This document shows, in pieces, positions 1 through 64,000 of a stretch of DNA of 64,000 nt. Positions within the stretch are counted from its first letter, which is position 1; the number at the start of each line of letters is the position of its first letter. Where the stretch lies: positions 682,001-746,000 of the forward strand of contig NZ_JAIUZI010000001.1 of NCBI RefSeq assembly GCF_020171285.1, given 5' to 3'. Origin of the DNA: Seohaeicola saemankumensis. GTDB taxonomy: Bacteria; Pseudomonadota; Alphaproteobacteria; Rhodobacterales; Rhodobacteraceae. The notes under the pieces were generated by a model. It made no database searches and was not told the DNA's origin. It was given only the letters and a program-made list of their open reading frames with translations. The translations under genes were made by a program, and so were the position numbers.

Positions 1-204
1 GATGGCTGGCAGGGGTTGTCGGCCCTGTCTTCGCATTTCAGTCTGGTGCGTGAGCATGCCCCGACGGCCGAACGGGTTGCGGTAATCGGCGATAAGGCCT
101 GGCAGCGCGCGGCGCGGGGGTTGGCGGCCCGGTTCCTCAACGCCAAGACAGCCTATTTCGAGGCGGACGACCTGGACGGCGCCAAGGCCTGGCTGACCGC
201 CTAG
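1..204 (+). CDS. SpoIIAA-like (STAS/SEC14-type) protein, C-terminal fragment
   Basis: The frame is open from base 1 and stops at TAG 202-204, so only the last 67 codons are present and the gene begins upstream of the window. The fragment carries the C-terminal pattern of the SpoIIAA-like (DUF3478-type) family: a hydrophobic-aromatic stretch, then 'ERVAVIGDKAWQ', an aromatic strand ending 'AYFE', and a terminal 'AKAWL' helix. Members are small single-domain cytosolic proteins of unclear function. The stop codon overlaps that of the convergent DUF1289 gene inside the tetranucleotide CTAG (201-204), so the two transcripts have no spacer. The family call rests on this short tail only. Confidence 0.75.
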   Translation, partial: DGWQGLSALSSHFSLVREHAPTAERVAVIGDKAWQRAARGLAARFLNAKTAYFEADDLDGAKAWLTA

Positions 205-434
205 CTGTCCTGGATACGCGCGGCCCTTCCGCCGCGACGCTTGCGCAGGCGCGGGGCGCGGTCCGGCAGTTCGGCCATGACCGCGCGCCGGTCTTCGGGT
301 GACATTTTCGACCAGCGCGTGATCTCGTCGATGCTGCGCAGGCAGCCGGTGCAGATACGCTCCTGGGGATGGATGACGCAGATCTGCACGCAGGGGCTGT
401 CGATTTCATCGCGGGTCCAGATGGGGGCGGTCAT
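201..434 (-). CDS. DUF1289 family small cysteine protein
   Basis: 77-residue cytosolic protein with the DUF1289 signature: 'SPCVQICVIHP' followed by 'CTGCLRSIDEITRW', giving the four-cysteine C-x3-C-x(n)-C-x2-C arrangement that suggests a small metal or Fe-S site, then a basic C-terminus. The function of the family is not known. It is the last gene of a minus-strand operon: its ATG (434-432) overlaps the ruvX stop codon by 4 nt (ATGA), so translation is probably coupled. Its stop overlaps the stop of the gene on the other strand. Confidence 0.85.
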   Translation of the reverse strand: MTAPIWTRDEIDSPCVQICVIHPQERICTGCLRSIDEITRWSKMSPEDRRAVMAELPDRAPRLRKRRGGRAARIQDS

Positions 435-913
435 GGCCGGGTATCCGTTTTCAGGTGACGCAGCCGGTCGAGGGCGCCTTGAAGAATATAGCTGGCGGCG
501 ACGTGGTCGATGACCTCGGCGCGACGTTTTCGGGATGTATCCGCCTCGAGCAGAGCCCGTTCGGCGGCCACCGTGCTGAGCCGTTCGTCCCAGAAGGTAA
601 TCGGCAGATCGGTGAGCCGGGACAGGTTGCGGGCAAATGCGCGGGTCGACTGGCAGCGCGGCCCCTCGGTACCATCCATGTTGCGGGGCAGGCCCAGAAC
701 GATGCCGCCAATGTCGCGGTCCGCGATGATCTGCAGCAGGCGTTCGGCATCGACGCCGAATTTCTTGCGCTTGATGGTTTCCAGCGGCGTGGCAACAGCG
801 CCGATCCGGTCCGAGACCGCAACGCCGATCGTCTTGTCGCCGAGATCAAGGCCGGTCAGCGCGGTCAGGGGCGGGCAGGCAGCGGCAAAGTCTTCGAGCG
901 TGTCACAGATCAC
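431..913 (-). CDS. ruvX: Putative pre-16S rRNA nuclease / RuvX (YqgF family)
   Basis: 160-residue RNase H-fold nuclease of the YqgF/RuvX family, cytosolic, implicated in 16S rRNA 5'-end maturation and once described as a Holliday junction resolvase. Family landmarks are all present: 'GLDLGDKTIGVAVSD' with the first acidic residue, 'GLPRNMDG', 'WDERLSTVAAER' with the second acidic site, and C-terminal 'DHVAASYILQ'. I start it at GTG 913, not at an ATG further upstream, because this GTG overlaps the ccmI stop codon (GTGA, 913-910) and the upstream extension is arginine-rich sequence antisense in character. It sits between ccmI and DUF1289, each junction a 4-nt overlap. Confidence 0.92.
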   Translation of the reverse strand: MICDTLEDFAAACPPLTALTGLDLGDKTIGVAVSDRIGAVATPLETIKRKKFGVDAERLLQIIADRDIGGIVLGLPRNMDGTEGPRCQSTRAFARNLSRLTDLPITFWDERLSTVAAERALLEADTSRKRRAEVIDHVAASYILQGALDRLRHLKTDTRP

Positions 914-2142
914 GGGATCAGCCCGGCCTGGCGTGCGGCGGCTTCCACCTCGGCAAGCGCCTCCGGGGTGTCGGCAAAGACCTGCCGTGCCTCGGCGTGG
1001 ATGGCCCGGGCGCGGTCCGTGTCGCCCAGAACGCCGAGCGCGCCGATCAATCGGGCCCATTCGGCGGCGCTGCCGCCTTCGGTCGCAAGCCGGTCGGACA
1101 GCCGGTCGACCATGCCGCGGATCATCTGTTGGCGATCCTCCTCGGACATGTCTTGTGCGGCTTGCATGTCCTCGGCCGAGGGTCCGGCCAGCGGCGGGGC
1201 GACGGGCGCGGGCGGCTGATAATCGACGCCGGCGCGCCAGGCCATCTCTTCGATCTGGTCACGGATGGCGGCGTTCCACGGGGCGTCGGCCGGTCCCTGA
1301 CGCAGGGTCTGTTCCCAGATGCCAAAGGCGAGGTCGGGCCGGCCGATCTGCGCCAGCATCAAACCCCAGTAGTAGCGCGCGGGTCCGTTGCGGGCGTCGC
1401 GTTCCAGCGCTTTGCGCAGCGCCAATTCGGCCTCCGGTGACACGTAGCCGCCCGCCGCCACGATCATCATCTCGCCCTGTTCGGCATAGTCGCGCGATGT
1501 GGCGTCCTCGCCCTTCAGCTCGATCAGCCGGCCTTGCGCCGTATAGGCGGCAGTGTGATTGCCGCTGTTGGCTTCGTGCCGGGCCAACAGAGCCAGCCCC
1601 TGTATGTCATCGGGGCGCTGCGCCACGGTGGCGCGCAGTTGCTCGATCAGCGCCTTGTATTCCGGCTCCAGCTCAAGCGGCGGCCGGGCCGGCATGCGGG
1701 CCTCGGCCGTGGCCTGGTCGGGCCGCGACTTGCGGGTTTCCTCGGCCATGGCAATGCGGTGTTTCAGCGTCAGATCACCGTATCCCGGGGCGCCCAGTTC
1801 CAGGTAGATCAGCAGCGAGCCGCCCAGCGTCGCCAATGCCAGTACAGCCGCCGCAATCAACGATGCCGAGCGAGACGGGCCCTGGCCGGCAGAATCCGAC
1901 TTGGCCTGGGCGTCCGCGGTGAGGATGCGCCGCGAAATCTCGGTCCGGACGCGAACGGCGTCTTCTTCGGCGATCACCCCGCGTGCAAGGTCCCGGTCAA
2001 CGCCTGCCAGTTGATCGCGGTAGACCCGCAGATCATAGCCTGCCGCCGGGTCCGGCGCGTCGCGCCGGCCGCGTGTCATCGCCAGCGCAAACAGCGCCGA
2101 TACAGCCAGCGCAAGCAGCGTGGTCACGATCCAGAACGTCAT
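910..2142 (-). CDS. ccmI: Cytochrome c biogenesis protein CcmI (CycH)
   Basis: 410-residue membrane protein. The N-terminus has two hydrophobic helices typical of CcmI: one right after the start ('FWIVTTLLALAVSALFALA') and a second near residues 90-115 ('SLIAAAVLALATLGGSLLIY'), enclosing a cytoplasmic coiled segment. The periplasmic C-terminal half is a TPR-type domain ('DDIQGLALLARHEANSGN', 'PARYYWGLMLAQIGRPDLAF'). In the family this domain holds apocytochrome c for the CcmFH ligation complex. The ATG at 2142 has a GGGAG box 6 nt upstream; an in-frame start 30 bases earlier lacks one. It heads the ccmI-ruvX-DUF1289 operon and is divergent from soxB. Other ccm genes are not in the window. Confidence 0.9.
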   Translation of the reverse strand: MTFWIVTTLLALAVSALFALAMTRGRRDAPDPAAGYDLRVYRDQLAGVDRDLARGVIAEEDAVRVRTEISRRILTADAQAKSDSAGQGPSRSASLIAAAVLALATLGGSLLIYLELGAPGYGDLTLKHRIAMAEETRKSRPDQATAEARMPARPPLELEPEYKALIEQLRATVAQRPDDIQGLALLARHEANSGNHTAAYTAQGRLIELKGEDATSRDYAEQGEMMIVAAGGYVSPEAELALRKALERDARNGPARYYWGLMLAQIGRPDLAFGIWEQTLRQGPADAPWNAAIRDQIEEMAWRAGVDYQPPAPVAPPLAGPSAEDMQAAQDMSEEDRQQMIRGMVDRLSDRLATEGGSAAEWARLIGALGVLGDTDRARAIHAEARQVFADTPEALAEVEAAARQAGLIP

Positions 2143-2331
2143 CGGAACTCCCGTTTTCCGTGTTCCCTTCATCTAATGCCGCAAGGGCCGGGGAAAAAGG
2201 GTAAAATGCCGCGTCGCGCGGAGGTCGCGCGGCGATGTCGCAACCGTGCCCTATTGCGACGGTTCGCGTCGGGGCTACTCTTAAGGAACGCGGCATATCT
2301 GCCGCGAGAGGTCACCGAACGGATTCGCCCG
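2143..2331. promoter_or_regulatory. Divergent ccmI/soxB intergenic region with two dyads
   Basis: 189 bp between the divergent starts of ccmI and soxB. Two perfect inverted repeats lie on the soxB side: GTCGCAA-N10-TTGCGAC (2237-2260) and GCGGCA-TATC-TGCCGC (2290-2305), the latter ending 26 bp before the soxB ATG. Neither has a T-tract, so operator function is more likely than termination. No regulator gene is adjacent, so the cognate factor is unknown. Confidence 0.5.
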
Positions 2332-3576
2332 ATGAAACGCTACTCCGCTTTTGCCGTCGCCCGCGAGGCGCTGCGATATCACACCGGTTGGGGCAGGGCC
2401 TGGGCCGCGCCCACGCCGAACCGCCGCTATGACGTGGTGATCGTGGGCGCGGGCGGACACGGGCTGGCCACTGCCTATTACCTAGGAAAGAATTTCGGAA
2501 TCACCAATGTGGCGATCCTGGAAAAGGGATGGCTGGGCGGAGGAAACACCGGGCGCAACACGACCATCATCCGCTCGAACTATCTGCAGGATCCATCGGC
2601 GGCGATCTATGAAAAGGCCCGCGCGCTCTATGAAAACATGAGCCAGGATCTGAATTACAACGTGATGTTTTCGCCGCGCGGCGTGATCATGCTGGCGCAG
2701 ACCGAACACGAGGTGCGCGGATACCGACGCACCGCTCATGCCAATGCGCTGCAGGGGGTGGCGACCGAATTCATCTCGCCGGAACGTGTCAAGGAGATCG
2801 TACCCATCATCAGCATCGACGGTCCGCGCTACCCCGTGCTGGGCGGCCTCTGGCAGGCGCGCGGCGGCACCGCGCGCCATGATGCGGTGGCCTGGGGCTA
2901 TGCGCGGGCGTGTTCGGACATGGGAATGCATGTCATCCAGCAGTGCGAGGTGACCGGTGTCCGCTCCGAAGGTGGCAAGGTGACCGGCGTCGATACCTCC
3001 AAGGGGCCGATCGACTGCGACAAGCTGGGCGTGGTGGTGGCCGGCCATTCCGGCGTGCTGGCCGAGATGGCGGGCTTCCGGCTGCCAATCGAGTCGGTGG
3101 CGCTGCAGGCGCTTGTGTCCGAGCCGATCAAACCCTGCATGGACGTGGTGGTGATGGCCAACACGGTGCATGGCTACATGAGCCAGTCCGACAAGGGCGA
3201 GATGGTGATCGGCGGCGGTGCGGATGGCTACAACAACTACACCCAGCGCGGCTCGTTCCACCATATCGAGGAAACCGTGCGGGCGCTGGTGGAAACCTTC
3301 CCGATGATCTCGCGGCTCAAGATGCTGCGGCAATGGGGAGGCATCGTGGATATGACCGGCGACCGCTCGCCGATCCTGTCAAAAACCCCGCTTGAGGGCT
3401 GTTTCATCAACTGCGGCTGGGGCACCGGCGGCTTCAAGGCGATCCCCGGCTCGGGCTGGGGCATGGCCGAACTGATGGCCAAGGGGCATTCCCCGCTGAC
3501 CGAGGCATTTTCACTCGACCGGTTCAAGGAAGGCCGTTTCATCGACGAAAGCGTGGCGGCGGGGGTAGCGCATTGA
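2332..3576 (+). CDS. soxB: Sarcosine oxidase, heterotetrameric, beta subunit
   Basis: 414-residue flavoprotein, the catalytic subunit that demethylates sarcosine to glycine, passing the methylene group to tetrahydrofolate in the alpha subunit. An N-terminal dinucleotide fold is seen at about residues 33-60 ('YDVVIVGAGGHGLATAYYLG'). The motif 'GGTARHDAVAWG' contains His183, which aligns with the histidine that covalently holds FMN in the Corynebacterium enzyme. The C-terminal 'NCGWGTGGFKAIPGSG' and 'IDESVAAGVAH' ends are typical. ATG 2332 is chosen because the family begins close to this point; upstream codons lack homology character. First gene of soxB-tfoX-soxDAG. A palindrome pair and a tfoX-like gene separate it from soxD, which is not the usual arrangement. 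Confidence 0.97.
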   Translation: MKRYSAFAVAREALRYHTGWGRAWAAPTPNRRYDVVIVGAGGHGLATAYYLGKNFGITNVAILEKGWLGGGNTGRNTTIIRSNYLQDPSAAIYEKARALYENMSQDLNYNVMFSPRGVIMLAQTEHEVRGYRRTAHANALQGVATEFISPERVKEIVPIISIDGPRYPVLGGLWQARGGTARHDAVAWGYARACSDMGMHVIQQCEVTGVRSEGGKVTGVDTSKGPIDCDKLGVVVAGHSGVLAEMAGFRLPIESVALQALVSEPIKPCMDVVVMANTVHGYMSQSDKGEMVIGGGADGYNNYTQRGSFHHIEETVRALVETFPMISRLKMLRQWGGIVDMTGDRSPILSKTPLEGCFINCGWGTGGFKAIPGSGWGMAELMAKGHSPLTEAFSLDRFKEGRFIDESVAAGVAH

Positions 3577-3597
3577 TACCGACCTTGCGAGACACGC

Positions 3598-3642
3598 CGT
3601 TTTCTTTGAAAGAAAACGTATCGGAAAATTTGAAATTTTCCG
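3598..3642. repeat. Tandem palindrome doublet (copy 1), after soxB
   Basis: Two perfect 21-bp hairpins separated by 3 nt. The first (3598-3618) has arms CGTTTTCTT / AAGAAAACG, and the second (3622-3642) arms CGGAAAATT / AATTTTCCG; both have the loop TGA. A second doublet with related cores but different outer bases that still pair is at 12230-12276. Both lie just downstream of a gene inside an operon, suggesting an RNA 3'-end or stability element or a small palindromic repeat family. Confidence 0.85.
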
Positions 3643-3669
3643 GCGTCCAGGGCGCAATGGGGGATAGCA

Positions 3670-3999
3670 ATGCCCTATCCTGAACACTTTGCCGAAACCA
3701 TGCGCGCCGATCTGGGCGTTGAGCCGGGGCTGGCCGAAAAGAAGATGTTCGGTGGGCTTTGCTTTCTGCTGCATGGTAACATGGTCTGCGGTGTCATGAA
3801 GGACGGTGCCATGTATCGCGTTGGTAAACCGCGCGAGGCCGCCGCGCTTGCGGCGGGCGCGCAACCGCTGTCCTTTACCGGCCGCAGGATGGGCGGGATG
3901 GTTGAGGTCGACGCCGCCGCCTTCGAAGACGCCGCGCTGCGCGTCAAACTCACCGAACTGTCGCTGGCCCATGCTGCCAGCCTGCCCGCGAAAGGTTGA
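3670..3999 (+). CDS. TfoX N-terminal domain protein
   Basis: 109-residue cytosolic protein consisting of one TfoX N-terminal domain: 'PYPEHFAETMRADLG' helix, then 'KKMFGGLCFLLHGNMVCGV', the conserved 'MYRVGK' strand and a C-terminal helix. In gammaproteobacteria full-length TfoX/Sxy regulates competence, but single-domain versions like this are widespread with unknown role, so no competence function is implied. It has a GGGGGA ribosome site 6 nt upstream and ends 4 nt before soxD, so it is probably co-transcribed with the sarcosine oxidase genes. Its place between soxB and soxD is unusual. Confidence 0.85.
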   Translation: MPYPEHFAETMRADLGVEPGLAEKKMFGGLCFLLHGNMVCGVMKDGAMYRVGKPREAAALAAGAQPLSFTGRRMGGMVEVDAAAFEDAALRVKLTELSLAHAASLPAKG

Positions 4000-4003
4000 G
4001 GCC

Positions 4004-4333
4004 ATGCTGATTCTGCGCTGTCCCTATTGTGGCGTCGACGCCGACGAGACCGAACTTGCCCCTGGTGGCGAGGCACATCTGAAACGCTTCGGCCCCGGTT
4101 CCGGCGATGACGATTTCCACGACTATCTCTTCACCCGAGAAAACCCGCGCGGCGTGCATTTCGAACGCTGGCGTCATGCCCATGGCTGCGGCAAGTGGTT
4201 CCACGCCGCCCGCGCCACTGACACGCTCCAGGTCTTCGGAACCTATCCGGCCCAGACCTCTGAGCCGCCGAAGGAAGTTCTCGCCCTCATTCGCGCCGCC
4301 CGGCCCGGATGGTCGTGGAGGGAGTTCGCCTGA
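4004..4333 (+). CDS. soxD: Sarcosine oxidase delta subunit
   Basis: 109-residue zinc-binding subunit of heterotetrameric sarcosine oxidase. Zinc ligands are visible: Cys6 and Cys9 in 'LRCPYCG', and His58 and Cys62 in 'ERWRHAHGCGKWFH', matching the Cys2-His-Cys set of the Corynebacterium delta subunit. It has a structural role at the interface with the alpha subunit and no flavin. The start at ATG 4004 is fixed by the very N-terminal Zn motif and lies 4 nt after the tfoX-like gene; soxA follows 64 nt downstream. Confidence 0.95.
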   Translation: MLILRCPYCGVDADETELAPGGEAHLKRFGPGSGDDDFHDYLFTRENPRGVHFERWRHAHGCGKWFHAARATDTLQVFGTYPAQTSEPPKEVLALIRAARPGWSWREFA

Positions 4334-4397
4334 TGCTTGTTACTGATCTAAAACACCCCACTGCACCGACCGGCGCCCCAAACGAAGGATCCGCCGC

Positions 4398-7300
4398 ATG
4401 AGCACCCGCATTGCCAGCCACGGCCGTCTGATCGACCGCAACACCACGGTATCCTTCACCTTCAATGGCAAGTCTTTCATCGGCCACGCGGGCGACACGC
4501 TGGCTTCTGCTCTGATGGCCAATGACCAGATGATGATCGGCCGCTCGTTCAAGTACCATCGCCCGCGCGGGCTGGTTGCTTCGGGCGCCGAAGAGCCGAA
4601 TGCGCTGGTGGGTCTTGGCACCGGTTCGCGTTTCGAGCCAAACCAGCGCGCCACCACCACCGAACTCTTCGACGGGCTGAGCGCGCGCAGCCAGAACCAC
4701 TGGCCCAGCCTCGAGCACGACATCGGTGCGATCAACAGCCTGTTCGCCCGCTTTCTGCCGGCGGGGTTCTATTACAAGACCTTCATGTATCCGCGCAGTT
4801 TCTGGAAATCGGTTTACGAACCTTTCATCCGGCAGTCGGCGGGCTTGGGCCAGGTGCCGACGGAACGTGACGCCGATACCTACGAACATTTCTACGCCTT
4901 TACCGATGTGCTGGTGATCGGTGGCGGTGTCGCGGGGCTGCAGGCGGCACTGACAGCCGGGCGCGCGGGGGCCAAGGTGTTGCTGATGGAGCAGAGTGCC
5001 CATTGGGGCGGGCGGGCACCCGTCGATGGCGGTACCATTGACGGCGCTCCGGTGGAGGAGTTCGTGGAACAGGCTGTTTCCGAACTGGAGGCGATGCCCA
5101 ATGTGACCCTGCGCAACCGCTGCATGGGGGCAGGGATCTATGACCATGGCTATGCTCTGGGATACGAGCGGTTGACCGATCATGGGCCGGCACAGCCCGG
5201 TCCGCGTCACCGTCTTTGGCGGATCCGCGCCAAACAGATCGTGACGGCAACCGGTGCCATCGAACGGCCGCTGGCTTTTGCCGGTAACGACGTGCCAGGG
5301 GTCATGCTGGCCTCTGCAATGCGCGACTACGTGGTGAATTACGGCGTCACGCCCGGACAGCGGGTCATCGTCGCCACCAACAACGATGATGCCTATCGTA
5401 CTGCGATTACCCTACACGAGGCAGGCGTGCAGGTGCTGCGCATCCTGGATGCCCGCAATTCCGGCGGCGGCCCGCTAATGAGCGTGGCGCGCGAGTTGGG
5501 TATTCGCATCGACTGTGGCCGTGCCATCGGTAAGGTCAAGGGCGGCAAGCGGGTGACCGGGGTGTCGGTCTGTGCGCAAGAGGGGCAGGGCGGTGCGCTT
5601 GAGGATGTCGCCTGTGACGCGGTCGCTATGTCGGGCGGTTGGTCCCCGGTGGTGCATTTGTGGTCGCACTGCGGCGGCAAGCTGACCTGGGACGACGCGC
5701 ACGCGATGTTCCGTCCTGACCCGCAGCGCCCGCCCACCGGGGCCGATGGGTTGGGGTATGTAACGGCCGCAGGCGCGGCCAATGGAGCGCTGGCACTCGA
5801 CGCTGTGCTGGAGGACGCGACAGTGGCCGCGTCCGCTGCGGCCCGCGCGGCAGGGTTCAAGTCAAAATCCGTTGCGCCGCCGCAGGGTGCCGCGAGCCCC
5901 GAAGCGCCGTTGGAACCGGTCTGGCTGATGCCGCGCCAGGCCGAGACGCCGCTGCGGATGAAATCCTGGCTGGACTACCAGAACGACGTCAAGGTCTCGG
6001 ATGTGCAACTGGCCGCGCGCGAGGGCTACGAGAGCGTCGAACACACCAAGCGCTATACTACGCTCGGCATGGCGACCGATCAGGGTAAGCTCAGCAACAT
6101 CAACGGACTGGCCACGCTTGCTGATGCGCTGCAGGCCGAGATCCCTCAGGTCGGCACCACCACATTCCGCCCGCCCTATACGCCGATCAGCATGGGCGCC
6201 ATCGCCGGCGAGGCCCGGGGCGAGGTGTTCCAGCCGATCCGCAAGACGCCGATGCATGACTGGCACGAGGCACACGGCGCGGAATGGGAACCGGTCGGCC
6301 ACTGGCGCAGGCCCTACGCCTACAGGCGCCCCGGCGAATCCACTCACGACGCCGTCATGCGCGAGGTCAAGAACACCCGCGAAGCCGTTGGAATGCTTGA
6401 TGCCTCCACTCTTGGCAAGATCCTGGTCAAGGGGCCGGACGCGGGCAGGTTCCTCGACATGATGTACACCAACATGATGTCCACCCTGAAGCCGGGTAAA
6501 TGCCGCTATGGGCTGATGTGTTCCGAAAACGGCTTCCTGATCGATGACGGCGTTGTCGCCCGGATCGACGACGACACTTGGCTCTGCCACACCACCACCG
6601 GCGGCGCTGACCGTATCCATGCACATATGGAGGAATGGCTGCAGACCGAATGGTGGGATTGGCAGGTCTACACCGCCAATCTGACCGAGCAATACGCCCA
6701 GATTGCCGTGGTTGGGCCGATGGCGCGCACGGTTCTGGAAACGCTCGGCGGCATGGATCTGTCGAAGGAATCGCTTGGTTTCATGGAGTGGAGGGACGGC
6801 GCGTTGGGCGGCATTCCGGTGCGGGTCTACCGGATCTCCTTCTCGGGCGAGCTCAGCTATGAAATCGCCGTCCCCGCGAGCCTGGGACAGGCGCTTTGGG
6901 ACAAGATCGCCGATGTTGGCGCGGCCTATCGTATCATGCCCTATGGCACCGAATGCCTGCATATCCTGCGTGCTGAAAAAGGCTTTATCATGATCGGTGA
7001 CGAAACCGACGGCACCGTGATCCCGCAGGACCTTGGCCTGCACTGGGCAATCTCCAAGAAGAAAGAGGACTTCCTGGGAAAACGGGCGCAAGAGCGCAGC
7101 CACATGACCGATCCCGATCGATGGAAACTGGTCGGCTTGGAAACCACCGACGGCTCAACGCTGCCCGACGGCGCCTATGCTGTGGCCGAGGGGGTCAACC
7201 CCAACGGCCAGCGCAACGTGCAGGGACGGGTGACCTCGACCTACCATTCGCCGACGCTTGGCAGGGGGATCGCCATGGGGCTGGTCCTGCATGGGCCCGA

Positions 7301-7409
7301 CCGAATGGGAGAGCTGCTGGAGTTTCCCGGCACTGACGGCAAGACCTACACCGCGAAAATCACCGATCCGGTGTTCTACGACAAGGACGGGGAGAAGCAG
7401 AATGTCTGA
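4398..7409 (+). CDS. soxA: Sarcosine oxidase alpha subunit
   Basis: 1003-residue subunit with the expected three parts: an N-terminal ferredoxin-like fold without cluster cysteines ('VSFTFNGKSFIGHAGDTLAS'), a central NAD-binding oxidoreductase domain starting near residue 170 ('VLVIGGGVAGLQAALTAG'), and a C-terminal aminomethyltransferase (GcvT-type) folate-binding half from about residue 620 ('PMHDWHEAHGAEWEPVGHW' through 'GRGIAMGLV'). It binds NAD and tetrahydrofolate, receives the methylene group from the beta subunit through an internal channel and forms 5,10-methylene-THF. ATG 4398 has AAGGA upstream. The last 8 nt overlap soxG. Confidence 0.97.
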   Translation: MSTRIASHGRLIDRNTTVSFTFNGKSFIGHAGDTLASALMANDQMMIGRSFKYHRPRGLVASGAEEPNALVGLGTGSRFEPNQRATTTELFDGLSARSQNHWPSLEHDIGAINSLFARFLPAGFYYKTFMYPRSFWKSVYEPFIRQSAGLGQVPTERDADTYEHFYAFTDVLVIGGGVAGLQAALTAGRAGAKVLLMEQSAHWGGRAPVDGGTIDGAPVEEFVEQAVSELEAMPNVTLRNRCMGAGIYDHGYALGYERLTDHGPAQPGPRHRLWRIRAKQIVTATGAIERPLAFAGNDVPGVMLASAMRDYVVNYGVTPGQRVIVATNNDDAYRTAITLHEAGVQVLRILDARNSGGGPLMSVARELGIRIDCGRAIGKVKGGKRVTGVSVCAQEGQGGALEDVACDAVAMSGGWSPVVHLWSHCGGKLTWDDAHAMFRPDPQRPPTGADGLGYVTAAGAANGALALDAVLEDATVAASAAARAAGFKSKSVAPPQGAASPEAPLEPVWLMPRQAETPLRMKSWLDYQNDVKVSDVQLAAREGYESVEHTKRYTTLGMATDQGKLSNINGLATLADALQAEIPQVGTTTFRPPYTPISMGAIAGEARGEVFQPIRKTPMHDWHEAHGAEWEPVGHWRRPYAYRRPGESTHDAVMREVKNTREAVGMLDASTLGKILVKGPDAGRFLDMMYTNMMSTLKPGKCRYGLMCSENGFLIDDGVVARIDDDTWLCHTTTGGADRIHAHMEEWLQTEWWDWQVYTANLTEQYAQIAVVGPMARTVLETLGGMDLSKESLGFMEWRDGALGGIPVRVYRISFSGELSYEIAVPASLGQALWDKIADVGAAYRIMPYGTECLHILRAEKGFIMIGDETDGTVIPQDLGLHWAISKKKEDFLGKRAQERSHMTDPDRWKLVGLETTDGSTLPDGAYAVAEGVNPNGQRNVQGRVTSTYHSPTLGRGIAMGLVLHGPDRMGELLEFPGTDGKTYTAKITDPVFYDKDGEKQNV

Positions 7410-7977
7410 ACCCATCAGTGCCCTCAAGATGGCCGGTTTCGATGGCCTGGCCCGTGTGGAAGACTGCGGATTGCAGGGAATGATCACCCTGCGCGGCGAT
7501 CTCTCGGCCCGTGCGGTGAAATCTGCCGTCACCGCCGCAACCGGGCTGACCGGCCCGAAACAGCCCGGCCCGTTGCAGATTGTCAGCGGCAAGTCCGGCT
7601 CGGCGGCCTGGATGTCCCCGGACGAGATGCTGCTGCTGTGTCCCTATGGCGAAACCGGTTCGGTGCTGGCGGCGATGCAGGAAAAACTGGCCAAGGTCCA
7701 CGCTCTGGCGGTGGATGTCTCGGACGCCCGTGTGCAGTTGCAGGTTGCCGGACCCTCCGCGCGCGAGGTCATGGCCAAGCTTTGTCCGCTGGATCTGTCG
7801 CCGGAGAACTTCCAGCCCGGAACCATACGTCGCACCCGCATGGCCCAAATCCCTGCGGCGCTGTGGATGGTGGATGAAGCGACCTTTCGTGTGATCTGTT
7901 TCCGCTCGGTTGCCGATTATGCGTTCAATCTATTGAAAACGGCGGCGCATCCAGAGTCCGGCGTCGGGTATTTCTGA
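7402..7977 (+). CDS. soxG: Sarcosine oxidase gamma subunit
   Basis: 191-residue subunit, the least conserved of the four. It has the family's GcvT-like middle: 'GSAAWMSPDEMLLLCP', 'AVDVSDARVQLQVAGPSAREVMAKLCPLD' and terminal 'FRSVADYAFNLLKTAAHP'. It interacts with the C-terminal half of the alpha subunit. I start it at ATG 7402, which overlaps the soxA stop in a different frame and has GGAGAAG just upstream, implying coupled translation. No folD, purU or fhs follows, although these one-carbon genes often close such operons; the next gene is convergent and begins after 264 bp. Confidence 0.95.
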   Translation: MSEPISALKMAGFDGLARVEDCGLQGMITLRGDLSARAVKSAVTAATGLTGPKQPGPLQIVSGKSGSAAWMSPDEMLLLCPYGETGSVLAAMQEKLAKVHALAVDVSDARVQLQVAGPSAREVMAKLCPLDLSPENFQPGTIRRTRMAQIPAALWMVDEATFRVICFRSVADYAFNLLKTAAHPESGVGYF

Positions 7978-8241
7978 CGGTTTGCATCGAACCGCCCCAG
8001 AAAAACAGCTCCGCTCTTACGAATCCATGCCGGTCCTCACGATGCGCATGGCTTGGGTGGATATCTGGCGTGGGCGGCTCGCGACCAGGGCCAAACGCCG
8101 AAGCAGATCGCCTGTGCACATCGCCCGGCGGCGGCCGGCCCTTTTCATTGGTTCCGGCAGGCGCGGTCTCGCCGCAGGGTCTTGGCCTCGCGACGAGGAT
8201 CCGTTTCGTATCCCGCAGAGCATCTGCGGTGCCGCGGAACC

Positions 8242-9387
8242 TTAAAGGCAGGCCTCCAGCAACGCGCGGGTGTTGTCATAGGTCATTTCCACGGGGTTCC
8301 CGCCGACGCTGGGGTCTGCCAGCGCCGAACGGGTCAGCGCATCGATATCAGGATCGCGCACCCCCAGACCGTGCAGGTTGCCGGGGATCCCCAACTCGGC
8401 ATTCAGGCGGTCCACATAGGCGCAAAACCCCTCGTAGCCACCGTCGATGCCGAGATAGGCGGCAGCCGTGCCCAGAACGCCTTCGATGGCAGGGCGGTTA
8501 AAGCGCAAGACGGCGGGCATGCAGACGGCATTGGTGGTGCCGTGGTGGGTATGATGAACGGCCCCGATCGGATGCGACAAAGCATGGATCGCGCCCAGAC
8601 CCTTTTGAAACGCGGTGGCGCCCATGGCGGCCGCGCTCATCATATGCGCGCGCGCCTCGATGTCGGTGCCGTCGGCATAGGCGCGCGGCAGATAGTCCTT
8701 TACCAGCCGCATGCCTTCCAGCGCGATGCCCTGGCTCATCGGGTGATAATGCGGCGAGCAAAAGGCCTCGACACAATGGGCAAAGGCATCCAGCCCGGTG
8801 CCGGCGGTGATGGCACGCGGCATCCCCACGGTCAGTTCCGGATCGCAGATCACCTGCGCTGGCAGCATCTTGGGGTGGAAGATGATCTTTTTCTCGTGAG
8901 TCTCCGAGTTTGTCAGCACACCGGCCCGGCCCACTTCCGATCCGGTTCCGGCGGTGGTTGGAACCGCCACGATGGGGGCAATGCCGGCGGGATCGGCGCG
9001 CGTCCACCAATCGCCCACATCTTCATAGTCCCAGACCGGCCGGGTCTGACCCGACATGAAGGCCAGCACCTTGCCCAGATCCAGCCCCGAGCCGCCGCCA
9101 AAGGCGATGACGCCGTCATAGCCCCCGTCGTGCCAGACCTTCAGCCCCTCGGCGAGGTTTCCTTCGTTGGGGTTCGGATCAACGTCCGAGAACATCGCCC
9201 GGCCCAGACCCGCAGCTTCGAGCAGATCCAGCGCCGCCGTGGTGATCGGCAGTGCGGCCAAACCCCGGTCGGTGACCAGAAGCGGCTTTGTGATGCCAGC
9301 GGCCTTGCAGGCGTCCGGCAATTCCTTGATGCGCCCCGCACCAAAGCGGATTGCGGTGGGATAGGACCAGTTTCCAAAAAGTTTCAT
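8242..9387 (-). CDS. Iron-containing (group III) alcohol dehydrogenase
   Basis: 381-residue NAD(P)-dependent alcohol dehydrogenase of the iron-activated family. The nucleotide motif 'GGGSGLDLGK' is at residues 97-106, the 'PTTAGTGSEV' loop at 143-152, and the metal ligands are Asp200, His204, His268 and His282, with spacing as in FucO. It ends the minus-strand operon and lies 4 nt from the aldehyde dehydrogenase stop, so the pair probably works as alcohol to aldehyde to acid. With the upstream glutamine-synthetase-like gene, a gamma-glutamylated amino alcohol is the most economical substrate (inference). A small hairpin (8213-8229) follows the stop in the convergent gap to soxG but has no T-tract. 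Confidence 0.93.
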   Translation of the reverse strand: MKLFGNWSYPTAIRFGAGRIKELPDACKAAGITKPLLVTDRGLAALPITTAALDLLEAAGLGRAMFSDVDPNPNEGNLAEGLKVWHDGGYDGVIAFGGGSGLDLGKVLAFMSGQTRPVWDYEDVGDWWTRADPAGIAPIVAVPTTAGTGSEVGRAGVLTNSETHEKKIIFHPKMLPAQVICDPELTVGMPRAITAGTGLDAFAHCVEAFCSPHYHPMSQGIALEGMRLVKDYLPRAYADGTDIEARAHMMSAAAMGATAFQKGLGAIHALSHPIGAVHHTHHGTTNAVCMPAVLRFNRPAIEGVLGTAAAYLGIDGGYEGFCAYVDRLNAELGIPGNLHGLGVRDPDIDALTRSALADPSVGGNPVEMTYDNTRALLEACL

Positions 9388-9391
9388 GAGC

Positions 9392-10771
9392 CTACAGCTT
9401 TTTCTTGAGGTGATAGGATTTGGGCCGGGTCAGGGCATGGAACCCCAGGACCGACAGGCCGGCGCCACGCCCGGTGTCCTTGCAGCCGGTCCAGCACAGG
9501 CCCGGATCCAGGTAATCGGCCCGGTTCAGAAAAACGGTACCTGTCTGCAGCTGTCGCCCGATGGCCTCGGCGGCCTCGGCGTCTGCGCTCCAGATGCTGG
9601 CGGTCAGACCGTAGCGGCTGTCGTTCATCAGCGCGATGGCCTCGGCATCGTCGCGCACCGGCATGATGCCGACCACCGGGCCAAAGCTTTCCTCGCGCAT
9701 GACCTCCATGTCATGGGTCACATTGGTCAGGATCTGCGGTGTCAGATAGGCGGCGCCGTCGTCCGCGTCGAACCGTTCGATATGCGTTGTGGCGCCCTTG
9801 GCCACGGCGTCTTCGATCTGATCGCGGACGGTGCGAGCAAACCGGATATGCGCCATCGGCCCGATGGTCGTCTCGGGGTCCAGCGGATTGCCCAGCTTGT
9901 AGCTATTGACGAGCGCAACGGCCTTCTCGACAAAGCCATTGAACAGGCTGTCGTGCACATAGATCCGCTCGATCCCGCAACAGCACTGGCCAGAATTGAA
10001 CATCGCTCCGTCAATCAGCGTGGCTACCGCTGCATCCAGATTCGCATCGGCACGGACATATCCGGGATCCTTGCCACCCAGTTCCGTACTGACCGGGATA
10101 AAGGTGCCCGCCGCGGCGCGTTCCATCGCCTGGCCGCCGCCGACCGAGCCGGTGAAGTTGACAAAATCGACCGCGCGCCCCGAGATCAGCTGGGCCGTGG
10201 TGTCATGATCCAGCACGAGGTTCTGAAATACATCCGCCGGTACGCCGGCCGCGTGGAACGCTTCAGCCAGCCGCTCTCCCACCTGCAGCGTTTGCGCCGC
10301 ATGTTTCAGCACCACGGTGTTCCCGGCAATCAGCGCCGGAGCGACGGTGTTGATGGCGGTCATGTAGGGGTAATTCCACGGAGCCACCACCATCACCACG
10401 CCATGTGGTTCCCGCTCGATCTTGCGCAGGAACCCGGGGCTGTCCTCGACCACGATTGGCGCCAGCGCGTCCTGGGCAATGTCGGCCATATGGGACGCGC
10501 GTTCCTCGAAACCGCCGAACTCGCCACCATAGCGCACCGGCCGGCCCATCTGGTGCGCCAGTTCGATGGCCATCTGGTCGGTGGTTCGCCCGACCTCGGC
10601 CACGGCCGCGCGCACCAGCGCGATCCGTTCCGCCAGCGGCCGCGCCGCCCAGCTCGGCTGCGCCGCACGGGCGCGGCCAGCCGCCTGTACCGCCGCCTTG
10701 GGCGTCAGCGCCTCCCGCTCCACATAGACCGATCCGTCGATCGGCGAGATACATTGCACAACAGTGCCCAT
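9392..10771 (-). CDS. NAD-dependent aldehyde dehydrogenase
   Basis: 459-residue cytosolic aldehyde dehydrogenase. The oxyanion Asn is in 'PWNYPY' (Asn133), the general-base Glu in 'STELGGKDPG' (Glu230) and the nucleophile in the triple cysteine of 'NSGQCCCG' (residues 263-265, the middle one by analogy). 'EESFGPVV' closes the family set. ATG 10771 begins at the usual family N-terminus; an ATG 18 nt earlier is less likely. It is preceded by the glutamine-synthetase-like gene and followed 4 nt later by the iron alcohol dehydrogenase, and presumably oxidises the aldehyde made by that enzyme. The exact substrate cannot be read from the sequence. Confidence 0.94.
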   Translation of the reverse strand: MGTVVQCISPIDGSVYVEREALTPKAAVQAAGRARAAQPSWAARPLAERIALVRAAVAEVGRTTDQMAIELAHQMGRPVRYGGEFGGFEERASHMADIAQDALAPIVVEDSPGFLRKIEREPHGVVMVVAPWNYPYMTAINTVAPALIAGNTVVLKHAAQTLQVGERLAEAFHAAGVPADVFQNLVLDHDTTAQLISGRAVDFVNFTGSVGGGQAMERAAAGTFIPVSTELGGKDPGYVRADANLDAAVATLIDGAMFNSGQCCCGIERIYVHDSLFNGFVEKAVALVNSYKLGNPLDPETTIGPMAHIRFARTVRDQIEDAVAKGATTHIERFDADDGAAYLTPQILTNVTHDMEVMREESFGPVVGIMPVRDDAEAIALMNDSRYGLTASIWSADAEAAEAIGRQLQTGTVFLNRADYLDPGLCWTGCKDTGRGAGLSVLGFHALTRPKSYHLKKKL

Positions 10772-10810
10772 GATCCACACACTCCGCAATTCAGGGCAGG
10801 CCGCCCCGCT

Positions 10811-10843
10811 TTCATCTCTTCAAAAATACTCCCGCCGGAGGCG
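10811..10843 (-). repeat. Dispersed 3'-end motif, copy A
   Basis: Read on the minus strand: a CCTCCGGCGG block, then GAGTATTTTTGAAGAGATGAA. It lies just after the stop of the glutamine-synthetase-like gene and is oriented with it. Related copies are at 20178, 26705, 45951, 56432 and 56481. Confidence 0.8.
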
Positions 10844-10850
10844 TCCCCGG

Positions 10851-12206
10851 TCAGGCCTTCTCGAACCCGCGCGCGATTTCCCAGTCGGTCACCGTGCGGT
10901 CGAATTCTTCCTGTTCCCACTCGGCGCAGCGCGTGTAGTGGTCGATCACGCCATCGCCCATGGCGGCGCGCAGCATGCGGGATCCGCGCAGGGTCTCCGT
11001 CGCCGCCCTCAGGGTCGACGGAATCTCACCGGCCTCGGCGTCCTGGTACACATCGCCCGAGGTCGGCTCGGCCAGTTCCATCTTGTCCTCGATCCCTTTC
11101 AGCCCGGCGGCGATCAGCGCGGCCTGCGCCAGATAGGGGTTCAGGTCCGACCCGCCGATCCGGCACTCCATCCGCACCGCCTTGGTGCCCTCTCCGCAGA
11201 GCCGGAAACCGGCGGTGCGGTTGTCCACCGACCAGACCGTTTTGGTCGGGGCAAAGGTGCCCTTCATGAACCGTTTGTAGCTGTTGATGTAGGGCGCCAG
11301 GAAAAACACGTACTCGGGCGCATAGGCGATCATACCGGCGCAGAACTGGCGCATCAGGTCGGACATGCCATGCGGCTTGTCGGCGTCGTAGAATTCTGGA
11401 ATCCCGTCGCGCCAGAGCGACAGGTGCACGTGGCTGGCCGAGCCGACCTTGTCGTGGCGCCATTTTGCCAGGAAACTGGCCGAGCGCCCCTGCGCCCAGG
11501 CAATTTCCTTGGTGGCATGTTTCGCGATGGTGTGGTGATCGGCGCAGGCCAGTGCGTCGGCATAACGGATGTTCAGCTCTTCCTGCCCGGTTTCGGCCTC
11601 ACCTTTGGTGTTTTCGACCGGAATGCCAGCGGCAAAGAGGGCATTGCGCAGAGGGCGCATCACCCCTTCTTCCTTTGTGGTCTGCAGAATGCTGTAGTCT
11701 TCGTTATAGCCACTGATCGGAGTCAAATCGCGGTAGCCATCCTTGCGGATTTCGTCAAAACCTTGCTCAAAAAGAAAAAACTCAAGTTCGGTGGCCATCA
11801 TCGGTGTCAGGCCGAGGTCGGCCAGACGCGCGATCTGGTGCTTCAGAACCTGACGCGGGGAATGGGGCACCGACTGATGAGTGTGGTGGTCGAGCACGTC
11901 GCACAAAACCATCACGGTGCCCTCCAGCCAGGGCACGGGCCGCAGGGTCGACAGGTCGGGTTGCATCACGTAGTCGCCATAACCCGCCGACCATGAGGTC
12001 GCGGCATAGCCCTCGGGCGTCGCCATCTCCAGGTCAGTGGCCAGCAGGTAGTTGCAGCAGTGCGTTTCCTGCCAGGCGCTGTCGAGGAAATTCTGCGCGT
12101 GAAAGCGCTTGCCCATCAATCGGCCCTGCATATCGACAAGGCAGACCAGAACGGTATCCACGGTGCCGTCCGACACCTGCTGTTTAAGCGCATCAAGGGT
12201 GAGCAT
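10851..12206 (-). CDS. Glutamine synthetase family gamma-glutamyl-amine ligase
   Basis: 451-residue glutamine synthetase fold ligase of the PuuA/GlnA4-like branch rather than housekeeping GlnA: the beta-Grasp N-terminus is shortened ('TVLVCLVDMQGRLMGKRF'), the catalytic core has 'ATELEFFLFEQGF', 'GEAETGQEELNI', 'SASHVHLSLWRDG' and 'DNRTAGFRLCGEG', and the adenylylation-loop tyrosine region of GlnA is not evident. Members ligate glutamate to amines such as putrescine, isopropylamine or ethanolamine using ATP. ATG 12206 has GAGG 7 nt upstream; an in-frame ATG 24 nt earlier does not. It lies after the TRAP binding-protein gene with a palindrome doublet between, and before aldehyde and alcohol dehydrogenases, which supports amine or amino-alcohol catabolism. 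Confidence 0.9.
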   Translation of the reverse strand: MLTLDALKQQVSDGTVDTVLVCLVDMQGRLMGKRFHAQNFLDSAWQETHCCNYLLATDLEMATPEGYAATSWSAGYGDYVMQPDLSTLRPVPWLEGTVMVLCDVLDHHTHQSVPHSPRQVLKHQIARLADLGLTPMMATELEFFLFEQGFDEIRKDGYRDLTPISGYNEDYSILQTTKEEGVMRPLRNALFAAGIPVENTKGEAETGQEELNIRYADALACADHHTIAKHATKEIAWAQGRSASFLAKWRHDKVGSASHVHLSLWRDGIPEFYDADKPHGMSDLMRQFCAGMIAYAPEYVFFLAPYINSYKRFMKGTFAPTKTVWSVDNRTAGFRLCGEGTKAVRMECRIGGSDLNPYLAQAALIAAGLKGIEDKMELAEPTSGDVYQDAEAGEIPSTLRAATETLRGSRMLRAAMGDGVIDHYTRCAEWEQEEFDRTVTDWEIARGFEKA

Positions 12207-12229
12207 GAGCAACCTCGGGATCTGGCGCA

Positions 12230-12276
12230 CAAGAATTTTTCGAAAATTCTTGGCAAATTTCTTTCAAAGAAATTTG
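12230..12276. repeat. Tandem palindrome doublet (copy 2), between dctP and the ligase gene
   Basis: Two perfect 23-bp hairpins one base apart. 12230-12252 has arms CAAGAATTTT / AAAATTCTTG with loop TCG; 12254-12276 has arms CAAATTTCTT / AAGAAATTTG with loop TCA. Read on the minus strand, the strand of the flanking genes, the loops are TGA and CGA and the order of the two cores matches copy 1 at 3598-3642. It starts 24 bp upstream of the ligase ATG and could act as a 3'-end stabiliser or attenuator after dctP. Confidence 0.85.
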
Positions 12277-12313
12277 GCCCGCGCGCGAGGTGGCGGGCCA
12301 AATCGTGTTCGGA

Positions 12314-13348
12314 TCAGCCGTAGCGGTAGGGGCGTCCGGCTTTTTGCATGTCGGCATTGTATTTCTTAAAGATCTCGACGACCTTTGCCTTGGTCTCGGA
12401 CTCGCTGGCGATCTCGTCCCAGAACTTGACGGCCGCGCCTTCGACCTGTGCCCATTCCTCGTCCGGGATTGTGGTCAGCTGCATCTTGGTGCCATTGACC
12501 CGCAGCGAAGCCTCGCCGCCCCAGTACCACCACTGGCGATAGTAGTGAGACTGGTCACAGCAGACGCGGAACAGTGTCTGAAGGTCCTCGGGCAGTTCGT
12601 TCCAGCGGTCCATATTGGCAAAGAAAGACCCGGCCCATGCGCCCGAGATATTGTTGGTCAGGAAATAGTTGGTCACATCCGCCCAGCCGACGGTGTAATC
12701 CTCGGTGATACCGGACCATGCGATGCCGTCCAGTTCGCCGGTCTGTACCGCGACTTCGATGTCTTCCCAGGGCAGGGTCACCGGCACCACGCCGAACTGG
12801 CTGAGGAAACGACCGGCCGTGGGGAAGGTGAAGACGCGCTTGCCCTTGAGGTCGGCCAGCGAGTTGATCGGATCCTTGGTGGCGAAGTGGCAGGGGTCCC
12901 AGGACCCGGCCGAGATATGTTTGACGCCGACCTTGGAGTATTCCGCGTCCCAGATTTCGTTCAGGCCGTACTGGTTGAACAGCACCGGCACGTCGAGCGA
13001 GTAGCGCGAGGCGAAGGGGAAGTAGCCGCCGAAAACGGTCACTTCGGTGGGCGAGGCCATCGAATCGTCATCCGACTGCACCGCGTCGATGGTGCCGCGC
13101 TGCATGGCGCGGAACAGCTCGCCGGTGGGCACCAGCTGATCGGCATAGAACAGCTCGATCTGCATGCGATCGCCGGCGATCTTGTTGAACATCTCGATCG
13201 CCGGGTCGATCACATGGGCGGCCAGCGCCGGGCCGGCATAGGTTTGCATCCGCCACTTGATGGTCGATTGCGCCAGCGCCGGTGTCGCCAGCGGGGCTGC
13301 GGCCGCCCCTGCGGCGGCGGTGGTCAAGAACTTGCGTCTTGTAGTCAT
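12314..13348 (-). CDS. dctP: TRAP transporter solute-binding protein DctP (Tat-exported)
   Basis: 344-residue periplasmic binding protein. The start at ATG 13348 gives an immediate twin-arginine signal ('TTRRKFLTTAAAGA') with a cleavage region 'TPALAQS' near residue 28; the twin-arginine type points to folding in the cytoplasm before export. The mature part resembles TakP-type TRAP receptors: 'IKWRMQTYAGP', 'PTGELFRAMQRGTIDAVQ', 'SLADLKGKRVFTFPTAGRFLSQFG'. It binds a small organic solute and delivers it to DctQM encoded just upstream on the same strand. Ligand unknown; the downstream catabolic genes suggest an amine or amino alcohol or its derivative, although most characterised TRAP receptors bind carboxylates. 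Confidence 0.93.
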   Translation of the reverse strand: MTTRRKFLTTAAAGAAAAPLATPALAQSTIKWRMQTYAGPALAAHVIDPAIEMFNKIAGDRMQIELFYADQLVPTGELFRAMQRGTIDAVQSDDDSMASPTEVTVFGGYFPFASRYSLDVPVLFNQYGLNEIWDAEYSKVGVKHISAGSWDPCHFATKDPINSLADLKGKRVFTFPTAGRFLSQFGVVPVTLPWEDIEVAVQTGELDGIAWSGITEDYTVGWADVTNYFLTNNISGAWAGSFFANMDRWNELPEDLQTLFRVCCDQSHYYRQWWYWGGEASLRVNGTKMQLTTIPDEEWAQVEGAAVKFWDEIASESETKAKVVEIFKKYNADMQKAGRPYRYG

Positions 13349-13416
13349 TTGTACCTCCTGAGGTGTCTTATGGTTGGACTTCGGTTGCGGGGCCCCGTTT
13401 GCCGGGGTCTGGGAAT

Positions 13417-14742
13417 TCACTTGTTGTAGACATATTCGGGCAGCCACAGCGCGATCTGAGGAAACCGCATGATGATCACCAGCGCCAGAACCATGACCAG
13501 CACAAAGGGCAGGATCGACGAATAGATGTCGCGCAGGCTGATTTCCGGCGGTGCCATCGCGCGCATCAGGAACAGGTTATAGCCAAAGGGCGGCGTCATA
13601 TAGGCAATCTGCGTGGTGATCGTATAAAGCACACCGTACCAGATCAGGTCAAAGCCGAGCGCGCCGACCAGCGGCACGTAAAGCGGCGCGACGATGACCA
13701 GCATGGCGGTGTCATCCAGAAAGGTACCCATCAGGATAAAACTCAGCTGCATCAGGATCAGGATCATCCAGGGGCTGAGGCCCAGCTTTTCGGTGAACAC
13801 GCCCTCGATCGCCTTGACCGCGCCCAACCCATCGAACACCGCGCCAAAGGCCAGCGCCGCCAGGATGATCCACATGAACATACAGGAAATGCCCAGCGTG
13901 TTGCGGACCGAGTTTTCAAAGACCTCGCGCGTCATCCGCCCCTTGACCACCGCAGCGACAAAGGCGGCCAATGCGCCGATGGCGGAGCTTTCCACCAGCG
14001 AGGTCCAGCCATTGACGAAGGGGATCATCATGGCTGCAAAGATGAACAGGGGCAGCAGCCCGGCGCGCAGCAGCCGCAGCTTTTCGGCGCGCGGCACATT
14101 GCGGTCCTCCGCCGGCAGGGCCGGGCCCAGCGCCGGGTTCAGCCGGCAGCGGATCACGATGTAGAGGATGAACAGCCCGGCCATCATCAGCCCCGGCACC
14201 GCGCCGGCCAGCCACAGCTGGCCCACCGGCTGGCGGGCGATCATCGCGTAGAGCACCAGCACCACCGAAGGCGGCACCAGGATGCCCAGCGACGATCCCG
14301 CCTGAATGACGCCTGTCACCATGCGCTTGTCATAGCCACGCTTCAGCAGCTCTGGCAGCGCGATGGTGGCACCGATGGCCATGCCCGCGACGCTCAGCCC
14401 GTTCATCGCCGAAATCAGCACCATCAAACCGATTGTGCCAACCGCCAGCCCGCCCGACAATCCACCCATCCAGACGTGGAACATGCGGTAGAGGTCATCG
14501 GCGATCTTCGATTCCGACAGCACGTAGCCCATGAAGATGAACATCGGCAGGGTCAGCAGCGGATACCATTTCATCAGCTTCATCGCCGCCGAGAACCCCA
14601 GGTCATAACCGCCCCGGTCACCCCACAGCACGAGTGCCGCGATCACGGCAACGAATCCGATGGCGCCGAACACCCGCTGTCCGGTCAGCAGCATCAGCAT
14701 CATCGTTGAGAACATCAGGATCGCGATCAGCTCGTAGGACAT
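13417..14742 (-). CDS. dctM: TRAP transporter large permease DctM
   Basis: 441-residue inner-membrane protein, hydrophobic along its whole length with about 12 or more predicted helices. DctM landmarks: 'MFIFMGYVLSESKIADDLYRM', 'GLSVAGMAIGATIALPELLKRGYDKRMVTGVI', 'GILVPPSVVLVLYAMI' and 'AYMTPPFGYNLFLMRAMAP'. This is the sodium-coupled transport subunit. The start overlaps the dctQ stop by one base (TGATG), so the pair is translationally coupled. dctP follows after 68 nt. Confidence 0.95.
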   Translation of the reverse strand: MSYELIAILMFSTMMLMLLTGQRVFGAIGFVAVIAALVLWGDRGGYDLGFSAAMKLMKWYPLLTLPMFIFMGYVLSESKIADDLYRMFHVWMGGLSGGLAVGTIGLMVLISAMNGLSVAGMAIGATIALPELLKRGYDKRMVTGVIQAGSSLGILVPPSVVLVLYAMIARQPVGQLWLAGAVPGLMMAGLFILYIVIRCRLNPALGPALPAEDRNVPRAEKLRLLRAGLLPLFIFAAMMIPFVNGWTSLVESSAIGALAAFVAAVVKGRMTREVFENSVRNTLGISCMFMWIILAALAFGAVFDGLGAVKAIEGVFTEKLGLSPWMILILMQLSFILMGTFLDDTAMLVIVAPLYVPLVGALGFDLIWYGVLYTITTQIAYMTPPFGYNLFLMRAMAPPEISLRDIYSSILPFVLVMVLALVIIMRFPQIALWLPEYVYNK

Positions 14743-15263
14743 CAGGTGGTCTCCCGCGTGATCGTCTCACCGCGGATGCGGAGTATGTCCTTGAGCAGTT
14801 CCGAGACCGCCTGCAGCAGCATCAGGAGAATGCCGAAACACATGATGACCTTTATGGGCCACAGATAGGGACGCCAGGCGGTCGGGCTACGCTCGCCGCC
14901 GTATTGAAAGCTGTACATCGTGCTGTCCAGTCCGCCCCAGAGCAGCACTACCAGATAGGTGATCAGGAAGAGGACCGTGATCGCATCGACCTGCGCCTTG
15001 CGGCGGTCTGACCATTCGCCATAAAGCAGGTCCATGCGCACATTCGATCCCATCTGAATCGAATAGGGACCGCCCAGGATGTAATAGGCGACCATGGCGA
15101 ACTGGGCCATTTCCAGCGTCCACAGAGATGGCAGGAAAAAGGTTTTCGACACTGAGGACCACAGCAGGATGCCCATCATGACAAAGATGCCATACATCAC
15201 GATGCGCCCGATCCAGCGGTTGAACCTGTCGACCAGGGATATGTATCGGCGGGCCAGCTGCAT
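14742..15263 (-). CDS. dctQ: TRAP transporter small permease DctQ
   Basis: 173-residue membrane protein with four predicted helices: residues about 17-37, 53-72, 95-113 and 134-156. DctQ features include 'FFLPSLWTLEMAQFAMVAYYILGGPYSIQMGSNVRMDLLYG', where the conserved helix pair meets a basic cytoplasmic loop. It associates with DctM. The start overlaps the stop of the FGase-family gene by one base and the stop overlaps dctM by one base, so FGase-dctQ-dctM is a tight translational block. Confidence 0.93.
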   Translation of the reverse strand: MQLARRYISLVDRFNRWIGRIVMYGIFVMMGILLWSSVSKTFFLPSLWTLEMAQFAMVAYYILGGPYSIQMGSNVRMDLLYGEWSDRRKAQVDAITVLFLITYLVVLLWGGLDSTMYSFQYGGERSPTAWRPYLWPIKVIMCFGILLMLLQAVSELLKDILRIRGETITRETT

Positions 15264-16084
15264 CAGATCTGACCTGTATTCTGGGGCATGAGGGTATCGT
15301 GAGCCGTTGGATGGCTTTCGAAATGCCGGATCGTCTCGGCCAGCGCCGGACCCAGCTTGGCCGCGACTTCGGCCACGCCCTGGGGCGTCGCGACCAGATC
15401 GTTGCGCACCTCGATCATCACATTCGGCAACCCGCGCGGGATCGCGTGATGCCGCAGGGTATGGGTGACGCCGTCGGTGGCCGAGTAGGGGGCGTTCATC
15501 CGTACGTCCCAGCTGGAGTCACGCCGCAGCACGTGCAGAAGAACCCGCGCGGCCCGGTCGTCGCTGTCATGCAGCACTCCGATTTCCACCGCGCGCGGTG
15601 CGCCGTGATAGACCGGCGTGAAGGTATGGATGGTGATCAGCACCGGCGGGTTGGGCCGCGCGCCGATGGTCTGCGCGAGCAGCGCGCGGAACGGTTCGTA
15701 GACGTCGCGGACGCGCTGCGCGCGCGCGGCGGCGGTCAGACCGGTGTTGCCGGAAACGGCAAAGACTTCGCTGCGTTCCGGCACCGCGTCCGCGGCCTCG
15801 GGCGGGCGGTTGCAGTCGTACACCAGCCGGCTGACGCAGGACACCACCAGCGGCGTATCCAGTCGTTCGGCCAGCGCAACCGCCAGATCACGCCCGCCGA
15901 TGTCCCAGGCGGCGTGGGATCGGGCCGTCGCCTCGTCCAGTCCCAGACCGTTCAGCGATCGAGGAATGCTCCGGCTGGCGTGTTCGCATACCAGCACCGC
16001 CGAGGCCCGGCCATCGGCATGCAGAACCTGCGCGGCAGGCTGTTCGCTGGGGGCCAGCAGGGGTGACTCGAAATCGGCAGACAT
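15263..16084 (-). CDS. N-formylglutamate amidohydrolase (FGase) family hydrolase
   Basis: 273-residue zinc-dependent amidohydrolase of the FGase family. Conserved patches: 'SAVLVCEHASRSIP', 'AAWDIGGRDLA', 'SRLVYDCNRPP', 'VLITIHTFTPVYHG' and 'NVMIEVRNDLV'. HutG-type members cleave N-formyl-glutamate in histidine breakdown, but no hut gene is here. Being first in an operon with TRAP, gamma-glutamyl ligase, ADH and ALDH genes, it may instead hydrolyse the final gamma-glutamyl amide (inference). I start at ATG 16084; ATG 16093 is an alternative and neither has a strong ribosome site. The divergent RpiR regulator starts about 100 bp away. Confidence 0.9.
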   Translation of the reverse strand: MSADFESPLLAPSEQPAAQVLHADGRASAVLVCEHASRSIPRSLNGLGLDEATARSHAAWDIGGRDLAVALAERLDTPLVVSCVSRLVYDCNRPPEAADAVPERSEVFAVSGNTGLTAAARAQRVRDVYEPFRALLAQTIGARPNPPVLITIHTFTPVYHGAPRAVEIGVLHDSDDRAARVLLHVLRRDSSWDVRMNAPYSATDGVTHTLRHHAIPRGLPNVMIEVRNDLVATPQGVAEVAAKLGPALAETIRHFESHPTAHDTLMPQNTGQI

Positions 16085-16186
16085 GTGTAGCATTGGTTAC
16101 AGGTGGCGTCGCGCTGTCAACAAAATTTCTGTAGACTTCTCTACATTAACGCATACTCTGTAGAATATGTTAGCAAAGAGGTTGCC
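16085..16186. promoter_or_regulatory. Divergent operon/rpiR promoter with TGTAGA operators
   Basis: 102-bp gap between the catabolic operon and the RpiR gene, AT-rich against its surroundings. It holds a perfect dyad GTAGA-CTTC-TCTAC (16131-16144), a second TGTAGA 29 bp downstream (16159-16164, against 16130-16135), and an imperfect TGTAGC...GTTACA dyad (16085-16100) at the FGase start. Spacing near three helical turns and the adjacent regulator make these likely RpiR sites. Confidence 0.6.
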
Positions 16187-17062
16187 GTGCCCCCCGCATC
16201 CAAGCTCGTCAAACAAATGATTCAGGAGCAGATGGAGGATCTGACCAGATCCGAACGGCAATTGGCCAGTGTTCTGATGCAGGACTATCCGATGGTCGGA
16301 CTGCAATCGATCACCAAGCTGGCGGCGGCGGCGGCAGTATCCACGCCCACTGTGATCCGTATGGCGCGCAAGCTGGGGTTCGACGGCTTTCCCGACCTGC
16401 AGGATGCTCTGCGCGAGGAAGTGGCGGCCCAGATCAAGAAACCGATGTCCAAGCGCGAGGCGTGGAAGGCGGCCGCGGCCTCTGCCGAACATCCGCTGAC
16501 GCGGTTCGCGGATGTTGTCTTTGACAATCTGCGCCACACGCTGGACCGGATCGACACCACGATATTCGACAGGGTGTCGCGGCTGCTGGCCGACTCGGGG
16601 CGGCATGTCTACGTGGTCGGCGGGCGGATCACCCGGTCGAATGCTGACTATCTTTTCAATCACTTACAGATCATTCGGCCGAATGTGACCCAGTTGGGCA
16701 ACTCGGCCAACGTCTGGCCGCAATACCTGCTGGACATGGACGAAACAGCGGTTCTGGTGATCTTCGATATCCGCCGCTACGAGGCGCATCTGGAAAAGCT
16801 TGCCGAACTGGCCAGTGCGCGCGGCGCCAAGGTCGTGCTGTTCACAGACCAGTGGGGGTCGCCGATCGGGCGGGTGGCCGACTACACCTTCAACGGTCTC
16901 GTCGAGGCGCCGTCGAGTTGGGATTCGACGATATCGATCATGCTGATCGTGGAGGCGCTGATCGCCGAGGTTCAGACCGCGAACTGGGACAAGAGCAAGG
17001 AACGGATCGAGGATCTCGAGGCAATGTTCAACACCACCCGGCTGTTTCGTTCCCAGAACTGA
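16187..17062 (+). CDS. RpiR/MurR family transcriptional regulator
   Basis: 291-residue regulator. The N-terminal RpiR helix-turn-helix domain covers about residues 12-88 ('LTRSERQLASVLMQDYPMV', 'AAAAAVSTPTVIRMARKLGF'), and a C-terminal SIS domain follows (about 130-270, 'RHVYVVGGRITRSNADYLF', 'AVLVIFDIRRYEAHLEKLAELA', 'GAKVVLFTDQWGSPIG'). SIS domains bind phosphosugars or other small effectors. GTG 16187 is chosen for its AAGAGG box 5 nt upstream; in-frame ATG 16103 would place the operator dyad inside the gene. Divergent from the FGase-dctQMP-ligase-ALDH-ADH operon, which it probably controls. Confidence 0.92.
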   Translation: MPPASKLVKQMIQEQMEDLTRSERQLASVLMQDYPMVGLQSITKLAAAAAVSTPTVIRMARKLGFDGFPDLQDALREEVAAQIKKPMSKREAWKAAAASAEHPLTRFADVVFDNLRHTLDRIDTTIFDRVSRLLADSGRHVYVVGGRITRSNADYLFNHLQIIRPNVTQLGNSANVWPQYLLDMDETAVLVIFDIRRYEAHLEKLAELASARGAKVVLFTDQWGSPIGRVADYTFNGLVEAPSSWDSTISIMLIVEALIAEVQTANWDKSKERIEDLEAMFNTTRLFRSQN

Positions 17063-17098
17063 AAATGGTCGATTTGTCGCCGTCCAAGTGAAGCGCAA

Positions 17099-17112
17099 GC
17101 CATTGCAATGGC
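17099..17112. promoter_or_regulatory. 14-bp palindrome upstream of a periplasmic protein gene
   Basis: GCCATTGCAATGGC is a perfect palindrome in the 179-bp gap after the RpiR gene. It is flanked by a direct repeat GCCGTCCAA (17079-17087 and 17125-17133). Possible operator of the gene starting at 17242; no factor can be named. Confidence 0.35.
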
Positions 17113-17241
17113 AGTAGAAATCTTGCCGTCCAATGGGCGGGAACTGGCCGGTGCACGACGATACGAGTCGACCGAAAGCCACAGTTGCCCTATAATATAA
17201 ACGTCGTTTTGAATCGACGGTTTATCAAGGATGGAGGTACT

Positions 17242-17733
17242 ATGTTCAACTTAAAAGCGATCGCGGGTGGAGCGATTATTGCTGCTGTTTCGGCGGTCGG
17301 CGTTTCTGCTCAGACCTTTACGAAATATGGGGAAGCGGGCGGTTGGAACGTTTTCGCCGCGGATGACAAGACCTGCGTGATCGAGACCCGCCGCGACGGG
17401 CTGATCGTTCAGATGGGCGTTCTGGCCAATCAGAACCTTGGCTATATCGGGGCCTTCACCCAGGAGGAAGACGTCGTCCAGGGAAGCACCGGCAACGAAT
17501 TCATCATCGATATCGACGGCCAGCTGTTCTATGGCGAAGAAACCGTGATGAAGGGCAATTCGCAGAACTACTCGGGCGCCTACATCAAAGCCAACAACCC
17601 GAACTTCATTGCTGATGTGGCCAACCTTCAGACGATGAAAGTTATTGACTCAGAACGTATTTTCACGCTGGATCTGACCGGGACCAAAGCCGCGATGGCG
17701 ATGGGCCGTGAGTGTATCGCCGCCCAGAACTGA
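17242..17733 (+). CDS. Small secreted protein of unknown function
   Basis: 163-residue protein with a clear Sec signal peptide ('LKAIAGGAIIAAVSAVGVSAQ', cleavage near residue 22), so the mature ~141-residue product is periplasmic or exported. The rest is soluble, with 'GGWNVFAADDKTCVIETRRDG', one central Cys, and a second Cys near the C-terminus ('GRECIAAQN'), possibly a disulfide. I do not recognise a characterised family; similar small proteins are common in Rhodobacterales. ATG 17242 has GGAGG 5 nt upstream, better than an in-frame ATG 57 nt earlier. Its own terminator follows at 17758. Upstream is a bulged dyad around 17195-17225 and a palindrome at 17099. Confidence 0.8.
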   Translation: MFNLKAIAGGAIIAAVSAVGVSAQTFTKYGEAGGWNVFAADDKTCVIETRRDGLIVQMGVLANQNLGYIGAFTQEEDVVQGSTGNEFIIDIDGQLFYGEETVMKGNSQNYSGAYIKANNPNFIADVANLQTMKVIDSERIFTLDLTGTKAAMAMGRECIAAQN

Positions 17734-17757
17734 GCCTCGCCTGTGCCGAAAATTCGC

Positions 17758-17788
17758 GAAACCGCGCCCCCCGGGCGCGGTTTCTTTG
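17758..17788 (+). terminator. Rho-independent terminator
   Basis: Perfect 12-bp stem GAAACCGCGCCC (17758-17769) / GGGCGCGGTTTC (17773-17784) with loop CCC, followed by TTTG. It lies 25 nt after the stop of the secreted-protein gene. Confidence 0.85.
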
Positions 17789-17909
17789 TCTGGTCCGGGG
17801 CCGGAATGCAGGAATACGAAGAAAATCTGCAAAGGCCGCTTGACGGGGCCGGGACGGGGCCATAATACGTCCCAACGTTCGAAGCAGCGACGCTTCGATC
17901 GGGCAGCGA

Positions 17910-17986
17910 GCGGTTGTAGCTCAGTTGGTTAGAGTACCGGCCTGTCACGCCGGGGGTCGCGGGTTCGAGCCCCGTCAACCGCGCCA
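17910..17986 (+). tRNA. tRNA-Asp (anticodon GTC), copy 1
   Basis: 77 nt including encoded CCA. The acceptor stem GCGGTTG pairs with CAACCGC, discriminator G. The anticodon stem CCGGC/GCCGG encloses loop CTGTCAC with GTC at 17944-17946. The T-arm GCGGG-TTCGAGC-CCCGT is canonical. Base-for-base identical to the copy at 19994-20070; identity ends exactly at the tRNA edges. Confidence 0.98.
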
Positions 17987-18188
17987 CCGCTGTCCTCCCC
18001 AGCCCCCGATGTGGGGCGGGACTTTCCCCTGATTGTGACGTTTTGTACATGCACCGGAACGGGGTTTGTCCGTTTTGTACAAACCATCCGCTCCCCGAAA
18101 TCGGGAAAAAGCGCCCGGTGCGGGCGCGAGGCGCGCAACGCGCGCCGTGTTTATGCTCCGTTTAAATCCCCCGACCGCGCGGACCCGA

Positions 18189-19838
18189 TTATCGCTCACG
18201 AGAGTTGTGCCGCCAGAGCCTCAGCATCTCCTGCGACCGGGCGATCAGATCGGCGGCCCAGATGTGGCCCTGTTCCCCCCAACTTAGCGCGACGGTCAGG
18301 ATTGCATCCTTGTTGGCCACCAGAAATTCCGCCAGTTGGATGGTGTGGGTCTGTCCGATCTGACCGACCAAACCGGCGAAGTAAAAACCGACCCCCTGCA
18401 GCAGCGCGTTCTTGACGAAAGACGACCGGAAAGCGGCAAGCCGTCCCTCGTCGGGAACCTCTGCGACGCGTTCGGCGGTTTCGCGGGCGCGGTCGGTCAT
18501 GGGTGTGTCGCGGGCCAGCGCCCCGGCCACCAGACGTTCGGAATGGGGCACCGTCGCGGGCGGGCGGCGCTGGGCGTATTCGGCATTGCGCGCCTCGAAC
18601 AGATCGACATCCGGGTGGCCCAGCGTCAACGGCGGGCCAAGTCGGGTGGTACGGCGGACGATATCCAGATCTTCGGGCGCGATCCGCTCGGCCTGTGGGC
18701 GGGTATCATTGGACGCCGCGATGTCGGTCAGCGCGGCAATCTCGAGATGGATGTCGAGCAGATCGGCATCGTCAAAGCCACCGGCGCAGGCCCGGTGCAG
18801 CCGCCGCGCCGGGCCGTCAAGTTCGGGGTAGCGGTTGCCGATACGTTTGAGGTCATCCAGCGTGTCGCGCAACCGGTCGAACATCCGCCGCTTGATCGGA
18901 TCGCTTTGGTCGGCCTCTGACAAAGGGCTGTGGACGAGGTCGATCTGCTCGCCCGTCCAGGACACGCGTGGCACCGCATCGGGGGCGGGCGGGTCCGGTG
19001 GTGCGTTGTTTGGGTCGATATCGGGGATATCCCAAGGCAAAGGCGCGGGTGGTTCGGGAAGGGTGCGGAGATAGGCGAGGGTTTTCTGGGTGCGCTCTTC
19101 GTTGTCTCCGATTTCGGATAGTTCCGCTAGCCTTGGGTCCGCACGGGTAGCCGGGGTGCCGCTGTAACTCAGGTCGATGTAAGCATCCGTACTGCTCCGT
19201 GCAAAAGGCAGGTCGCGAAGCGGGCGGAGGTCCAGCACTTTTGAATTCGCTATTTGGAGATTCTGCAAAGTGACGAGTTTTCGCAGCGGCGAAAGATCTG
19301 CGACATCTGATCCGATGAGCGTGAGAATCTGCAGTTTGTCGAGGCCACTAATCGGTGAGAGGTCGCTTGCCGGAGTACGTGAGAGTCCAAGGGTCCGAAG
19401 TCCCAAAATTGTCCGAAGCGGTTCGAGATCTGTTATTTCCGTTCCTTCTAAATCGAGGAACCGCAGCAGGCGGAGGTCTCTAACAGGAGTGAGGTCCATG
19501 ACCCTGGTGTTGGCGACAGTCAGGTGCGCCAGTTTCGACATGCCCTTCAGGGGCTCTAGGTTGTGGGCATTTGAGCCGTTGAGATCAAGAAATTCTAAAG
19601 AAGAAATCCCTTGGAGCGGTCCGAGGTCGAAGATTTTGGTGCCGCTGGCTTTCAACATGCGAAGGGAGTTGAAATCTTTGATCGCAGGCGGAAAGCGGCT
19701 GAGGTGGTGGTACCCGCTTAAGTCGAGCCTCTTCGCCCGGTTGTCACGCGCCTCAAGGATCAATTGTTCAGCATCGCCGTAGTCGATGCGTTGCTGTGAT
19801 TCCAAATACTCAGCGTTTTCCTTTTCCGGACTCATCAC
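18189..19838 (-). CDS. Leucine-rich repeat protein of unknown function
   Basis: About 549 residues. Residues ~35-215 hold about seven 22-23-residue leucine-rich repeats of the 'L-x2-L-x-L-x2-T-x-I-x-D-L-x-P-L' type. Then comes a Pro/Asp-rich linker (~245-290), a helical charged region (~300-450) and a C-terminal hydrophobic-amphipathic part ('NALLQGVGFYFAGLVGQIG', 'AILTVALSWGEQGHIWAADLIARSQEML'). No signal peptide. Start is GTG 19838 or ATG 19835, both served by GGGAG. The gene lies alone between two identical tRNA-Asp genes, on the opposite strand. Three 60-base lines counted by eye give 43% and 50% GC in the LRR part (19561-19680) and 72% in the C-terminal part (18541-18600), so the gene looks mosaic. 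LRRs suggest protein binding; I cannot assign a function. Confidence 0.8.
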   Translation of the reverse strand: MMSPEKENAEYLESQQRIDYGDAEQLILEARDNRAKRLDLSGYHHLSRFPPAIKDFNSLRMLKASGTKIFDLGPLQGISSLEFLDLNGSNAHNLEPLKGMSKLAHLTVANTRVMDLTPVRDLRLLRFLDLEGTEITDLEPLRTILGLRTLGLSRTPASDLSPISGLDKLQILTLIGSDVADLSPLRKLVTLQNLQIANSKVLDLRPLRDLPFARSSTDAYIDLSYSGTPATRADPRLAELSEIGDNEERTQKTLAYLRTLPEPPAPLPWDIPDIDPNNAPPDPPAPDAVPRVSWTGEQIDLVHSPLSEADQSDPIKRRMFDRLRDTLDDLKRIGNRYPELDGPARRLHRACAGGFDDADLLDIHLEIAALTDIAASNDTRPQAERIAPEDLDIVRRTTRLGPPLTLGHPDVDLFEARNAEYAQRRPPATVPHSERLVAGALARDTPMTDRARETAERVAEVPDEGRLAAFRSSFVKNALLQGVGFYFAGLVGQIGQTHTIQLAEFLVANKDAILTVALSWGEQGHIWAADLIARSQEMLRLWRHNSRER

Positions 19839-19993
19839 CCGCGCTCCCGCAATACAACCACAACGTGACCGACGGGTGGGCGGCGATCAAGGGTGTTAGT
19901 TTGGCCGCGCGGCCCCCCGCAGGCGGGCTTGTAAAGAAACCGCGTGATACCCGCTTGACGGGCCTTCGCGCTTGGCCTAATCACCACCCTCAC

Positions 19994-20070
19994 GCGGTTG
20001 TAGCTCAGTTGGTTAGAGTACCGGCCTGTCACGCCGGGGGTCGCGGGTTCGAGCCCCGTCAACCGCGCCA
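19994..20070 (+). tRNA. tRNA-Asp (anticodon GTC), copy 2
   Basis: Identical 77-nt sequence to the copy at 17910-17986, anticodon GTC at 20028-20030, CCA encoded. Same strand and direct orientation, start-to-start distance 2084 bp. A GGGGGC/GCCCCC hairpin (20144-20157) and a copy of the dispersed 3'-end motif follow it. Confidence 0.98.
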
Positions 20071-20177
20071 CTTTCCCCCCTTCCTTTCCGGTCGTTTGTG
20101 GCCGGCCCGACACCGGCCCGGCCTGCGCGGGTCTGTGCCGACAGGGGGCCAGCCCCCTCTTGGCCTGCGGCCAATTC

Positions 20178-20210
20178 ACCCCCGGGATACTTGTGAACAG
20201 AAGAAGCGCG
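20178..20210 (+). repeat. Dispersed 3'-end motif, copy F
   Basis: CCCCCGGGATACTTGTGAACAGAAGAA-type copy downstream of the second tRNA-Asp and oriented with it; the adjacent hydrolase gene is convergent. The subtype with GGGATA...GAACAGAAGAA is shared with copies at 26705 and 56481. Confidence 0.7.
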
Positions 20211-20220
20211 GGGCTGCGTC

Positions 20221-21093
20221 TCAGGCTGCCGTGGCGAGGAAGTCCGTCAGGGCGCGGGCGGTCTCGGCCGGGTGCAGGTCGGGGAAGAAATGGCCGCCGG
20301 GCAGGGCGGCGGCGCGCAGGTCGGACAGGCGGGGCGCCCAGGTGGCGGGCACGTCGTAGGCGCGCGCCATCAGACCATCGGCCCCGTAGAGCACCAGCGC
20401 CGGGCAGGCGAGGGTCTGGCCGAGGTCGGCGGCGTCATCGGCGAAGTCGAGCTCGATCGCGGCGCGGTAGTCGTTGCACATGGCGGCGATGGTGGCGGGG
20501 TCGCGCCAGCTGGCCCGGTATCGGGCAAGCGCATCGGCGTCGAAGTCGGTGATCGCGGCGCCGCCCCAGCTGGTCAGGCAGCGCTCGTAGTAGTGGTCGG
20601 GGTCGGCGGCGATCATGGTTTCGGGGAAGGGCGCGGGCTGGGCGAGAAAGAACCAGTGGTAATAGGCGGTGGCGACCTCCTTGGAGAGATCGTCGAGCAG
20701 CAGGTGGGTGGGGACGATGTCCATCAGCGTGAGGCTGAGCACGGCGCCGGGGGTATCGAGCGCCAGCCGGTGAGCGGTGCGGGCGCCCCGGTCGTGGCCG
20801 ACGAGGTGAAAGCGGTCAAAGCCCAGTGTGCGCAGCAGGGCGCGCTGGTCGTTGGCCATCTCGCGAAAGGTGTAGTTGTGCACCCCGTCCGGTTTGGAGG
20901 AGGCGCCATAGCCGCGCAGGTCGGCGGCGATGACGGTATGGTCGCGGGCCAGATCGGGGAGAATGCGGCGCCACATGGCGCGGGTCTGGGGAAAGCCGTG
21001 CAGCAGCAGAACGGGCGGGCCGTCGCCGGCCCGGTCATAGGGGATGGTCTGGCCGTTGACCTGTGCCGTGTGGCTGGTGACACCGTGGGTCAT
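20221..21093 (-). CDS. Alpha/beta hydrolase, fluoroacetate dehalogenase-like
   Basis: 290-residue alpha/beta hydrolase. The nucleophile motif is 'GHDRGAR' with Asp101, Arg102 and Arg105. Further residues are Asp125, 'YYHWFF' with His146-Trp147, Tyr209 and His268 in 'GGHFF'. These match by kind and nearly constant offset the Rhodopseudomonas fluoroacetate dehalogenase set (Asp110, Arg111, Arg114, Asp134, His155, Trp156, Tyr219, His280): catalytic triad, carboxylate clamp and halide pocket. The family hydrolyses haloacetates to glycolate by an Asp ester intermediate; soluble epoxide hydrolases are related but lack the Arg pair plus His-Trp. Start at ATG 21093; the upstream open frame is not protein-like. 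It stands alone between tRNA-Asp and the M20 peptidase gene. Confidence 0.85.
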   Translation of the reverse strand: MTHGVTSHTAQVNGQTIPYDRAGDGPPVLLLHGFPQTRAMWRRILPDLARDHTVIAADLRGYGASSKPDGVHNYTFREMANDQRALLRTLGFDRFHLVGHDRGARTAHRLALDTPGAVLSLTLMDIVPTHLLLDDLSKEVATAYYHWFFLAQPAPFPETMIAADPDHYYERCLTSWGGAAITDFDADALARYRASWRDPATIAAMCNDYRAAIELDFADDAADLGQTLACPALVLYGADGLMARAYDVPATWAPRLSDLRAAALPGGHFFPDLHPAETARALTDFLATAA

Positions 21094-21208
21094 GGCTGGG
21101 CCTCCATTGGCGGTTCGATGCGACCGCAGCGCGCGGATAAATCCGCGCGCTGCCGGGCCCAACGCCGGGGCGGGCATCTTGGATGCGCGTCCCGGGGGCG
21201 GGAGCGCC

Positions 21209-22579
21209 TCAGCTGAGGGCGGCGAGGATGCGGGCCCAGCTGCGGATGCCCTTGTGGAACGACTCCAGGTCGTATTTCTCGTTTGGCGAGTGGATCTGGT
21301 CGTCGTCCTTGCCAAAGCCGATCAGCATCGGCGGGGTGCCGAGGATTTCGGCAAAATGGCCGGCGATGGGGATCGAGCCGCCGCAGCCGATATAGGCGGC
21401 CTCGTCGGGCCATTCGTCCGACAGCGCCTGGCGGGCCAGTTCGTAGGGCGGGCTGGAGGTGTCGAACATGCCGGCGGGGCCGGCGCCGTGGCCGGAAAAC
21501 TCGACCGCGCAGTCCGGCGGCAGCATGTCCTGCACCATCTGGCGGAAGTTCTCGCGGATTTTCAGCGGGTCCTGGGTGCCGACCAGGCGAAAGCTGATCT
21601 TGGCGCTGGCCTTGGAGGGCAGCACGGTCTTGAAGCCGGCGCCGGTGTAGCCGCCGGTGATGCCGTTGACCTCGCAGGTGGGGCGTGACCAGATCATTTC
21701 CAGCGCGCTGCGGCCCTGTTCGCCGGCCGGTTGCGACAGGCCCACGTCGCCGAGAAAGCGGTCGGGGTCGAAGCCCAGCCCCTGCCATTGGTCGCGCAAC
21801 TCTTGCGAGAGTTCGGGCACGCCGTCGTAGAAGCCGGGGATGGTGATGCGGCCGGTGTCGTCGTGCAGGCTGGCGATGATGCGCGACAGCACGCGGATCG
21901 GGTTGATCGCGGCGCCGCCGTACATGCCCGAGTGCAGGTCCTTGTCCGGGCCGGTGATCGTCAGCTCTTCGCCCAGCAGGCCGCGCAGCATGGTGGTGAT
22001 TGCGGGCACGCGGCTGTCGAAGAGGCCGGTGTCGCAGATCAGCGCGAGGTCGGATTTCAGCTCTGCCGCGTTCTCTTCCATGAAGGGGACCAGCGAGGGG
22101 GAGCCTGATTCTTCCTCGCCTTCGAGGAAAAAGGTCAGGCGGCAGGGAAGGGAGCCATGCACCGCCTTCCACGCCCGGCAGGCTTCGACAAAGGTCATCA
22201 GCTGGCCCTTGTCGTCGCTCGCGCCGCGGGCGCGGATCACGCGACCGCGGGGCGTGTCCTGCAGTTCGGGGTCGAAGGGGTCGCGGTCCCACAGCTCGAG
22301 CGGGTCGACCGGCTGCACGTCGTAGTGACCGTAAAACAGCAGGTGCGGGCCGTCGCCGTCAAGATGCCCCACCACCATCGGGTGGCCGGGCGTGGGGCGT
22401 TTTTCGGTCTTCACGCCAAGGCTTTGCAGGTCGGCGACCAGCCAGTCGGCGGCGCGGTCGCAGTCGGCCTTGTAGGCCGGGTCGGTCGAAATCGACGGGA
22501 TCCGCAGCAGCTCCATCAGGCGGTCGGTCGCCTGTGGCAGGTCGGTGTCGATGCGGGCAAGTACGGCGTCCAGCGACAT
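21209..22579 (-). CDS. M20 family metallopeptidase (dipeptidase)
   Basis: 456-residue di-zinc peptidase of the M20 dipeptidase/carnosinase type. Metal-site motifs in order: 'LLFYGHYDVQP', 'RGASDDKGQ' (bridging Asp), 'FFLEGEEESGS' (catalytic Glu pair), 'ALICDTG' and C-terminal 'HSPNEKYDLESF'. The dimerisation/lid insertion occupies roughly residues 200-370. No signal peptide, so cytosolic use on dipeptides or N-acyl amino acids is expected. ATG 22579 has GGAG 7 nt upstream; the frame stays open further but without family sequence. Divergent from hemA across 328 bp. Confidence 0.93.
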   Translation of the reverse strand: MSLDAVLARIDTDLPQATDRLMELLRIPSISTDPAYKADCDRAADWLVADLQSLGVKTEKRPTPGHPMVVGHLDGDGPHLLFYGHYDVQPVDPLELWDRDPFDPELQDTPRGRVIRARGASDDKGQLMTFVEACRAWKAVHGSLPCRLTFFLEGEEESGSPSLVPFMEENAAELKSDLALICDTGLFDSRVPAITTMLRGLLGEELTITGPDKDLHSGMYGGAAINPIRVLSRIIASLHDDTGRITIPGFYDGVPELSQELRDQWQGLGFDPDRFLGDVGLSQPAGEQGRSALEMIWSRPTCEVNGITGGYTGAGFKTVLPSKASAKISFRLVGTQDPLKIRENFRQMVQDMLPPDCAVEFSGHGAGPAGMFDTSSPPYELARQALSDEWPDEAAYIGCGGSIPIAGHFAEILGTPPMLIGFGKDDDQIHSPNEKYDLESFHKGIRSWARILAALS

Positions 22580-22907
22580 TGGGTTTCTCCGGTATGCGAG
22601 GGGTATTGAAAAAGAGCCTAGCATCGCGTGCGGCAAGGTCCAGAGGGTCTGTGTTTCGCCTATCGGAAACACATGCGCCGCCAAAACGGACACCTGCGGC
22701 GATATTTCCCTGTACGACCTCTGGTCAGCTTGAGAGCACCGGCTTTATTGATGTAAGTCAATGTCGGGGCATCTGCATGGCATGTAGGCAGTTGATTGTT
22801 GGGCGCACAGTCTGTAATCATTCATGATTGCGAATGCGTTCGTAATTGGGGGTGGGCACAGGGGTGCCGCGAATGGCCCGGTGGGCCGGATGAACAAGGA
22901 GAACCGG
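22580..22907. promoter_or_regulatory. hemA upstream region with FNR-type box
   Basis: 328 bp between the divergent M20 peptidase and hemA genes. At 22748-22761 is TTGAT-GTAA-GTCAA, one mismatch from the FNR/FnrL consensus TTGAT-N4-ATCAA, centred about 153 bp before the hemA start. FnrL is known to act on hemA in Rhodobacter. The rest is unremarkable; one in-frame ATG for hemA lies at 22824 but has no ribosome site. Confidence 0.65.
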
Positions 22908-24131
22908 GTGGACTATACCGCGAAACTCGACACGGCACTTGCCCGTCTGCACGAAGAAGGCCGCTACCGGACCTTTATCGACATCGAACGTCAGCGCGGC
23001 CAGTTCCCGCACGCGGTCTGGACCCGGCCAGACGGCACCCAGCAGCCGATCACCGTGTGGTGTGGCAACGACTACCTGGGCATGGGGCAGAACCCCGTCG
23101 TGCTGGAGGCCATGCACGAGGCGGTCGAGGCGACCGGCGCCGGATCGGGCGGCACCCGCAACATTTCGGGCACCACGGTCTATCACAAGCGGCTGGAGGC
23201 CGAGCTGGCCGATCTGCATGGCAAGGAATCGGCGCTGCTGTTCACCAGCGCCTATATCGCCAATGACGCCACGCTGAGCACGCTGCCCAAGCTGTTCCCC
23301 GGCCTGATCATCTATTCCGACGAGCTGAACCATGCCTCGATGATCGAGGGGGTGCGCCGCAACGGCGGGGCCAAGCGGATTTTCCGCCACAACGACGTGG
23401 CGCACCTGCGCGAGTTGCTGGAGGCAGACGACCCGGCGGCGCCCAAGCTGATCGCCTTTGAATCGATCTATTCGATGGATGGCGATTTCGGCCCGATCGA
23501 GGCGATCTGCGATCTGGCCGACGAATTCAACGCGCTGACCTATATCGACGAGGTTCATGCGGTGGGCATGTACGGCCCGCGCGGGGCGGGGGTCGCGGAA
23601 CGCGACCGGCTGATGCACCGCCTGGACATCATCAACGGCACGCTGGCCAAGGCCTATGGCGTGATGGGCGGCTATATCGCGGCAAGCGCCAAGATGTGCG
23701 ACGCGATCCGGTCCTATGCGCCGGGGTTCATCTTTACCACCTCGCTGCCGCCGGCGGTGGCGGCGGGCGCGGCAGCGTCGGTTGCCTGGCTCAAGCGGCA
23801 TCCCGAGCTGCGCGAGAAGCATCAGGAGCAGGCCAAGATCCTGAAAACCCGGCTCAAGGGCATGGGGCTGCCGATCATTGATCATGGCAGCCATATCGTG
23901 CCGGTCATCGTCGGCAACCCGGTGCACACCAAGAAGCTGAGCGACATGCTGCTGGCCGATCACGGCATCTATGTGCAGCCGATCAACTTTCCCACCGTGC
24001 CGCGCGGCACCGAGCGGTTGCGGTTCACCCCGTCGCCGGTTCACGGGCCGGACGAGATGAACAAGCTGGTTCAGGCGATGGACGAACTTTGGTCGCACTG
24101 TGCGCTGAATCGCGCCGAACTTGCCGGATAG
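22908..24131 (+). CDS. hemA: 5-aminolevulinate synthase
   Basis: 407-residue PLP enzyme making 5-aminolevulinate from glycine and succinyl-CoA, the first step of tetrapyrrole synthesis by the Shemin pathway. Start is GTG 22908, with AAGGAG 6 nt upstream and the standard N-terminus 'DYTAKLD'; this places the PLP lysine at residue 248 ('[12 protein letters not shown]'), the same number as in Rhodobacter capsulatus. Other landmarks: '[13 protein letters not shown]', '[12 protein letters not shown]'. This class of enzyme is diagnostic of alphaproteobacteria. An FNR-type box upstream suggests oxygen control. rodZ follows after 126 bp. Confidence 0.97.
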
Positions 24132-24257
24132 CCCGCCAAAACTGTGCAAATGTCTTGCGCTGTGATAGCATAGCCGTAACAAAACACCCGGACGAATCGA
24201 TGGGACAGCGTCCGGCCACGGCAGTGAATGCACGGCAGGCAGTACGGGACAGCAGGC

Positions 24258-25451
24258 ATGATTGGGCGCAAGCTGACGCGCAAATCCGAAGAAGAACACA
24301 AGGTCGTCGAGCCGAAGAGCTTTGACGACTTTGAGTTGCGTCTGGGCGATACCATGCGGGGCGAGCGCGCCACCATGGGCAAATCCCTGCTCGACGTGCA
24401 GCGCGAGCTGCGGATCAAGGCCAGCTATATCGCTGCCATCGAGAATTCCGACCCGTCCGCCTTTGACACGCCCGGTTTCATCGCCGGTTACGTGCGGTCC
24501 TATGCCCGTTACCTGAACATGAACCCCGACGAGGCGTTCACCGCCTTTTGCCGGGAAAGCGGGTTTACCGTTGCCCATGGCATGTCGTCCGAAGCCTCGG
24601 TTGTCAAAAAGCCGGTCGCAGAGGCGCGCGCGGCCCGGGCGGCGGCGCCCGATCCCTTCATGCGGCCCAACACACCCTTTGCCCCGGAACGCGAGGGCTG
24701 GTTTGCCCAGATCGAACCGCGCGCGGTGGGTTCGACGCTGGTGCTGCTGGCGGTGATCGCCGGTATCGGATACGGCGGCTGGTCGGTGCTGAAAGAGGTG
24801 CAGCAGGTGCAGTTTGCACCGGTCGAACAGGCGCCGGTGGTATTGTCGGACCTCGATCCGCTGAATGGTGTGGACCGTCCGGGCGCGGCGCGGGCCGAGG
24901 ATGTGATCACCCCGTCGTCCGATGCGCTGGACCGGCTTTATCGCCCGCAGGCACTGGACGTGCCGGTACTGACCGCGCGCGATGCACCGATTTCGACGCT
25001 GGATCCGCGCCGTGGCGGCGCATTCAGCATGCCGGATCTGCCGCAGGTCGATCTGGCCGATACCCGCGCGGGCACCGGCGACGTGGTGCCGCAGGTGGTC
25101 GAAGAGGCCGCGCCGAACCTGGTCATGGTGGCAGTGCGCCCCTCGTGGGTGCGGGTGCGGGCGGCGGACGGCACGGTGATTTTCGAGGGTATCCTCGAAG
25201 GCGGCCAGAGCTATGACATCCCCGCCACCGAAGAGCCGCCCACATTGCGGGCCGGCGAATCCGGGGCGATCTATTTCGCGCTGAACGGGCAGCACTACGG
25301 CCCGGTCGGCGAACGCGGCACGGTGACCTCGAAACTGCCGCTGTCGATTGACGAGGTGACCCAGCGGTTTGTCGTCGCCGACCTGGAGCAGGACCGCGAT
25401 CTGGCCCGCATGGTGGCCGAGGCGCAGACCGATCTTCCGCAGGATCAGTAA
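24258..25451 (+). CDS. rodZ: RodZ-like HTH/DUF4115 membrane protein
   Basis: 397 residues with RodZ layout: an N-terminal Xre-type helix-turn-helix (about 36-105, 'LGDTMRGERATMGKSLLDVQ', 'TPGFIAGYVRSYARYLNMNP'), a cytoplasmic linker, one transmembrane helix (about 156-178, 'VGSTLVLLAVIAGIGYGGW') and a periplasmic part ending in a DUF4115 beta domain (about 290-370, 'SWVRVRAADGTVIFEGIL', 'GAIYFALNGQHYG'). RodZ links MreB to the cell-wall elongation machinery; alphaproteobacterial versions are longer in the linker, as here. ATG 24258 chosen as the start nearest the basic N-terminus. It precedes ispG by 78 bp on the same strand. Confidence 0.85.
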   Translation: MIGRKLTRKSEEEHKVVEPKSFDDFELRLGDTMRGERATMGKSLLDVQRELRIKASYIAAIENSDPSAFDTPGFIAGYVRSYARYLNMNPDEAFTAFCRESGFTVAHGMSSEASVVKKPVAEARAARAAAPDPFMRPNTPFAPEREGWFAQIEPRAVGSTLVLLAVIAGIGYGGWSVLKEVQQVQFAPVEQAPVVLSDLDPLNGVDRPGAARAEDVITPSSDALDRLYRPQALDVPVLTARDAPISTLDPRRGGAFSMPDLPQVDLADTRAGTGDVVPQVVEEAAPNLVMVAVRPSWVRVRAADGTVIFEGILEGGQSYDIPATEEPPTLRAGESGAIYFALNGQHYGPVGERGTVTSKLPLSIDEVTQRFVVADLEQDRDLARMVAEAQTDLPQDQ

Positions 25452-25529
25452 CCGGGCCGCATGGACGCGGCGGCCGCGACGGCCTATGTAATCGCCCAAA
25501 GCCGCAGCTAACCTAACGGATCGCGTTCC

Positions 25530-26651
25530 ATGTCACTCAACCACGTCCGCCCGTGGCGCAATATCTACCGCCGCAAATCCCGCCAGATCATGGTTGGAAA
25601 TGTCGCAATCGGCGGCGATGCCCCGATCGCGGTGCAGACGATGACCAACACGTTGACAACGGATGTGGCCGGCACCGTCGCGCAAGTGCTGGCGGCGGCC
25701 GAGGCGGGTGCGGATATCGTGCGCGTTTCGGTCCCGGACGAGGCCTCGTCCAGGGCGCTGAAGGAAATCGTGGCCGAAAGCCCGGTGCCGATCGTGGCCG
25801 ATATCCATTTCCACTATCGGCGCGGCATCGAGGCGGCGGAGGCGGGCGCGGCCTGCCTGCGGATCAACCCGGGAAACATCGGCGATGAAAAACGGGTGCG
25901 CGAGGTGATCGCGGCGGCCCGCGACCACGGCTGTTCCATCCGCATCGGCGTCAACGCCGGGTCGCTGGAACGGCATCTGCTGGAAAAATACGGCGAGCCC
26001 TGTCCCGAGGCGATGGTCGAAAGCGGGCTGGAGCACATCCGGATCCTGGAAGACAACAATTTTGACAACTTCAAGATCAGCGTGAAGGCCAGCGACGTGT
26101 TCCTGTCGGCGGCCGCCTATCAGGGCATTGCCGAGGCCACCGACGCGCCGATCCATCTGGGCATCACCGAGGCGGGCGGGCTGGTCAGCGGTACCATCAA
26201 ATCCGCCATCGGGCTGGGCAACCTGCTGTGGATGGGGATTGGCGACACCATCCGGGTGTCGCTGTCGGCGGACCCGGTCGAGGAGGTCAAGGTCGGCTAC
26301 GAAATCCTGAAATCGCTGGGCCTGCGGCACCGGGGCGTCAACATCATCTCTTGCCCGTCCTGCGCGCGCCAGGGGTTTGACGTGATCAAGACGGTGGAGG
26401 CGCTGGAAAAGCGGCTGGAACACATCAAGACGCCGATGAGCCTGTCGATCATCGGCTGTGTGGTGAACGGGCCGGGCGAGGCGCTGATGACCGACGTCGG
26501 CTTTACCGGCGGCGGTGCGGGATCCGGCATGGTCTATCTGGCCGGAAAGCAGAGCCACAAGTTGAGCAACGACCAGATGGTCGATCACATCGTCGAGCAG
26601 GTGGAAAAGAAGGCCGCCGAGCTGGAGGCCGCGCAGGAAGCGGCGGAGTAG
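25530..26651 (+). CDS. ispG: 4-hydroxy-3-methylbut-2-enyl diphosphate synthase (IspG/GcpE)
   Basis: 373-residue enzyme of the MEP isoprenoid pathway converting MEcPP to HMBPP. N-terminal TIM barrel ('[13 protein letters not shown]', '[11 protein letters not shown]', 'LRINPGNIG') and C-terminal 4Fe-4S domain with Cys275, Cys278, Cys310 and cluster ligand Glu317 ('SCPSCARQ', '[10 protein letters not shown]'), the same set as in E. coli at five residues lower number. Full length and normal in every respect. Clustering with rodZ is frequent in alphaproteobacteria. Confidence 0.97.
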
Positions 26652-26704
26652 GCACCCGCACAAGCGCAGACAAGCGGGCGTGTGGCGCCCCGGGCTGGCG
26701 GCGG

Positions 26705-26741
26705 GAGCCTCCGGCGGGGATATTTTGGAACAGAAGAAACA
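26705..26741 (+). repeat. Dispersed 3'-end motif, copy E
   Basis: GCCTCCGGCGGGGATATTTTGGAACAGAAGAA-type copy, 53 bp after ispG and in its orientation. Shares the GGGATATTTT...GAACAGAAGAA core with the copy at 56481. Confidence 0.8.
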
Positions 26742-26796
26742 GGGGCGCGTCGCGGCACCTGTCTCGCGGTATTTATCCGCTGTGCCAGGGCGCGGG

Positions 26797-27669
26797 TCAG
26801 CCGCTGGCGCCGTTGTGGTGGATGGTGCCCAGTCCGGTCAGGTCGTAGCCGCCCATTTCCAAGGCGCGCGCGGCGCAGGCCGGAGAGGCGAGGAAGGCCA
26901 TCAGTTTCTGCAGCGGCGGGTCGAACCAGGCGCGGCGCCAGACCGCCAGGTCAAAGCGTTCCTCGAGCAGCGGCACGAAGCGCAGGCCGAAGAGGCCCGA
27001 CAGAGCCCCCAGCCCGAAGCCGGCGTCGGCCTTGCCGTCGTGCAGGGTGATGGCCAGTTCTTCTTCGGTGCGGGCGCGGGCGGGCAGGGGGCGGATGTCG
27101 GAGGAGTCAAGCCCGGCTGCGGCGAGCCGGTCGATGAACTGGCGCTGCCCTGCGGCGCTGTCCTGCCGCATCACCACGCGGCGGCCCTTGAGATCTGCAA
27201 ATCCGGTGATGTTCTCGACGCCGGGCGCGAGCAGCAGTCCGCGCTGGCGGCGGGCGATTTCGACCAGCACCACGGGGGCCTCGCCAAGCGCGGCGCAGAG
27301 CGCGTCGCGGTTCCAGCCGTCGTCTTCGCGGATGTGCAGCCCGGCGGCCTGGGCACTGCGCGCGGCGAGCCGGTCGAGCCCGTCGAAGGAGCCGTCATAG
27401 AAGCTGGCCAGCCCCGAGCCGCTTTCGCGCAGGGCCCAGTCCAGCAGCGGATCGTGGCTGCCGGCGAGGATCGGGGGCAGCGGCGGTTGGGCGACCACCG
27501 GCCCTTCGCGCGAGGCGTTGAGCCAGGCGATCACATCGGCCCTTGGGAACAGCAGCTTGCCCACGGCGCGCACATGGGGGACCTCGCCGGTGGCGGCCAG
27601 ATCATAGACCTTGCGTTCGCCGATCCGCAGCAGGTCGGCCAGTTCGCGGGTGGTCAGGTAATCGGGCAT
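26797..27669 (-). CDS. HTH-PBP domain transcriptional regulator of the fdh locus
   Basis: 290 residues. The N-terminal excisionase/MerR-type helix-turn-helix (about 3-52, 'YLTTRELADLLRIGERKVYDL', 'GKLLFPRADVIAWLN') is joined to a PBP-like domain related to molybdate-binding proteins (about 65-275, 'GSHDPLLDWALRESGSGL', 'DLKGRRVVMRQDSAAGQRQFIDRL', 'DAGFGLGAL'). Such HTH_17-PBP_like proteins often sit with molybdoenzyme or cofactor genes, so a molybdate, tungstate or cofactor-linked sensor is likely. It is the last gene of the minus-strand fdh operon, 6 nt after the WD40-cytochrome gene. Confidence 0.85.
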   Translation of the reverse strand: MPDYLTTRELADLLRIGERKVYDLAATGEVPHVRAVGKLLFPRADVIAWLNASREGPVVAQPPLPPILAGSHDPLLDWALRESGSGLASFYDGSFDGLDRLAARSAQAAGLHIREDDGWNRDALCAALGEAPVVLVEIARRQRGLLLAPGVENITGFADLKGRRVVMRQDSAAGQRQFIDRLAAAGLDSSDIRPLPARARTEEELAITLHDGKADAGFGLGALSGLFGLRFVPLLEERFDLAVWRRAWFDPPLQKLMAFLASPACAARALEMGGYDLTGLGTIHHNGASG

Positions 27670-27675
27670 CGGCCC

Positions 27676-28944
27676 TTACTCCGGTTGGGTCGCCCGGCGC
27701 AGGTAGTCCACCAGATCGGCGCGGTCGGCGGGATCGGCGATGCGCTGCATCGGCATCTTGGTGCCCGGAATGTAATGGTCCGGGCCCAGATCGAAAAGCG
27801 CGTTTATGCTGTCGGCGTCCCAGATGATCTGGGCATCGGTCAGCGTGTCGGAATAGCTGTAGTCGGTGACGGTGCCGGCGCGGCGGCCGAACAGCCGGTA
27901 GAGCGTCGGGCCGGCCTTGCGGGCGCTGGTTTGCCCCAGCGCGTGGCAGATGGAGCATTTGCGGGCGAATTGCCGTTCGCCGTTCTCCATCTCGCCGGGG
28001 TCCCTGAGAAAGCTGCGTTCGGTATCCGCCATCTGCCCGTGTTCGGCGAGCGAGGCGACGGGCCAGGAATACATCGCGTCGTCGAGCCCGCCGGCGTGGA
28101 TGTTCTGGCCATCGGGAGAGAAGGCCAGCGCCCAGACCGGGCCGCGCAGGGTGGCGCGGAAATCGCGGGCGATGCGCCATGTCGTGGTGTCGATCACCAT
28201 GATGTAGCCTTCGCCGTCGCCCACGGCGAGCAGGCCGCCGTCGGGGCTGAGCGCGAGGGCGAGGATCGGGCGGCGGTCCAGGGTGAAATCGCGCAGCTCG
28301 GCGCCGGTGGTGATGTCGATGACGCGGGTCACCCCGTCGACCGCGCCATAGGCGAGCCAGCCGGCGTCGTGGTTCAGCACCAGTTCGTTGATGCCGAAGC
28401 CGTGGCGCAGGATCTGGGCGGTTTCGAGCCCCGTGGCCACGTCCCAGCTGCGCAGGGTGCCGTCGGTGCTGGCGGAATAGAGCGTGCGGTGGTCGGCGGA
28501 GAAGGCCACCGCGTTGACGCCGGCCTGATGCCCGGTCAGCTGCCGGGACGCGGCGCCGTCCAGCGGCCAGAGGCCGATGGAGCCATCCCAGCTGGCGGAG
28601 GCGATCAGACCGGGGGCGGCGGCCAGTCCCATCACCTTGCCCTGATGGCGGCCGATGATGCGGCCGGGCGAGGACCAGAGCCGCACGGTGAAATCGTCGC
28701 TGCCCGAGAGCACGGTGTCGCCGTCGAACAGCACTGTGTTGACGGCGGCCTCGTGACCGTCCAGCCATTGCGGCGCGCCGTCGCGCCAGAGGCCGACGGA
28801 ATTGTCGAAGCTGGCGGTTGCGATGGTGCCGTCGGCGGCTGTGGCGATGTCCATGACCGGACCGCCGTGGCCCTTGAGGGTAAAGAACTCCTGCGCCGTG
28901 CCCAGCGACGGCCAGAGCGCGAGGATCAGCGCGGCCAGGCGCAA
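27676..28944 (-). CDS. WD40 beta-propeller / cytochrome c fusion protein
   Basis: 422 residues. Signal peptide (1-18, ending 'LGTAQ'), then about seven WD40 blades over residues ~22-300 ('TVLSGSDDFTVRLWSS', 'LIASASWDGSIGLWPL', 'LYSASTDGTLRSWDVA'), then a class I cytochrome c domain (~318-420) with heme motif C-S-I-C-H at residues 330-334 and a distal Met in 'GTKMPMQR'. So it is a periplasmic propeller carrying one c-type heme, probably an electron carrier or docking subunit for the formate dehydrogenase. It lies 4 nt after the CCG iron-sulfur gene and before the HTH-PBP regulator. The fusion is clear in sequence; its role is inferred. Confidence 0.9.
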   Translation of the reverse strand: MRLAALILALWPSLGTAQEFFTLKGHGGPVMDIATAADGTIATASFDNSVGLWRDGAPQWLDGHEAAVNTVLFDGDTVLSGSDDFTVRLWSSPGRIIGRHQGKVMGLAAAPGLIASASWDGSIGLWPLDGAASRQLTGHQAGVNAVAFSADHRTLYSASTDGTLRSWDVATGLETAQILRHGFGINELVLNHDAGWLAYGAVDGVTRVIDITTGAELRDFTLDRRPILALALSPDGGLLAVGDGEGYIMVIDTTTWRIARDFRATLRGPVWALAFSPDGQNIHAGGLDDAMYSWPVASLAEHGQMADTERSFLRDPGEMENGERQFARKCSICHALGQTSARKAGPTLYRLFGRRAGTVTDYSYSDTLTDAQIIWDADSINALFDLGPDHYIPGTKMPMQRIADPADRADLVDYLRRATQPE

Positions 28945-28948
28945 GGGG

Positions 28949-30223
28949 CTACTCCGCCGCTTTGGGCGGGTCGTCGGCCAGGGTTTCGGCCACCAGTTCG
29001 CCCAGCCCGATCACTTCGAGTTCGCGGTCGAGATCAAACAGACCGTCTTCGAACACGCCCCGGCAGTTGGCGCAGGGGATCACCACCGCATCGACGCCGC
29101 CCAGCTTTTCGATCTGGTCGAGCTTGACGCCGAATGCCTTGGTGCGCAGTTCCTCGGCGCGCTGGTTGGCCGAGACGCCGCCGCCGCCGCCGCAACACAG
29201 GTTGGCGATGCCGGCGCCGGGCATTTCGACGAAATTGGAACAGGCGTCGTCCATCAGCCGGCGCGGTTCCTTGAGCAGCCCGCCCCGCCGCACGATCTGG
29301 CAGGGGTCGTGCAGGGTCAGCCTGCGCTCGTCCTTTTTGCCCGCCGGGATCAGCCCGTCGCGGCGCAGCCGGTCGAGCAGTTCGATGATGTGCAGCACCT
29401 CGAAATCGAAGGTGCGGCCGATCAGGTTGGGTCCGGCCCAGCGGATCGCGCCATAGGCATGGCCGCATTCGGGGCTGATGACGTATTTGACGCCCAGCCG
29501 CTCGGCCTCGTCCACCACCCGCTGAACCAGCTTGGCGGCCAGCGGGCCCGAGCCGATCTGGACGCCGACGTTGGTGGCCTCGTAGGCCTCGGTCGAGATG
29601 GTCCAGCTGAGCCCGGCCTTGGCAAAGATCCTGGCATAGGCGCCGATGATCTCGGGTGAGGCCATGATTTCATGCGAGGAGAACAGCGCGAGGTAATCGG
29701 CGCCCTGCACGTCGACGGGGATTTTCAGCCCGGTGTCCTCTTCCTGGTGCTTGATCTGGGCCAAGAGCGCCTTGGGGGTCACGCCCATCGGGCTGGAGGT
29801 TTTCTCGACGTTCACACGCGCCTGTTTCAGCCCGTCCGGCACGATGTCGGCGGCGGCATAGCCTTCGCGGACCTTGCGGATGGTGCCGGCGATGTCGATG
29901 CCCATCGGGCAGACCAGCGTGCAGCGGCCGCACATGGTGCAGCTGTCGTAGATCAGCGGCTCCCATTCGCGCAGCTCGTCCTCGGTGACCTCGTCGGGGA
30001 CCAGACCGAAGATCTTCTTGATGCCGCGCAGGGGCGCCTTGTGGCGTTTGTAGGCCTTGACCAGCGGCGCCAGCTTGAAGGTCGGGGTATATTTGGGATC
30101 CCTGGTGGATTCATAGAACTGGCACGCCTCGGCGCATTCGCCGCAATGCACGCAGGCCTCGAGATAGGCGGCGATGTCGCTGTCGGTCTGGTTCAGCAGG
30201 GTTGTGATTGCAACATTGGTCAT
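28949..30223 (-). CDS. CCG-domain iron-sulfur protein (HdrD/DsrK/GlpC-like)
   Basis: 424 residues. Two 4Fe-4S motifs near residues 24-34 ('CVHCGECAEAC') and 95-106 ('CTMCGRCTLVCP') are followed by two CCG-type cysteine-rich domains ('LHDPCQIVRRGG...CCGGGGG' and 'VIPCANCRGVF'). This is the architecture of HdrD, DsrK and GlpC, cytosolic subunits that pass electrons between a membrane cytochrome b and cytosolic partners. Its ATG overlaps the stop of the NarI/DsrM-like gene by 4 nt, so the two are almost certainly partners. It is an unusual addition to a formate dehydrogenase operon. Confidence 0.92.
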   Translation of the reverse strand: MTNVAITTLLNQTDSDIAAYLEACVHCGECAEACQFYESTRDPKYTPTFKLAPLVKAYKRHKAPLRGIKKIFGLVPDEVTEDELREWEPLIYDSCTMCGRCTLVCPMGIDIAGTIRKVREGYAAADIVPDGLKQARVNVEKTSSPMGVTPKALLAQIKHQEEDTGLKIPVDVQGADYLALFSSHEIMASPEIIGAYARIFAKAGLSWTISTEAYEATNVGVQIGSGPLAAKLVQRVVDEAERLGVKYVISPECGHAYGAIRWAGPNLIGRTFDFEVLHIIELLDRLRRDGLIPAGKKDERRLTLHDPCQIVRRGGLLKEPRRLMDDACSNFVEMPGAGIANLCCGGGGGVSANQRAEELRTKAFGVKLDQIEKLGGVDAVVIPCANCRGVFEDGLFDLDRELEVIGLGELVAETLADDPPKAAE

Positions 30224-30861
30224 GGATTCATCCCCTTGCGGCCATAGCTGGCCCCGGTGGCGCCGCGTGACAGGAACACGGTAAAGGCGTGCATCAGGCG
30301 GCTGAACGGGAAGTAGATCAGCCAGATGTTCACAAACAGCATGTGGGTGGCGCGCAGGGCGACCACGGATTCCTGCAGGGCGAGGCAGCCGGTGAGCATC
30401 ACGAGGAAGGTCAGCCAGGTGCCGATGTGATCATCCCAGTCGCTGATCTGGCGCATCACCGGGTCCGAGAACCGGCGCACCCAGAGCACGATCAGCCCGG
30501 CAAAGGCGATTTCAGCGGCGATGATGAAGCCCCAGCGCGGCAGGGCGGGCCAGCTGAGCCCGGTGAAGCGTTCGACAAAGGCGATATGGGGGGCGGCAAA
30601 AAACAGCAGCACGAAAAGCCCGAGGTGAAAGCCGTAGCCGCCCAGGATATGCATCCAGGTGCGTTCGGCGAAAAGGCCGCGCGGGAAGAAGTGGCGCAGG
30701 TTGCCCTTCCACCAGCCGGCCGTGGCCGAGCCGCGCGGCGGCGCGAGGTCGGGTTTCTTGCCGATGCGCAGGATGCCGATGATCCGCCACAGCCCGGCGG
30801 CCACAAAGATGGCGGCGGCGGCATAGAACATCGGGCCTTCGACGAATTCGATGAAGCTCAT
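30220..30861 (-). CDS. NarI/DsrM-like membrane cytochrome b subunit
   Basis: 213-residue membrane protein with about five helices (roughly 10-30, 75-95, 110-130, 147-165, 170-190). Histidines positioned in or near helices ('HILGGYGFHLGLF', 'FSRLMHAFTVFLS') are plausible heme b ligands as in nitrate reductase gamma and DsrM. With the CCG iron-sulfur protein it would form a DsrMK/HdrDE-like quinone-reactive module. Overlaps fdhC-type gene and the iron-sulfur gene by 4 nt each, so the three are translationally coupled. Confidence 0.82.
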   Translation of the reverse strand: MSFIEFVEGPMFYAAAAIFVAAGLWRIIGILRIGKKPDLAPPRGSATAGWWKGNLRHFFPRGLFAERTWMHILGGYGFHLGLFVLLFFAAPHIAFVERFTGLSWPALPRWGFIIAAEIAFAGLIVLWVRRFSDPVMRQISDWDDHIGTWLTFLVMLTGCLALQESVVALRATHMLFVNIWLIYFPFSRLMHAFTVFLSRGATGASYGRKGMNP

Positions 30862-32033
30862 GCCGTGCCCTCCGCCGTGCCGGCGCCGGTGGCGGCGGTG
30901 TCGTCGTGGTCGTGGCTGACCTTTTCGCCGGTCACCTCTTCGTACCAGAGGTCATGATGCTCCTTGGCCCAGTTCACGTCGACCTCGCCGCGCAGCATGG
31001 AATCGAGCGAGCCCTCCATGCCTACGGAGCCGACATAGGCATGTCCCATGGCAAAGCAGATCATGCCGAGCGCGCCGATGGCGTGCAGGATGGTGGCGGC
31101 CTGGTGGAACCGCAAATTGTCCGACAGCCAGGGGAACAGCAGGAAGAGGCCGGTGACGCTGATCATCAGGCCGACGAGGACGACGACCCAGTACCAGGTT
31201 TTTTCCCCGAAATTGTAGTGGTTGGAGGAGGCGTGACCGCCGATCAGCCCGCCGCCCTTGAGGATCCAGCCGAAATCGGCCTTCTGGAAGAAGTTTCCCT
31301 TCATGAAGCGGACGATGACGATCAGCAGCGACAGGATGAAGACGGGGCCAAACAGGTTGTGGCCCTGAAGGGCGGCGCTGTTGAGCACGCCGTTGACCGA
31401 TTTGAGCGTTGTCACGACGCTGTCGTCCATGCCCAGTTGCCCGACCATCAGCCATTCGCCCAGCCCTTTGACCAGGACAGGCCGCCCGAGCAGGATGATG
31501 AGCCCCGAGAGCGCCATCAGGATAAAGGTGCTGGCCAGGAACCAGTGGGCGATGCGGTGCGACATGGAAAATCGCGGGATGGTTTTGCCGGCGCGGCCGC
31601 CACGGATCATGATCCGGCCACGGATCAGGTAGAACAGGGCGATCAGCAAGATCACGCCCAGCAGCACCCAGCCGGCGTATTTGATCAGGTAATCGTGGCG
31701 GATCATCCGCCAGTCGTCGCCGATCACCTGCATCAGCTGGCTGGCGGCGGTGCTGGAGGAGGGGGTGGCATTGGCAGAGCCGTCGCGCAGGGCGCGCCAG
31801 ATGTCGCTGTCGGAGGCATAGCCGCGCGTGCCGAGCTGGGGCACCGATCCGGGCTGCACCGCTTCGGGCGCGGGGGGCTGGCCCGAGGGCAGGGAATAAT
31901 CGCCGCTGAGGCCAAGGCCACGCTGGCGCTCCATGATGCTTTCGCGGGTCTGCGTAACGGGATCCTGGGCGGATGCCGGAACGCCGGTGGCGACAATCAG
32001 GCAGATCGCCAGAAAAGAAAGGATATGGCGCAT
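30858..32033 (-). CDS. Formate dehydrogenase gamma subunit (cytochrome b556)
   Basis: 391 residues, longer than FdnI/FdoI (about 210) because of an N-terminal signal peptide ('HILSFLAICLIVATGVPASAQ') and a ~100-residue Pro/Ser-rich periplasmic segment before the membrane domain. The C-terminal part (about 130-360) has five helices with histidines 'FSMSHRIAHWFLAS', 'ALQGHNLFGPVF', 'FHQAATILHAIGALGMICFAMGHAYVG' expected to hold two b hemes, and ends in a His/Asp-rich tail ('KVSHDHDDTA'). It transfers electrons from the FdhAB periplasmic unit to quinone. ATG 32033 is the start of the signal peptide. The long N-terminal extension is typical of the proteobacterial FDH3 type. Confidence 0.9.
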   Translation of the reverse strand: MRHILSFLAICLIVATGVPASAQDPVTQTRESIMERQRGLGLSGDYSLPSGQPPAPEAVQPGSVPQLGTRGYASDSDIWRALRDGSANATPSSSTAASQLMQVIGDDWRMIRHDYLIKYAGWVLLGVILLIALFYLIRGRIMIRGGRAGKTIPRFSMSHRIAHWFLASTFILMALSGLIILLGRPVLVKGLGEWLMVGQLGMDDSVVTTLKSVNGVLNSAALQGHNLFGPVFILSLLIVIVRFMKGNFFQKADFGWILKGGGLIGGHASSNHYNFGEKTWYWVVVLVGLMISVTGLFLLFPWLSDNLRFHQAATILHAIGALGMICFAMGHAYVGSVGMEGSLDSMLRGEVDVNWAKEHHDLWYEEVTGEKVSHDHDDTAATGAGTAEGTA

Positions 32034-32070
32034 CGGCTGGCGTCCTTGTTGCGGGGTGATGCGTTTGGCG

Positions 32071-32138
32071 CCGGCGGGACGATATCCCGCCGGGCCGGAG
32101 ATCATGACGTGTCAGGTGGGCAGATTGCCCACCGACAC
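32071..32138. promoter_or_regulatory. Two strong hairpins between fdhB and fdh gamma genes
   Basis: In the 115-bp gap between two genes of one operon lie CCGGCGGGA-N5-TCCCGCCGG (32071-32093) and a nested stem GTGTC...GACAC around GGTGGGCA-GAT-TGCCCACC (32109-32138). No T-tract follows on the minus strand. They are more likely RNA processing or stability elements setting subunit ratio than terminators. Confidence 0.6.
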
Positions 32139-32148
32139 GGTGCCGGTC

Positions 32149-32742
32149 TCAGCCGCCCTTCTGATCGTAGGCGGTGCCCCAGCCCCAGGCGCCGGTGCCG
32201 AAGCCACGGGCCACCACGCGTTCGCGGTAGATGGCCGAGACCACGTCGCCGTCGCCGGCGAGCAGCGCCTTGGTCGCGCACATTTCAGCGCAGAGTGGCA
32301 GCTTGCCCTCGGCGATCCGGTTGCGGCCGTATTTGGAGAATTCCGCGTTGGAATGGGTCTCCTCGGGGCCACCGGCGCAGAAGGTGCACTTGTCCATCTT
32401 GCCGCGCGACCCGAAGTTGCCGGCCTGCGGGTACTGCGGCGCGCCGAAGGGGCACGCGTAGAAGCAGTAGCCGCAGCCGATGCACAGGTCCTTGGAGTGC
32501 AGCACGACGCCTTCTTCGTTCTGGTAGAAGCAGTCCACCGGACACACCGCCATGCAGGGCGCGTCGGAACAATGCATGCAGGCCACCGAGATCGACCGTT
32601 CACCGGGTTTGCCATCGTTGATGGTCACCACCCGGCGGCGGTTGATACCCCAGGGTACCTCATGTTCGTTCTTGCACGCCGTGACGCAGGCATTGCATTC
32701 GATGCAGCGCTCAGAGTCGCAGAGAAACTTTGCTCTTGCCAT
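32149..32742 (-). CDS. fdhB: Formate dehydrogenase iron-sulfur (beta) subunit
   Basis: 197-residue ferredoxin-type subunit with cysteine motifs for four 4Fe-4S clusters: 'CIECNACVTACK', 'CMHCSDAPCMAVCPVDCF', 'CIGCGYCFYACPFGAP' and 'CTFCAGG...CAEMCATKAL'. It carries electrons from the molybdopterin subunit to the cytochrome b subunit. No signal of its own, so it is probably co-exported with FdhA through the Tat pathway. The gene follows fdhA by 12 nt and starts at ATG 32742 with GGAG just upstream. Confidence 0.95.
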   Translation of the reverse strand: MARAKFLCDSERCIECNACVTACKNEHEVPWGINRRRVVTINDGKPGERSISVACMHCSDAPCMAVCPVDCFYQNEEGVVLHSKDLCIGCGYCFYACPFGAPQYPQAGNFGSRGKMDKCTFCAGGPEETHSNAEFSKYGRNRIAEGKLPLCAEMCATKALLAGDGDVVSAIYRERVVARGFGTGAWGWGTAYDQKGG

Positions 32743-32754
32743 GTCGGTTCTCCT

Positions 32755-35649
32755 TTACGCTGCCCAGATCTTGCAGAGAGTGGCCTTGGTCTCCTGCATC
32801 TGGGTCACTGAATCGTAGCCATAGGTCTGGGCGGTGTTGGACGCCTCGCCCAGGACATAGGGATCGGCACCCTTGGGATATTTGTCCCGCCGGTCTTCGC
32901 CCTGGAAATGGCCGCCGAAGTGGAACGGCATGAAGGCCACGCCGGACCCCACGCGTTCGGTCACCATGGCCATCACCTTGACCTTGCCGCCCTCTGGCCC
33001 TTCGACCCAGACCTGCGCGCCGTCCCGCACACCAAGGTTGTTGGCGTCGCGCGGGTTGATTTCGACGAACATGTCCTGCTGAAGCTCGGCCAGCCATGGG
33101 TTGGACCGGGTTTCATCGCCGCCGCCTTCGTATTCGACCAGCCGGCCAGAGGTCAGGATCATCGGATAGTCCTTTGAAAAGTCCTGCTTCTGGATCGACT
33201 CGTACATGGTCGGCAAGCGGTAGAACTTGCGGTCCTCGTAGGTCGGATAGTCGGCCACCAGATCGCGCCGGTTGGTGTAGAGCGGTTCGCGGTGGACCGG
33301 CACCGGGTCGGGGAAGGTCCAGACCACGGCCCGCGCCTTGGCGTTTCCGAACGGCGCGCAGCCATGGGCAATGGCGACCCGCTGGATGCCGCCCGAGAGG
33401 TCGGTTTTCCAGTTGGTCTTGGGCCCTGCCACGGCGTCGATTGCGGCGCGTTCATCGTCGGTCAGGTCGCCGTCCCATCCGAGATCCATCAGCATCTGCA
33501 TGGTGAACTCGGGATAGCCGTCCTGAATTTCCGATCCGACGCTTGCCACCCCTTCGGCCAGCAGGTTCTGACCGTCACGTTCGACGCCGAAGCGCGCGCG
33601 GAAGGTCAGGCCGCCTTCGGCCACCGGTTTCGACATGTCGTAGAGGTTCGGCGTGCCGGGATGCTTCATCTCGGCGGTGCCCCAGCAGGGCCACGGCAGA
33701 CCGTAGTAATCCCCATCGGCGGGTCCGCCGATGGCCTGCAGCGTGGTCCGGTCAAAGGTGTGCTGGTTGGCCATGTGCAGTTTCAGCCGTTCGGGCGACT
33801 GCCCGGTATAGCCGATGGTCCAGAGCCCACGGTTGAATTCGCGCGTCACGCTTTCGATGTTGGGGGTTTCGGCATCTTCCATCTCGATATTGCGGAAGAA
33901 GCGGTCGGCCCAGCCGAACTTGTTGGCCAGTTTGGCCATGATCACGTGATCGGGCAGCGATTCGAACAGCGGATCGACCACCTTGTCGCGCCACTGGAAC
34001 GACCGGTTCGAAGCGGTGACAGAGCCCCGCGTTTCGAACTGGGTCGCCGCCGGCAGCAGGTAGACGCCATCGGTCCGGTCCTGCATCGACGCGGTTACGG
34101 TCGGGTAGGGATCGACCACCACCAGCATGTCCAGCTTTTCCATCGCGGTTTTCATTTCCGGGCCGCGTGTCTGGCTGTTGGGCGCGTGACCCCAGAGCAC
34201 CATGGCGCGCACCTTGTCGGGGTTGTCCATGTTTGCCGGGTCTTCGAGCACGCCGTCGATCCAGCGGCTGACCGGGATACCGGTGAGGGTCTGGAGCGAC
34301 TTTTCCTTACCGTCCTTGTCGGTCACGCTGGCGAACTGGCCGGCGAGCCAGTCGGCATCTTCGCCCCAGACGCGGGCCCAGTGGCCCCAGGCGCCCTTGG
34401 ACAGGCCGTAGTAGCCGGGCAGGGTGTGCGACAGCACGCCCAGGTCGGTTGCGCCCTGCACGTTGTCATGGCCACGGAAGATATTGGTGCCGCCACCCGA
34501 GGTGCCCATGTTGCCAAGGGCCAGCTGCAGGATGCAGTAGGCGCGGGTGTTGTTGTTGCCATTGGTGTGCTGGGTGCCGCCCATGCACCAGATCACGGTA
34601 CCAGGCCGGTTGTTGGCCATGGTGCGCGCGACGCGCTTGAGCTGCGAGCCCGGCGCGCCGGTGACGCGTTCGACCTCTTCGGGGTCCCATTTGGCGACCT
34701 CTTCGCGGATCTGGTCCATGCCCCAGACACGGGTGCGGATGAACTCCTTGTCCTCCCATCCGTTGTCGAAGATGTGCCACAGGATGCCCCAGACCAGCGC
34801 CACGTCGGTGCCGGGCCGGAACCGCACGTATTCGTCGGCATGGGCCGCGGTGCGGGTAAAGCGCGGGTCGCAGACGATGAGCGGCGCGTTGTTCTGCTCC
34901 TTGGCCTTGAGCACGTGCAGCAGCGAGACGGGGTGCGCCTCGGCCGGGTTGCCGCCGATGATAAAGATCGCCTTGGAATTGTGGATGTCGTTGTAGCTGT
35001 TGGTCATGGCGCCGTAGCCCCATGTGTTGGCAACACCCGCAACGGTGGTGGAATGGCAGATCCGCGCCTGATGGTCGACGTTGTTGGTGCCCCAGTAGGC
35101 GGCGAATTTGCGGAACAGGTAGGCCTGTTCGTTGTTATGCTTGGCGGAGCCGAGCCAGTAGACAGAATCCGGTCCGCTTTCTTCGCGGATCTTCATCATG
35201 CCATCGCCGATCTCGTTGATCGCCTGCTCCCAGCTGATGCGCTTCCACTCGCCGCCCTCTTTCTTCATCGGGTACTTGAGCCGGCGTTCGCCGTGGGCGT
35301 GTTCGCGCACCGATGCGCCCTTGGCGCAATGGGCGCCGAGGTTGAACGGGCTGTCCCAGCCGGGCTCCTGCCCGATCCAGACGCCGTTCTGCACCTCGGC
35401 CACGACGGTACACCCGACGGAACAATGGGTGCAGACGGATTTGACGGTTTCAACCGCGCTGTTGGCGGCTGTCTGCGCCGAGGCCGGCGTTACCGTGCCG
35501 CCGGTGGCGGTGATGGCGGCGAGGCCGCCGATGGCCAGGCCCGATCCGCGCAGGAACGCGCGGCGGTCGACGGATGTTTCCGCCACCTGGGACAGGATCG
35601 AGGTCCGCTGGGGGCGTCTCGCAACCCCGTTGGTCTTTTTCCTAAGCAT
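32755..35649 (-). CDS. fdhA: Formate dehydrogenase alpha (molybdopterin) subunit
   Basis: 964-residue molybdopterin oxidoreductase of the FDH3 type. Twin-arginine signal near the N-terminus ('VDRRAFLRGSGLAIGG', Arg29-Arg30), so it is exported folded. The 4Fe-4S motif is Cys73, Cys76, Cys80 and Cys108. The metal ligand is Cys198 in 'HQARICHSTTV', encoded by TGC, so this is a cysteine, not a selenocysteine, enzyme; the following His199 is the catalytic histidine. It oxidises formate to CO2. ATG 35649 has GGAGG just upstream. The metal (Mo or W) cannot be told from sequence, although nearby TupA-like and PBP-like proteins hint at oxyanion sensing. Confidence 0.96.
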   Translation of the reverse strand: MLRKKTNGVARRPQRTSILSQVAETSVDRRAFLRGSGLAIGGLAAITATGGTVTPASAQTAANSAVETVKSVCTHCSVGCTVVAEVQNGVWIGQEPGWDSPFNLGAHCAKGASVREHAHGERRLKYPMKKEGGEWKRISWEQAINEIGDGMMKIREESGPDSVYWLGSAKHNNEQAYLFRKFAAYWGTNNVDHQARICHSTTVAGVANTWGYGAMTNSYNDIHNSKAIFIIGGNPAEAHPVSLLHVLKAKEQNNAPLIVCDPRFTRTAAHADEYVRFRPGTDVALVWGILWHIFDNGWEDKEFIRTRVWGMDQIREEVAKWDPEEVERVTGAPGSQLKRVARTMANNRPGTVIWCMGGTQHTNGNNNTRAYCILQLALGNMGTSGGGTNIFRGHDNVQGATDLGVLSHTLPGYYGLSKGAWGHWARVWGEDADWLAGQFASVTDKDGKEKSLQTLTGIPVSRWIDGVLEDPANMDNPDKVRAMVLWGHAPNSQTRGPEMKTAMEKLDMLVVVDPYPTVTASMQDRTDGVYLLPAATQFETRGSVTASNRSFQWRDKVVDPLFESLPDHVIMAKLANKFGWADRFFRNIEMEDAETPNIESVTREFNRGLWTIGYTGQSPERLKLHMANQHTFDRTTLQAIGGPADGDYYGLPWPCWGTAEMKHPGTPNLYDMSKPVAEGGLTFRARFGVERDGQNLLAEGVASVGSEIQDGYPEFTMQMLMDLGWDGDLTDDERAAIDAVAGPKTNWKTDLSGGIQRVAIAHGCAPFGNAKARAVVWTFPDPVPVHREPLYTNRRDLVADYPTYEDRKFYRLPTMYESIQKQDFSKDYPMILTSGRLVEYEGGGDETRSNPWLAELQQDMFVEINPRDANNLGVRDGAQVWVEGPEGGKVKVMAMVTERVGSGVAFMPFHFGGHFQGEDRRDKYPKGADPYVLGEASNTAQTYGYDSVTQMQETKATLCKIWAA

Positions 35650-35781
35650 GTTTTCCTCCCGTGCTGGCCGCATCTCGCGGCTCGCTTGGTACTCTCCACG
35701 AAAACCGGCGTCGGGGCGTCACGCAACCGTCGGCCGGGGTCGTCACAGGGTCCGGCGCGGGCGCCGGGCACTGCCGGGCGG

Positions 35782-35973
35782 CTAGAAGCGCGCGCTGTCC
35801 AGATAGGCGCGGGTGTGCGCCGTGTCCTGCATCCGGCCGTCATCGACCGGGGTTTCGGACGCCTCGGCCGGGCTGCTGCCGGCCGCAACGGCGGCGACCG
35901 CCGCCGGGGCCGCGGTTCCGGCCAGTTTCAGGAAGTCGCGACGGCTGGCGCCGTCCTCCTTTCTCGTAGTCAT
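35782..35973 (-). CDS. Formate dehydrogenase region Tat-signal small protein
   Basis: 63 residues, of which the first half is a twin-arginine signal ('DGASRRDFLKLAGTAAPAAVAAVAAG'-type h-region, cleavage near residue 38), leaving a mature peptide of about 25 residues ending 'TRAYLDSARF'. Short proteins of this kind are repeatedly encoded just upstream of FDH3 alpha subunits; their function is not established. ATG 35973 has GAGGA upstream. Between torD-like and fdhA genes. Confidence 0.85.
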   Translation of the reverse strand: MTTRKEDGASRRDFLKLAGTAAPAAVAAVAAGSSPAEASETPVDDGRMQDTAHTRAYLDSARF

Positions 35974-36065
35974 GAGATCCTCCTCATCTCGGGACGTCTC
36001 CGGGCGCCGGCATGGCGCCTGGTCTTGTTTTGGGCCCGGCAGGTCATGCTGCCGGGCGGGGCGGA

Positions 36066-36686
36066 TCATGCCGCCGTCATGCGGAAACCTTCGCGTTCGA
36101 TTTCCATGAAGGCCCGGCCGGCGGCGCCGACCGAGGCGTAGAAGACCGAGTGCTCGGCCCCCTCAAGATCTGAGTAGAAATGCGCCGCCCAGGGGCTGAT
36201 GTGGCGCGCCCAGAACGTCTTTTGGTCCTCGAGCGGGGCGGGGCGGCCAAAGCGGCCGGCGATCAGCCCGGCCATGACCTCCATCAGCGAGGCGATGTTG
36301 TCTTCGGGTTCGAACACGTTGGGCGCGCGGGTGATGCCGCGCGACGCCATGTCGTTGCGCAGCTGCGCCAGCGGTTTTTCGTTGAGAAAGCCGGTCAGGT
36401 AATAGCTGGCGTAGGGCAGAAGCTCGCCCCGGCCCAGCCCGATGAAGAGCGCGTTGAATTCGCGTTCGGCGGCGGCGGGTTTGGTGACCCGTGCCACCCG
36501 CGCCAGCGACTGGATCGCCTGACCCAGCGGCGTGTCGTCGCCCGAAAGCCCCGCGCATTGGTCCAGGATCATCTGATCCGGAGGACCGGCCAGCAGCAGG
36601 CCGAGAAAGTTGTAGAAATCCGCGCGCAGGCGGTCTTCGTCGGCGATCTCGGGTCTGGTGGCGGGCTCTGCGCTGGCTTGGACCAT
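36066..36686 (-). CDS. TorD/DmsD family molybdoenzyme chaperone
   Basis: 206-residue all-helical cytosolic protein of the TorD family: 'DEDRLRADFYNFLGLLLAGPPD', 'EFNALFIGLGRGELLPYASYYLTGFLNEKPLAQLR' and 'NIASLMEVMAGLI...FWARHISPWAAHFYSDLE' match the conserved E-Y-x2-LF, P-Y-x-S and D-H-x-x-x-E/W-x2-F-x2-D regions. It should bind the Tat signal of FdhA and help insert cofactor before export. Lies 3 nt after the DUF3306 gene in the fdh operon. Confidence 0.9.
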   Translation of the reverse strand: MVQASAEPATRPEIADEDRLRADFYNFLGLLLAGPPDQMILDQCAGLSGDDTPLGQAIQSLARVARVTKPAAAEREFNALFIGLGRGELLPYASYYLTGFLNEKPLAQLRNDMASRGITRAPNVFEPEDNIASLMEVMAGLIAGRFGRPAPLEDQKTFWARHISPWAAHFYSDLEGAEHSVFYASVGAAGRAFMEIEREGFRMTAA

Positions 36687-36689
36687 GGG

Positions 36690-37361
36690 TTATCCTTCGA
36701 AAGAGAAGCGCATCCGCCGGGGCGGAGGTGTTGCGGGGGCGGCGTCGATGCCGGGTGCCTGGGTCTGGGTCTGGGCATCGGCCTGAACGGTGGGCGCGTC
36801 GTCCGGGTCCGGCGCTTCGGGCCAGGGCGAGACGCCGTCGGGTTCGTTATCCTCGGCCGGGGCGGAGGTGGTGCCGCAGGGCGGGGTATCGGCATCGTCG
36901 GCGGGCGGGGCGAGTACGTCCTCGTCCCCTTCGCGACCGGCGGCTTCGGCCTGGCGGGCCATTTCCTCGACATGGGCCATCATCCCCTTGCCGACCTGAT
37001 AGGCGGTCTGAAGGTTGCCCAGCAGCATCGAGGGATCGTTGAAATCCTCGCCGTAGTCGACCAACCCGTCGAGATTGGCCAGCGCCGGGTTCAGCCGCCA
37101 CAGTTTGCGCAGGGCGCGGCGGCGCAGGCGGTCGGGCACGGCGCGGGCCATGAAGCCGGTGATATCGTCGCCCGGTTGCAGGCTGTCTGGATCGGGCAGG
37201 TTCAGTTCGGCCAGGATCTCGTCGTCGGGGCGCTCTTCGAGGGCGGCCTGTTCCTGCTGCAGGGCAGCGGCGGCAGCAGCCTGTTCCTCGGCCTGTTGTT
37301 CGGCCAGAACGGCGGCCTTGCGGCGGGCCCAGAAATCGCCTGTTTCCGGTGTCCGGGTCAT
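36690..37361 (-). CDS. DUF3306 protein
   Basis: 223 residues. N-terminal 'TGDFWARRKAAVLAEQQAEEQ' leads into an Ala/Glu coiled stretch (about 10-45), then the DUF3306 core (about 45-130, 'LNLPDPDSLQPGDDITGFMARAVPDRLRRRALRKLWRLNPALAN'), then a disordered acidic Pro/Asp-rich tail ending in 'PPRRMRFSFEG'. Always found beside DUF3305 in FDH3 loci; the pair is presumed to assist assembly but has no known activity. Its start overlaps the DUF3305 stop by 4 nt. Confidence 0.9.
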   Translation of the reverse strand: MTRTPETGDFWARRKAAVLAEQQAEEQAAAAAALQQEQAALEERPDDEILAELNLPDPDSLQPGDDITGFMARAVPDRLRRRALRKLWRLNPALANLDGLVDYGEDFNDPSMLLGNLQTAYQVGKGMMAHVEEMARQAEAAGREGDEDVLAPPADDADTPPCGTTSAPAEDNEPDGVSPWPEAPDPDDAPTVQADAQTQTQAPGIDAAPATPPPRRMRFSFEG

Positions 37362-37927
37362 TGCACGACCCTCCGCGCGCGCGGCGCCGGGGCGCGGTAG
37401 ACGTCGGTGTCCTGCCGGATGCGGGCATCGCCGATGCCGTCCTGTTGCAGGTCGATCCGCTTTTTGTCGCGGCGGCGTTTCTTGAATTCCTCGTGCTGGT
37501 GATGGGCCAGGGCAAAGTCGCGGACCCAGGCGATCAGGCCGGCCGGCATCGGGATCTTTTCAACAATGTCCTCGCCGTTGTCGGCGTAATCCTGCCCCTC
37601 GTAGGGGGACACGGTGACCAGCACCGCCTCGGGCGGGGCACCGGCGCCGTTCTCGTCGCGCATCACCAGGTAGACCGAGGGGATGGCATCGGTGAGGTTC
37701 GCCAGGTAAGCCTCTGTATCGGATGAATAAAGCGTCAGGGGCAGGGTGGCGGCGTGGTATTCGATGGCGTCACCTTCGCGGCGCATTTCCGACCAGTCGG
37801 CAGAACCTGCGCCCGGCAGCACGGCGACGGCGGTCCAGTTCCACTTGACCCAGCGGGTCACGCCCGGCGTGCGCCGGACAACCACCCCCAATGGGATCTC
37901 GATCTGAGATGCGCCGTTGTTCGTCAC
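37358..37927 (-). CDS. DUF3305 protein
   Basis: 189 residues with the DUF3305 core 'EIPLGVVVRRTPGVTRWVKWNWTAVAVLPGA', the strand '...YHAATLPLTLYSSDTEAYLANL' and 'PSVYLVMRDE', then 'HHQHEEFKKRRRDKKRID'. I choose GTG 37927 because it has GGAGG 5 nt upstream and lies 14 codons before the conserved core; an in-frame GTG 24 nt further up has no such site. First gene of the minus-strand fdh operon. Confidence 0.87.
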   Translation of the reverse strand: MTNNGASQIEIPLGVVVRRTPGVTRWVKWNWTAVAVLPGAGSADWSEMRREGDAIEYHAATLPLTLYSSDTEAYLANLTDAIPSVYLVMRDENGAGAPPEAVLVTVSPYEGQDYADNGEDIVEKIPMPAGLIAWVRDFALAHHQHEEFKKRRRDKKRIDLQQDGIGDARIRQDTDVYRAPAPRARRVVQ

Positions 37928-38127
37928 CCATTCCTCCCAGGTCTCCCCCACGGCGGGCGGTGACGCGCCTGCCGTGAGGTCACTATGAAACAGATATGTC
38001 CATCCGCCAAGTCTTATGGCGCAAATTGCCTAGATTTCTTGACCAATATCGCAAAGCGGGTTTTGCTGTGCGGAAAGATGGACCCCGGCAAACCGCCGGG
38101 ACGGTCAAGGAAAATGCGGGAGGAATG
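37928..38127. promoter_or_regulatory. Divergent promoter region of the fdh locus
   Basis: 200 bp between DUF3305 (minus) and the polyferredoxin gene (plus). It is locally AT-richer (37985-38060) and should hold both promoters. I see no convincing FNR box, ModE-type site or sigma-54 element by eye. Confidence 0.5.
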
Positions 38128-40083
38128 ATGGGTAAGTCCCTGATTTTATGCGATTGCTGTGGGTCTCAGGAAATCGACGCCGCGTCGTTTTCGACGGTCG
38201 AGGGGCTGTCCTGTTCGAAGGTGCATACGGCTTTGTGCACCCGGCAGGCTGACGTTGCCGCCGCCGCGATTGCCGCCGGCGAAGCGATCATCGCCTGCGG
38301 GCAGGAGCAGCCGGTCTTTGACGAGCTGGCCGCCGAGATCGGCGCCGAGCCGCCGCAGTACCTGGATCTGCGGGACCGGGCCGGGTGGTCGGATCAGGGC
38401 GCAATGGCGGGGGCGAAGATGGCGGCGCTGGCGGCCGAGGCGCTGCTGCCGCTGCCGCCGACACCTGCGGTTGATGTAATATCGGAGGGGGTCTGTCTGA
38501 TCGCCGGGCCTGGCGAGGTGGCGGTGGCGCTGGCCCGGCAACTGGCCGGGGCGCTGACGGTGACGGTGCTGATCACCGACGAGGCCGAGCCGCCCGAGAC
38601 CCGAGACTTTGACGTGGTGCGCGGGCGGGTGCGGTCGCTGTCCGGGGCGCTGGGCGGGTTCGAGCTGCGGCTGGACGGGTTGCAGACGGTGGTGCCGGGC
38701 GGCCGGGGCGGTTTTGCCATGACACCGCCGCAGGACGGGGCGCAGTCGGCCTGTGATATCGTGGTGGATGTGACGGGCGGCGTGCCGATGGTGCCCGCGC
38801 CGGAAAAGCGCGAGGGATACCTGCGCGCCGATCCGCGTGACCCGCTGGCGGTGGCGGCGCTGGCGCTGGAGGCGGTGCAGCTGACCGGAACCTTTGAGAA
38901 ACCGCTCTATGTCAAGCTGGACGACAGCCTGTGCGCCCATTCGCGGGCGCGGCAGGCGGGCTGTTCCAACTGTCTGGACATCTGCCCCACCGGGGCGATT
39001 TCGCCGGCGGGCGACCATGTGGCGATTGACCCGATGGTCTGTGCCGGCTGCGGATCCTGCGCGGCGCTGTGCCCGTCGACGGCGATCACCTATCAGGCGC
39101 CCGATTTCCGCTATGGGGTCATGCGGATGCGGACGCTGGCGCAGGCCTATCGCGCGGTGGATGGCGGCGCGCCGCGTCTGCTGGTGCATGATGCCCATGG
39201 CGCCGAGATGATCCGGCTGGCGGCCCGGTTCGGGCGCGGGCTGCCGGCCGATGTGATCCCGATGGAGGTCTCTGCGCTGTCCGGGTTCGGGCATGCCGAG
39301 ATGGTGTCGTCTCTGGCGGTGGGCTTTGCGCGGGCCGATGTGCTGCTGGCGCCGAGGACGGAGCGGGCGGCGCTGGAGCGCGAGCTGGAACTGGCGCAAG
39401 CGCTGGCGGGGGCGGGGCGGCTGGATCTGCTGGATGAGGCGGACCCGGATGCGCTGATGGACCGGCTTTACGAGGCGGCAGCGCCTGCCGCGCCGGGCCG
39501 GGCGATCCTGCCGATGGGCAACCGCCGGCAGGCGGCGCGGATGGCGGCGCAGGCGCTGAACCCTGACGTGGAGGCGCCGCTGCCGCTGCCCGATGGCGCG
39601 CCCTATGGTGCGGTTTTGGTGAATACCGATGCCTGCACACTGTGCCTGAGCTGTGTGTCGCTGTGCCCCTCGGGCGCATTGGTGGACAATCCCGACATGC
39701 CGCAGCTGCGGTTTCAGGAAGAAGCCTGTCTGCAATGCGGGATCTGTGCCCGGATCTGCCCGGAGGATGCCATCGCGTTGCGGCCGCAGATGGACCTGAG
39801 CGACGCGGCCCTGACGCAGGTCGTGCTGAACGAGGAGGAGCCGTTTCTCTGCGTCGAATGCGGCACGCCTTTTGGCGTGAAATCGACCGTCGAGCGGATC
39901 ATGGAAAAGCTGGCCGGCAATCACGAGATGTTCGCCACCAGCGAGGCGGCGCGCATGATCGCGATGTGCGATGACTGTCGGGTGAACGCCCAATTCCACA
40001 GCCAGAACGCCCCCTTTGCCGCCGATCCCAAGCCGCGGGTGCGCACCACCGAGGACTATCTGTCAAAGCGTCGGGATCACTGA
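38128..40083 (+). CDS. Four-cluster 4Fe-4S polyferredoxin-like protein
   Basis: 651 residues. N-terminal cysteine region 'LILCDCCGSQ...CSKVHTALC', then a ~200-residue domain with a dinucleotide-fold flavour ('GVCLIAGPGEVAVALARQL'), then two pairs of 4Fe-4S motifs: 'CSNCLDICPTGAI' and 'CAGCGSCAALCPSTAI' (about residues 285-325), and 'CTLCLSCVSLCPSGAL' and 'CLQCGICARICPEDAI' (about 505-550), and a C-terminal 'CVECGTPFG' with 'CDDCR'. Cytosolic. Regular partner of FDH3-type loci, likely an electron carrier or maturation factor. GGGAGGA precedes two in-frame ATGs (38125, 38128); the second has better spacing. Its stop overlaps the convergent cytochrome gene by 7 nt. Confidence 0.88.
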   Translation: MGKSLILCDCCGSQEIDAASFSTVEGLSCSKVHTALCTRQADVAAAAIAAGEAIIACGQEQPVFDELAAEIGAEPPQYLDLRDRAGWSDQGAMAGAKMAALAAEALLPLPPTPAVDVISEGVCLIAGPGEVAVALARQLAGALTVTVLITDEAEPPETRDFDVVRGRVRSLSGALGGFELRLDGLQTVVPGGRGGFAMTPPQDGAQSACDIVVDVTGGVPMVPAPEKREGYLRADPRDPLAVAALALEAVQLTGTFEKPLYVKLDDSLCAHSRARQAGCSNCLDICPTGAISPAGDHVAIDPMVCAGCGSCAALCPSTAITYQAPDFRYGVMRMRTLAQAYRAVDGGAPRLLVHDAHGAEMIRLAARFGRGLPADVIPMEVSALSGFGHAEMVSSLAVGFARADVLLAPRTERAALERELELAQALAGAGRLDLLDEADPDALMDRLYEAAAPAAPGRAILPMGNRRQAARMAAQALNPDVEAPLPLPDGAPYGAVLVNTDACTLCLSCVSLCPSGALVDNPDMPQLRFQEEACLQCGICARICPEDAIALRPQMDLSDAALTQVVLNEEEPFLCVECGTPFGVKSTVERIMEKLAGNHEMFATSEAARMIAMCDDCRVNAQFHSQNAPFAADPKPRVRTTEDYLSKRRDH

Positions 40084-40805
40084 TGCTGCAGTGGTTCGCC
40101 AAGATCGGCGGCGGCGGTGGCCGAGACGAAGGCCAGGATCGCCTCCAGATCGTCCAGCGTGATCGAAACAGGCACGATTGGCGGCGGGCGTTCGGGGTCG
40201 AACGGCGGGGTGACGCCGGTGACCTGGGTAAAGGCGGGATGCGGATTGAGCACGTAGAACTGCTGGAACCGGTCGTTCCAGTCGACCAGCGCACGCAGCA
40301 CGGCAAAGGACGGCGTCGAGCCGAGCCCGCCCATGCGGTTTTCGGGGCCGACCACGTGGCAGCGGCCGCAATGGGTCAGCGACAGCGTGGCGCCGCGCGC
40401 GGCGTCGCCGTCGAAGCTGGGCGCGGTGTCGGCGATCACGGTGTCGAATTGCGCGGTGAACGGGTCGCCGTCGGCGGGCGTGAAGCTTTCGACCGTGCGT
40501 TTGCCGATGTCCGACAGCAGCCAGTCGCGAAACCGCTGCTGGCGGGGATCGTCGCCTGTCCGCAGGTGATAGACCCGGCCCGCGCGGCCGAACACCGGGT
40601 CGCCGGGCGGTTCGGGGGCCAGCCGCATCGGGCCGGCTTCGTCGGGAACGACACGAACCCCGGTCTTGAGAGAAAAGCGTGGCAGCATATGTTTCAGCAG
40701 GCCACTTGCGGTGATGTCGCCCGGTGCGGCCAGACCAAGCGGCCCCTCGGCGACAGAAGGGCTGGCGGCCAGCAGCAGGCTCAGGCACAAAAGGGCAGCT
40801 CGCAT
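40077..40805 (-). CDS. Shortened TupA-like domain fused to cytochrome c
   Basis: 242 residues. Signal peptide (1-19, ending 'SPSVAEG'). Residues ~28-55 ('GDITASGLLKHMLPRFSLKTGVRV') match the N-terminal strand-helix of tungstate/molybdate receptors, and ~80-120 ('DDPRQQRFRDWLLSDIGKRTVES') match their C-terminal helix, but the ~120 residues normally between are missing. A cytochrome c domain follows with C-G-R-C-H at 146-150 and 'VTGVTPP'. A periplasmic single-heme protein; whether the remnant still binds an oxyanion is doubtful. Convergent with the polyferredoxin gene. Confidence 0.75.
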   Translation of the reverse strand: MRAALLCLSLLLAASPSVAEGPLGLAAPGDITASGLLKHMLPRFSLKTGVRVVPDEAGPMRLAPEPPGDPVFGRAGRVYHLRTGDDPRQQRFRDWLLSDIGKRTVESFTPADGDPFTAQFDTVIADTAPSFDGDAARGATLSLTHCGRCHVVGPENRMGGLGSTPSFAVLRALVDWNDRFQQFYVLNPHPAFTQVTGVTPPFDPERPPPIVPVSITLDDLEAILAFVSATAAADLGEPLQHQ

Positions 40806-40875
40806 GGCCAGAAGCCTAGATCGGACGGCAGGCCTGCGTCAAATGAACAAAATGATGAGCGGAGAACAGCAGATC

Positions 40876-41066
40876 ATGAGCGACGCGTACAACATGTCGA
40901 TTCGCAAGTTCCTGAAACAGGTGGGCGTCACCAGCCAGAGCGCGATCGAAGACGCGCTGCGATCTGCCGGGGCGGACGGTGAGAGCTATAGCGCCCGGAT
41001 GGTGCTGACCATCGATGGGCTGGACGTTGAACATGTGATCGAGGGCACCATCGGGAGCCGCGGGGA

Positions 41067-41070
<4 letters not shown>
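40876..41070 (+). CDS. DUF6494 family small protein
   Basis: 64 residues: 'MSIRKFLKQVGVTSQSAIEDALRSAG' followed by a beta-hairpin 'SARMVLTIDGLDVEHVIEGTI'. This is the DUF6494 pattern, usually next to mrp, function unknown. ATG 40876 is used; in-frame ATGs 33 and 24 nt upstream exist and GGAG lies 11 nt before 40876, so the N-terminus is uncertain by a few residues. Its stop overlaps the mrp start by 4 nt (ATGA). Confidence 0.8.
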
Positions 41071-42124
<1,054 letters not shown>

Positions 42125-42128
<4 letters not shown>

Positions 42129-42835
42129 CGCAGACGCCCAGCTTTCCGCCGCTGCTGCAAGGCGAGGCGGTGAGCGGCTCAACCGATCCGTTCGACAAGG
42201 CCCGCGCGCTGGCCGCGCTGGGCTGTGACGGCGGTACGGTGGTCTATGCCCCGCAGATGGACCGGCTGCGGGCGGCGATGGTCTTTGCCCCCGATGTGGC
42301 GCTGGAAGAGGCGATGGCGATGCTGCCGGTCTGCGGTATCGGGTTCCAGAACGCGCTGGGGGCGCTGGCGCCGCCGGAAGTGGCGGTGCACCTGAGCTGG
42401 GACGGGGCGATCTTTGTCAACGGCGCGCGCTGCGGCGGGCTGCGCGCTGCGGCCTCGGGTCGCGCCCCCGACCAGGTGCCGGACTGGCTGGTGATCGGGC
42501 TCGACGTGCCGTTCCTGTGGTCGGACGCGGCGCCGGGGGAAAACCCGGGCGTGACGGTTCTGGCCGAGGAGGGGTGCGCCGAACTGACCCCGCCGCAGGT
42601 GCTGGAGGCCTGGGCGCGTCACACGCTGGTCTGGATCAACCGCTGGGACGACGAAGGCAACGGCCCGGTCCACGCCGAATGGATGGGGTTGCTGCGCGAT
42701 GTCGGCGAAAAGATCGACCAGGGCGGGCATGACGGCACCTTTCTGGGCGTCGACGACCGGTTCGGCATGCTGATCCGCGATTCCGAAACAACCCATCTGC
42801 TTCCCATGTCCAGCCTGCTGCAGGAGACGCCATGA
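42125..42835 (+). CDS. Biotin/lipoate protein ligase-like protein with DUF4444
   Basis: 236 residues. The first ~165 resemble a biotin/lipoate A/B ligase fold ('GGTVVYAPQMDRLRAAMVFAPDVALEEAM', 'LGALAPPEVAVHLSWDGAIFVNGARCGGLR', 'DWLVIGLDVPF'), the rest a DUF4444 domain ('HTLVWINRWDDEGNGPVHAEWMGLLRDVGE'). The acyl-transfer lysine loop of true ligases (K-x-G/GG-x-R-H) is not obvious, so activity may be altered. Substrate unknown. Coupled by ATGA overlaps to mrp and to the DUF6505 gene. Confidence 0.8.
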
Positions 42836-43311
42836 ACCTCGCCCGTGCCATCCACTTTGACGAAAGCGATATGCAGGTGTTTCATTCCCCCGCCCGGACC
42901 GGGGAATGGTGCATCGCGGGCGGTTTCGAATTTTCGAACTGGACCGAGGCCGATCTGGCCGGAAAGGCACGTCAGGCCTTTGCCAATGGCTGGCTCGGGG
43001 TCGAGACCTTTGGCCGGGTCACCTTTGTCGCCGTTACCCCGGTGACGCCCGCCGAACGGGCGGAGCTGGAAACCGCGCTGGCGCATCATTTTGTGACGCT
43101 TTACGGCGCCCCTTCGGTCGAGGCCGCGCGCGGTGTCGCCGCCGGGGAAATCGCCCATATGGCCGAATTGTGCGATGGCCACGACATGAACACCCTGCTG
43201 ACGGTCGCGCGGGAGCTGACCCCGGCCGGTGTCCGCGAAAGCTTTCGCGTGATCGAGGCCGATGCCGCCGATCTGGAACAGCTGGCGGTGCATTTCGACC
43301 CCGACGCCTGA
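42832..43311 (+). CDS. DUF6505 family protein
   Basis: 159-residue cytosolic protein: 'LARAIHFDESDMQVFHSPARTGEWCIAGGFEF', 'GKARQAFANGWLGVETFGRVTFVAV', 'LAHHFVTLYGAPSVEAAR' and 'EIAHMAELCDGHDMNTLLTVARE'. I recognise it as the family found with the DUF4444 ligase-like protein in Rhodobacterales and relatives; function unknown. It is the last of the DUF6494-mrp-ligase-DUF6505 set, all joined by 4-nt overlaps. Confidence 0.78.
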   Translation: MNLARAIHFDESDMQVFHSPARTGEWCIAGGFEFSNWTEADLAGKARQAFANGWLGVETFGRVTFVAVTPVTPAERAELETALAHHFVTLYGAPSVEAARGVAAGEIAHMAELCDGHDMNTLLTVARELTPAGVRESFRVIEADAADLEQLAVHFDPDA

Positions 43312-43410
43312 ACGCCGGTTCGATCTGGGGCGGGTGTTTCGGGTCGGACAGAGGCCAGGGGCGTCTTGCTTGTTATCGATATCAGGCCCGAAGGGGGGGG
43401 CGGGACCGGA

Positions 43411-43911
43411 TCACTCCAGCCCGGCAAAGCCGCCGTATTGTCCGCGTTTGAACATCAGCCCCAGGCCGGGCCGGTGGGTGGCGTGCAGGACTTCGCCCAC
43501 GACGATGGAGTGATCGCCCCCGTCATGCACGGCGCGCGCGACGCAGTCGAACCGCGCCAGGCAACCGTCCAGATGCGGGACGCCATCCTGACCGGCGTGC
43601 CAGTTGACATGATCGAACCCGTTGCCGGTGCGGGAAAAATGCACGGCCAGTTCCTGCTGCGTTTCGCCCATGACGTGAATGGCATAGCGCGGTGCGGCGG
43701 CGAACACTGGGTGCCGGGCCGAGGCCTTGGCCGGGCACCACAGCACCAGCGGCGGATCGAGCGAGACAGAGGCGAAGGAATTCACCGTCATGCCCAGCGG
43801 CTGATCCTCGTGCAGGGTGGTGACCACGGTCACGCCGGTGCCATAGCATCCCAGCGCGTCGCGAAAGGCGCGGATCGTCTCGGGTCCGGGTTTGAAGCTT
43901 GAAACAGACAT
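43411..43911 (-). CDS. Flavin reductase-like (FMN-binding split barrel) protein
   Basis: 166 residues with the flavin reductase fold: 'FRDALGCYGTGVTVVTTLHEDQPLGMTVNSFASVSLDPPLVLWCP' is the FMN phosphate and isoalloxazine region, followed by 'YAIHVMGETQQELAVHFSR' and 'HSIVVGEVLHATH'. It would reduce FMN or FAD with NAD(P)H for a partner monooxygenase or act as a stand-alone diflavin reductase; no monooxygenase gene is adjacent. ATG 43911 is the start closest to the family N-terminus; the frame extends 57 nt further. Convergent with DUF6505. Confidence 0.9.
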   Translation of the reverse strand: MSVSSFKPGPETIRAFRDALGCYGTGVTVVTTLHEDQPLGMTVNSFASVSLDPPLVLWCPAKASARHPVFAAAPRYAIHVMGETQQELAVHFSRTGNGFDHVNWHAGQDGVPHLDGCLARFDCVARAVHDGGDHSIVVGEVLHATHRPGLGLMFKRGQYGGFAGLE

Positions 43912-43983
43912 ATCACGTGCGCCTTTGCATCCGGACCTCAGGTGCCACGGCTGGCGCCGATTGTCCATGCCCGCCCGGCCGGC

Positions 43984-45393
43984 TCAGTTCAGGTCCTCGA
44001 GCAGGCGGCCGTGTTTGCGGGTCTCGGCGATGACGTCTCCGAATGTGCGCATGCCGCGCGCCTCGAGCATCGGCAGCATCTTGCACAGAACTTCCGCCGT
44101 CGCCTGCGCATCGCCCAGTGCCGTATGGCGCAAATGGGCGGGGATGGTCACCCCCAGCCGGTCGCAGAGCGCGTCGAGCGTATGGGTTTCACCGGCCCCG
44201 AAGACCACCGCCGACAGCAGCACGGTATCGAGGATCGGGTGTTCCCATTCGACCCCCATCCGGCCCGCGTGGCGGCGCAGAAAGGCCATGTCGAATGGCG
44301 CGTTATGGGCAACAATGACGGCATTCGAGGCGAATCTGTGAAAGCTCCGCCCGGCCTCGGCGATGTCGGGCGCGCCGGCCACCATGGCGTCGCTGACGCC
44401 GTGGACCTTGGTCGATCCCGGCGGGATCGGCATGCCGGGGTTGACCAGAGTGTCCAGAACCTCGCCTTCGATGATGCGCCCGCGCAGCACCCGCACGGCG
44501 CCGATCTGCACCACCTCGTCCTTGTGCGGCAGCAGGCCGGTTGTTTCCGTATCAAAGACGACAAAGACGAGATCGCTCAGCGCGCGGACCTCGAAGGCGG
44601 CATCGCCGGAGGTTTCCAGCAGGTCGAAGTCGTAGACCAGCGGGCGGGCAGCCTCGGGGGCGATCTGGGCCTCGGCGTCGTCAAAGATGAGCATGTAGCC
44701 AGGCGCGTCGCCCAGCGGTTTCATCCGGGCGCTGTAGCTTTGCGCCTCATCGGCGCTTTGGGCGGTGAAACTCACCTCCAGACCGCTGCGCGCCAGCTTG
44801 CCATAGGCGGCCTCGACCGCCTCGCGCTGCAGGTAATCGAACAGCGAGGCGTTCAGCCGGGGATGGGCGATCTGCGCCAGAACACCCGCGGCCTGCCCGT
44901 CGTAAAGCACAATCTGATGGCTGGGGTTGACGATGACCATGGCCATGGGGATTTCGGTCAAAAGCGCGGTCAGCCGCTCCTTCTCGGCGGCCAGGCGCGC
45001 GGTTTGCGCGGCCACCGCCTCGGCGGTGTTCATCGTCGACTCGCTGAGTTGCCCGGTTACTGCGGCGGCGGCAGGGGCGAGGTCGCCGAGGTAGCGGGCG
45101 GCATGCAGGTCGAGTTCGCCGGTGACCCCGGCATGGGCACGGGCGCGCATCTGGGCGGCCAGCCGTTCGATCGGGCGCGCCACGTTCTCGTCGAACAGCA
45201 GCCAGACCCCGGCGGTCAGCGCCACCACGGCAAAGAGGCTGAGCGCGCCGGAGAAGACGAAGGCATCGAGGATCGCCGGATCGCCGGCGCGGCGGTACCC
45301 GGCATAGAGCGACAGTCCGATCACGGCGGCCCCACCCAGCGCCAGCAGGCAGAAGAACAGGAAGATCCGCAGTCGCAGGCTCAGGTGTTTCAT
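43984..45393 (-). CDS. Membrane-anchored HAMP-PAS-DEDDh exonuclease
   Basis: 469 residues. Two membrane helices (about 10-30 and 46-67), a HAMP-like segment (about 68-120, 'ENVARPIERLAAQM'), a coiled linker and PAS-like domain (about 135-240, 'LTALLTEIPMAMVIVNPSHQIVLYDGQ'), then a DnaQ-type 3'-5' exonuclease (about 272-445) with catalytic Asp281, Glu283 ('VFDTETTG'), Asp368 ('HNAPFDMAFL'), His423 and Asp428 ('HTALGDAQ'). It looks like a histidine-kinase front end with an exonuclease in place of the kinase. ATG 45393 is preferred over GTG 45399 for ribosome spacing; the GTG overlaps the upstream stop. Similar nucleases sit near acetate symporter genes in Pseudomonas. Confidence 0.9.
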   Translation of the reverse strand: MKHLSLRLRIFLFFCLLALGGAAVIGLSLYAGYRRAGDPAILDAFVFSGALSLFAVVALTAGVWLLFDENVARPIERLAAQMRARAHAGVTGELDLHAARYLGDLAPAAAAVTGQLSESTMNTAEAVAAQTARLAAEKERLTALLTEIPMAMVIVNPSHQIVLYDGQAAGVLAQIAHPRLNASLFDYLQREAVEAAYGKLARSGLEVSFTAQSADEAQSYSARMKPLGDAPGYMLIFDDAEAQIAPEAARPLVYDFDLLETSGDAAFEVRALSDLVFVVFDTETTGLLPHKDEVVQIGAVRVLRGRIIEGEVLDTLVNPGMPIPPGSTKVHGVSDAMVAGAPDIAEAGRSFHRFASNAVIVAHNAPFDMAFLRRHAGRMGVEWEHPILDTVLLSAVVFGAGETHTLDALCDRLGVTIPAHLRHTALGDAQATAEVLCKMLPMLEARGMRTFGDVIAETRKHGRLLEDLN

Positions 45394-45395
45394 CG

Positions 45396-45917
45396 TCACG
45401 CCCCCTCGCAGACCGCGACCAGCACGGCATCGTCCGCCGCGACGCTGACCCAGTCGGCGTCGGAGACCGCGCCGCGCGCGTCATAGGTGGCCCCGTCGGC
45501 GAGGCTGGCGCGGCGCAGGCCGTCGCAATCCACCAGGATCGGTATCTTGTTCACGGGCGCCCAGCGGCCAAAGAAATAGAGATCGGCCATGGTCTGGCCC
45601 GGCACGTCGGGGTTTTGCCGCAGGCTGGCCTCATCCAGCGCGGCAAACCGGTCGATATAGGGCGATACCATGGTCCAGGGCCGGTAAAAGCTGCGGTTTT
45701 CCACGGTTTCGATCACCACGACGCCCTCGGGCAGGCTTGCCCTGGTGCGCCCGTACCAGCCATATTCGCTGGTAATGGTCATGGCGATCATCGCCAGGCC
45801 GGCCACCACCGGCGCCGTCCAGCGCGGCAGCCGCCCGCCGGTTAGCTTGTTGGCCAGCATCACCAGCCCGGCGGCGGCGATACCGGCAAAGACCGTTCCG
45901 ATCAGCTCCAGAAACAT
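45396..45917 (-). CDS. Membrane protein of unknown function
   Basis: 173 residues with two predicted N-terminal helices (about 4-24 and 35-52, 'LIGTVFAGIAAAGLVMLANKL', 'TAPVVAGLAMIAMTITSEYGW') and a ~115-residue soluble, probably periplasmic, C-terminal part ('LPEGVVVIETVENRSFYRPWTMVSPYIDRFAALD'). I do not recognise the family beyond its regular place next to this kind of exonuclease gene. Its stop overlaps the alternative GTG of the exonuclease, so the two are likely co-translated. Confidence 0.75.
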   Translation of the reverse strand: MFLELIGTVFAGIAAAGLVMLANKLTGGRLPRWTAPVVAGLAMIAMTITSEYGWYGRTRASLPEGVVVIETVENRSFYRPWTMVSPYIDRFAALDEASLRQNPDVPGQTMADLYFFGRWAPVNKIPILVDCDGLRRASLADGATYDARGAVSDADWVSVAADDAVLVAVCEGA

Positions 45918-45950
45918 GCTCTTCCTCCCGAAAGACCCGAGGTCCGGATC

Positions 45951-45979
45951 TTCATCTCTTCAAAAATACTCAAATCCGG
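45951..45979 (-). repeat. Dispersed 3'-end motif, copy B
   Basis: On the minus strand: GCCGGATTTGAGTATTTTTG then AAGAGATGAA. It lies 21 bp after the stop of the DUF294 gene, in its orientation. The core GAGTATTTTTGAAGAGATGAA is the same as at 10811-10843. Confidence 0.8.
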
Positions 45980-45999
45980 CATCGCTCCCCGCGACGCCG

Positions 46000-47823
46000 T
46001 CAGCTCAACATGCCCTTGCCGTGGCCCACAGCCGCCTGCAGCGTCTTTACCACGACGAAGGCGTCGCGCAGATGACTTCGCTCAAAGTCCGACAGGTCGG
46101 TGGGGGCCAGGAAGTTGTCCGGCTTGGCGCCTGATTTCACAAGCGAAACCTGATGTTCCAGCCGGGTTTCGGCGATCAGGTCGTAGGCGTCCAGCAGGTC
46201 GCGCGCGCCCGAGGGGCTGAGGGTGCCGGCGGCCTGCGCGGCCTGCAGCCGGGCGCGGGTGTTGGCCTCGGTCAGCTGTCCCTGCAGGGTATAGATCCGC
46301 GCCAGGTCGACCACCGGCACCACGCCGTTGGCCTTCATGTCCAGCGTGTTGCGATGTTCGCCCGAGCGGATGGTGGCAAAGCCGCGCAGGAGGCCGAGCG
46401 GCGGCGTGTGTTTCAGCGAGTTCGAGATCATGTGCGCCACGAAGATCGAATTCTTGCTGGCCGCCTTCAGCGTGTCGGCCTGCAGCCCGGTGAACAGGCT
46501 CTTGTCGCCGCCGATGGGCCGCAGGTCGAACATGACGCTGGCCAGCATCTGTGCCTCGGGGTTGGGCTTGGCGATCCAGCCCGCGAAATACTCGCGCCAG
46601 ACGCGCACCGGCTGGCACCAGCGGTCCGCCGTCGCCATCATGTCGCCGGGGCAGTAGAAATAGCCGCAGGCGTCGAGCCCGTCGCAGACAAAGCGCGCGA
46701 GGTCGCGGAAATAGGGCATCTGTTCGCCTGTCACGTCGTCGTGCAGGAACAGGCAGTTGTCCTGATCGCTGACACCGGTCTGTTCCTGCCGGCCCTGGCT
46801 GCCGCAGGCAAGCCAGAGGTAGGGCACCGGCGGCGGACCCAGTTTTGCCTCGGCCAGCGCCAGCAGGCGGCGGGTGCAGGTGTCGGCGATGTCGGTGATC
46901 AGGCGGGTCACGATCTCGTGCCGGTTGCCGCCAGCGACCAGTTGCACCAGCAGTTGCGGGATCTCGGCGGTGACCTTGGCCATCTCCTCGGCGGTGTCCG
47001 CCTTGGCGATGCGGCTGACCATCTCGGCGGAACTAACCGCCTGGAACCGGGTCAGGTCGGTCTGGGTGACGATGCCGACCAGCTGGCCGGCCTTGACCAC
47101 GGGCACGTGGCCGATGCGGTGTTCCATCATCGCGTGCAACACGTCGGAGCCGATGGCGGCGGGCGACAGGGTCAGCGGATCGCGGGTCATCACCTGCGCG
47201 ATCGGCGTGGTGGGGGGCAGGGCGTCGGCCACGACCTTGCCCGACAGGTCGCGCACGGTGACGATACCGGTCAGCGCGTCGCCGTCGATGACGCAGACCG
47301 AGGAGATCCGGTTGTCGCGCATCAGGGTCGCGGCCTGTTGCACGGTGGCGTCCACGGCGCAGGTCACCGGGGCCGGCGCCATGAAGCTTTCGACCCGCGT
47401 GGTGGCCAGATCGCTGCCGCGCGGGGCGTCGCCGCGTCGGCGGTCAAAGAACCGCGCCACCTTGGGCTGGCGGGCCATCAGCGCGTAGAAGGAGGGCTTG
47501 GGCAGCATCAGCAGCAGGCTGTCCTGAACCGCGCGGGCCGAGGTCAGCGCCTTGCCCTGGCGGGTCAGCCCGCGTTCGCCGAAGGAGTTGCGCGGGCCGA
47601 GGATTGACAGCGGCGCGCCGTTCTCGTCGTCGATATGCACCTCGCCGGTGTGGATCAGGTAGAGCCCCTCGAGCTCTTCCCCGAGGGCATAGACCGGAGC
47701 GCCGGCGGCGACGTCGACCATCTTGAACTTGGGCAGGAGGCCGTCCAGCTCGCTCGCCTCGAGGCTGTCGTAGGGGTGAACGGACCGCAGGAAGCGGGTC
47801 AGGTCGGCTGGGGAAAGTGGCAT
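46000..47823 (-). CDS. cNMP-binding/CBS/DUF294 nucleotidyltransferase-like protein
   Basis: 607 residues. Order: cyclic-nucleotide-binding domain (about 10-125), two CBS domains (about 145-200 and 207-262), DUF294 nucleotidyltransferase-like domain (about 290-430, with 'ACGSQGRQEQTG', Gly341-Ser342, and the acidic pair Asp353/Asp355 in 'SDQDN'), and a DUF294 C-terminal helical domain (about 440-590). The G-S...D-x-D pattern is that of active nucleotidyltransferases such as GlnD, so it may nucleotidylate a protein or metabolite under control of bound nucleotides. Partner not known. It lies beside the SSS symporter and exonuclease genes. Confidence 0.92.
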   Translation of the reverse strand: MPLSPADLTRFLRSVHPYDSLEASELDGLLPKFKMVDVAAGAPVYALGEELEGLYLIHTGEVHIDDENGAPLSILGPRNSFGERGLTRQGKALTSARAVQDSLLLMLPKPSFYALMARQPKVARFFDRRRGDAPRGSDLATTRVESFMAPAPVTCAVDATVQQAATLMRDNRISSVCVIDGDALTGIVTVRDLSGKVVADALPPTTPIAQVMTRDPLTLSPAAIGSDVLHAMMEHRIGHVPVVKAGQLVGIVTQTDLTRFQAVSSAEMVSRIAKADTAEEMAKVTAEIPQLLVQLVAGGNRHEIVTRLITDIADTCTRRLLALAEAKLGPPPVPYLWLACGSQGRQEQTGVSDQDNCLFLHDDVTGEQMPYFRDLARFVCDGLDACGYFYCPGDMMATADRWCQPVRVWREYFAGWIAKPNPEAQMLASVMFDLRPIGGDKSLFTGLQADTLKAASKNSIFVAHMISNSLKHTPPLGLLRGFATIRSGEHRNTLDMKANGVVPVVDLARIYTLQGQLTEANTRARLQAAQAAGTLSPSGARDLLDAYDLIAETRLEHQVSLVKSGAKPDNFLAPTDLSDFERSHLRDAFVVVKTLQAAVGHGKGMLS

Positions 47824-47885
47824 GTCACACCGGCAGTATCGGGAAATGAAAGATCCCGCCCAGATTGCGCTGGGCGGGACCGATG

Positions 47886-47920
47886 TAAAAGAGGGCGGGC
47901 CGTCGCAGGGGGGACGGCCC
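47886..47920 (-). terminator. Terminator after the symporter gene
   Basis: On the minus strand a GGGCCGTC/GACGGCCC stem (47897-47920) is followed by GCCCTCTTTT. A second hairpin TCCCGCCCAG-N6-CTGGGCGGGA (47854-47879) follows at once, ending in TCTTT. The two together separate the symporter from the DUF294 gene. Confidence 0.7.
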
Positions 47921-47931
47921 GGCCATGTCGG

Positions 47932-49716
47932 TTAGTGGTCCTGGGCGGCACCGGCGCCGCGCGGGATCCGGACGCTTTCGACCAGGTCCTTGATTTCCTG
48001 CGGGGTTTCCTTGGTCATGCCGGCCACCAGGTAGGCGACACCGAAGTTGACCATGGCACCGACCGCACCGAAGGAGGTCGACTTGATGGTTCCCAGCAGC
48101 GGGTCCGCATCCGTGAAGGAGTTGGTGCCCGGGATGAAGAGCCAGCCCTTGTGCAGGAAGATGTAGACCAGCGTCACACCCAGACCGGCCAGCATGCCGG
48201 CCACGGCGCCCGTGTTGTTGATCTTGGTCGAGAAGATCCCCATCATCAGCGCCGGGAAGATCGAGGCCGCCGCCAGACCGAAGGCCAGCGCCACCGTCTG
48301 GGCGGCAAAGCCCGGCGGGTTCAGACCCAGGTAGGTTGCGACACCGATGGCCACGGCCATGGCGATACGCGCCGACAGCAGTTCGCCTTTTTCCGAGATG
48401 CTCGGGTTGATCGAACCCTTGATCAGGTCGTGGGACACGGCAGACGAGATCGCCAGCAGCAGGCCCGCAGCGGTCGACAGCGCGGCGGCGAGACCACCGG
48501 CAGCGACCAGACCAATCACCCAACCCGGCAGGTTGGCGATTTCGGGGTTGGCCAGCACCAGGATGTCACGGTTGAAGTTGGTCAGCTCGTTGCCTTCCCA
48601 CCCGTTTTCCGCGGCTTTCGCCTGCATCCCGGCATCCTTGTCGTTGTAGTACTGGATCTTGCCGTCGCCGTTCTTGTCTTCCCAGCCCAGCAGACCGGTT
48701 TTCTGCCAGGTGGCCATCCAGTCATAGCGGGCGTCGTTTTCGATCTGCTCGAGCGAGACAGCCTCGGCGTCGGTGCCATTGGGCCAGAACATGTCGGTGA
48801 TGTTCAGGCGGGCCATGGCGCCCACGGCGGGAGCGGTCAGGTACAGCAGCGCGATGAAGACCAGCGCCCAGCCAGCGGACCAGCGGGCATCCGCCACGCG
48901 CGGCACGGTGAAGAAGCGCATGATGACGTGCGGCAGACCAGCGGTACCGATCATCAGCGACAGGGTGAACAGAACCATGTTCAGCGTGTCGGCGTGATGC
49001 GCGGTGTATTCGGCAAAGCCCAGTTCGGCCACGATGGAGTCCAGCTTGGCCAGCAGCGGCTCGCCGGATGCGACGTGATCGCCGAAGAGACCCAGCGCCG
49101 GGATCGGGTTGCCGGTCAGCTGCAGCGAGATGAAGATGGCCGGGATGGTGTAGGCCATGATCAGCACGCAATACTGCGCCACCTGGGTGTAGGTCACGCC
49201 CTTCATGCCGCCGAACACGGCGTAGGCAAAGACCACACAGGCGCCGATCAGCAGGCCGGCGGTGTTGGACACTTCGAGGAAGCGGCCAAAGGCCACGCCG
49301 ACGCCGGTCATCTGGCCGATCACGTAGGTGGTCGAGGCGACGATCAGGCAGATCACGGCCACGATGCGAGCGGTCGGGCTGTAGAAACGGTCGCCGATGA
49401 ATTCCGACACGGTGAACTTGCCGAACTTGCGCAGGTAGGGGGCAAGCAGCAGCGCCAGCAGCACGTAGCCACCGGTCCAGCCCATCAGGAAGCTGGAGTT
49501 GTCGTAGCCGGTAAAGGCGATGAGGCCGGCCATCGAGATGAACGAGGCCGCCGACATCCAGTCAGCCGCTGTCGCCATACCGTTGGTGACCGGGTGAACG
49601 CCGCGACCGGCGGCGTAGAATTCCGATGTGGAACCCGCACGGGCCCAGATCGCGATGCCGATGTAGAGCGCAAAGGAGGCGCCCACAAACAGCAGGTTGA
49701 TGGTAAACTGATCCAT
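47932..49716 (-). CDS. Sodium:solute symporter family permease (acetate/ActP-like)
   Basis: 594 residues, about 13 membrane helices. SSS-family landmarks: 'FYAAGRGVHPVTNGMATAADWMSAASFISMAGLIAFTGYD', 'LRKFGKFTVSEFIGDRFYSPTARIVA', 'GGMKGVTYTQVAQYCVLI', 'LMIGTAGLPHVIMRFFTV', 'GGLAAALSTAAGLLLAISSAVSHDL'. An extra ~80-residue soluble loop (about residues 320-395) carries a calcium-loop-like 'DKNGDGKIQ'. Paired with a DUF4212 subunit and close to acs, it most likely imports acetate or other short carboxylates with sodium. Terminators flank the DUF4212-symporter pair. Confidence 0.93.
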   Translation of the reverse strand: MDQFTINLLFVGASFALYIGIAIWARAGSTSEFYAAGRGVHPVTNGMATAADWMSAASFISMAGLIAFTGYDNSSFLMGWTGGYVLLALLLAPYLRKFGKFTVSEFIGDRFYSPTARIVAVICLIVASTTYVIGQMTGVGVAFGRFLEVSNTAGLLIGACVVFAYAVFGGMKGVTYTQVAQYCVLIMAYTIPAIFISLQLTGNPIPALGLFGDHVASGEPLLAKLDSIVAELGFAEYTAHHADTLNMVLFTLSLMIGTAGLPHVIMRFFTVPRVADARWSAGWALVFIALLYLTAPAVGAMARLNITDMFWPNGTDAEAVSLEQIENDARYDWMATWQKTGLLGWEDKNGDGKIQYYNDKDAGMQAKAAENGWEGNELTNFNRDILVLANPEIANLPGWVIGLVAAGGLAAALSTAAGLLLAISSAVSHDLIKGSINPSISEKGELLSARIAMAVAIGVATYLGLNPPGFAAQTVALAFGLAAASIFPALMMGIFSTKINNTGAVAGMLAGLGVTLVYIFLHKGWLFIPGTNSFTDADPLLGTIKSTSFGAVGAMVNFGVAYLVAGMTKETPQEIKDLVESVRIPRGAGAAQDH

Positions 49717-49731
49717 TGTCCCTCGGCTCCT

Positions 49732-50016
49732 TTATTCTTCTTCAACGCCGAATTCGGCGTCGAGCTTGTTCATCCGCCAGGCGTAGAAAAAGATCAGCGC
49801 CAGGAACACGATGATCGAGCCTTGCTGGGCAAACCAGAAGCCGAGATCGGTGCCGCCGACGGCGATGCCGGACAGCATGGGGCGCAGCAGGATGCCGAAC
49901 CCGAAAGAGACCAGCGCCCAGATGACGAGGCTGATCAGAATGATGCGCACGTTTGCCTGCCAGTAGCCCTTGTCGGCTTCGGCAGTGGACGAGGCACTAG
50001 TAGATTGGTCCGCCAT
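49732..50016 (-). CDS. DUF4212 small membrane subunit of the symporter
   Basis: 94 residues with two membrane helices (about 26-46 and 63-83: 'IILISLVIWALVSFGFGILL', 'FWFAQQGSIIVFLALIFFYAWRMNKLD'). DUF4212 proteins precede SSS symporters such as this as YjcH (DUF485) precedes ActP, and are thought to be accessory subunits. Ends 15 nt before the symporter start. Confidence 0.92.
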   Translation of the reverse strand: MADQSTSASSTAEADKGYWQANVRIILISLVIWALVSFGFGILLRPMLSGIAVGGTDLGFWFAQQGSIIVFLALIFFYAWRMNKLDAEFGVEEE

Positions 50017-50037
50017 GGCGGTTCCTCCTTCTTCCTC

Positions 50038-50072
50038 CAGAAAAATGGCCTCGCGGGGAGAGGTACGAGGCC
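50038..50072 (-). terminator. Rho-independent terminator of acs-adk
   Basis: On the minus strand GGCCTCG (complement 50066-50072) pairs with CGAGGCC (complement 50047-50053) around a 12-nt loop, followed by ATTTTTC. It lies 8 nt after the adk stop and separates acs-adk from DUF4212-symporter. Confidence 0.8.
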
Positions 50073-50079
50073 CTTGAAC

Positions 50080-50766
50080 TTACTTCATCGCCTGTTCGAC
50101 GATTCCGGCGAGCGCGCCTGCAATGGTGTCGATTTCGCCCATGGCGTCGACCGATTGCAGAACACCCTTGTCCTTGTAGTACGCGATCAGCGGGGCGGTC
50201 TGGTCGTGGTAGGCGACCAGGCGGCTGCTGACGGTTTCCGCGTTGTCGTCGGCGCGCCGCTTCATCTCGGTGCCGCCGCATTTGTCGCAGACGCCATCCC
50301 TGGCGGGCTGCTTGAAGCTGTCGTGGTAGCCTTCGCCGCAATTGCCGCAGGTGTAGCGCCCGGAAATCCGGGTCACCATGGCGGCGTCATCGACTTCGAG
50401 GCTGACGGCGGCGCTGATCTTCTGGCCGGTTTCGGCCAGAAGGGTGTCGAGCGCCTGCGCCTGCACTGTGGTGCGCGGGAAGCCATCGAGGATCACGCCT
50501 TTGGCGCAGTCCGGTTCGGCCAGACGGTCGCGCAGGATGTTGATCACGATTTCATCGCTGACCAGGTCGCCCGCTTCCATCACCGCCTTGGCGGCTTTGC
50601 CCGCCTCGGTTCCGGCGGCGACGGCCGCGCGCAGCAGGTCGCCGGTGGAAAGTTGCACCAGGCCGAACTTCTCTTCCAGCATCCGCGCCTGGGTGCCCTT
50701 GCCGGCGCCCGGAGGCCCCAGCAGGATCAGCACGGCGGGGGTTGTCATGACTGCGGTGTCCATCAT
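50080..50766 (-). CDS. adk: Adenylate kinase (zinc-LID type)
   Basis: 228 residues. P-loop 'GPPGAGKGT', NMP-binding 'LSTGDLLRAAV', 'DGFPRTTVQA', and a long LID with four cysteines ('CGNCGEGYH...CDKCGG') that should bind structural zinc. Converts AMP + ATP to 2 ADP. It starts 7 nt after the acs stop; this pairing makes sense because acetyl-CoA synthetase releases AMP. Start taken as ATG 50766 with GGGGG just upstream; ATG 50748 is an alternative. It is probably not the only adk of the genome, since the housekeeping copy usually lies in the ribosomal protein operon. Confidence 0.93.
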   Translation of the reverse strand: MMDTAVMTTPAVLILLGPPGAGKGTQARMLEEKFGLVQLSTGDLLRAAVAAGTEAGKAAKAVMEAGDLVSDEIVINILRDRLAEPDCAKGVILDGFPRTTVQAQALDTLLAETGQKISAAVSLEVDDAAMVTRISGRYTCGNCGEGYHDSFKQPARDGVCDKCGGTEMKRRADDNAETVSSRLVAYHDQTAPLIAYYKDKGVLQSVDAMGEIDTIAGALAGIVEQAMK

Positions 50767-50773
50767 CGCCCCC

Positions 50774-52738
50774 TTACTTGCCCGCGCGGTTGGCGATCAG
50801 GTCGTCAACCACCGAAGGATCGGCCAGGGTCGAGGTATCGCCCAGCGAACCAAAGTCGTTCTCGGCGATCTTGCGCAGGATGCGGCGCATGATCTTGCCC
50901 GAGCGGGTTTTCGGCAGGCCCGGCGCCCACTGGATCACGTCGGGAGAAGCGATCGGGCCGATCTCGGTGCGGACCCAGGTGCGCAGCTCCTTGTAGAGAT
51001 CGTCGGAAGGCTCCACGCCGTTCATCAGGGTGACATAGCAATAGATGCCCTGGCCCTTGATGTCGTGCGGGTAACCGACCACGGCGGCCTCGGCCACGGC
51101 GGCATGCGCCACCAGTGCGCTTTCGACTTCGGCGGTGCCCATCCGGTGGCCGGAGACGTTGATCACGTCATCGACGCGGCCGGTGATCCAGAAATCGCCG
51201 TCTTCGTCCCGTTTGCAGCCGTCACCGGCAAAGTAGTAACCCTTGTAGTCGGAGAAATAGGTTTTCTCGAACCGTTCGTGGTCGCCCCAGACGGTGCGCA
51301 TCTGGCTGGGCCAGCTGTCGGCGATGCAGAGCACGCCCTCGGTCGGGTAGTCGTGGATCTCTTCGCCGGTGTGGGGGTCCAGAACCACGGCCTTGACGCC
51401 GAAGAAGGGTTTCATCGCCGAGCCCGGCTTCAGCCCGTGCGCGCCGGGCAGGGGGGTCATCATGTGACCGCCGGTTTCCGTCTGCCACCAAGTGTCGACG
51501 ATCGGGCATTTGCCCTTGCCCACGACCTCGTTGTACCAGTTCCAGGCCTCGGGGTTGATCGGTTCGCCCACAGTGCCGAGGGTGCGCAGATCGCTCAGGT
51601 CGCATTTTTCGACAAATTCGTTGCCCTGGCCCATCAGCGCGCGCAGCGCGGTCGGGGCGGTGTAGAACTGGTTCACCTTGTGCTTTTCGCAGACCTGCCA
51701 GAAGCGAGAGGCGTCGGGGTAGGTCGGCACGCCTTCGAACATCAGCGTGGTGGCGCCATTGGCCAGCGGGCCATAGACGATATAGCTGTGGCCGGTGACC
51801 CAGCCGACGTCAGCGGTACACCAGTAGATGTCGCCGTCGTGGTAATCAAAGGTGATCTCGTGCGTCATCGCGGCATAGACCAGGTAACCGCCGGTGCAGT
51901 GCACGACGCCCTTGGGCTGGCCGGTGGAGCCGGAGGTGTAGAGGATGAACAGCGGATCCTCGGCGTTCATCTCGGCGGGTTTGGAGTATTCGTCCGCTTC
52001 CAGCGCCATCTCGTTGTAGTCGAAGTCGCGGCCGTCGACCCAGGTGGTCTGGCCGCCGGTACGCTTGACCACCAGACATTTCACGGTGTCCTTGCAGTGC
52101 AGCAGAGCGGCGTCGGCGTTGGATTTCAGCGGGGTTTGACGACCGCCGCGCGGGGCGTAGTCGGCGGTGATCACCACCTTGGCGTCGGAACCGTTGATCC
52201 GGGCCGCCAGCGCGTCGGGGGAGAAGCCCGCAAACACGATGGAGTGGATGGCGCCGATCCGGGCGCAGGCCAGCATGGCATAGGCCGCTTCGGGGATCAT
52301 CGGGAGGTAGATGACCACGCGGTCGCCTTTGCGCACGCCCAGGTCTTCGAGGATGTTGGCCATCTTGCAGACCGAGGTGTGCAGCGCCTTGTAGGTGATG
52401 TGCTTGGCTTCCTCTTCCGGATCATCGGGTTCGAAGATGATCGCGGTCTGGTCGCCACGGGTCTCAAGGTGCCGGTCGATGCAGTTTGCCGAGACGTTCA
52501 GCGTGCCGTCCTCGAACCATTTGATGTCGATGTTGCCGGGCTGGAACGAGGTGTTCTTGACCTTGGTAAAGGGCTTGATCCAGTCGACCCGCTTGCCGTG
52601 TTCGCCCCAGAACGCTTCGGGGTCGGCGATGGATGCGGCGTACATCTCATCATATTTGGCGGCATCCACATGTGCACGGGCGACGACGTCTGCCGACGGG
52701 GGGTACACGGGGTTATCGGATTGAGCTTTTTCGGTCAT
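50774..52738 (-). CDS. acs: Acetyl-CoA synthetase
   Basis: 654-residue AMP-forming acetate-CoA ligase of normal length. Adenylation motifs in order: '[22 protein letters not shown]' (A3-like P-loop), '[10 protein letters not shown]' (A5), '[32 protein letters not shown]' (A7-A8) and the C-terminal '[15 protein letters not shown]', whose Lys is the catalytic and acetylation-regulated residue. The Trp in 'WWQTETGG' limits the acyl pocket to acetate. First gene of acs-adk; divergent from a TRAP dctP across 509 bp. Confidence 0.97.
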
Positions 52739-53247
52739 GTGAGGCTCCTCCCTCTGACGTTGACTGTTTGGCCTTCAGCAAGCCCGGATAGGGGCGGAAC
52801 TGAGCATTTCCATCCTTCGCCGGATAATAATCGTGTTTGAAAATAAGTGAATAACTTCCCGGAATGAAACGATTTGCTTGTAAAGATTTTTAGCTGCATC
52901 TTGGTTTTCTGTAAATTTCAGCATGCGGAAACTGGAAAATTCCAGCGCCGGCAAGGGATTGGGTGTCAACCGTTTGAGGTAAGGCTGTGAATGCTGCACT
53001 GCCAAATTGTGACGCCACGTGACTTTCGGCTGGGGCAGGCGGTGTGACATATTGTTTCGTTAACGGTTGGTATGCCATTTCCGCCTCGATTTGGGGCCCG
53101 AACGGGCGCGGGGGCGACTCGCCTTGCGCCGGCCCGAGTCGCCCTCGTGCCGGTGCAACCGTGTCAGGGCTTGGCAGCGCCCCATGATAACGCTAGCTTT
53201 CCAGCCAAGCGGCCCTGCAAACCGGGCCGCACGATAGGGAGAGATAA
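52739..53247. promoter_or_regulatory. acs / TRAP-2 divergent intergenic region, no gene
   Basis: 509 bp with no supported gene. The acs-proximal part (52800-52930) is AT-rich, unlike its surroundings. Visible dyads: CTGGAA-AA-TTCCAG (52933-52946), opposed CAACCGTT (52968-52975) and AACGGTTG (53062-53069), and a strong hairpin GGGCGACTCG-N13-CGAGTCGCCC (53112-53144) without T-tract. These may serve acs and dctP regulation; nothing identifies the factors. Confidence 0.5.
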
Positions 53248-54264
53248 ATGAACAAGATGTTTACCGGTGCCGTCGCAGCGGCCCTGAGTGTTGCCTTTGT
53301 GTCCGAAGCGGCCGCGACGGAGTGGAATGTTTCGGTCTGGGGCAAGCGCCGCGCCTTTACTGAGCATGTCGAAAAGCTGGGTGAGCTGCTGGCCGAAAAG
53401 ACCGGTGGTGATTTCACGCTGAACATCAGCTATGGCGGCCTGTCCAAGAACCGCGAGAACCTCGACGGGATTTCCATCGGCGCCTTTGAAATGGCGCAGT
53501 TCTGTGCCGGCTACCACCCGGACAAGAACCGTCTGATCACCGTGCTGGAATTGCCGTTCCTGGGGGTTGAGGACCTGAAACAGGAAGTGGCGGTGAGCCA
53601 CGCGGTTTATGCCCACCCGGCGGTGCAGGACGAGATGTCGCAGTGGAACGCCAAGCTGCTGATGACTTCGCCGATGCCGCAGTACAACCTGGTCGGCACC
53701 GGCGAGCCGCGCGACGAGCTGGCCAAGTTCGAAGGCATGCGCGTGCGCGCCACCGGCGGCCTAGGCAAGGCGTTTGAGACCGTCGGCGCGGTGCCGACCT
53801 CGGTGACCGCGACCGAAGCCTACCAGGCGATGGAATCCGGCGTCGTCGATACGGTCGCCTTTGCCCAGCATGCGCATCTGGCCTATGGCACCATCAACCA
53901 GGCCGACTGGTGGACCGCGAACCTGAACCCCGGCACGGTGAACTGCCCGGTGGTGGTCAACATCGACGCCTATGAAAGCCTGAGCGACGAACACCGCGCG
54001 GCGCTGGACAGCTCGGTCGATGAGGCGATCGACCATTACCTGGCCAACTATGGCGAGCTGCTGAAGAAATGGGACGCCATCCTGGCCGAGAAGAACGTCC
54101 AGAAGGTGATGCTGTCTGACGACGAATTGGCCAAGTTCCGCGCGACGGCCGCCGCGCCGATCGCATCGGCCTGGGTCGAAAGCATGACTGCGCAGGGCCT
54201 GCCGGGTCAGGAGCTTTATGATCTCGTCCTGCAAAAACTGGCCGAGGCCAAGGGCGGCAGCTGA
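53248..54264 (+). CDS. dctP: TRAP transporter solute-binding protein DctP (system 2)
   Basis: 338 residues with a Sec signal peptide (1-23, 'FTGAVAAALSVAFVSEAAAT'). DctP fold: 'WNVSVWGKRRAFTEHVEKLGELLAEKTGGDFTLN', 'ENLDGISIGAFEMAQF', 'DELAKFEGMRVRATGG' and 'TATEAYQAMESGVVDTVAF' with the arginine expected to clamp a carboxylate ('GMRVRATGG'). Ligand unknown. GGGAGA precedes ATG 53248. A hairpin with four T's follows the stop, then dctQ and dctM. Confidence 0.94.
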   Translation: MNKMFTGAVAAALSVAFVSEAAATEWNVSVWGKRRAFTEHVEKLGELLAEKTGGDFTLNISYGGLSKNRENLDGISIGAFEMAQFCAGYHPDKNRLITVLELPFLGVEDLKQEVAVSHAVYAHPAVQDEMSQWNAKLLMTSPMPQYNLVGTGEPRDELAKFEGMRVRATGGLGKAFETVGAVPTSVTATEAYQAMESGVVDTVAFAQHAHLAYGTINQADWWTANLNPGTVNCPVVVNIDAYESLSDEHRAALDSSVDEAIDHYLANYGELLKKWDAILAEKNVQKVMLSDDELAKFRATAAAPIASAWVESMTAQGLPGQELYDLVLQKLAEAKGGS

Positions 54265-54297
54265 GCCGTTTCATGACGTGACCACACAAGATCCGGG

Positions 54298-54326
54298 GGG
54301 GCCGCGCCTGTCGCGCGGCCCCTTTT
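54298..54326 (+). terminator. Attenuator-like hairpin between dctP and dctQ
   Basis: GGGGCCGCGC (54298-54307), loop CTGTC, GCGCGGCCCC (54313-54322), then TTTT. A 10-bp perfect stem inside the operon would let only part of the transcripts go on to dctQM, fitting the need for excess binding protein. Confidence 0.8.
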
Positions 54327-54361
54327 CGCAATAATCCAACGACACTTCGGGGAGACGAGGG

Positions 54362-54991
54362 ATGGCGGAAACAGCTTCGGTACTAGAAGACTCCAGCCTG
54401 CTCAGCCGGTTGGACCGGGCGCTGTTGCCGATCGAGCGGTTCTGCGCCCTGCTCAGCGGGCTGGCGATTTTTTCACTGATGTTTCTGGCGGCCTATTCGG
54501 TGACCGGGCGCAAATTCTTTGGATCGCCGATGATGGGCTACATCGACTACATCGAGGCGGCCATGCCGATCATCGCGATCATGGGGATTTCCTATGTGCA
54601 GCGCGGTGGCGGACACATTCGCATGGATATGGTCATCGGCGCGATGAAAGGCCGGATGCTGTGGTTCTTCGAACTGGTGTCGGTGCTGCTGATCCTGGTT
54701 CTGATCGTGGCGCTGACCTGGGGCGCCTGGGAACATTTCGCGCGCAGTTTCGACTGTGCCCGCCCTCTGTGCAGCCGTGACAGCTCCATCGACATCGGCC
54801 TGCCGACGTGGCCCTCTAAACTGGTGGTGCCGATTGCGTTTGGCGTGCTGGTGCTGCGCCTGATCCTGCAGGCGGTGGGTTATGGCCGGGCGCTGGTGCT
54901 GGGTCTGGACCGCCCGGTGGCGGTCCCGCTGACCCTGACGATCGAGGAACAGGCCATGGCAGAGGCCGGGCAACTGGAAGGGCACGACTGA
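54362..54991 (+). CDS. dctQ: TRAP transporter small permease DctQ (system 2)
   Basis: 209 residues with four membrane helices (about 28-48, 62-80, 100-120, 155-175); 'GRKFFGSPMMGYIDYIEAAMPIIAIMGISYVQRGGGHIRMDMV' is the conserved Q-subunit core. A ~30-residue periplasmic loop with two cysteines ('DCARPLCSRDSS') between helices 3 and 4 is longer than in the other two Q proteins of the window. The stop overlaps dctM by one base. Confidence 0.92.
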   Translation: MAETASVLEDSSLLSRLDRALLPIERFCALLSGLAIFSLMFLAAYSVTGRKFFGSPMMGYIDYIEAAMPIIAIMGISYVQRGGGHIRMDMVIGAMKGRMLWFFELVSVLLILVLIVALTWGAWEHFARSFDCARPLCSRDSSIDIGLPTWPSKLVVPIAFGVLVLRLILQAVGYGRALVLGLDRPVAVPLTLTIEEQAMAEAGQLEGHD

Positions 54992-56391
54992 TGGAACCCA
55001 TCGAAATCGGACTTTGGACCAGCGCAGGCATGCTGGTGATGGTGGTGCTGGGAATGCGGGTGGCCTTTGCCGCCGGGCTGGCGGGGTTCGTCGGGCTGGT
55101 CTGGCTGCGCTGGAACGGGTTCGACTACGATCCGGACCGGCTGTGGAAAGCCATCGAGATCAGCGTGCGGATCGCCGGGCTGACCCCGCACTCCAAGGTC
55201 AGCGCCCATGTGCTGAGCCTGATCCCGGTCTTCATCCTGATCGGCTATCTTGCCTACTACGCAAACCTGACCACGGCGCTGTTCGAAGCGGCCAAACGCT
55301 GGATCGCCTGGGTTCCCGGCGGCCTGGCGGTCTCCACCGTCTTTGCGACCGCGGGCTTTGCCGCGGTGTCTGGGGCCAGCGTGGCCACCGCGGCGGTTTT
55401 TGCCCGCATCGCCATCCCGGAAATGCTGAAGGTCGGCTACAACAAGCAGTTCGCCGCAGGGGTGGTAGCCGCTGGCGGCACGCTGGCCTCGCTGATCCCG
55501 CCCTCGGCCATTCTTGTGATTTACGCAATCATCGTTGAGCAGGATGTGGGCAAGCTGTTGCTGGCGGGGTTCATCCCGGGGGCCTTTTCCGCCGTAGTCT
55601 ACGCAATACTGATCATTGGCATCGCCGTTGTGTTCAAGACCGTAGGGCCGCCGGTGCGCGGGTTCACCTGGAAGCAACGGTTTACCGCGCTGCCTCCGGC
55701 GCTGCCGATCGTGGCGGTGGTGGTGATCATCATCTTCTTTGTCTACAACCCATTCGGCGATGCCTGGGGCACCCCGACCGAAGGCGGCGCGGTCGGGGCC
55801 TTTATCGTGTTCCTGATGGCGCTCTATCGCGGCATGCGCTGGAGCGAGTTGAAATCGGCGCTGCTGGACACAGCCAAACTGACGGTGATGATCTTCACCA
55901 TCATCTGGGGCGTTCTGATCTACGTGCGCTTTCTTGGGTTTGCCGAACTGCCGGCGGCCTTTGCCGACTGGATCACATCGCTGACAATGTCGCCGATGCT
56001 GATCCTGATCTGCATCCTGCTGGCCTATGCGGTGCTGGGCATGTTCATGGATGCCATCGGCATGCTGCTGCTGACGCTGCCGGTGGTCTACCCCGCGGTC
56101 ATGGCGTTGAACGGAGGCGAAACCGTCGCGGCGGCTGACAGCGCCTTTGGCATGAGCGGCACGATGTGCGCGATCTGGTTCGGAATCCTGGTTGTGAAGA
56201 TGGCCGAATTCTGCCTGATCACCCCGCCCATCGGCCTGAACTGCTTTGTCGTGGCCGGGGTTCGGCCGGACCTGAGCGTCCAGGATGTGTTTCGGGGCGT
56301 GACGCCGTTCTTTGTGGCCGACGCGGTCACGATCGCCCTGCTCGTGGCGTTTCCCGGCATCGTGCTCTACCTGCCTTCACTGGCGGGATAG
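54991..56391 (+). CDS. dctM: TRAP transporter large permease DctM (system 2)
   Basis: 466 residues, more than 12 hydrophobic helices. 'FATAGFAAVSGASVATAAVFARIAIPEMLKVGYNKQFAAGVVAAGGTLASLIPPSAILVIYAII' and 'EFCLITPPIGLNCFVVAGV' are the family's hairpin-loop and C-terminal signatures. Sodium-coupled transport subunit. Translationally coupled to dctQ (TGATG). A copy of the dispersed 3'-end motif follows. Confidence 0.95.
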   Translation: MEPIEIGLWTSAGMLVMVVLGMRVAFAAGLAGFVGLVWLRWNGFDYDPDRLWKAIEISVRIAGLTPHSKVSAHVLSLIPVFILIGYLAYYANLTTALFEAAKRWIAWVPGGLAVSTVFATAGFAAVSGASVATAAVFARIAIPEMLKVGYNKQFAAGVVAAGGTLASLIPPSAILVIYAIIVEQDVGKLLLAGFIPGAFSAVVYAILIIGIAVVFKTVGPPVRGFTWKQRFTALPPALPIVAVVVIIIFFVYNPFGDAWGTPTEGGAVGAFIVFLMALYRGMRWSELKSALLDTAKLTVMIFTIIWGVLIYVRFLGFAELPAAFADWITSLTMSPMLILICILLAYAVLGMFMDAIGMLLLTLPVVYPAVMALNGGETVAAADSAFGMSGTMCAIWFGILVVKMAEFCLITPPIGLNCFVVAGVRPDLSVQDVFRGVTPFFVADAVTIALLVAFPGIVLYLPSLAG

Positions 56392-56431
56392 TTCGGATCG
56401 GGGGTAGGGGGCTCTGCCCCCGGCGCCTGCG

Positions 56432-56467
56432 GGCGCCTCCCCCGGAGTATTTGAAAAGAGATGAAAG
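56432..56467 (+). repeat. Dispersed 3'-end motif, copy C, with preceding hairpins
   Basis: GGCGCCTCCCCCGGAGTATT then TGAAAAGAGATGAAA, after dctM and in its orientation. Immediately before it lie two small hairpins, GGGGGC-TCT-GCCCCC (56407-56421 region) and GGCGCC-TGCG-GGCGCC (56422-56437 region). Confidence 0.8.
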
Positions 56468-56480
56468 GGCGCACGCGGGC

Positions 56481-56509
56481 CTTCTTCTGTTCGAAAATAT
56501 CCCAGGGAG
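56481..56509 (-). repeat. Dispersed 3'-end motif, copy D
   Basis: On the minus strand: CTCCCTGGGATATTTTCGAA then CAGAAGAAG, placed after cysK and in its orientation. Together with copy C it forms a head-on pair in the convergent gap between dctM and cysK. Confidence 0.8.
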
Positions 56510-56588
56510 TTTGAGGGACAGCGTCCCTCATCCAAACATGGAATGCGCCGAAGGCGCGCCTCTTGGCAGCGGTGCCGGCCGGGGTCGG

Positions 56589-57575
56589 TCAGTCTTCGTC
56601 CAGACCGTCGAACAAGGCGGTCGAGATATAGCGCTCCGAGGCGCTGGGCAGCACCGTGACAATGGTCTTGCCGGCCATATCCTCGCGTTGGGCCAGGCGC
56701 AGGGCGCAGGCCAAGGCGGCGCCGGAGGATATCCCTGCCGGAAGGCCTTCGAGCCGGGCGGCGCGGCGGGCGGTTTCCATCGCTTCGTCGTTTCCGGCCA
56801 GCATCACTTCGTCGATCAGGCCGGTATCGAGCACATCGGGAACGAAGCCGGCGCCGATCCCCTGGATCATGTGGGGCGAATGGCTGCCGCCCGAGAGCAC
56901 CGGGCTGGCCTCGGGTTCGATGGCGATGACTTTCAGGTCCGGATTGTAGCCCTTGAGCGTGCTTCCGACGCCGGTCAGCGTGCCGCCGGTGCCCACACCC
57001 AAGATCAGCGCGTCGATCCGGCCGCCGGTGTCGGTCCAGATTTCCTCGGCGGTCGTGCGGCGGTGGATGTCGGGGTTGGCCGGGTTGCCGAATTGCCAAG
57101 GCATTACCGCGTTCTCGGTCTCGTCGATGATCTGGCGGGCTTTTTCGACCGCGCCGTTGATGCCCTGCGCGCGCGGCGTCAGCACCAGTTCAGCGCCAAA
57201 GAACTTCATCAGCTTGCGCCGTTCGATGGAAAAGCTGTCGGGCATGGTCAGGATGCAGCGGTAGCCCTTGGCGGCGCAGGCAAAAGCGAGGCCGATTCCG
57301 GTGTTGCCGGAGGTCGGTTCGACAATGACACTGCCGGGACCAATGGTGCCGTCGGCTTCCATCGCTTCGAGCATGGCGACGGCGATGCGGTCCTTGACGC
57401 TGGAAATCGGGTTGAAACACTCCAGTTTCACCAGCACCTCGGCTTTGCAGCCCGCGTCATCGGCCAGCCTGCCCAACCGGACAAGGGGGGTATCGCCGAT
57501 GGTTTCCAGGATCGAGTTGTAGATCCGGCCCCGGCCGGGTGTGTCGAGTTGTACGGTGGTGGTTTGCGTGGTCAT
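56589..57575 (-). CDS. cysK: Cysteine synthase (O-acetylserine sulfhydrylase)
   Basis: 328-residue PLP enzyme. 'IGDTPLVRLGRL', the PLP lysine in 'NPISSVKDRIAVAML', 'EPTSGNTGIGLAFA', the phosphate loop 'GVGTGGTLTGVGSTLK' and 'LPAGISSGAALACAL' are all typical. Makes cysteine from O-acetylserine and sulfide. ATG 57575 has AAGGAA 9 nt upstream; the frame remains open further but with no family sequence. Stands alone between dctM and the LysR gene. Confidence 0.95.
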   Translation of the reverse strand: MTTQTTTVQLDTPGRGRIYNSILETIGDTPLVRLGRLADDAGCKAEVLVKLECFNPISSVKDRIAVAMLEAMEADGTIGPGSVIVEPTSGNTGIGLAFACAAKGYRCILTMPDSFSIERRKLMKFFGAELVLTPRAQGINGAVEKARQIIDETENAVMPWQFGNPANPDIHRRTTAEEIWTDTGGRIDALILGVGTGGTLTGVGSTLKGYNPDLKVIAIEPEASPVLSGGSHSPHMIQGIGAGFVPDVLDTGLIDEVMLAGNDEAMETARRAARLEGLPAGISSGAALACALRLAQREDMAGKTIVTVLPSASERYISTALFDGLDED

Positions 57576-57933
57576 GTGGCTGTTCCTTGTGGTGTGGGGG
57601 CTGGGCAGGACATTCTGTGGCGACAAAGGCTGGTAAGTCACCACCCAGCCTACCATCCCTGACGGCGGTGTGGGTGGCAATTTTCCGGGCGGACCGGTTG
57701 CCGCCGAACCTGCGATGCTAGGTGTCGGCATGTGCGTTCGCGCAGCGGGCTGTGCCAAGATCGAGATCATGTTCGACAGGGGCAAGGTCTGGAGGGGCGT
57801 GGCAACCTGTTTTGGCGAATGGACAAAGGTCTTCCTATCGGCCATCGCCCTCGCGGCAACCGTCCTCTGTGGGTTTTGAATCCTGACTTACAAAAGCGAT
57901 CTGCAATCGGAGGAGACGTTGTCGGCGGTCTGA
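57576..57933. other. Intergenic region upstream of cysK
   Basis: 358 bp between the cysK start and the LysR stop, both on the minus strand. It should hold the cysK promoter. A 69-codon plus-strand open frame (57670-57879) has no ribosome site or recognisable sequence and I do not call it. A short ATCG/cysteine-control dyad or terminator is not evident. Confidence 0.5.
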
Positions 57934-58896
57934 TTAGTCCTTGATCGAATTTATCGAAGCAATCGGCCAGGAAGGGGACAGGCGGTGATCGAACTCGCGT
58001 TTGCTGATCTCGACGATCTTGTCGGCAAGGCTTGGCACGGCGGGGTGCTGCACCCGCCCGTGCCGGCGCACGATATGCCAGATGCCGTCGATCCCGAGTT
58101 CGACCGGGATGCGTTTGAGAACCCCAAGCGCCAGCGCATTCCGAACGGCGCCCGGCGTGGTCAGCAAGATCAGGTCGCTTTCGATAGCGGCGTCGCGCAG
58201 CACCGCGATGTTGTGACTGTCAATCGCGACGATCGGTTCGGACGACCTGATATCCCGCCCCACCTTCTGAGCCAGCGCGTGCACCACCGCTTCGGGGAAA
58301 TGGGTGCCCGCGAATTTGTAGCGCGCGAGATCGGTCGGTTTCGGTTGGCGAATGTTCAGGATCGGATGTCCGGCCCGGCAAAAGGCCCACCCCGTTTGCG
58401 GCGGCAACAGGGTCAGGTCCAGATCATCGGTCAGGTCCGGCAGATCGCGATCGTCGGCGACGATCAGGTCCAGCATCTCGTCCTGCAACCCGGCAAGCAG
58501 ATCGTGGGTTTCGGCGATGATCAGGTCCAGCTTTACGTTGGGGTGGGCATCATGCCACTCGGCGATGATCGGCCCGGCAAGCGAGGTCGAGAAAATAGGT
58601 GGCATGCCCACCCGGACATGGCCGCTCTGGCCCGTGCCTAGGTTCGCCAGTTCCTGTTCGAGGTTGCGCGTTTCAAACAGGATGGCCTCAACACGCGCGA
58701 GGATCGTGCGCCCCGCCGAGGTCAGTCGAACCGGTCGCGTAGAGCGTTCAAACAAGGTGAGGTCAAGCCGGGTTTCAAGGCTGCGAATCGAGTTGCTCAG
58801 CGCCGGTTGCGAGATGTTGGCGAGTTCGGCGGCGCGGGCGAAGCTGCCTTCGTGGGCGACCAGTTTGAAGTGATTGAGCTGTGTCAGGTTCTGCAT
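57934..58896 (-). CDS. LysR family transcriptional regulator
   Basis: 320 residues. The N-terminal winged helix-turn-helix (about 4-62) reads 'LNHFKLVAHEGSFARAAELANISQPALSNSIRSLETRLDLTLFERS', and the co-inducer-binding domain follows from about 90 ('GHVRVGMPPIFSTSLAGPIIAEWHDAHPNVKLDLI'). ATG 58896 places the HTH at the normal distance from the N-terminus. Divergent from the third TRAP operon, with a 17-bp palindrome between them, so it probably controls dctPQM and the hydrolases beyond. Confidence 0.95.
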   Translation of the reverse strand: MQNLTQLNHFKLVAHEGSFARAAELANISQPALSNSIRSLETRLDLTLFERSTRPVRLTSAGRTILARVEAILFETRNLEQELANLGTGQSGHVRVGMPPIFSTSLAGPIIAEWHDAHPNVKLDLIIAETHDLLAGLQDEMLDLIVADDRDLPDLTDDLDLTLLPPQTGWAFCRAGHPILNIRQPKPTDLARYKFAGTHFPEAVVHALAQKVGRDIRSSEPIVAIDSHNIAVLRDAAIESDLILLTTPGAVRNALALGVLKRIPVELGIDGIWHIVRRHGRVQHPAVPSLADKIVEISKREFDHRLSPSWPIASINSIKD

Positions 58897-58992
58897 CTGG
58901 GCCCTCGCTTGTGCGAAATTCTGCGAATGACGCAACGTCCGAAGGACCGTGCGCGCCGGTAACCCCCGGAAACAAGGAGGGAATACCAATAA

Positions 58993-59009
58993 CATTCACA
59001 CTGTGAATG
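58993..59009. promoter_or_regulatory. 17-bp palindrome, likely LysR operator
   Basis: CATTCACA-C-TGTGAATG is a perfect 17-bp palindrome containing the LysR-type T-N11-A core, 97 bp upstream of lysR and 88 bp upstream of dctP. A related half pattern (TGAATG, 59034-59039) lies close to dctP and may be the activation site. Confidence 0.75.
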
Positions 59010-59097
59010 AAAGATATCAAAAAGTAAATTTGCGTGAATGTAATTCGCCCCCGATGTTTGCCGCGACGGGCCCAGCGCCCGGATCGGAGGAAACATC

Positions 59098-60108
59098 ATG
59101 ACACTATTGAAATCACTTGCAGCCGCAGGACTGGTCGCGCTGGCATCGACCACCGCACTGCAGGCGGAAACCGTTCTGAAACTGGCAACCGCGGCGCCCG
59201 AACAAACGCCGTGGGGTGCGCAGGTCAACCGGCTGGCCGAGGCCATTGCCAAGGAAAGCGACGGTCGCCTCAAGGTCGAACCCTACTTTAACTCGCAGCT
59301 CGGCTCCGAGAACGACACGCTGGCGCGACTGGCGCGCGGGCGGATCGAAATGGGTCTGTTCACCGTGTCGGCAGCGGGCCAGCAGGCCCCCGAGGTCGGG
59401 CTGATGCAGCTTTACGGCTATTTCGACGACAATGATCAGCGCGCCTGTGTGCAGGACAACCACCTGACCGACGAAATCCGCGCCCGCCTGTCGCCCAAGG
59501 GGGTCTATTTCGGGTCCTGGGCCGAGGTCGGCAACGGGTATCTGTGGTCGGACCGCGAGATCACCAGCGTCGAGGAACTCAAGGGGCTCAAGGTCGGCAT
59601 ATCGGTTAACAAGATCAACACCGAGCACTGGAAGGTCTTTGGCTCGAACCCGGTGCCGCTGAGCCCCGGCGAGGTCGCCTCGGCCGCGTCGACCGGCCTG
59701 ATCGACATGTACCCGACCGTCTACACCTTTGCGATCCCTTCGGGGCTGAGCAAGATCTACCCGGTGGTCAGCGAATACAACTATGCCAACGGTCCCGGCA
59801 TGTTCGCGGTCAGCCAGCGCGTCATGGACCGGCTGAGCGACGAGGATCAGGCCGCCGTCAAGCGCGCCTTTGCCGATCCCGCGTTCAGCTCGAAAGCCAT
59901 CATGGACGAAATCTTTGCCTTTGAGGACAAGATGCGCGCCCTGCATGAATCCCAAGGCGGCAAGGTCGTGCGCCTGAACGACGCGCAGATCGCGGATATC
60001 CGTGGCAAGCTGCCGCCGTGGTGGGAGGCGATGGCCGCCGATTATGGAGATGAGGGTGCTGCCCTTCTCAAGCTGCTGGAAGACGCCAAGGCCGCCTGCA
60101 AAGGCTGA
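59098..60108 (+). CDS. dctP: TRAP transporter solute-binding protein DctP (system 3)
   Basis: 336 residues with a Sec signal peptide (1-23, 'SLAAAGLVALASTTALQAET'). DctP sequence: 'VLKLATAAPEQTPWGAQVNRLAEAIAKESDGRLKVEPYFNSQLGSENDTLARLARGRIEMG' and 'VEELKGLKVGISVN'. One cysteine pair candidate (in 'DQRACVQDNH' and the C-terminal 'AACKG'). Ligand unknown; the 'clamp' arginine of dicarboxylate receptors is not clear ('GLKVGISVN' in place of L-K-G-M/L-K-I-R), so a non-carboxylate or larger ligand is possible. A GCCGCCC/GGGCGGC hairpin (60133-60161) lies before dctQ. Confidence 0.92.
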   Translation: MTLLKSLAAAGLVALASTTALQAETVLKLATAAPEQTPWGAQVNRLAEAIAKESDGRLKVEPYFNSQLGSENDTLARLARGRIEMGLFTVSAAGQQAPEVGLMQLYGYFDDNDQRACVQDNHLTDEIRARLSPKGVYFGSWAEVGNGYLWSDREITSVEELKGLKVGISVNKINTEHWKVFGSNPVPLSPGEVASAASTGLIDMYPTVYTFAIPSGLSKIYPVVSEYNYANGPGMFAVSQRVMDRLSDEDQAAVKRAFADPAFSSKAIMDEIFAFEDKMRALHESQGGKVVRLNDAQIADIRGKLPPWWEAMAADYGDEGAALLKLLEDAKAACKG

Positions 60109-60186
60109 GCCTGGCGACGCAAAGCCAACGCTGCCGCCCTGCCACCATCGGTCGGGGCGGCGTCCCCCTAGCGGAAAGCCAGAAAA

Positions 60187-60741
60187 ATGACAGACCAACC
60201 CGTCCCCGTGCTGGTGTCGACGCTTCTGAAGGCATGGCACCTTCTTGAACGCTGGATCGCCGTGATCGCCTTTTCGCTGATCGGTGCCCTGATCTTTGCC
60301 GATGTGGCCGGGCGGGAATTCGTCGGGCCGGTGGGAACCCTGCTGGGGTTCGACATGGGATCGACCGGTGTCTACGGCGCACGCAAGATTTCGCTTTTCC
60401 TTTTGGTCATCGGTGCCTTTGCCGGGCTTGGGGTCAGCGTTGCAACCGGTACGCAGATCGTGCCGCGCATCGCCTTTAACTGGGTTCCGGCAAGCTGGGC
60501 GCCGCATGTGGATCGCCTCGCCAACTTGCTGAGCGGCTTGGTTTTTGTCGCTGTCACCTACTACGGCTGGGTTTTTGTCAGCGCCTCGCGCGAGATCGGC
60601 ACGGTGATGCCGGGTCTCGATACGCCGGTCTGGGTTTTCCAGGCCGCCATTCCGATCGGCTTTCTGTCCGCCGCTGTTCGCTACTTCATCTTTGCCCTCT
60701 GGCCCGCATCGGCCCCCGAACGCGAGGAGACCCCGGAATGA
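60187..60741 (+). CDS. dctQ: TRAP transporter small permease DctQ (system 3)
   Basis: 184 residues with four membrane helices (about 21-40, 65-85, 105-130, 143-165): 'WIAVIAFSLIGALIFADVAGREFVG', 'GARKISLFLLVIGAFAGLGVSVATGTQIV'. The 'R-E-F' after helix 1 and a basic-aromatic loop agree with the Q family. Its stop overlaps the dctM start by 4 nt (ATGA). Confidence 0.9.
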   Translation: MTDQPVPVLVSTLLKAWHLLERWIAVIAFSLIGALIFADVAGREFVGPVGTLLGFDMGSTGVYGARKISLFLLVIGAFAGLGVSVATGTQIVPRIAFNWVPASWAPHVDRLANLLSGLVFVAVTYYGWVFVSASREIGTVMPGLDTPVWVFQAAIPIGFLSAAVRYFIFALWPASAPEREETPE

Positions 60742-61994
60742 GCGCCCTTGGCCTTCTTGCACTTGTCCTGCTGCTGCTGGTCCTGCGCCAGACGCTGACC
60801 GTTATCCTGATCGCCGCGATTGCCTATGTGCATCTGGTGTGGGGACATGGCTATCTCGACTACATCGTCGAGGACATGTGGACCTCGCTCAACAAGGAGC
60901 TGATCCTGTCGGTGCCCTTGTTCCTCTTGTGCGGTGCAGTGATGACCGAAGGCACCGCCGCCCGCCGCTTGGTGCGGATCGTGCGGGCCATCACCGCGCC
61001 GACGCGCGGCGGGCTGGGCGTGGCGGCGATCATCTCATGCGCGGTGTTTGCCGCGATCTCGGGCTCGTCCATCGTGACGATGATTGCAGTGGGTTCGGTT
61101 CTGTATCCTGCGATGCGCGAGGCGGGTTATACCAACCGTTTTGCGCTGGGAACCGTGGTGTCGGGCGGCACGCTGGGCATCATCATCCCGCCCTCGATCC
61201 CGCTGATCCTTTATGGTCTGGTGACCGAAACCTCGATCGTCGATCTTTTCCTCGCCGGTATCCTGCCCGGTCTGGTGCTGATCGGGCTGATGACGGCCTA
61301 TGCGATCTGGGCCAACCGCCACCAGCCGCCGCAAAAGATGGACTGGGCTGAACTGCGCGCGGCGCTGCGCGAGGGTATCTGGGCGGCGCTGTTCCCGGTG
61401 ATCCTGCTGGGTGGCATCTACTCCGGCTACTACTCGCCCACCGAAAGCGCCGCCGTGGCGCTGGTCTATGCAATGTTCATCGAGTTCTTCATCCACCGCG
61501 AGATGAACCTGAAGAGCTATTTCAATGTGGTGACGGAAACCGCCAAGCTGGGCGGGGCGCTGTTCCCGCTGATCGCGGTGGCGCTGTCGCTGAACCTGAT
61601 CCTGACGGAATACCGGGTGCCTGCACAGATGGTGGAACTGGCCGGGATGTGGATCGATAGCCCGCTCGCCTTCATCCTGATCGTGAACCTGCTGCTCTTG
61701 GCGGTCGGCGCCTTCATGACCACCAACGAGGCGATCCTGATCCTGGGGCCGATCCTGATGCCGGTGGCGCAGGCCTATGGGTTCGACCCGGTGCATTTCG
61801 GGATCATCATGATCGTGAACCTTGAGATCGGGTATCTGACGCCACCTGTGGGTATGAACCTGATGGTCGCGATGGTGACGTTCAGGCAGAAGTTCGGTGA
61901 ACTGGTCGCCTCGGTCCTGCCCTATATCGTGGTGATGGTCATCGGGCTGATCCTGATCACCGTCTTCCCGGTGCTGTCGCTGGGGCTGCTGTGA
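60738..61994 (+). CDS. dctM: TRAP transporter large permease DctM (system 3)
   Basis: 418 residues, hydrophobic throughout. 'FAAISGSSIVTMIAVGSVLYPAMREAGYTNRFALGTVVSGGTLGIIIPPSIPLILYGLV', 'GGIYSGYYSPTESAAVALVYA' and 'EIGYLTPPVGMNLMVAM' are the standard M-subunit signatures. Coupled to dctQ. The next gene on the same strand is the amidohydrolase, 279 nt later, with a small minus-strand gene between. Confidence 0.94.
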   Translation: MSALGLLALVLLLLVLRQTLTVILIAAIAYVHLVWGHGYLDYIVEDMWTSLNKELILSVPLFLLCGAVMTEGTAARRLVRIVRAITAPTRGGLGVAAIISCAVFAAISGSSIVTMIAVGSVLYPAMREAGYTNRFALGTVVSGGTLGIIIPPSIPLILYGLVTETSIVDLFLAGILPGLVLIGLMTAYAIWANRHQPPQKMDWAELRAALREGIWAALFPVILLGGIYSGYYSPTESAAVALVYAMFIEFFIHREMNLKSYFNVVTETAKLGGALFPLIAVALSLNLILTEYRVPAQMVELAGMWIDSPLAFILIVNLLLLAVGAFMTTNEAILILGPILMPVAQAYGFDPVHFGIIMIVNLEIGYLTPPVGMNLMVAMVTFRQKFGELVASVLPYIVVMVIGLILITVFPVLSLGLL

Positions 61995-61999
61995 TGCGC

Positions 62000-62236
62000 T
62001 CAGCCCTCGAACACCGGACCAAATACGTCGCCCAGTTCCACCTGCACGATGAGGTGGCCCAGATCGGCCAGCTGCGCGGTGCGCGCCGGGTGCGCGCCCC
62101 AGGCGCGCAACTGGCCGTCGATGAAACCGGGGATCGCCTCGGCGCATTCGCTGAGCACGCCACGGTCGCGGAACTGGCGCATGGCATCGGGGCCCTGGCC
62201 GGGATGGACGCGGACGACAAGCACGGACTGAAACAT
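62000..62236 (-). CDS. Small ABM-type (antibiotic biosynthesis monooxygenase-like) protein
   Basis: 78 residues: 'FQSVLVVRVHPGQGPDAMRQFRDRGVLSECAEAIPGFIDGQLRAW' fits the N-terminal two thirds of a dimeric alpha/beta ABM domain. The usual C-terminal W-x(n)-Y/F-x2-W-x-x-H-P segment is missing, so it is shorter than the ~95-residue family norm. ATG 62236 has GGAG 8 nt upstream. It lies on the opposite strand to the operon around it, 37 bp from the amidohydrolase start. Function unknown; ABM proteins act as small oxygenases, isomerases or regulators. Confidence 0.7.
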   Translation of the reverse strand: MFQSVLVVRVHPGQGPDAMRQFRDRGVLSECAEAIPGFIDGQLRAWGAHPARTAQLADLGHLIVQVELGDVFGPVFEG

Positions 62237-62273
62237 GGTGGCTTCTCCAGGAAGTCGGAATGGGAGCAATGTC

Positions 62274-63581
62274 ATGGCTGACCAGATCACACACCCGCGC
62301 CCGATCCTAGGGCAACGTGGCGACACGCCGGTCCTGATCCGAAACGCGCGTATCTTCACCGGCACCAGCGAAACGCTGCTGTCCGGTTACGACGTGCTGG
62401 TGGCCGAAGGCCGGATCGCACGGATCGCTCCCGGCATCCACGCGGATGCCGGATGGCAGGTGATTGACGCCGAAGGCCGGGTGATGAGCCCCGGGTTCAT
62501 CGACGCCCATGCCCATGTCATGTTCCAGATGTCCTTTCCCGAAGCGTTCGGGTCGGACGAATTCTATTGGGCGTACAAGGCGACGGCGGCGGCCGAGACC
62601 TATCTGATGAACGGGTTCACCACGATCCGTGACGTGGGCGGCAACACGTTTTCGCTGAAGAAAAACATCGACGCGGGTGTGCTGGCAGGGCCGCGCATCT
62701 ATCCGTCGGGCCCGATGATTAGCCAGACCTCGGGCCATTCGGACCACCGCCAGGATTGCCACAAATGCGCGGCGATCCTGAACGAGCCTTCGGTGCCGAT
62801 GAAGTACCACATGGTCGCGGTGGCCGATGGCCATGACGGGGTTCTGGTGGCGGTGCGTGAGGCGTTCCGGCGCGGGGCGAGCCAGATCAAGATCTGCACC
62901 ACCGGCGGCACCGGGTCTTATGCCGATCCATTGGACGTGACGCAGTTTCTGCCGGGCGAGGTGCAGGCCGCCGTCGCCGCTGCGCGCGACTGGGGCACCT
63001 ATGTCTGCACCCATGCCTATCACGACGCGGGCATTCGCCGCGCCGTGGAAAACGGCGTGCAATGTGTGGAACATGCCAACCTGGCCGAAGAATCCACGCT
63101 GCGGATGATGATGCAGCGGGATGTCTGGCTGTCGCCGCAGGTGATTGTCTATACCAAGCATCCGCTGGGCTATACCGAGGACCAGAAGGCCAAACATGAC
63201 GAGGCCTATGCCGGCATCGACCGGATGATGACGGCGGCACGCAAGATCGGCTTCGAGAAAATCGCCTTTGGCTCGGACATCATCACCGACCCGGAATTGC
63301 TGGCGCGGGTCAATGACGAATTCCTGTTGCGGACCAAATGGTTCACCCCCTTTGAGGTGATGCGCCAGGCAACCGCGCTGTCGGGCGAGTTGCTGGCGAT
63401 GAGCGGGCCGCGCAACCCTTACAAGGGCAAGGTGGGGGTGATCGAGGAAGGCGCCTTTGCCGATCTGTTGCTGATCGATGGCAATCCGCTTGACGATATC
63501 GAGGTGGTTACTCGCCCGGCCGAAACGCTGCATCTGATCATGAAGAACGGTGCGATCCACAAGAACGCGCTGGCGCAGTAA
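62274..63581 (+). CDS. Metal-dependent amidohydrolase (imidazolonepropionase/prolidase-like)
   Basis: 435 residues, amidohydrolase superfamily (COG1228 type), no signal peptide. Metal motif 'GFIDAHAHVMF' (His79, His81), 'QIKICTTGG' with the lysine expected to be carboxylated as bridging ligand, 'CTHAYHD' and 'CVEHANL' (two further metal histidines) and 'AFGSDIITD' (catalytic Asp). C-terminal 'GVIEEGAFADLLLIDGNPLDDIEV' is the standard beta-sandwich end. Family members cut dipeptides (Xaa-Pro, Xaa-Arg) or cyclic amides. ATG 62274 has GGGAG at good distance. Follows TRAP system 3 and precedes a serine hydrolase. Confidence 0.93.
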   Translation: MADQITHPRPILGQRGDTPVLIRNARIFTGTSETLLSGYDVLVAEGRIARIAPGIHADAGWQVIDAEGRVMSPGFIDAHAHVMFQMSFPEAFGSDEFYWAYKATAAAETYLMNGFTTIRDVGGNTFSLKKNIDAGVLAGPRIYPSGPMISQTSGHSDHRQDCHKCAAILNEPSVPMKYHMVAVADGHDGVLVAVREAFRRGASQIKICTTGGTGSYADPLDVTQFLPGEVQAAVAAARDWGTYVCTHAYHDAGIRRAVENGVQCVEHANLAEESTLRMMMQRDVWLSPQVIVYTKHPLGYTEDQKAKHDEAYAGIDRMMTAARKIGFEKIAFGSDIITDPELLARVNDEFLLRTKWFTPFEVMRQATALSGELLAMSGPRNPYKGKVGVIEEGAFADLLLIDGNPLDDIEVVTRPAETLHLIMKNGAIHKNALAQ

Positions 63582-63593
63582 ATGGAGAGCCCG

Positions 63594-64000
63594 ATGCCCG
63601 ACCGTTCCGCCGAACACCGTTACCGCATGCGTTCGCAGGTTTCCGTTCCCAAGCTCTTGGAATGCGGCGATGTCGCCCATTGGTGGTGCACGCATATCTC
63701 GGAATGCATGCCAACGGCGCTGATCCATTCGCCACTGGCCCCCGGTGGGCTGACGGACGCGCCGCTCGACGCGGTGATGGACATCGCGGCGAAAACCGAC
63801 CTCGGGCCGCTCAGCCTGCGCGATTTCCTCGCGCATCCGCAAAGCGGCGCACGCGGGATCGTGGTGATCAAGAGCGGCAAGGTGGTGGCCGAAAGCTATC
63901 CCGACCTGCGCGCCGATCAGCCCCATCTCTGGGCGTCCTGTGCCAAGCCGACGGCGGGGCTGATGATCGAATACCTGATCGATGCGGGACTGATCGACGA
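63594..64000 (+). CDS. Serine hydrolase (beta-lactamase family), N-terminal part
   Basis: 135 codons before the window ends; the gene runs on. 'GARGIVVIKSGKVVAESY' is the family strand pair, and 'WASCAKPTAGLMI' holds the S-x-x-K nucleophile motif (Ser115, Lys118). No signal peptide, so a cytosolic esterase/amidase of the class C/EstB/NylB kind is expected rather than a secreted beta-lactamase. ATG 63594 has GGAG 5 nt upstream; ATG 63582 directly after the amidohydrolase stop is less likely. Co-transcribed with the amidohydrolase (12-nt gap). Confidence 0.88.
   Translation, partial: MPDRSAEHRYRMRSQVSVPKLLECGDVAHWWCTHISECMPTALIHSPLAPGGLTDAPLDAVMDIAAKTDLGPLSLRDFLAHPQSGARGIVVIKSGKVVAESYPDLRADQPHLWASCAKPTAGLMIEYLIDAGLID

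What the first reader, a model, noticed from the sequence alone, without database searches (positions are those of the whole stretch)
43984..45393. Exonuclease with a sensor-kinase-like front end
Two membrane helices, a HAMP-like segment, a PAS-like domain and a complete DEDDh exonuclease (Asp281, Glu283, Asp368, His423, Asp428) lie in one protein. The layout is that of a histidine kinase whose output domain is a nuclease. A membrane-tethered nuclease gated by a sensed signal could degrade RNA oligomers or a nucleotide second messenger.
Basis: partly seen in the sequence, partly recalled or inferred. Interest (0 to 1): 0.6.

Follow-up and report, generated by a model that had tools for sequence, protein, structure and literature searches.

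The report
Membrane exonuclease descended from sensor kinase
This acetate-operon gene encodes a membrane-anchored nuclease that evolved from a dead bacterial sensor kinase fused to a nuclease, a combination found across the Pseudomonadota, usually beside its own response-regulator gene, that I found described nowhere and whose job is still unknown.

Summary
A 469-residue protein on the minus strand (45393..43984) has two membrane helices, a HAMP-like segment, a PAS fold and a complete DEDDh exonuclease. The sensor-kinase resemblance is homology. Relatives in the same family and in distant Pseudomonadota are ~700 residues long and carry, between PAS and nuclease, a further ~210 residues whose only convincing matches among solved structures are histidine kinases (best E 5e-9; DivL 2e-7). 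The kinase is dead: the phospho-accepting His is never His (54/63 Glu/Asp) and the G1-box Asp is Trp (63/66). A one-domain response-regulator gene sits directly upstream in 50/52 loci that retain the helical docking (DHp) domain and in 0/128 that lack it, the window included. On a tree this co-loss recurs (6 supported pairs, p about 0.03). The window protein is a trimmed descendant. Its operon (acs-adk-DUF4212-symporter-DUF294-membrane protein-exonuclease) is conserved in its near relatives. The genome has a separate DnaQ, so this is not the proofreading subunit. Best reading: a membrane-tethered, signal-gated 3'-5' phosphodiesterase paired with the DUF294 nucleotidyltransferase. Substrate and signal are unknown. 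A probable P. putida counterpart affects growth on pyruvate, not acetate.

The parts
43984..45393 (-). gene of the membrane-anchored DEDDh exonuclease (469 aa, short form)
45298..45372 (-). transmembrane helix 1 (about residues 8-32)
   Evidence: hydropathy, helix 6-35 in model
45193..45258 (-). transmembrane helix 2 (about residues 46-67); only a short loop between the helices, so no extracellular sensor domain
45040..45192 (-). HAMP-like segment (about residues 68-118), continuing into a coil to residue 146
   Evidence: family profile vs chemoreceptor TM2-HAMP E 3.4e-7; helices 44-88 and 96-146
44683..44958 (-). PAS domain (about residues 146-237)
   Evidence: fold order in model; PAS_4 above the Pfam cut-off in relative L006; PAS models in 19 of 23 long relatives
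44644..44682 (-). junction (about residues 238-250) where long-form relatives carry the pseudo-kinase DHp + CA domains (about 210 aa)
44059..44568 (-). DEDDh exonuclease domain (residues 276-445; D281 E283 D368 H423 D428)
45396..45917 (-). conserved small membrane protein of unknown family (173 aa), directly upstream of the exonuclease in all 80 short-form loci
46000..47823 (-). DUF294 protein: cNMP-binding + two CBS + nucleotidyltransferase (GSQGRQEQTGVSDQD motif) + DUF294_C
47932..49716 (-). sodium/solute symporter, VC_2705 family (TIGR03648)
49732..50016 (-). symporter small subunit (DUF4212 / TIGR03647)
50080..50766 (-). adenylate kinase (a second adk lies elsewhere in the genome)
50774..52738 (-). 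acetyl-CoA synthetase (acs)

Best explanation
SHOWN: the protein is the short form of a Pseudomonadota family built as membrane helices - HAMP - PAS - pseudo-histidine-kinase (DHp + CA) - DEDDh 3'-5' exonuclease. The kinase core has lost its phospho-His and the ATP-binding motif. A one-domain response regulator is encoded directly upstream in nearly all loci that keep the DHp domain and in none that lost it. The gene stands next to a DUF294 nucleotidyltransferase in nearly all loci and, in the window's family, in a conserved acs / acetate-type symporter operon. INFERRED: in the long form the dead DHp is a docking site through which the (phosphorylated) regulator controls the attached nuclease, as DivK~P is read by the pseudokinase DivL. 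In the short form of the window that input is gone, leaving membrane/HAMP/PAS control, perhaps with the 173-aa membrane partner. The nuclease works as a tethered, signal-gated 3'-5' phosphodiesterase on short RNA, a nucleotide signal, or a nucleotidyl mark laid by the neighbouring DUF294 enzyme, and so tunes the co-encoded carboxylate symporter/Acs pathway.
For: Domains. Nuclease fold and intact site. Inserted region is a histidine-kinase core: its profile hits 9m08 4.8e-9, ZraS 5.1e-9, 5c93 3.6e-8, 4u7n 4.9e-8, DivL 1.8e-7, and HisKA matches 10 of 23 members at E up to 1, best 8.4e-5. Dead kinase: phosphoacceptor E 30, D 24, A 4, other 5, His 0 of 63; G1 Asp is W in 63 of 66. Regulator partner: 46/48 with clear DHp, 4/4 with weak DHp, 0/48 and 0/80 without; receiver Asp and Lys kept in all 50 (read from the alignment). 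The regulator orthologue is missing from whole short-form or eroded-DHp genomes: best hits 80-96 bits against 215-279 in long-form genomes. Recurrent co-loss: 6 supported independent pairs, same direction in 5.8 on average, p about 0.03; the window's clade of 35 short forms has support 100 and lies among long forms. DUF294 neighbour within 5 kb: 33/40 (phylum/class), 60/60 (family), 80/80. Published: the operon of PP_0354 (CBS) and PP_0353 (RNase_T) is an MxtR/ErdR target; the PP_0353 mutant and the actP-I mutant are both slow on pyruvate, the PP_0354 mutant is not (PMC9927547). DivL reads DivK~P through a disabled kinase core (PMC4211667).
Against: No biochemistry exists for any member. The substrate, the PAS ligand and any gating are unshown. 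Two long forms (L121, L182) have no adjacent regulator. The regulator-DHp mirror-tree signal (partial r 0.34) barely exceeds that for the CA domain (0.29), so docking on DHp is not independently shown. In P. putida, PP_0353 was dispensable on 20 mM acetate (PMC9927547). That PP_0353 is an orthologue was not tested by sequence. The short form exists without the regulator, so the regulator is not essential to the nuclease's role. The tree is a quick search; the careful one did not finish.
Confidence: 0.55

Rival explanations
1. Writer and eraser: the DUF294 nucleotidyltransferase attaches nucleotides to a target (protein or RNA 3' end) in the symporter/Acs pathway and inhibits it; the exonuclease removes them.
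For: Near-constant adjacency of the two genes across the phylum; DUF294_C and GlnD/GlnE C-terminal domains are grouped together in PMC3710099; NTase motif kept in 163 of 176 neighbours by a loose pattern; in P. putida loss of the nuclease hurts on pyruvate while loss of the CBS protein does not, as expected if the nuclease relieves what the NTase imposes.
Against: No modified target is known; DEDDh enzymes normally act on nucleic acid; the mutant pattern also fits independent roles; the double mutant was not reported in the sections read.
Confidence: 0.2
2. Housekeeping exonuclease with a membrane anchor: it degrades mRNA or nanoRNA constitutively near the membrane, and the front end only tethers and dimerises it.
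For: The exonuclease domain is the only part kept in all forms, including one with two membrane helices only (L113/L127, L115/L128) and one of 265 aa without a recognisable front end (L116/L131). The P. putida authors proposed mRNA decay.
Against: HAMP-PAS and, in long forms, a pseudo-kinase with a dedicated regulator are kept over phylum-wide distances, which pure tethering would not need.
Confidence: 0.25
3. DNA repair or proofreading exonuclease (DnaQ/epsilon-like).
For: Closest solved structures are the PolC exonuclease, epsilon and DinG; it passes the broad TIGR00573 epsilon-family cut-off (106.6 vs 71.5).
Against: Far below the equivalog cut-off for proteobacterial DnaQ (108.6 vs 222.7); the genome has a separate DnaQ next to coaE; membrane anchor and acetate operon.
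Confidence: 0.05

Closest known systems
Pseudomonas putida PP_0353 / P. aeruginosa PA3232 nuclease beside the CBS protein and ActP (PMC9927547, PMC9765439)
   Same: RNase_T-type exonuclease in an operon with a CBS-domain protein; in P. aeruginosa next to the acetate/pyruvate-type symporter gene; controlled by MxtR/ErdR, which also controls acs.
   Different: Described only as a putative RNase_T exonuclease; no membrane, HAMP, PAS or kinase part is mentioned. The sequence relation was not tested here.
DivL-DivK (Caulobacter pseudokinase and one-domain response regulator, PMC4211667)
   Same: Histidine-kinase core without kinase activity, with PAS domains and a one-domain regulator; the family profile hits the DivL structure at 1.8e-7.
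   Different: To my knowledge DivL has no enzyme attached and its regulator is not encoded directly beside it; the window's short form has no kinase core at all.
GdpP/YybT (membrane-PAS-degenerate GGDEF-DHH/DHHA1 c-di-AMP phosphodiesterase; layout from general knowledge)
   Same: Same logic: membrane helices, PAS, a degenerate signalling domain, then a nuclease-superfamily phosphodiesterase.
   Different: Different degenerate domain (kinase, not GGDEF) and unrelated catalytic domain (DEDDh, not DHH/DHHA1); substrate unknown.
CrbS/CrbR and MxtR/ErdR two-component systems controlling acs (PMC5436829)
   Same: Signalling by kinase-type proteins tied to acetate activation and symporters.
   Different: Active hybrid kinases with a symporter-like front end and a separate regulator; no nuclease.
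DnaQ/epsilon, PolC exonuclease, RNase T, oligoribonuclease
   Same: DEDDh catalytic domain.
   Different: Soluble replication or RNA-turnover enzymes without a sensor front end.

Membership tests
DEDDh 3'-5' exonuclease (PF00929) | RNase_T fold with D-x-E, D, H-x(4)-D | tested here: met
   E 3.4e-34; D281 E283 D368 H423 D428; Foldseek to epsilon, PolC, RNase T
DEDDh 3'-5' exonuclease (PF00929) | exonuclease activity | not testable with these tools
   no biochemistry
DNA polymerase III epsilon (DnaQ), proteobacterial equivalog | score above the TIGR01406 cut-off | tested here: not met
   108.6 vs 222.7 bits; separate DnaQ in the genome
Histidine kinase | HAMP and PAS front end | tested here: met
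   family profile and model; not detected by Pfam in the single window sequence
Histidine kinase | DHp and CA domains present | tested here: not met
   absent in the window protein; present in long-form relatives
Histidine kinase | phospho-accepting His and G1-box Asp (in long forms) | tested here: not met
   0 of 63 His; 63 of 66 Trp in place of Asp
DivL-type pseudo-histidine kinase (long forms) | kinase core that binds a one-domain response regulator | tested here: inconclusive
   core homologous and regulator gene co-occurs 50/52 vs 0/128; binding not testable, mirror tree weak
GdpP | DHH/DHHA1 catalytic domain | tested here: not met
   catalytic domain is RNase_T
PP_0353/PA3232 nuclease group | RNase_T gene next to a CBS-domain (here DUF294) gene and an acetate-type symporter | tested here: met
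   context; literature
PP_0353/PA3232 nuclease group | orthology by sequence | not tested
   Pseudomonas sequences were not retrieved by name
Anti-phage defence (PADLOC DEDDh, PDC-S48) | defence-system gene context | tested here: not met
   PADLOC hits cover only the DEDDh domain; context is carboxylate metabolism

The most novel reading that the evidence does not exclude
A two-component nuclease: a phylum-wide class of signalling proteins in which a dead histidine-kinase core, read by its own one-domain response regulator, switches an attached exonuclease that erases nucleotides placed by the neighbouring DUF294 transferase, so coupling carboxylate uptake to phospho-signalling; the window holds a version from which the kinase core and regulator have been cut out.
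Probability: 0.2. Interest if true: 0.85.

Novelty: new variant of a known kind. Interest (0 to 1): 0.6.

Why it matters
Histidine kinases and their dead relatives are known to drive transcription, cyclases and phosphatases; a nuclease as the fused output was not described in any text found here. Relatives of this gene are likely to carry only a '3'-5' exonuclease' type name, which hides the pseudo-kinase in the long forms. The strict pairing of regulator and DHp domain gives a directly testable case of a response regulator controlling an enzyme through a pseudokinase, and the DUF294 neighbour offers a handle on two uncharacterised gene families that travel with acetate and pyruvate uptake.

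Tried and rejected
Plus-strand reading of the same stretch (514-aa antisense ORF): rejected, the conserved frame is the minus one. Pfam on the window protein alone for HAMP/PAS/HisKA: nothing usable; family profiles were needed. Defence reading: PADLOC hits are generic DEDDh. The exonuclease-only tree had too little support, so a tree on front end + exonuclease columns, with the kinase region cut out, was used (the careful search did not finish). Mirror-tree test of regulator vs DHp: not decisive. Literature searches for a histidine kinase-exonuclease fusion found none; the library is open-access only, so absence there is weak evidence. No promoter-like site was found inside the gene cluster between the symporter and the exonuclease; a strong hairpin lies between the symporter and DUF294 genes, so DUF294-membrane protein-exonuclease may be a separate or attenuated transcript.

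Full report
WHAT IS THERE. The gene lies on the minus strand, 45393 to 43984 (469 aa from ATG); its ATG follows the stop codon of the upstream gene by two bases. Pfam sees only the RNase_T exonuclease. The front end is too diverged for single-sequence Pfam, but holds at family level: a profile of 20 front ends matches chemoreceptor TM2-HAMP at 3.4e-7 and, more weakly, the HAMP of AF1503 and PAS domains of sensor kinases; a PAS model passes Pfam's cut-off in relative L006, and PAS models match 19 of 23 long relatives. AlphaFold on 51 relatives gives pLDDT 79, two membrane helices joined by a short loop, a coil, a PAS-type fold at 151-237 and a confident exonuclease at 276-445, nearest to PolC, epsilon, DinG and RNase T.

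SURROUNDINGS. On the same strand upstream are acs, adk, DUF4212, a VC_2705-family symporter, a cNMP/CBS/DUF294 nucleotidyltransferase and a 173-aa membrane protein of no known family. Eighty relatives from named genomes, nearly all Rhodobacteraceae, have 57-82% identity and the same order wherever the contig reaches, apart from a few without adk or acs at that place. A gene for a housekeeping DnaQ lies elsewhere beside coaE.

THE LONG FORM. Five of the first relatives searched in the window's family have open frames of about 700 aa: the same front end, a further ~210 aa, then the same exonuclease. Full-length relatives of this kind exist in other families of the class and in other classes of the phylum. 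A profile of the extra region from 23 sequences was compared with all PDB sequences; every convincing hit is a histidine kinase (9m08 4.8e-9, ZraS 5.1e-9, 5c93 3.6e-8, 4u7n 4.9e-8, DivL 1.8e-7). Its DHp helix aligns the kinase motif H-E-x-R-x-P with E/D-x-x-R-x-P. Among 63 distinct sequences the phosphoacceptor is Glu 30, Asp 24, Ala 4, other 5, His 0, while the Arg is kept in 61 and the Pro in 53; the G1-box Asp is Trp in 63 of 66. The core is a pseudokinase, mostly with an acidic residue in place of the phospho-His.

THE RESPONSE REGULATOR. In long-form operons of the window's family a gene for a one-domain receiver (125-144 aa) lies between the 173-aa protein gene and the exonuclease gene, overlapping or abutting it; a similar gene lies directly upstream of long forms in distant families. 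Scored with profiles built here (partly from the same sequences), a regulator gene is adjacent in 46 of 48 loci with a clear DHp, 4 of 4 with a weak DHp, and 0 of 48 without DHp (nine of which keep the CA domain); it is also absent from all 80 short-form loci. The receiver Asp and Lys are kept in all 50. In whole-genome searches the regulator orthologue scores 215-279 bits in three long-form genomes and at most 96 bits (paralogue level) in seven short-form genomes and one with an eroded DHp, so it was lost, not moved. On a tree of front end + exonuclease columns the 35 short forms that include the window form one clade (support 100) among long forms of the same family; DHp changes 8 times, and in 6 supported independent pairs the regulator goes the same way in 5.8 on average (p about 0.03). 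This is what one expects if the regulator docks on the DHp, the normal regulator-binding surface of histidine kinases and the one used by DivK~P on the pseudokinase DivL (PMC4211667). The mirror-tree test did not separate DHp from CA clearly.

ARCHITECTURAL SERIES. Next to DUF294 genes one finds an exonuclease of 265 aa without recognisable front end (L131), exonuclease with two membrane helices (L127, L128), membrane-PAS-exonuclease without kinase core in distant families (L125, L126) and in the window's clade, CA-only forms, and the full pseudo-kinase form. DUF294 lies within 5 kb in 33 of 40 phylum/class loci, 60 of 60 family loci and 80 of 80 named loci. The constant pair is therefore DUF294 + exonuclease; the signalling front end is modular.

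MECHANISM. Shown: architecture, descent, dead kinase, regulator linkage, operon. From literature: in P. putida the nuclease PP_0353, in an operon with the CBS protein PP_0354 and under MxtR/ErdR, is dispensable on 20 mM acetate but needed for normal growth on pyruvate, like actP-I, while PP_0354 is not (PMC9927547); PA3232-PA3235 rise on propionate (PMC9765439). Inferred: the nuclease is a tethered, signal-gated 3'-5' phosphodiesterase; in long forms the regulator acts through the pseudo-kinase; in the window's form that input has been deleted and only membrane/HAMP/PAS control can remain. The substrate is open between nanoRNA, a nucleotide signal, mRNA, and a mark made by DUF294. The layout resembles GdpP (membrane, PAS, degenerate signalling domain, phosphodiesterase) with different parts (general knowledge, not tested).

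VERDICT. Observation confirmed; interpretation partly supported and extended. The parts are known kinds; their combination, and the regulator-pseudokinase-nuclease linkage, I found described nowhere in the searched library. Interest 0.6.

Noticed in passing
43411-43968 (-): A flavin-reductase-domain gene starts 15 bases after the exonuclease gene on the same strand and is kept there in about half of the short-form loci; possible last gene of the operon.
   Followed up: partly
50080-50766 (-): An adenylate kinase gene sits directly after acs; the genome has a second adk on another contig. Acs makes AMP, which Adk recycles, so this may be a dedicated copy.
   Followed up: partly
47852-47921 (-): Two GC-rich hairpins in the 108-base gap between the symporter and DUF294 genes, one followed by TTTCATTT; possible attenuation before the DUF294-membrane protein-exonuclease part.
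   Followed up: no
45396-45917 (-): Conserved 173-aa protein with hydrophobic N-terminal part matching no Pfam or NCBIfam model, directly upstream of the exonuclease (or of the regulator) in Rhodobacteraceae; a candidate sensory partner.
   Followed up: partly
42832-43311 (+): DUF6505 gene next to a biotin/lipoate-ligase-family gene, convergent with the operon; function unknown.
   Followed up: no
L121, L182: Two long forms with a clear DHp but no adjacent response-regulator gene; the partner may be encoded elsewhere.
   Followed up: no
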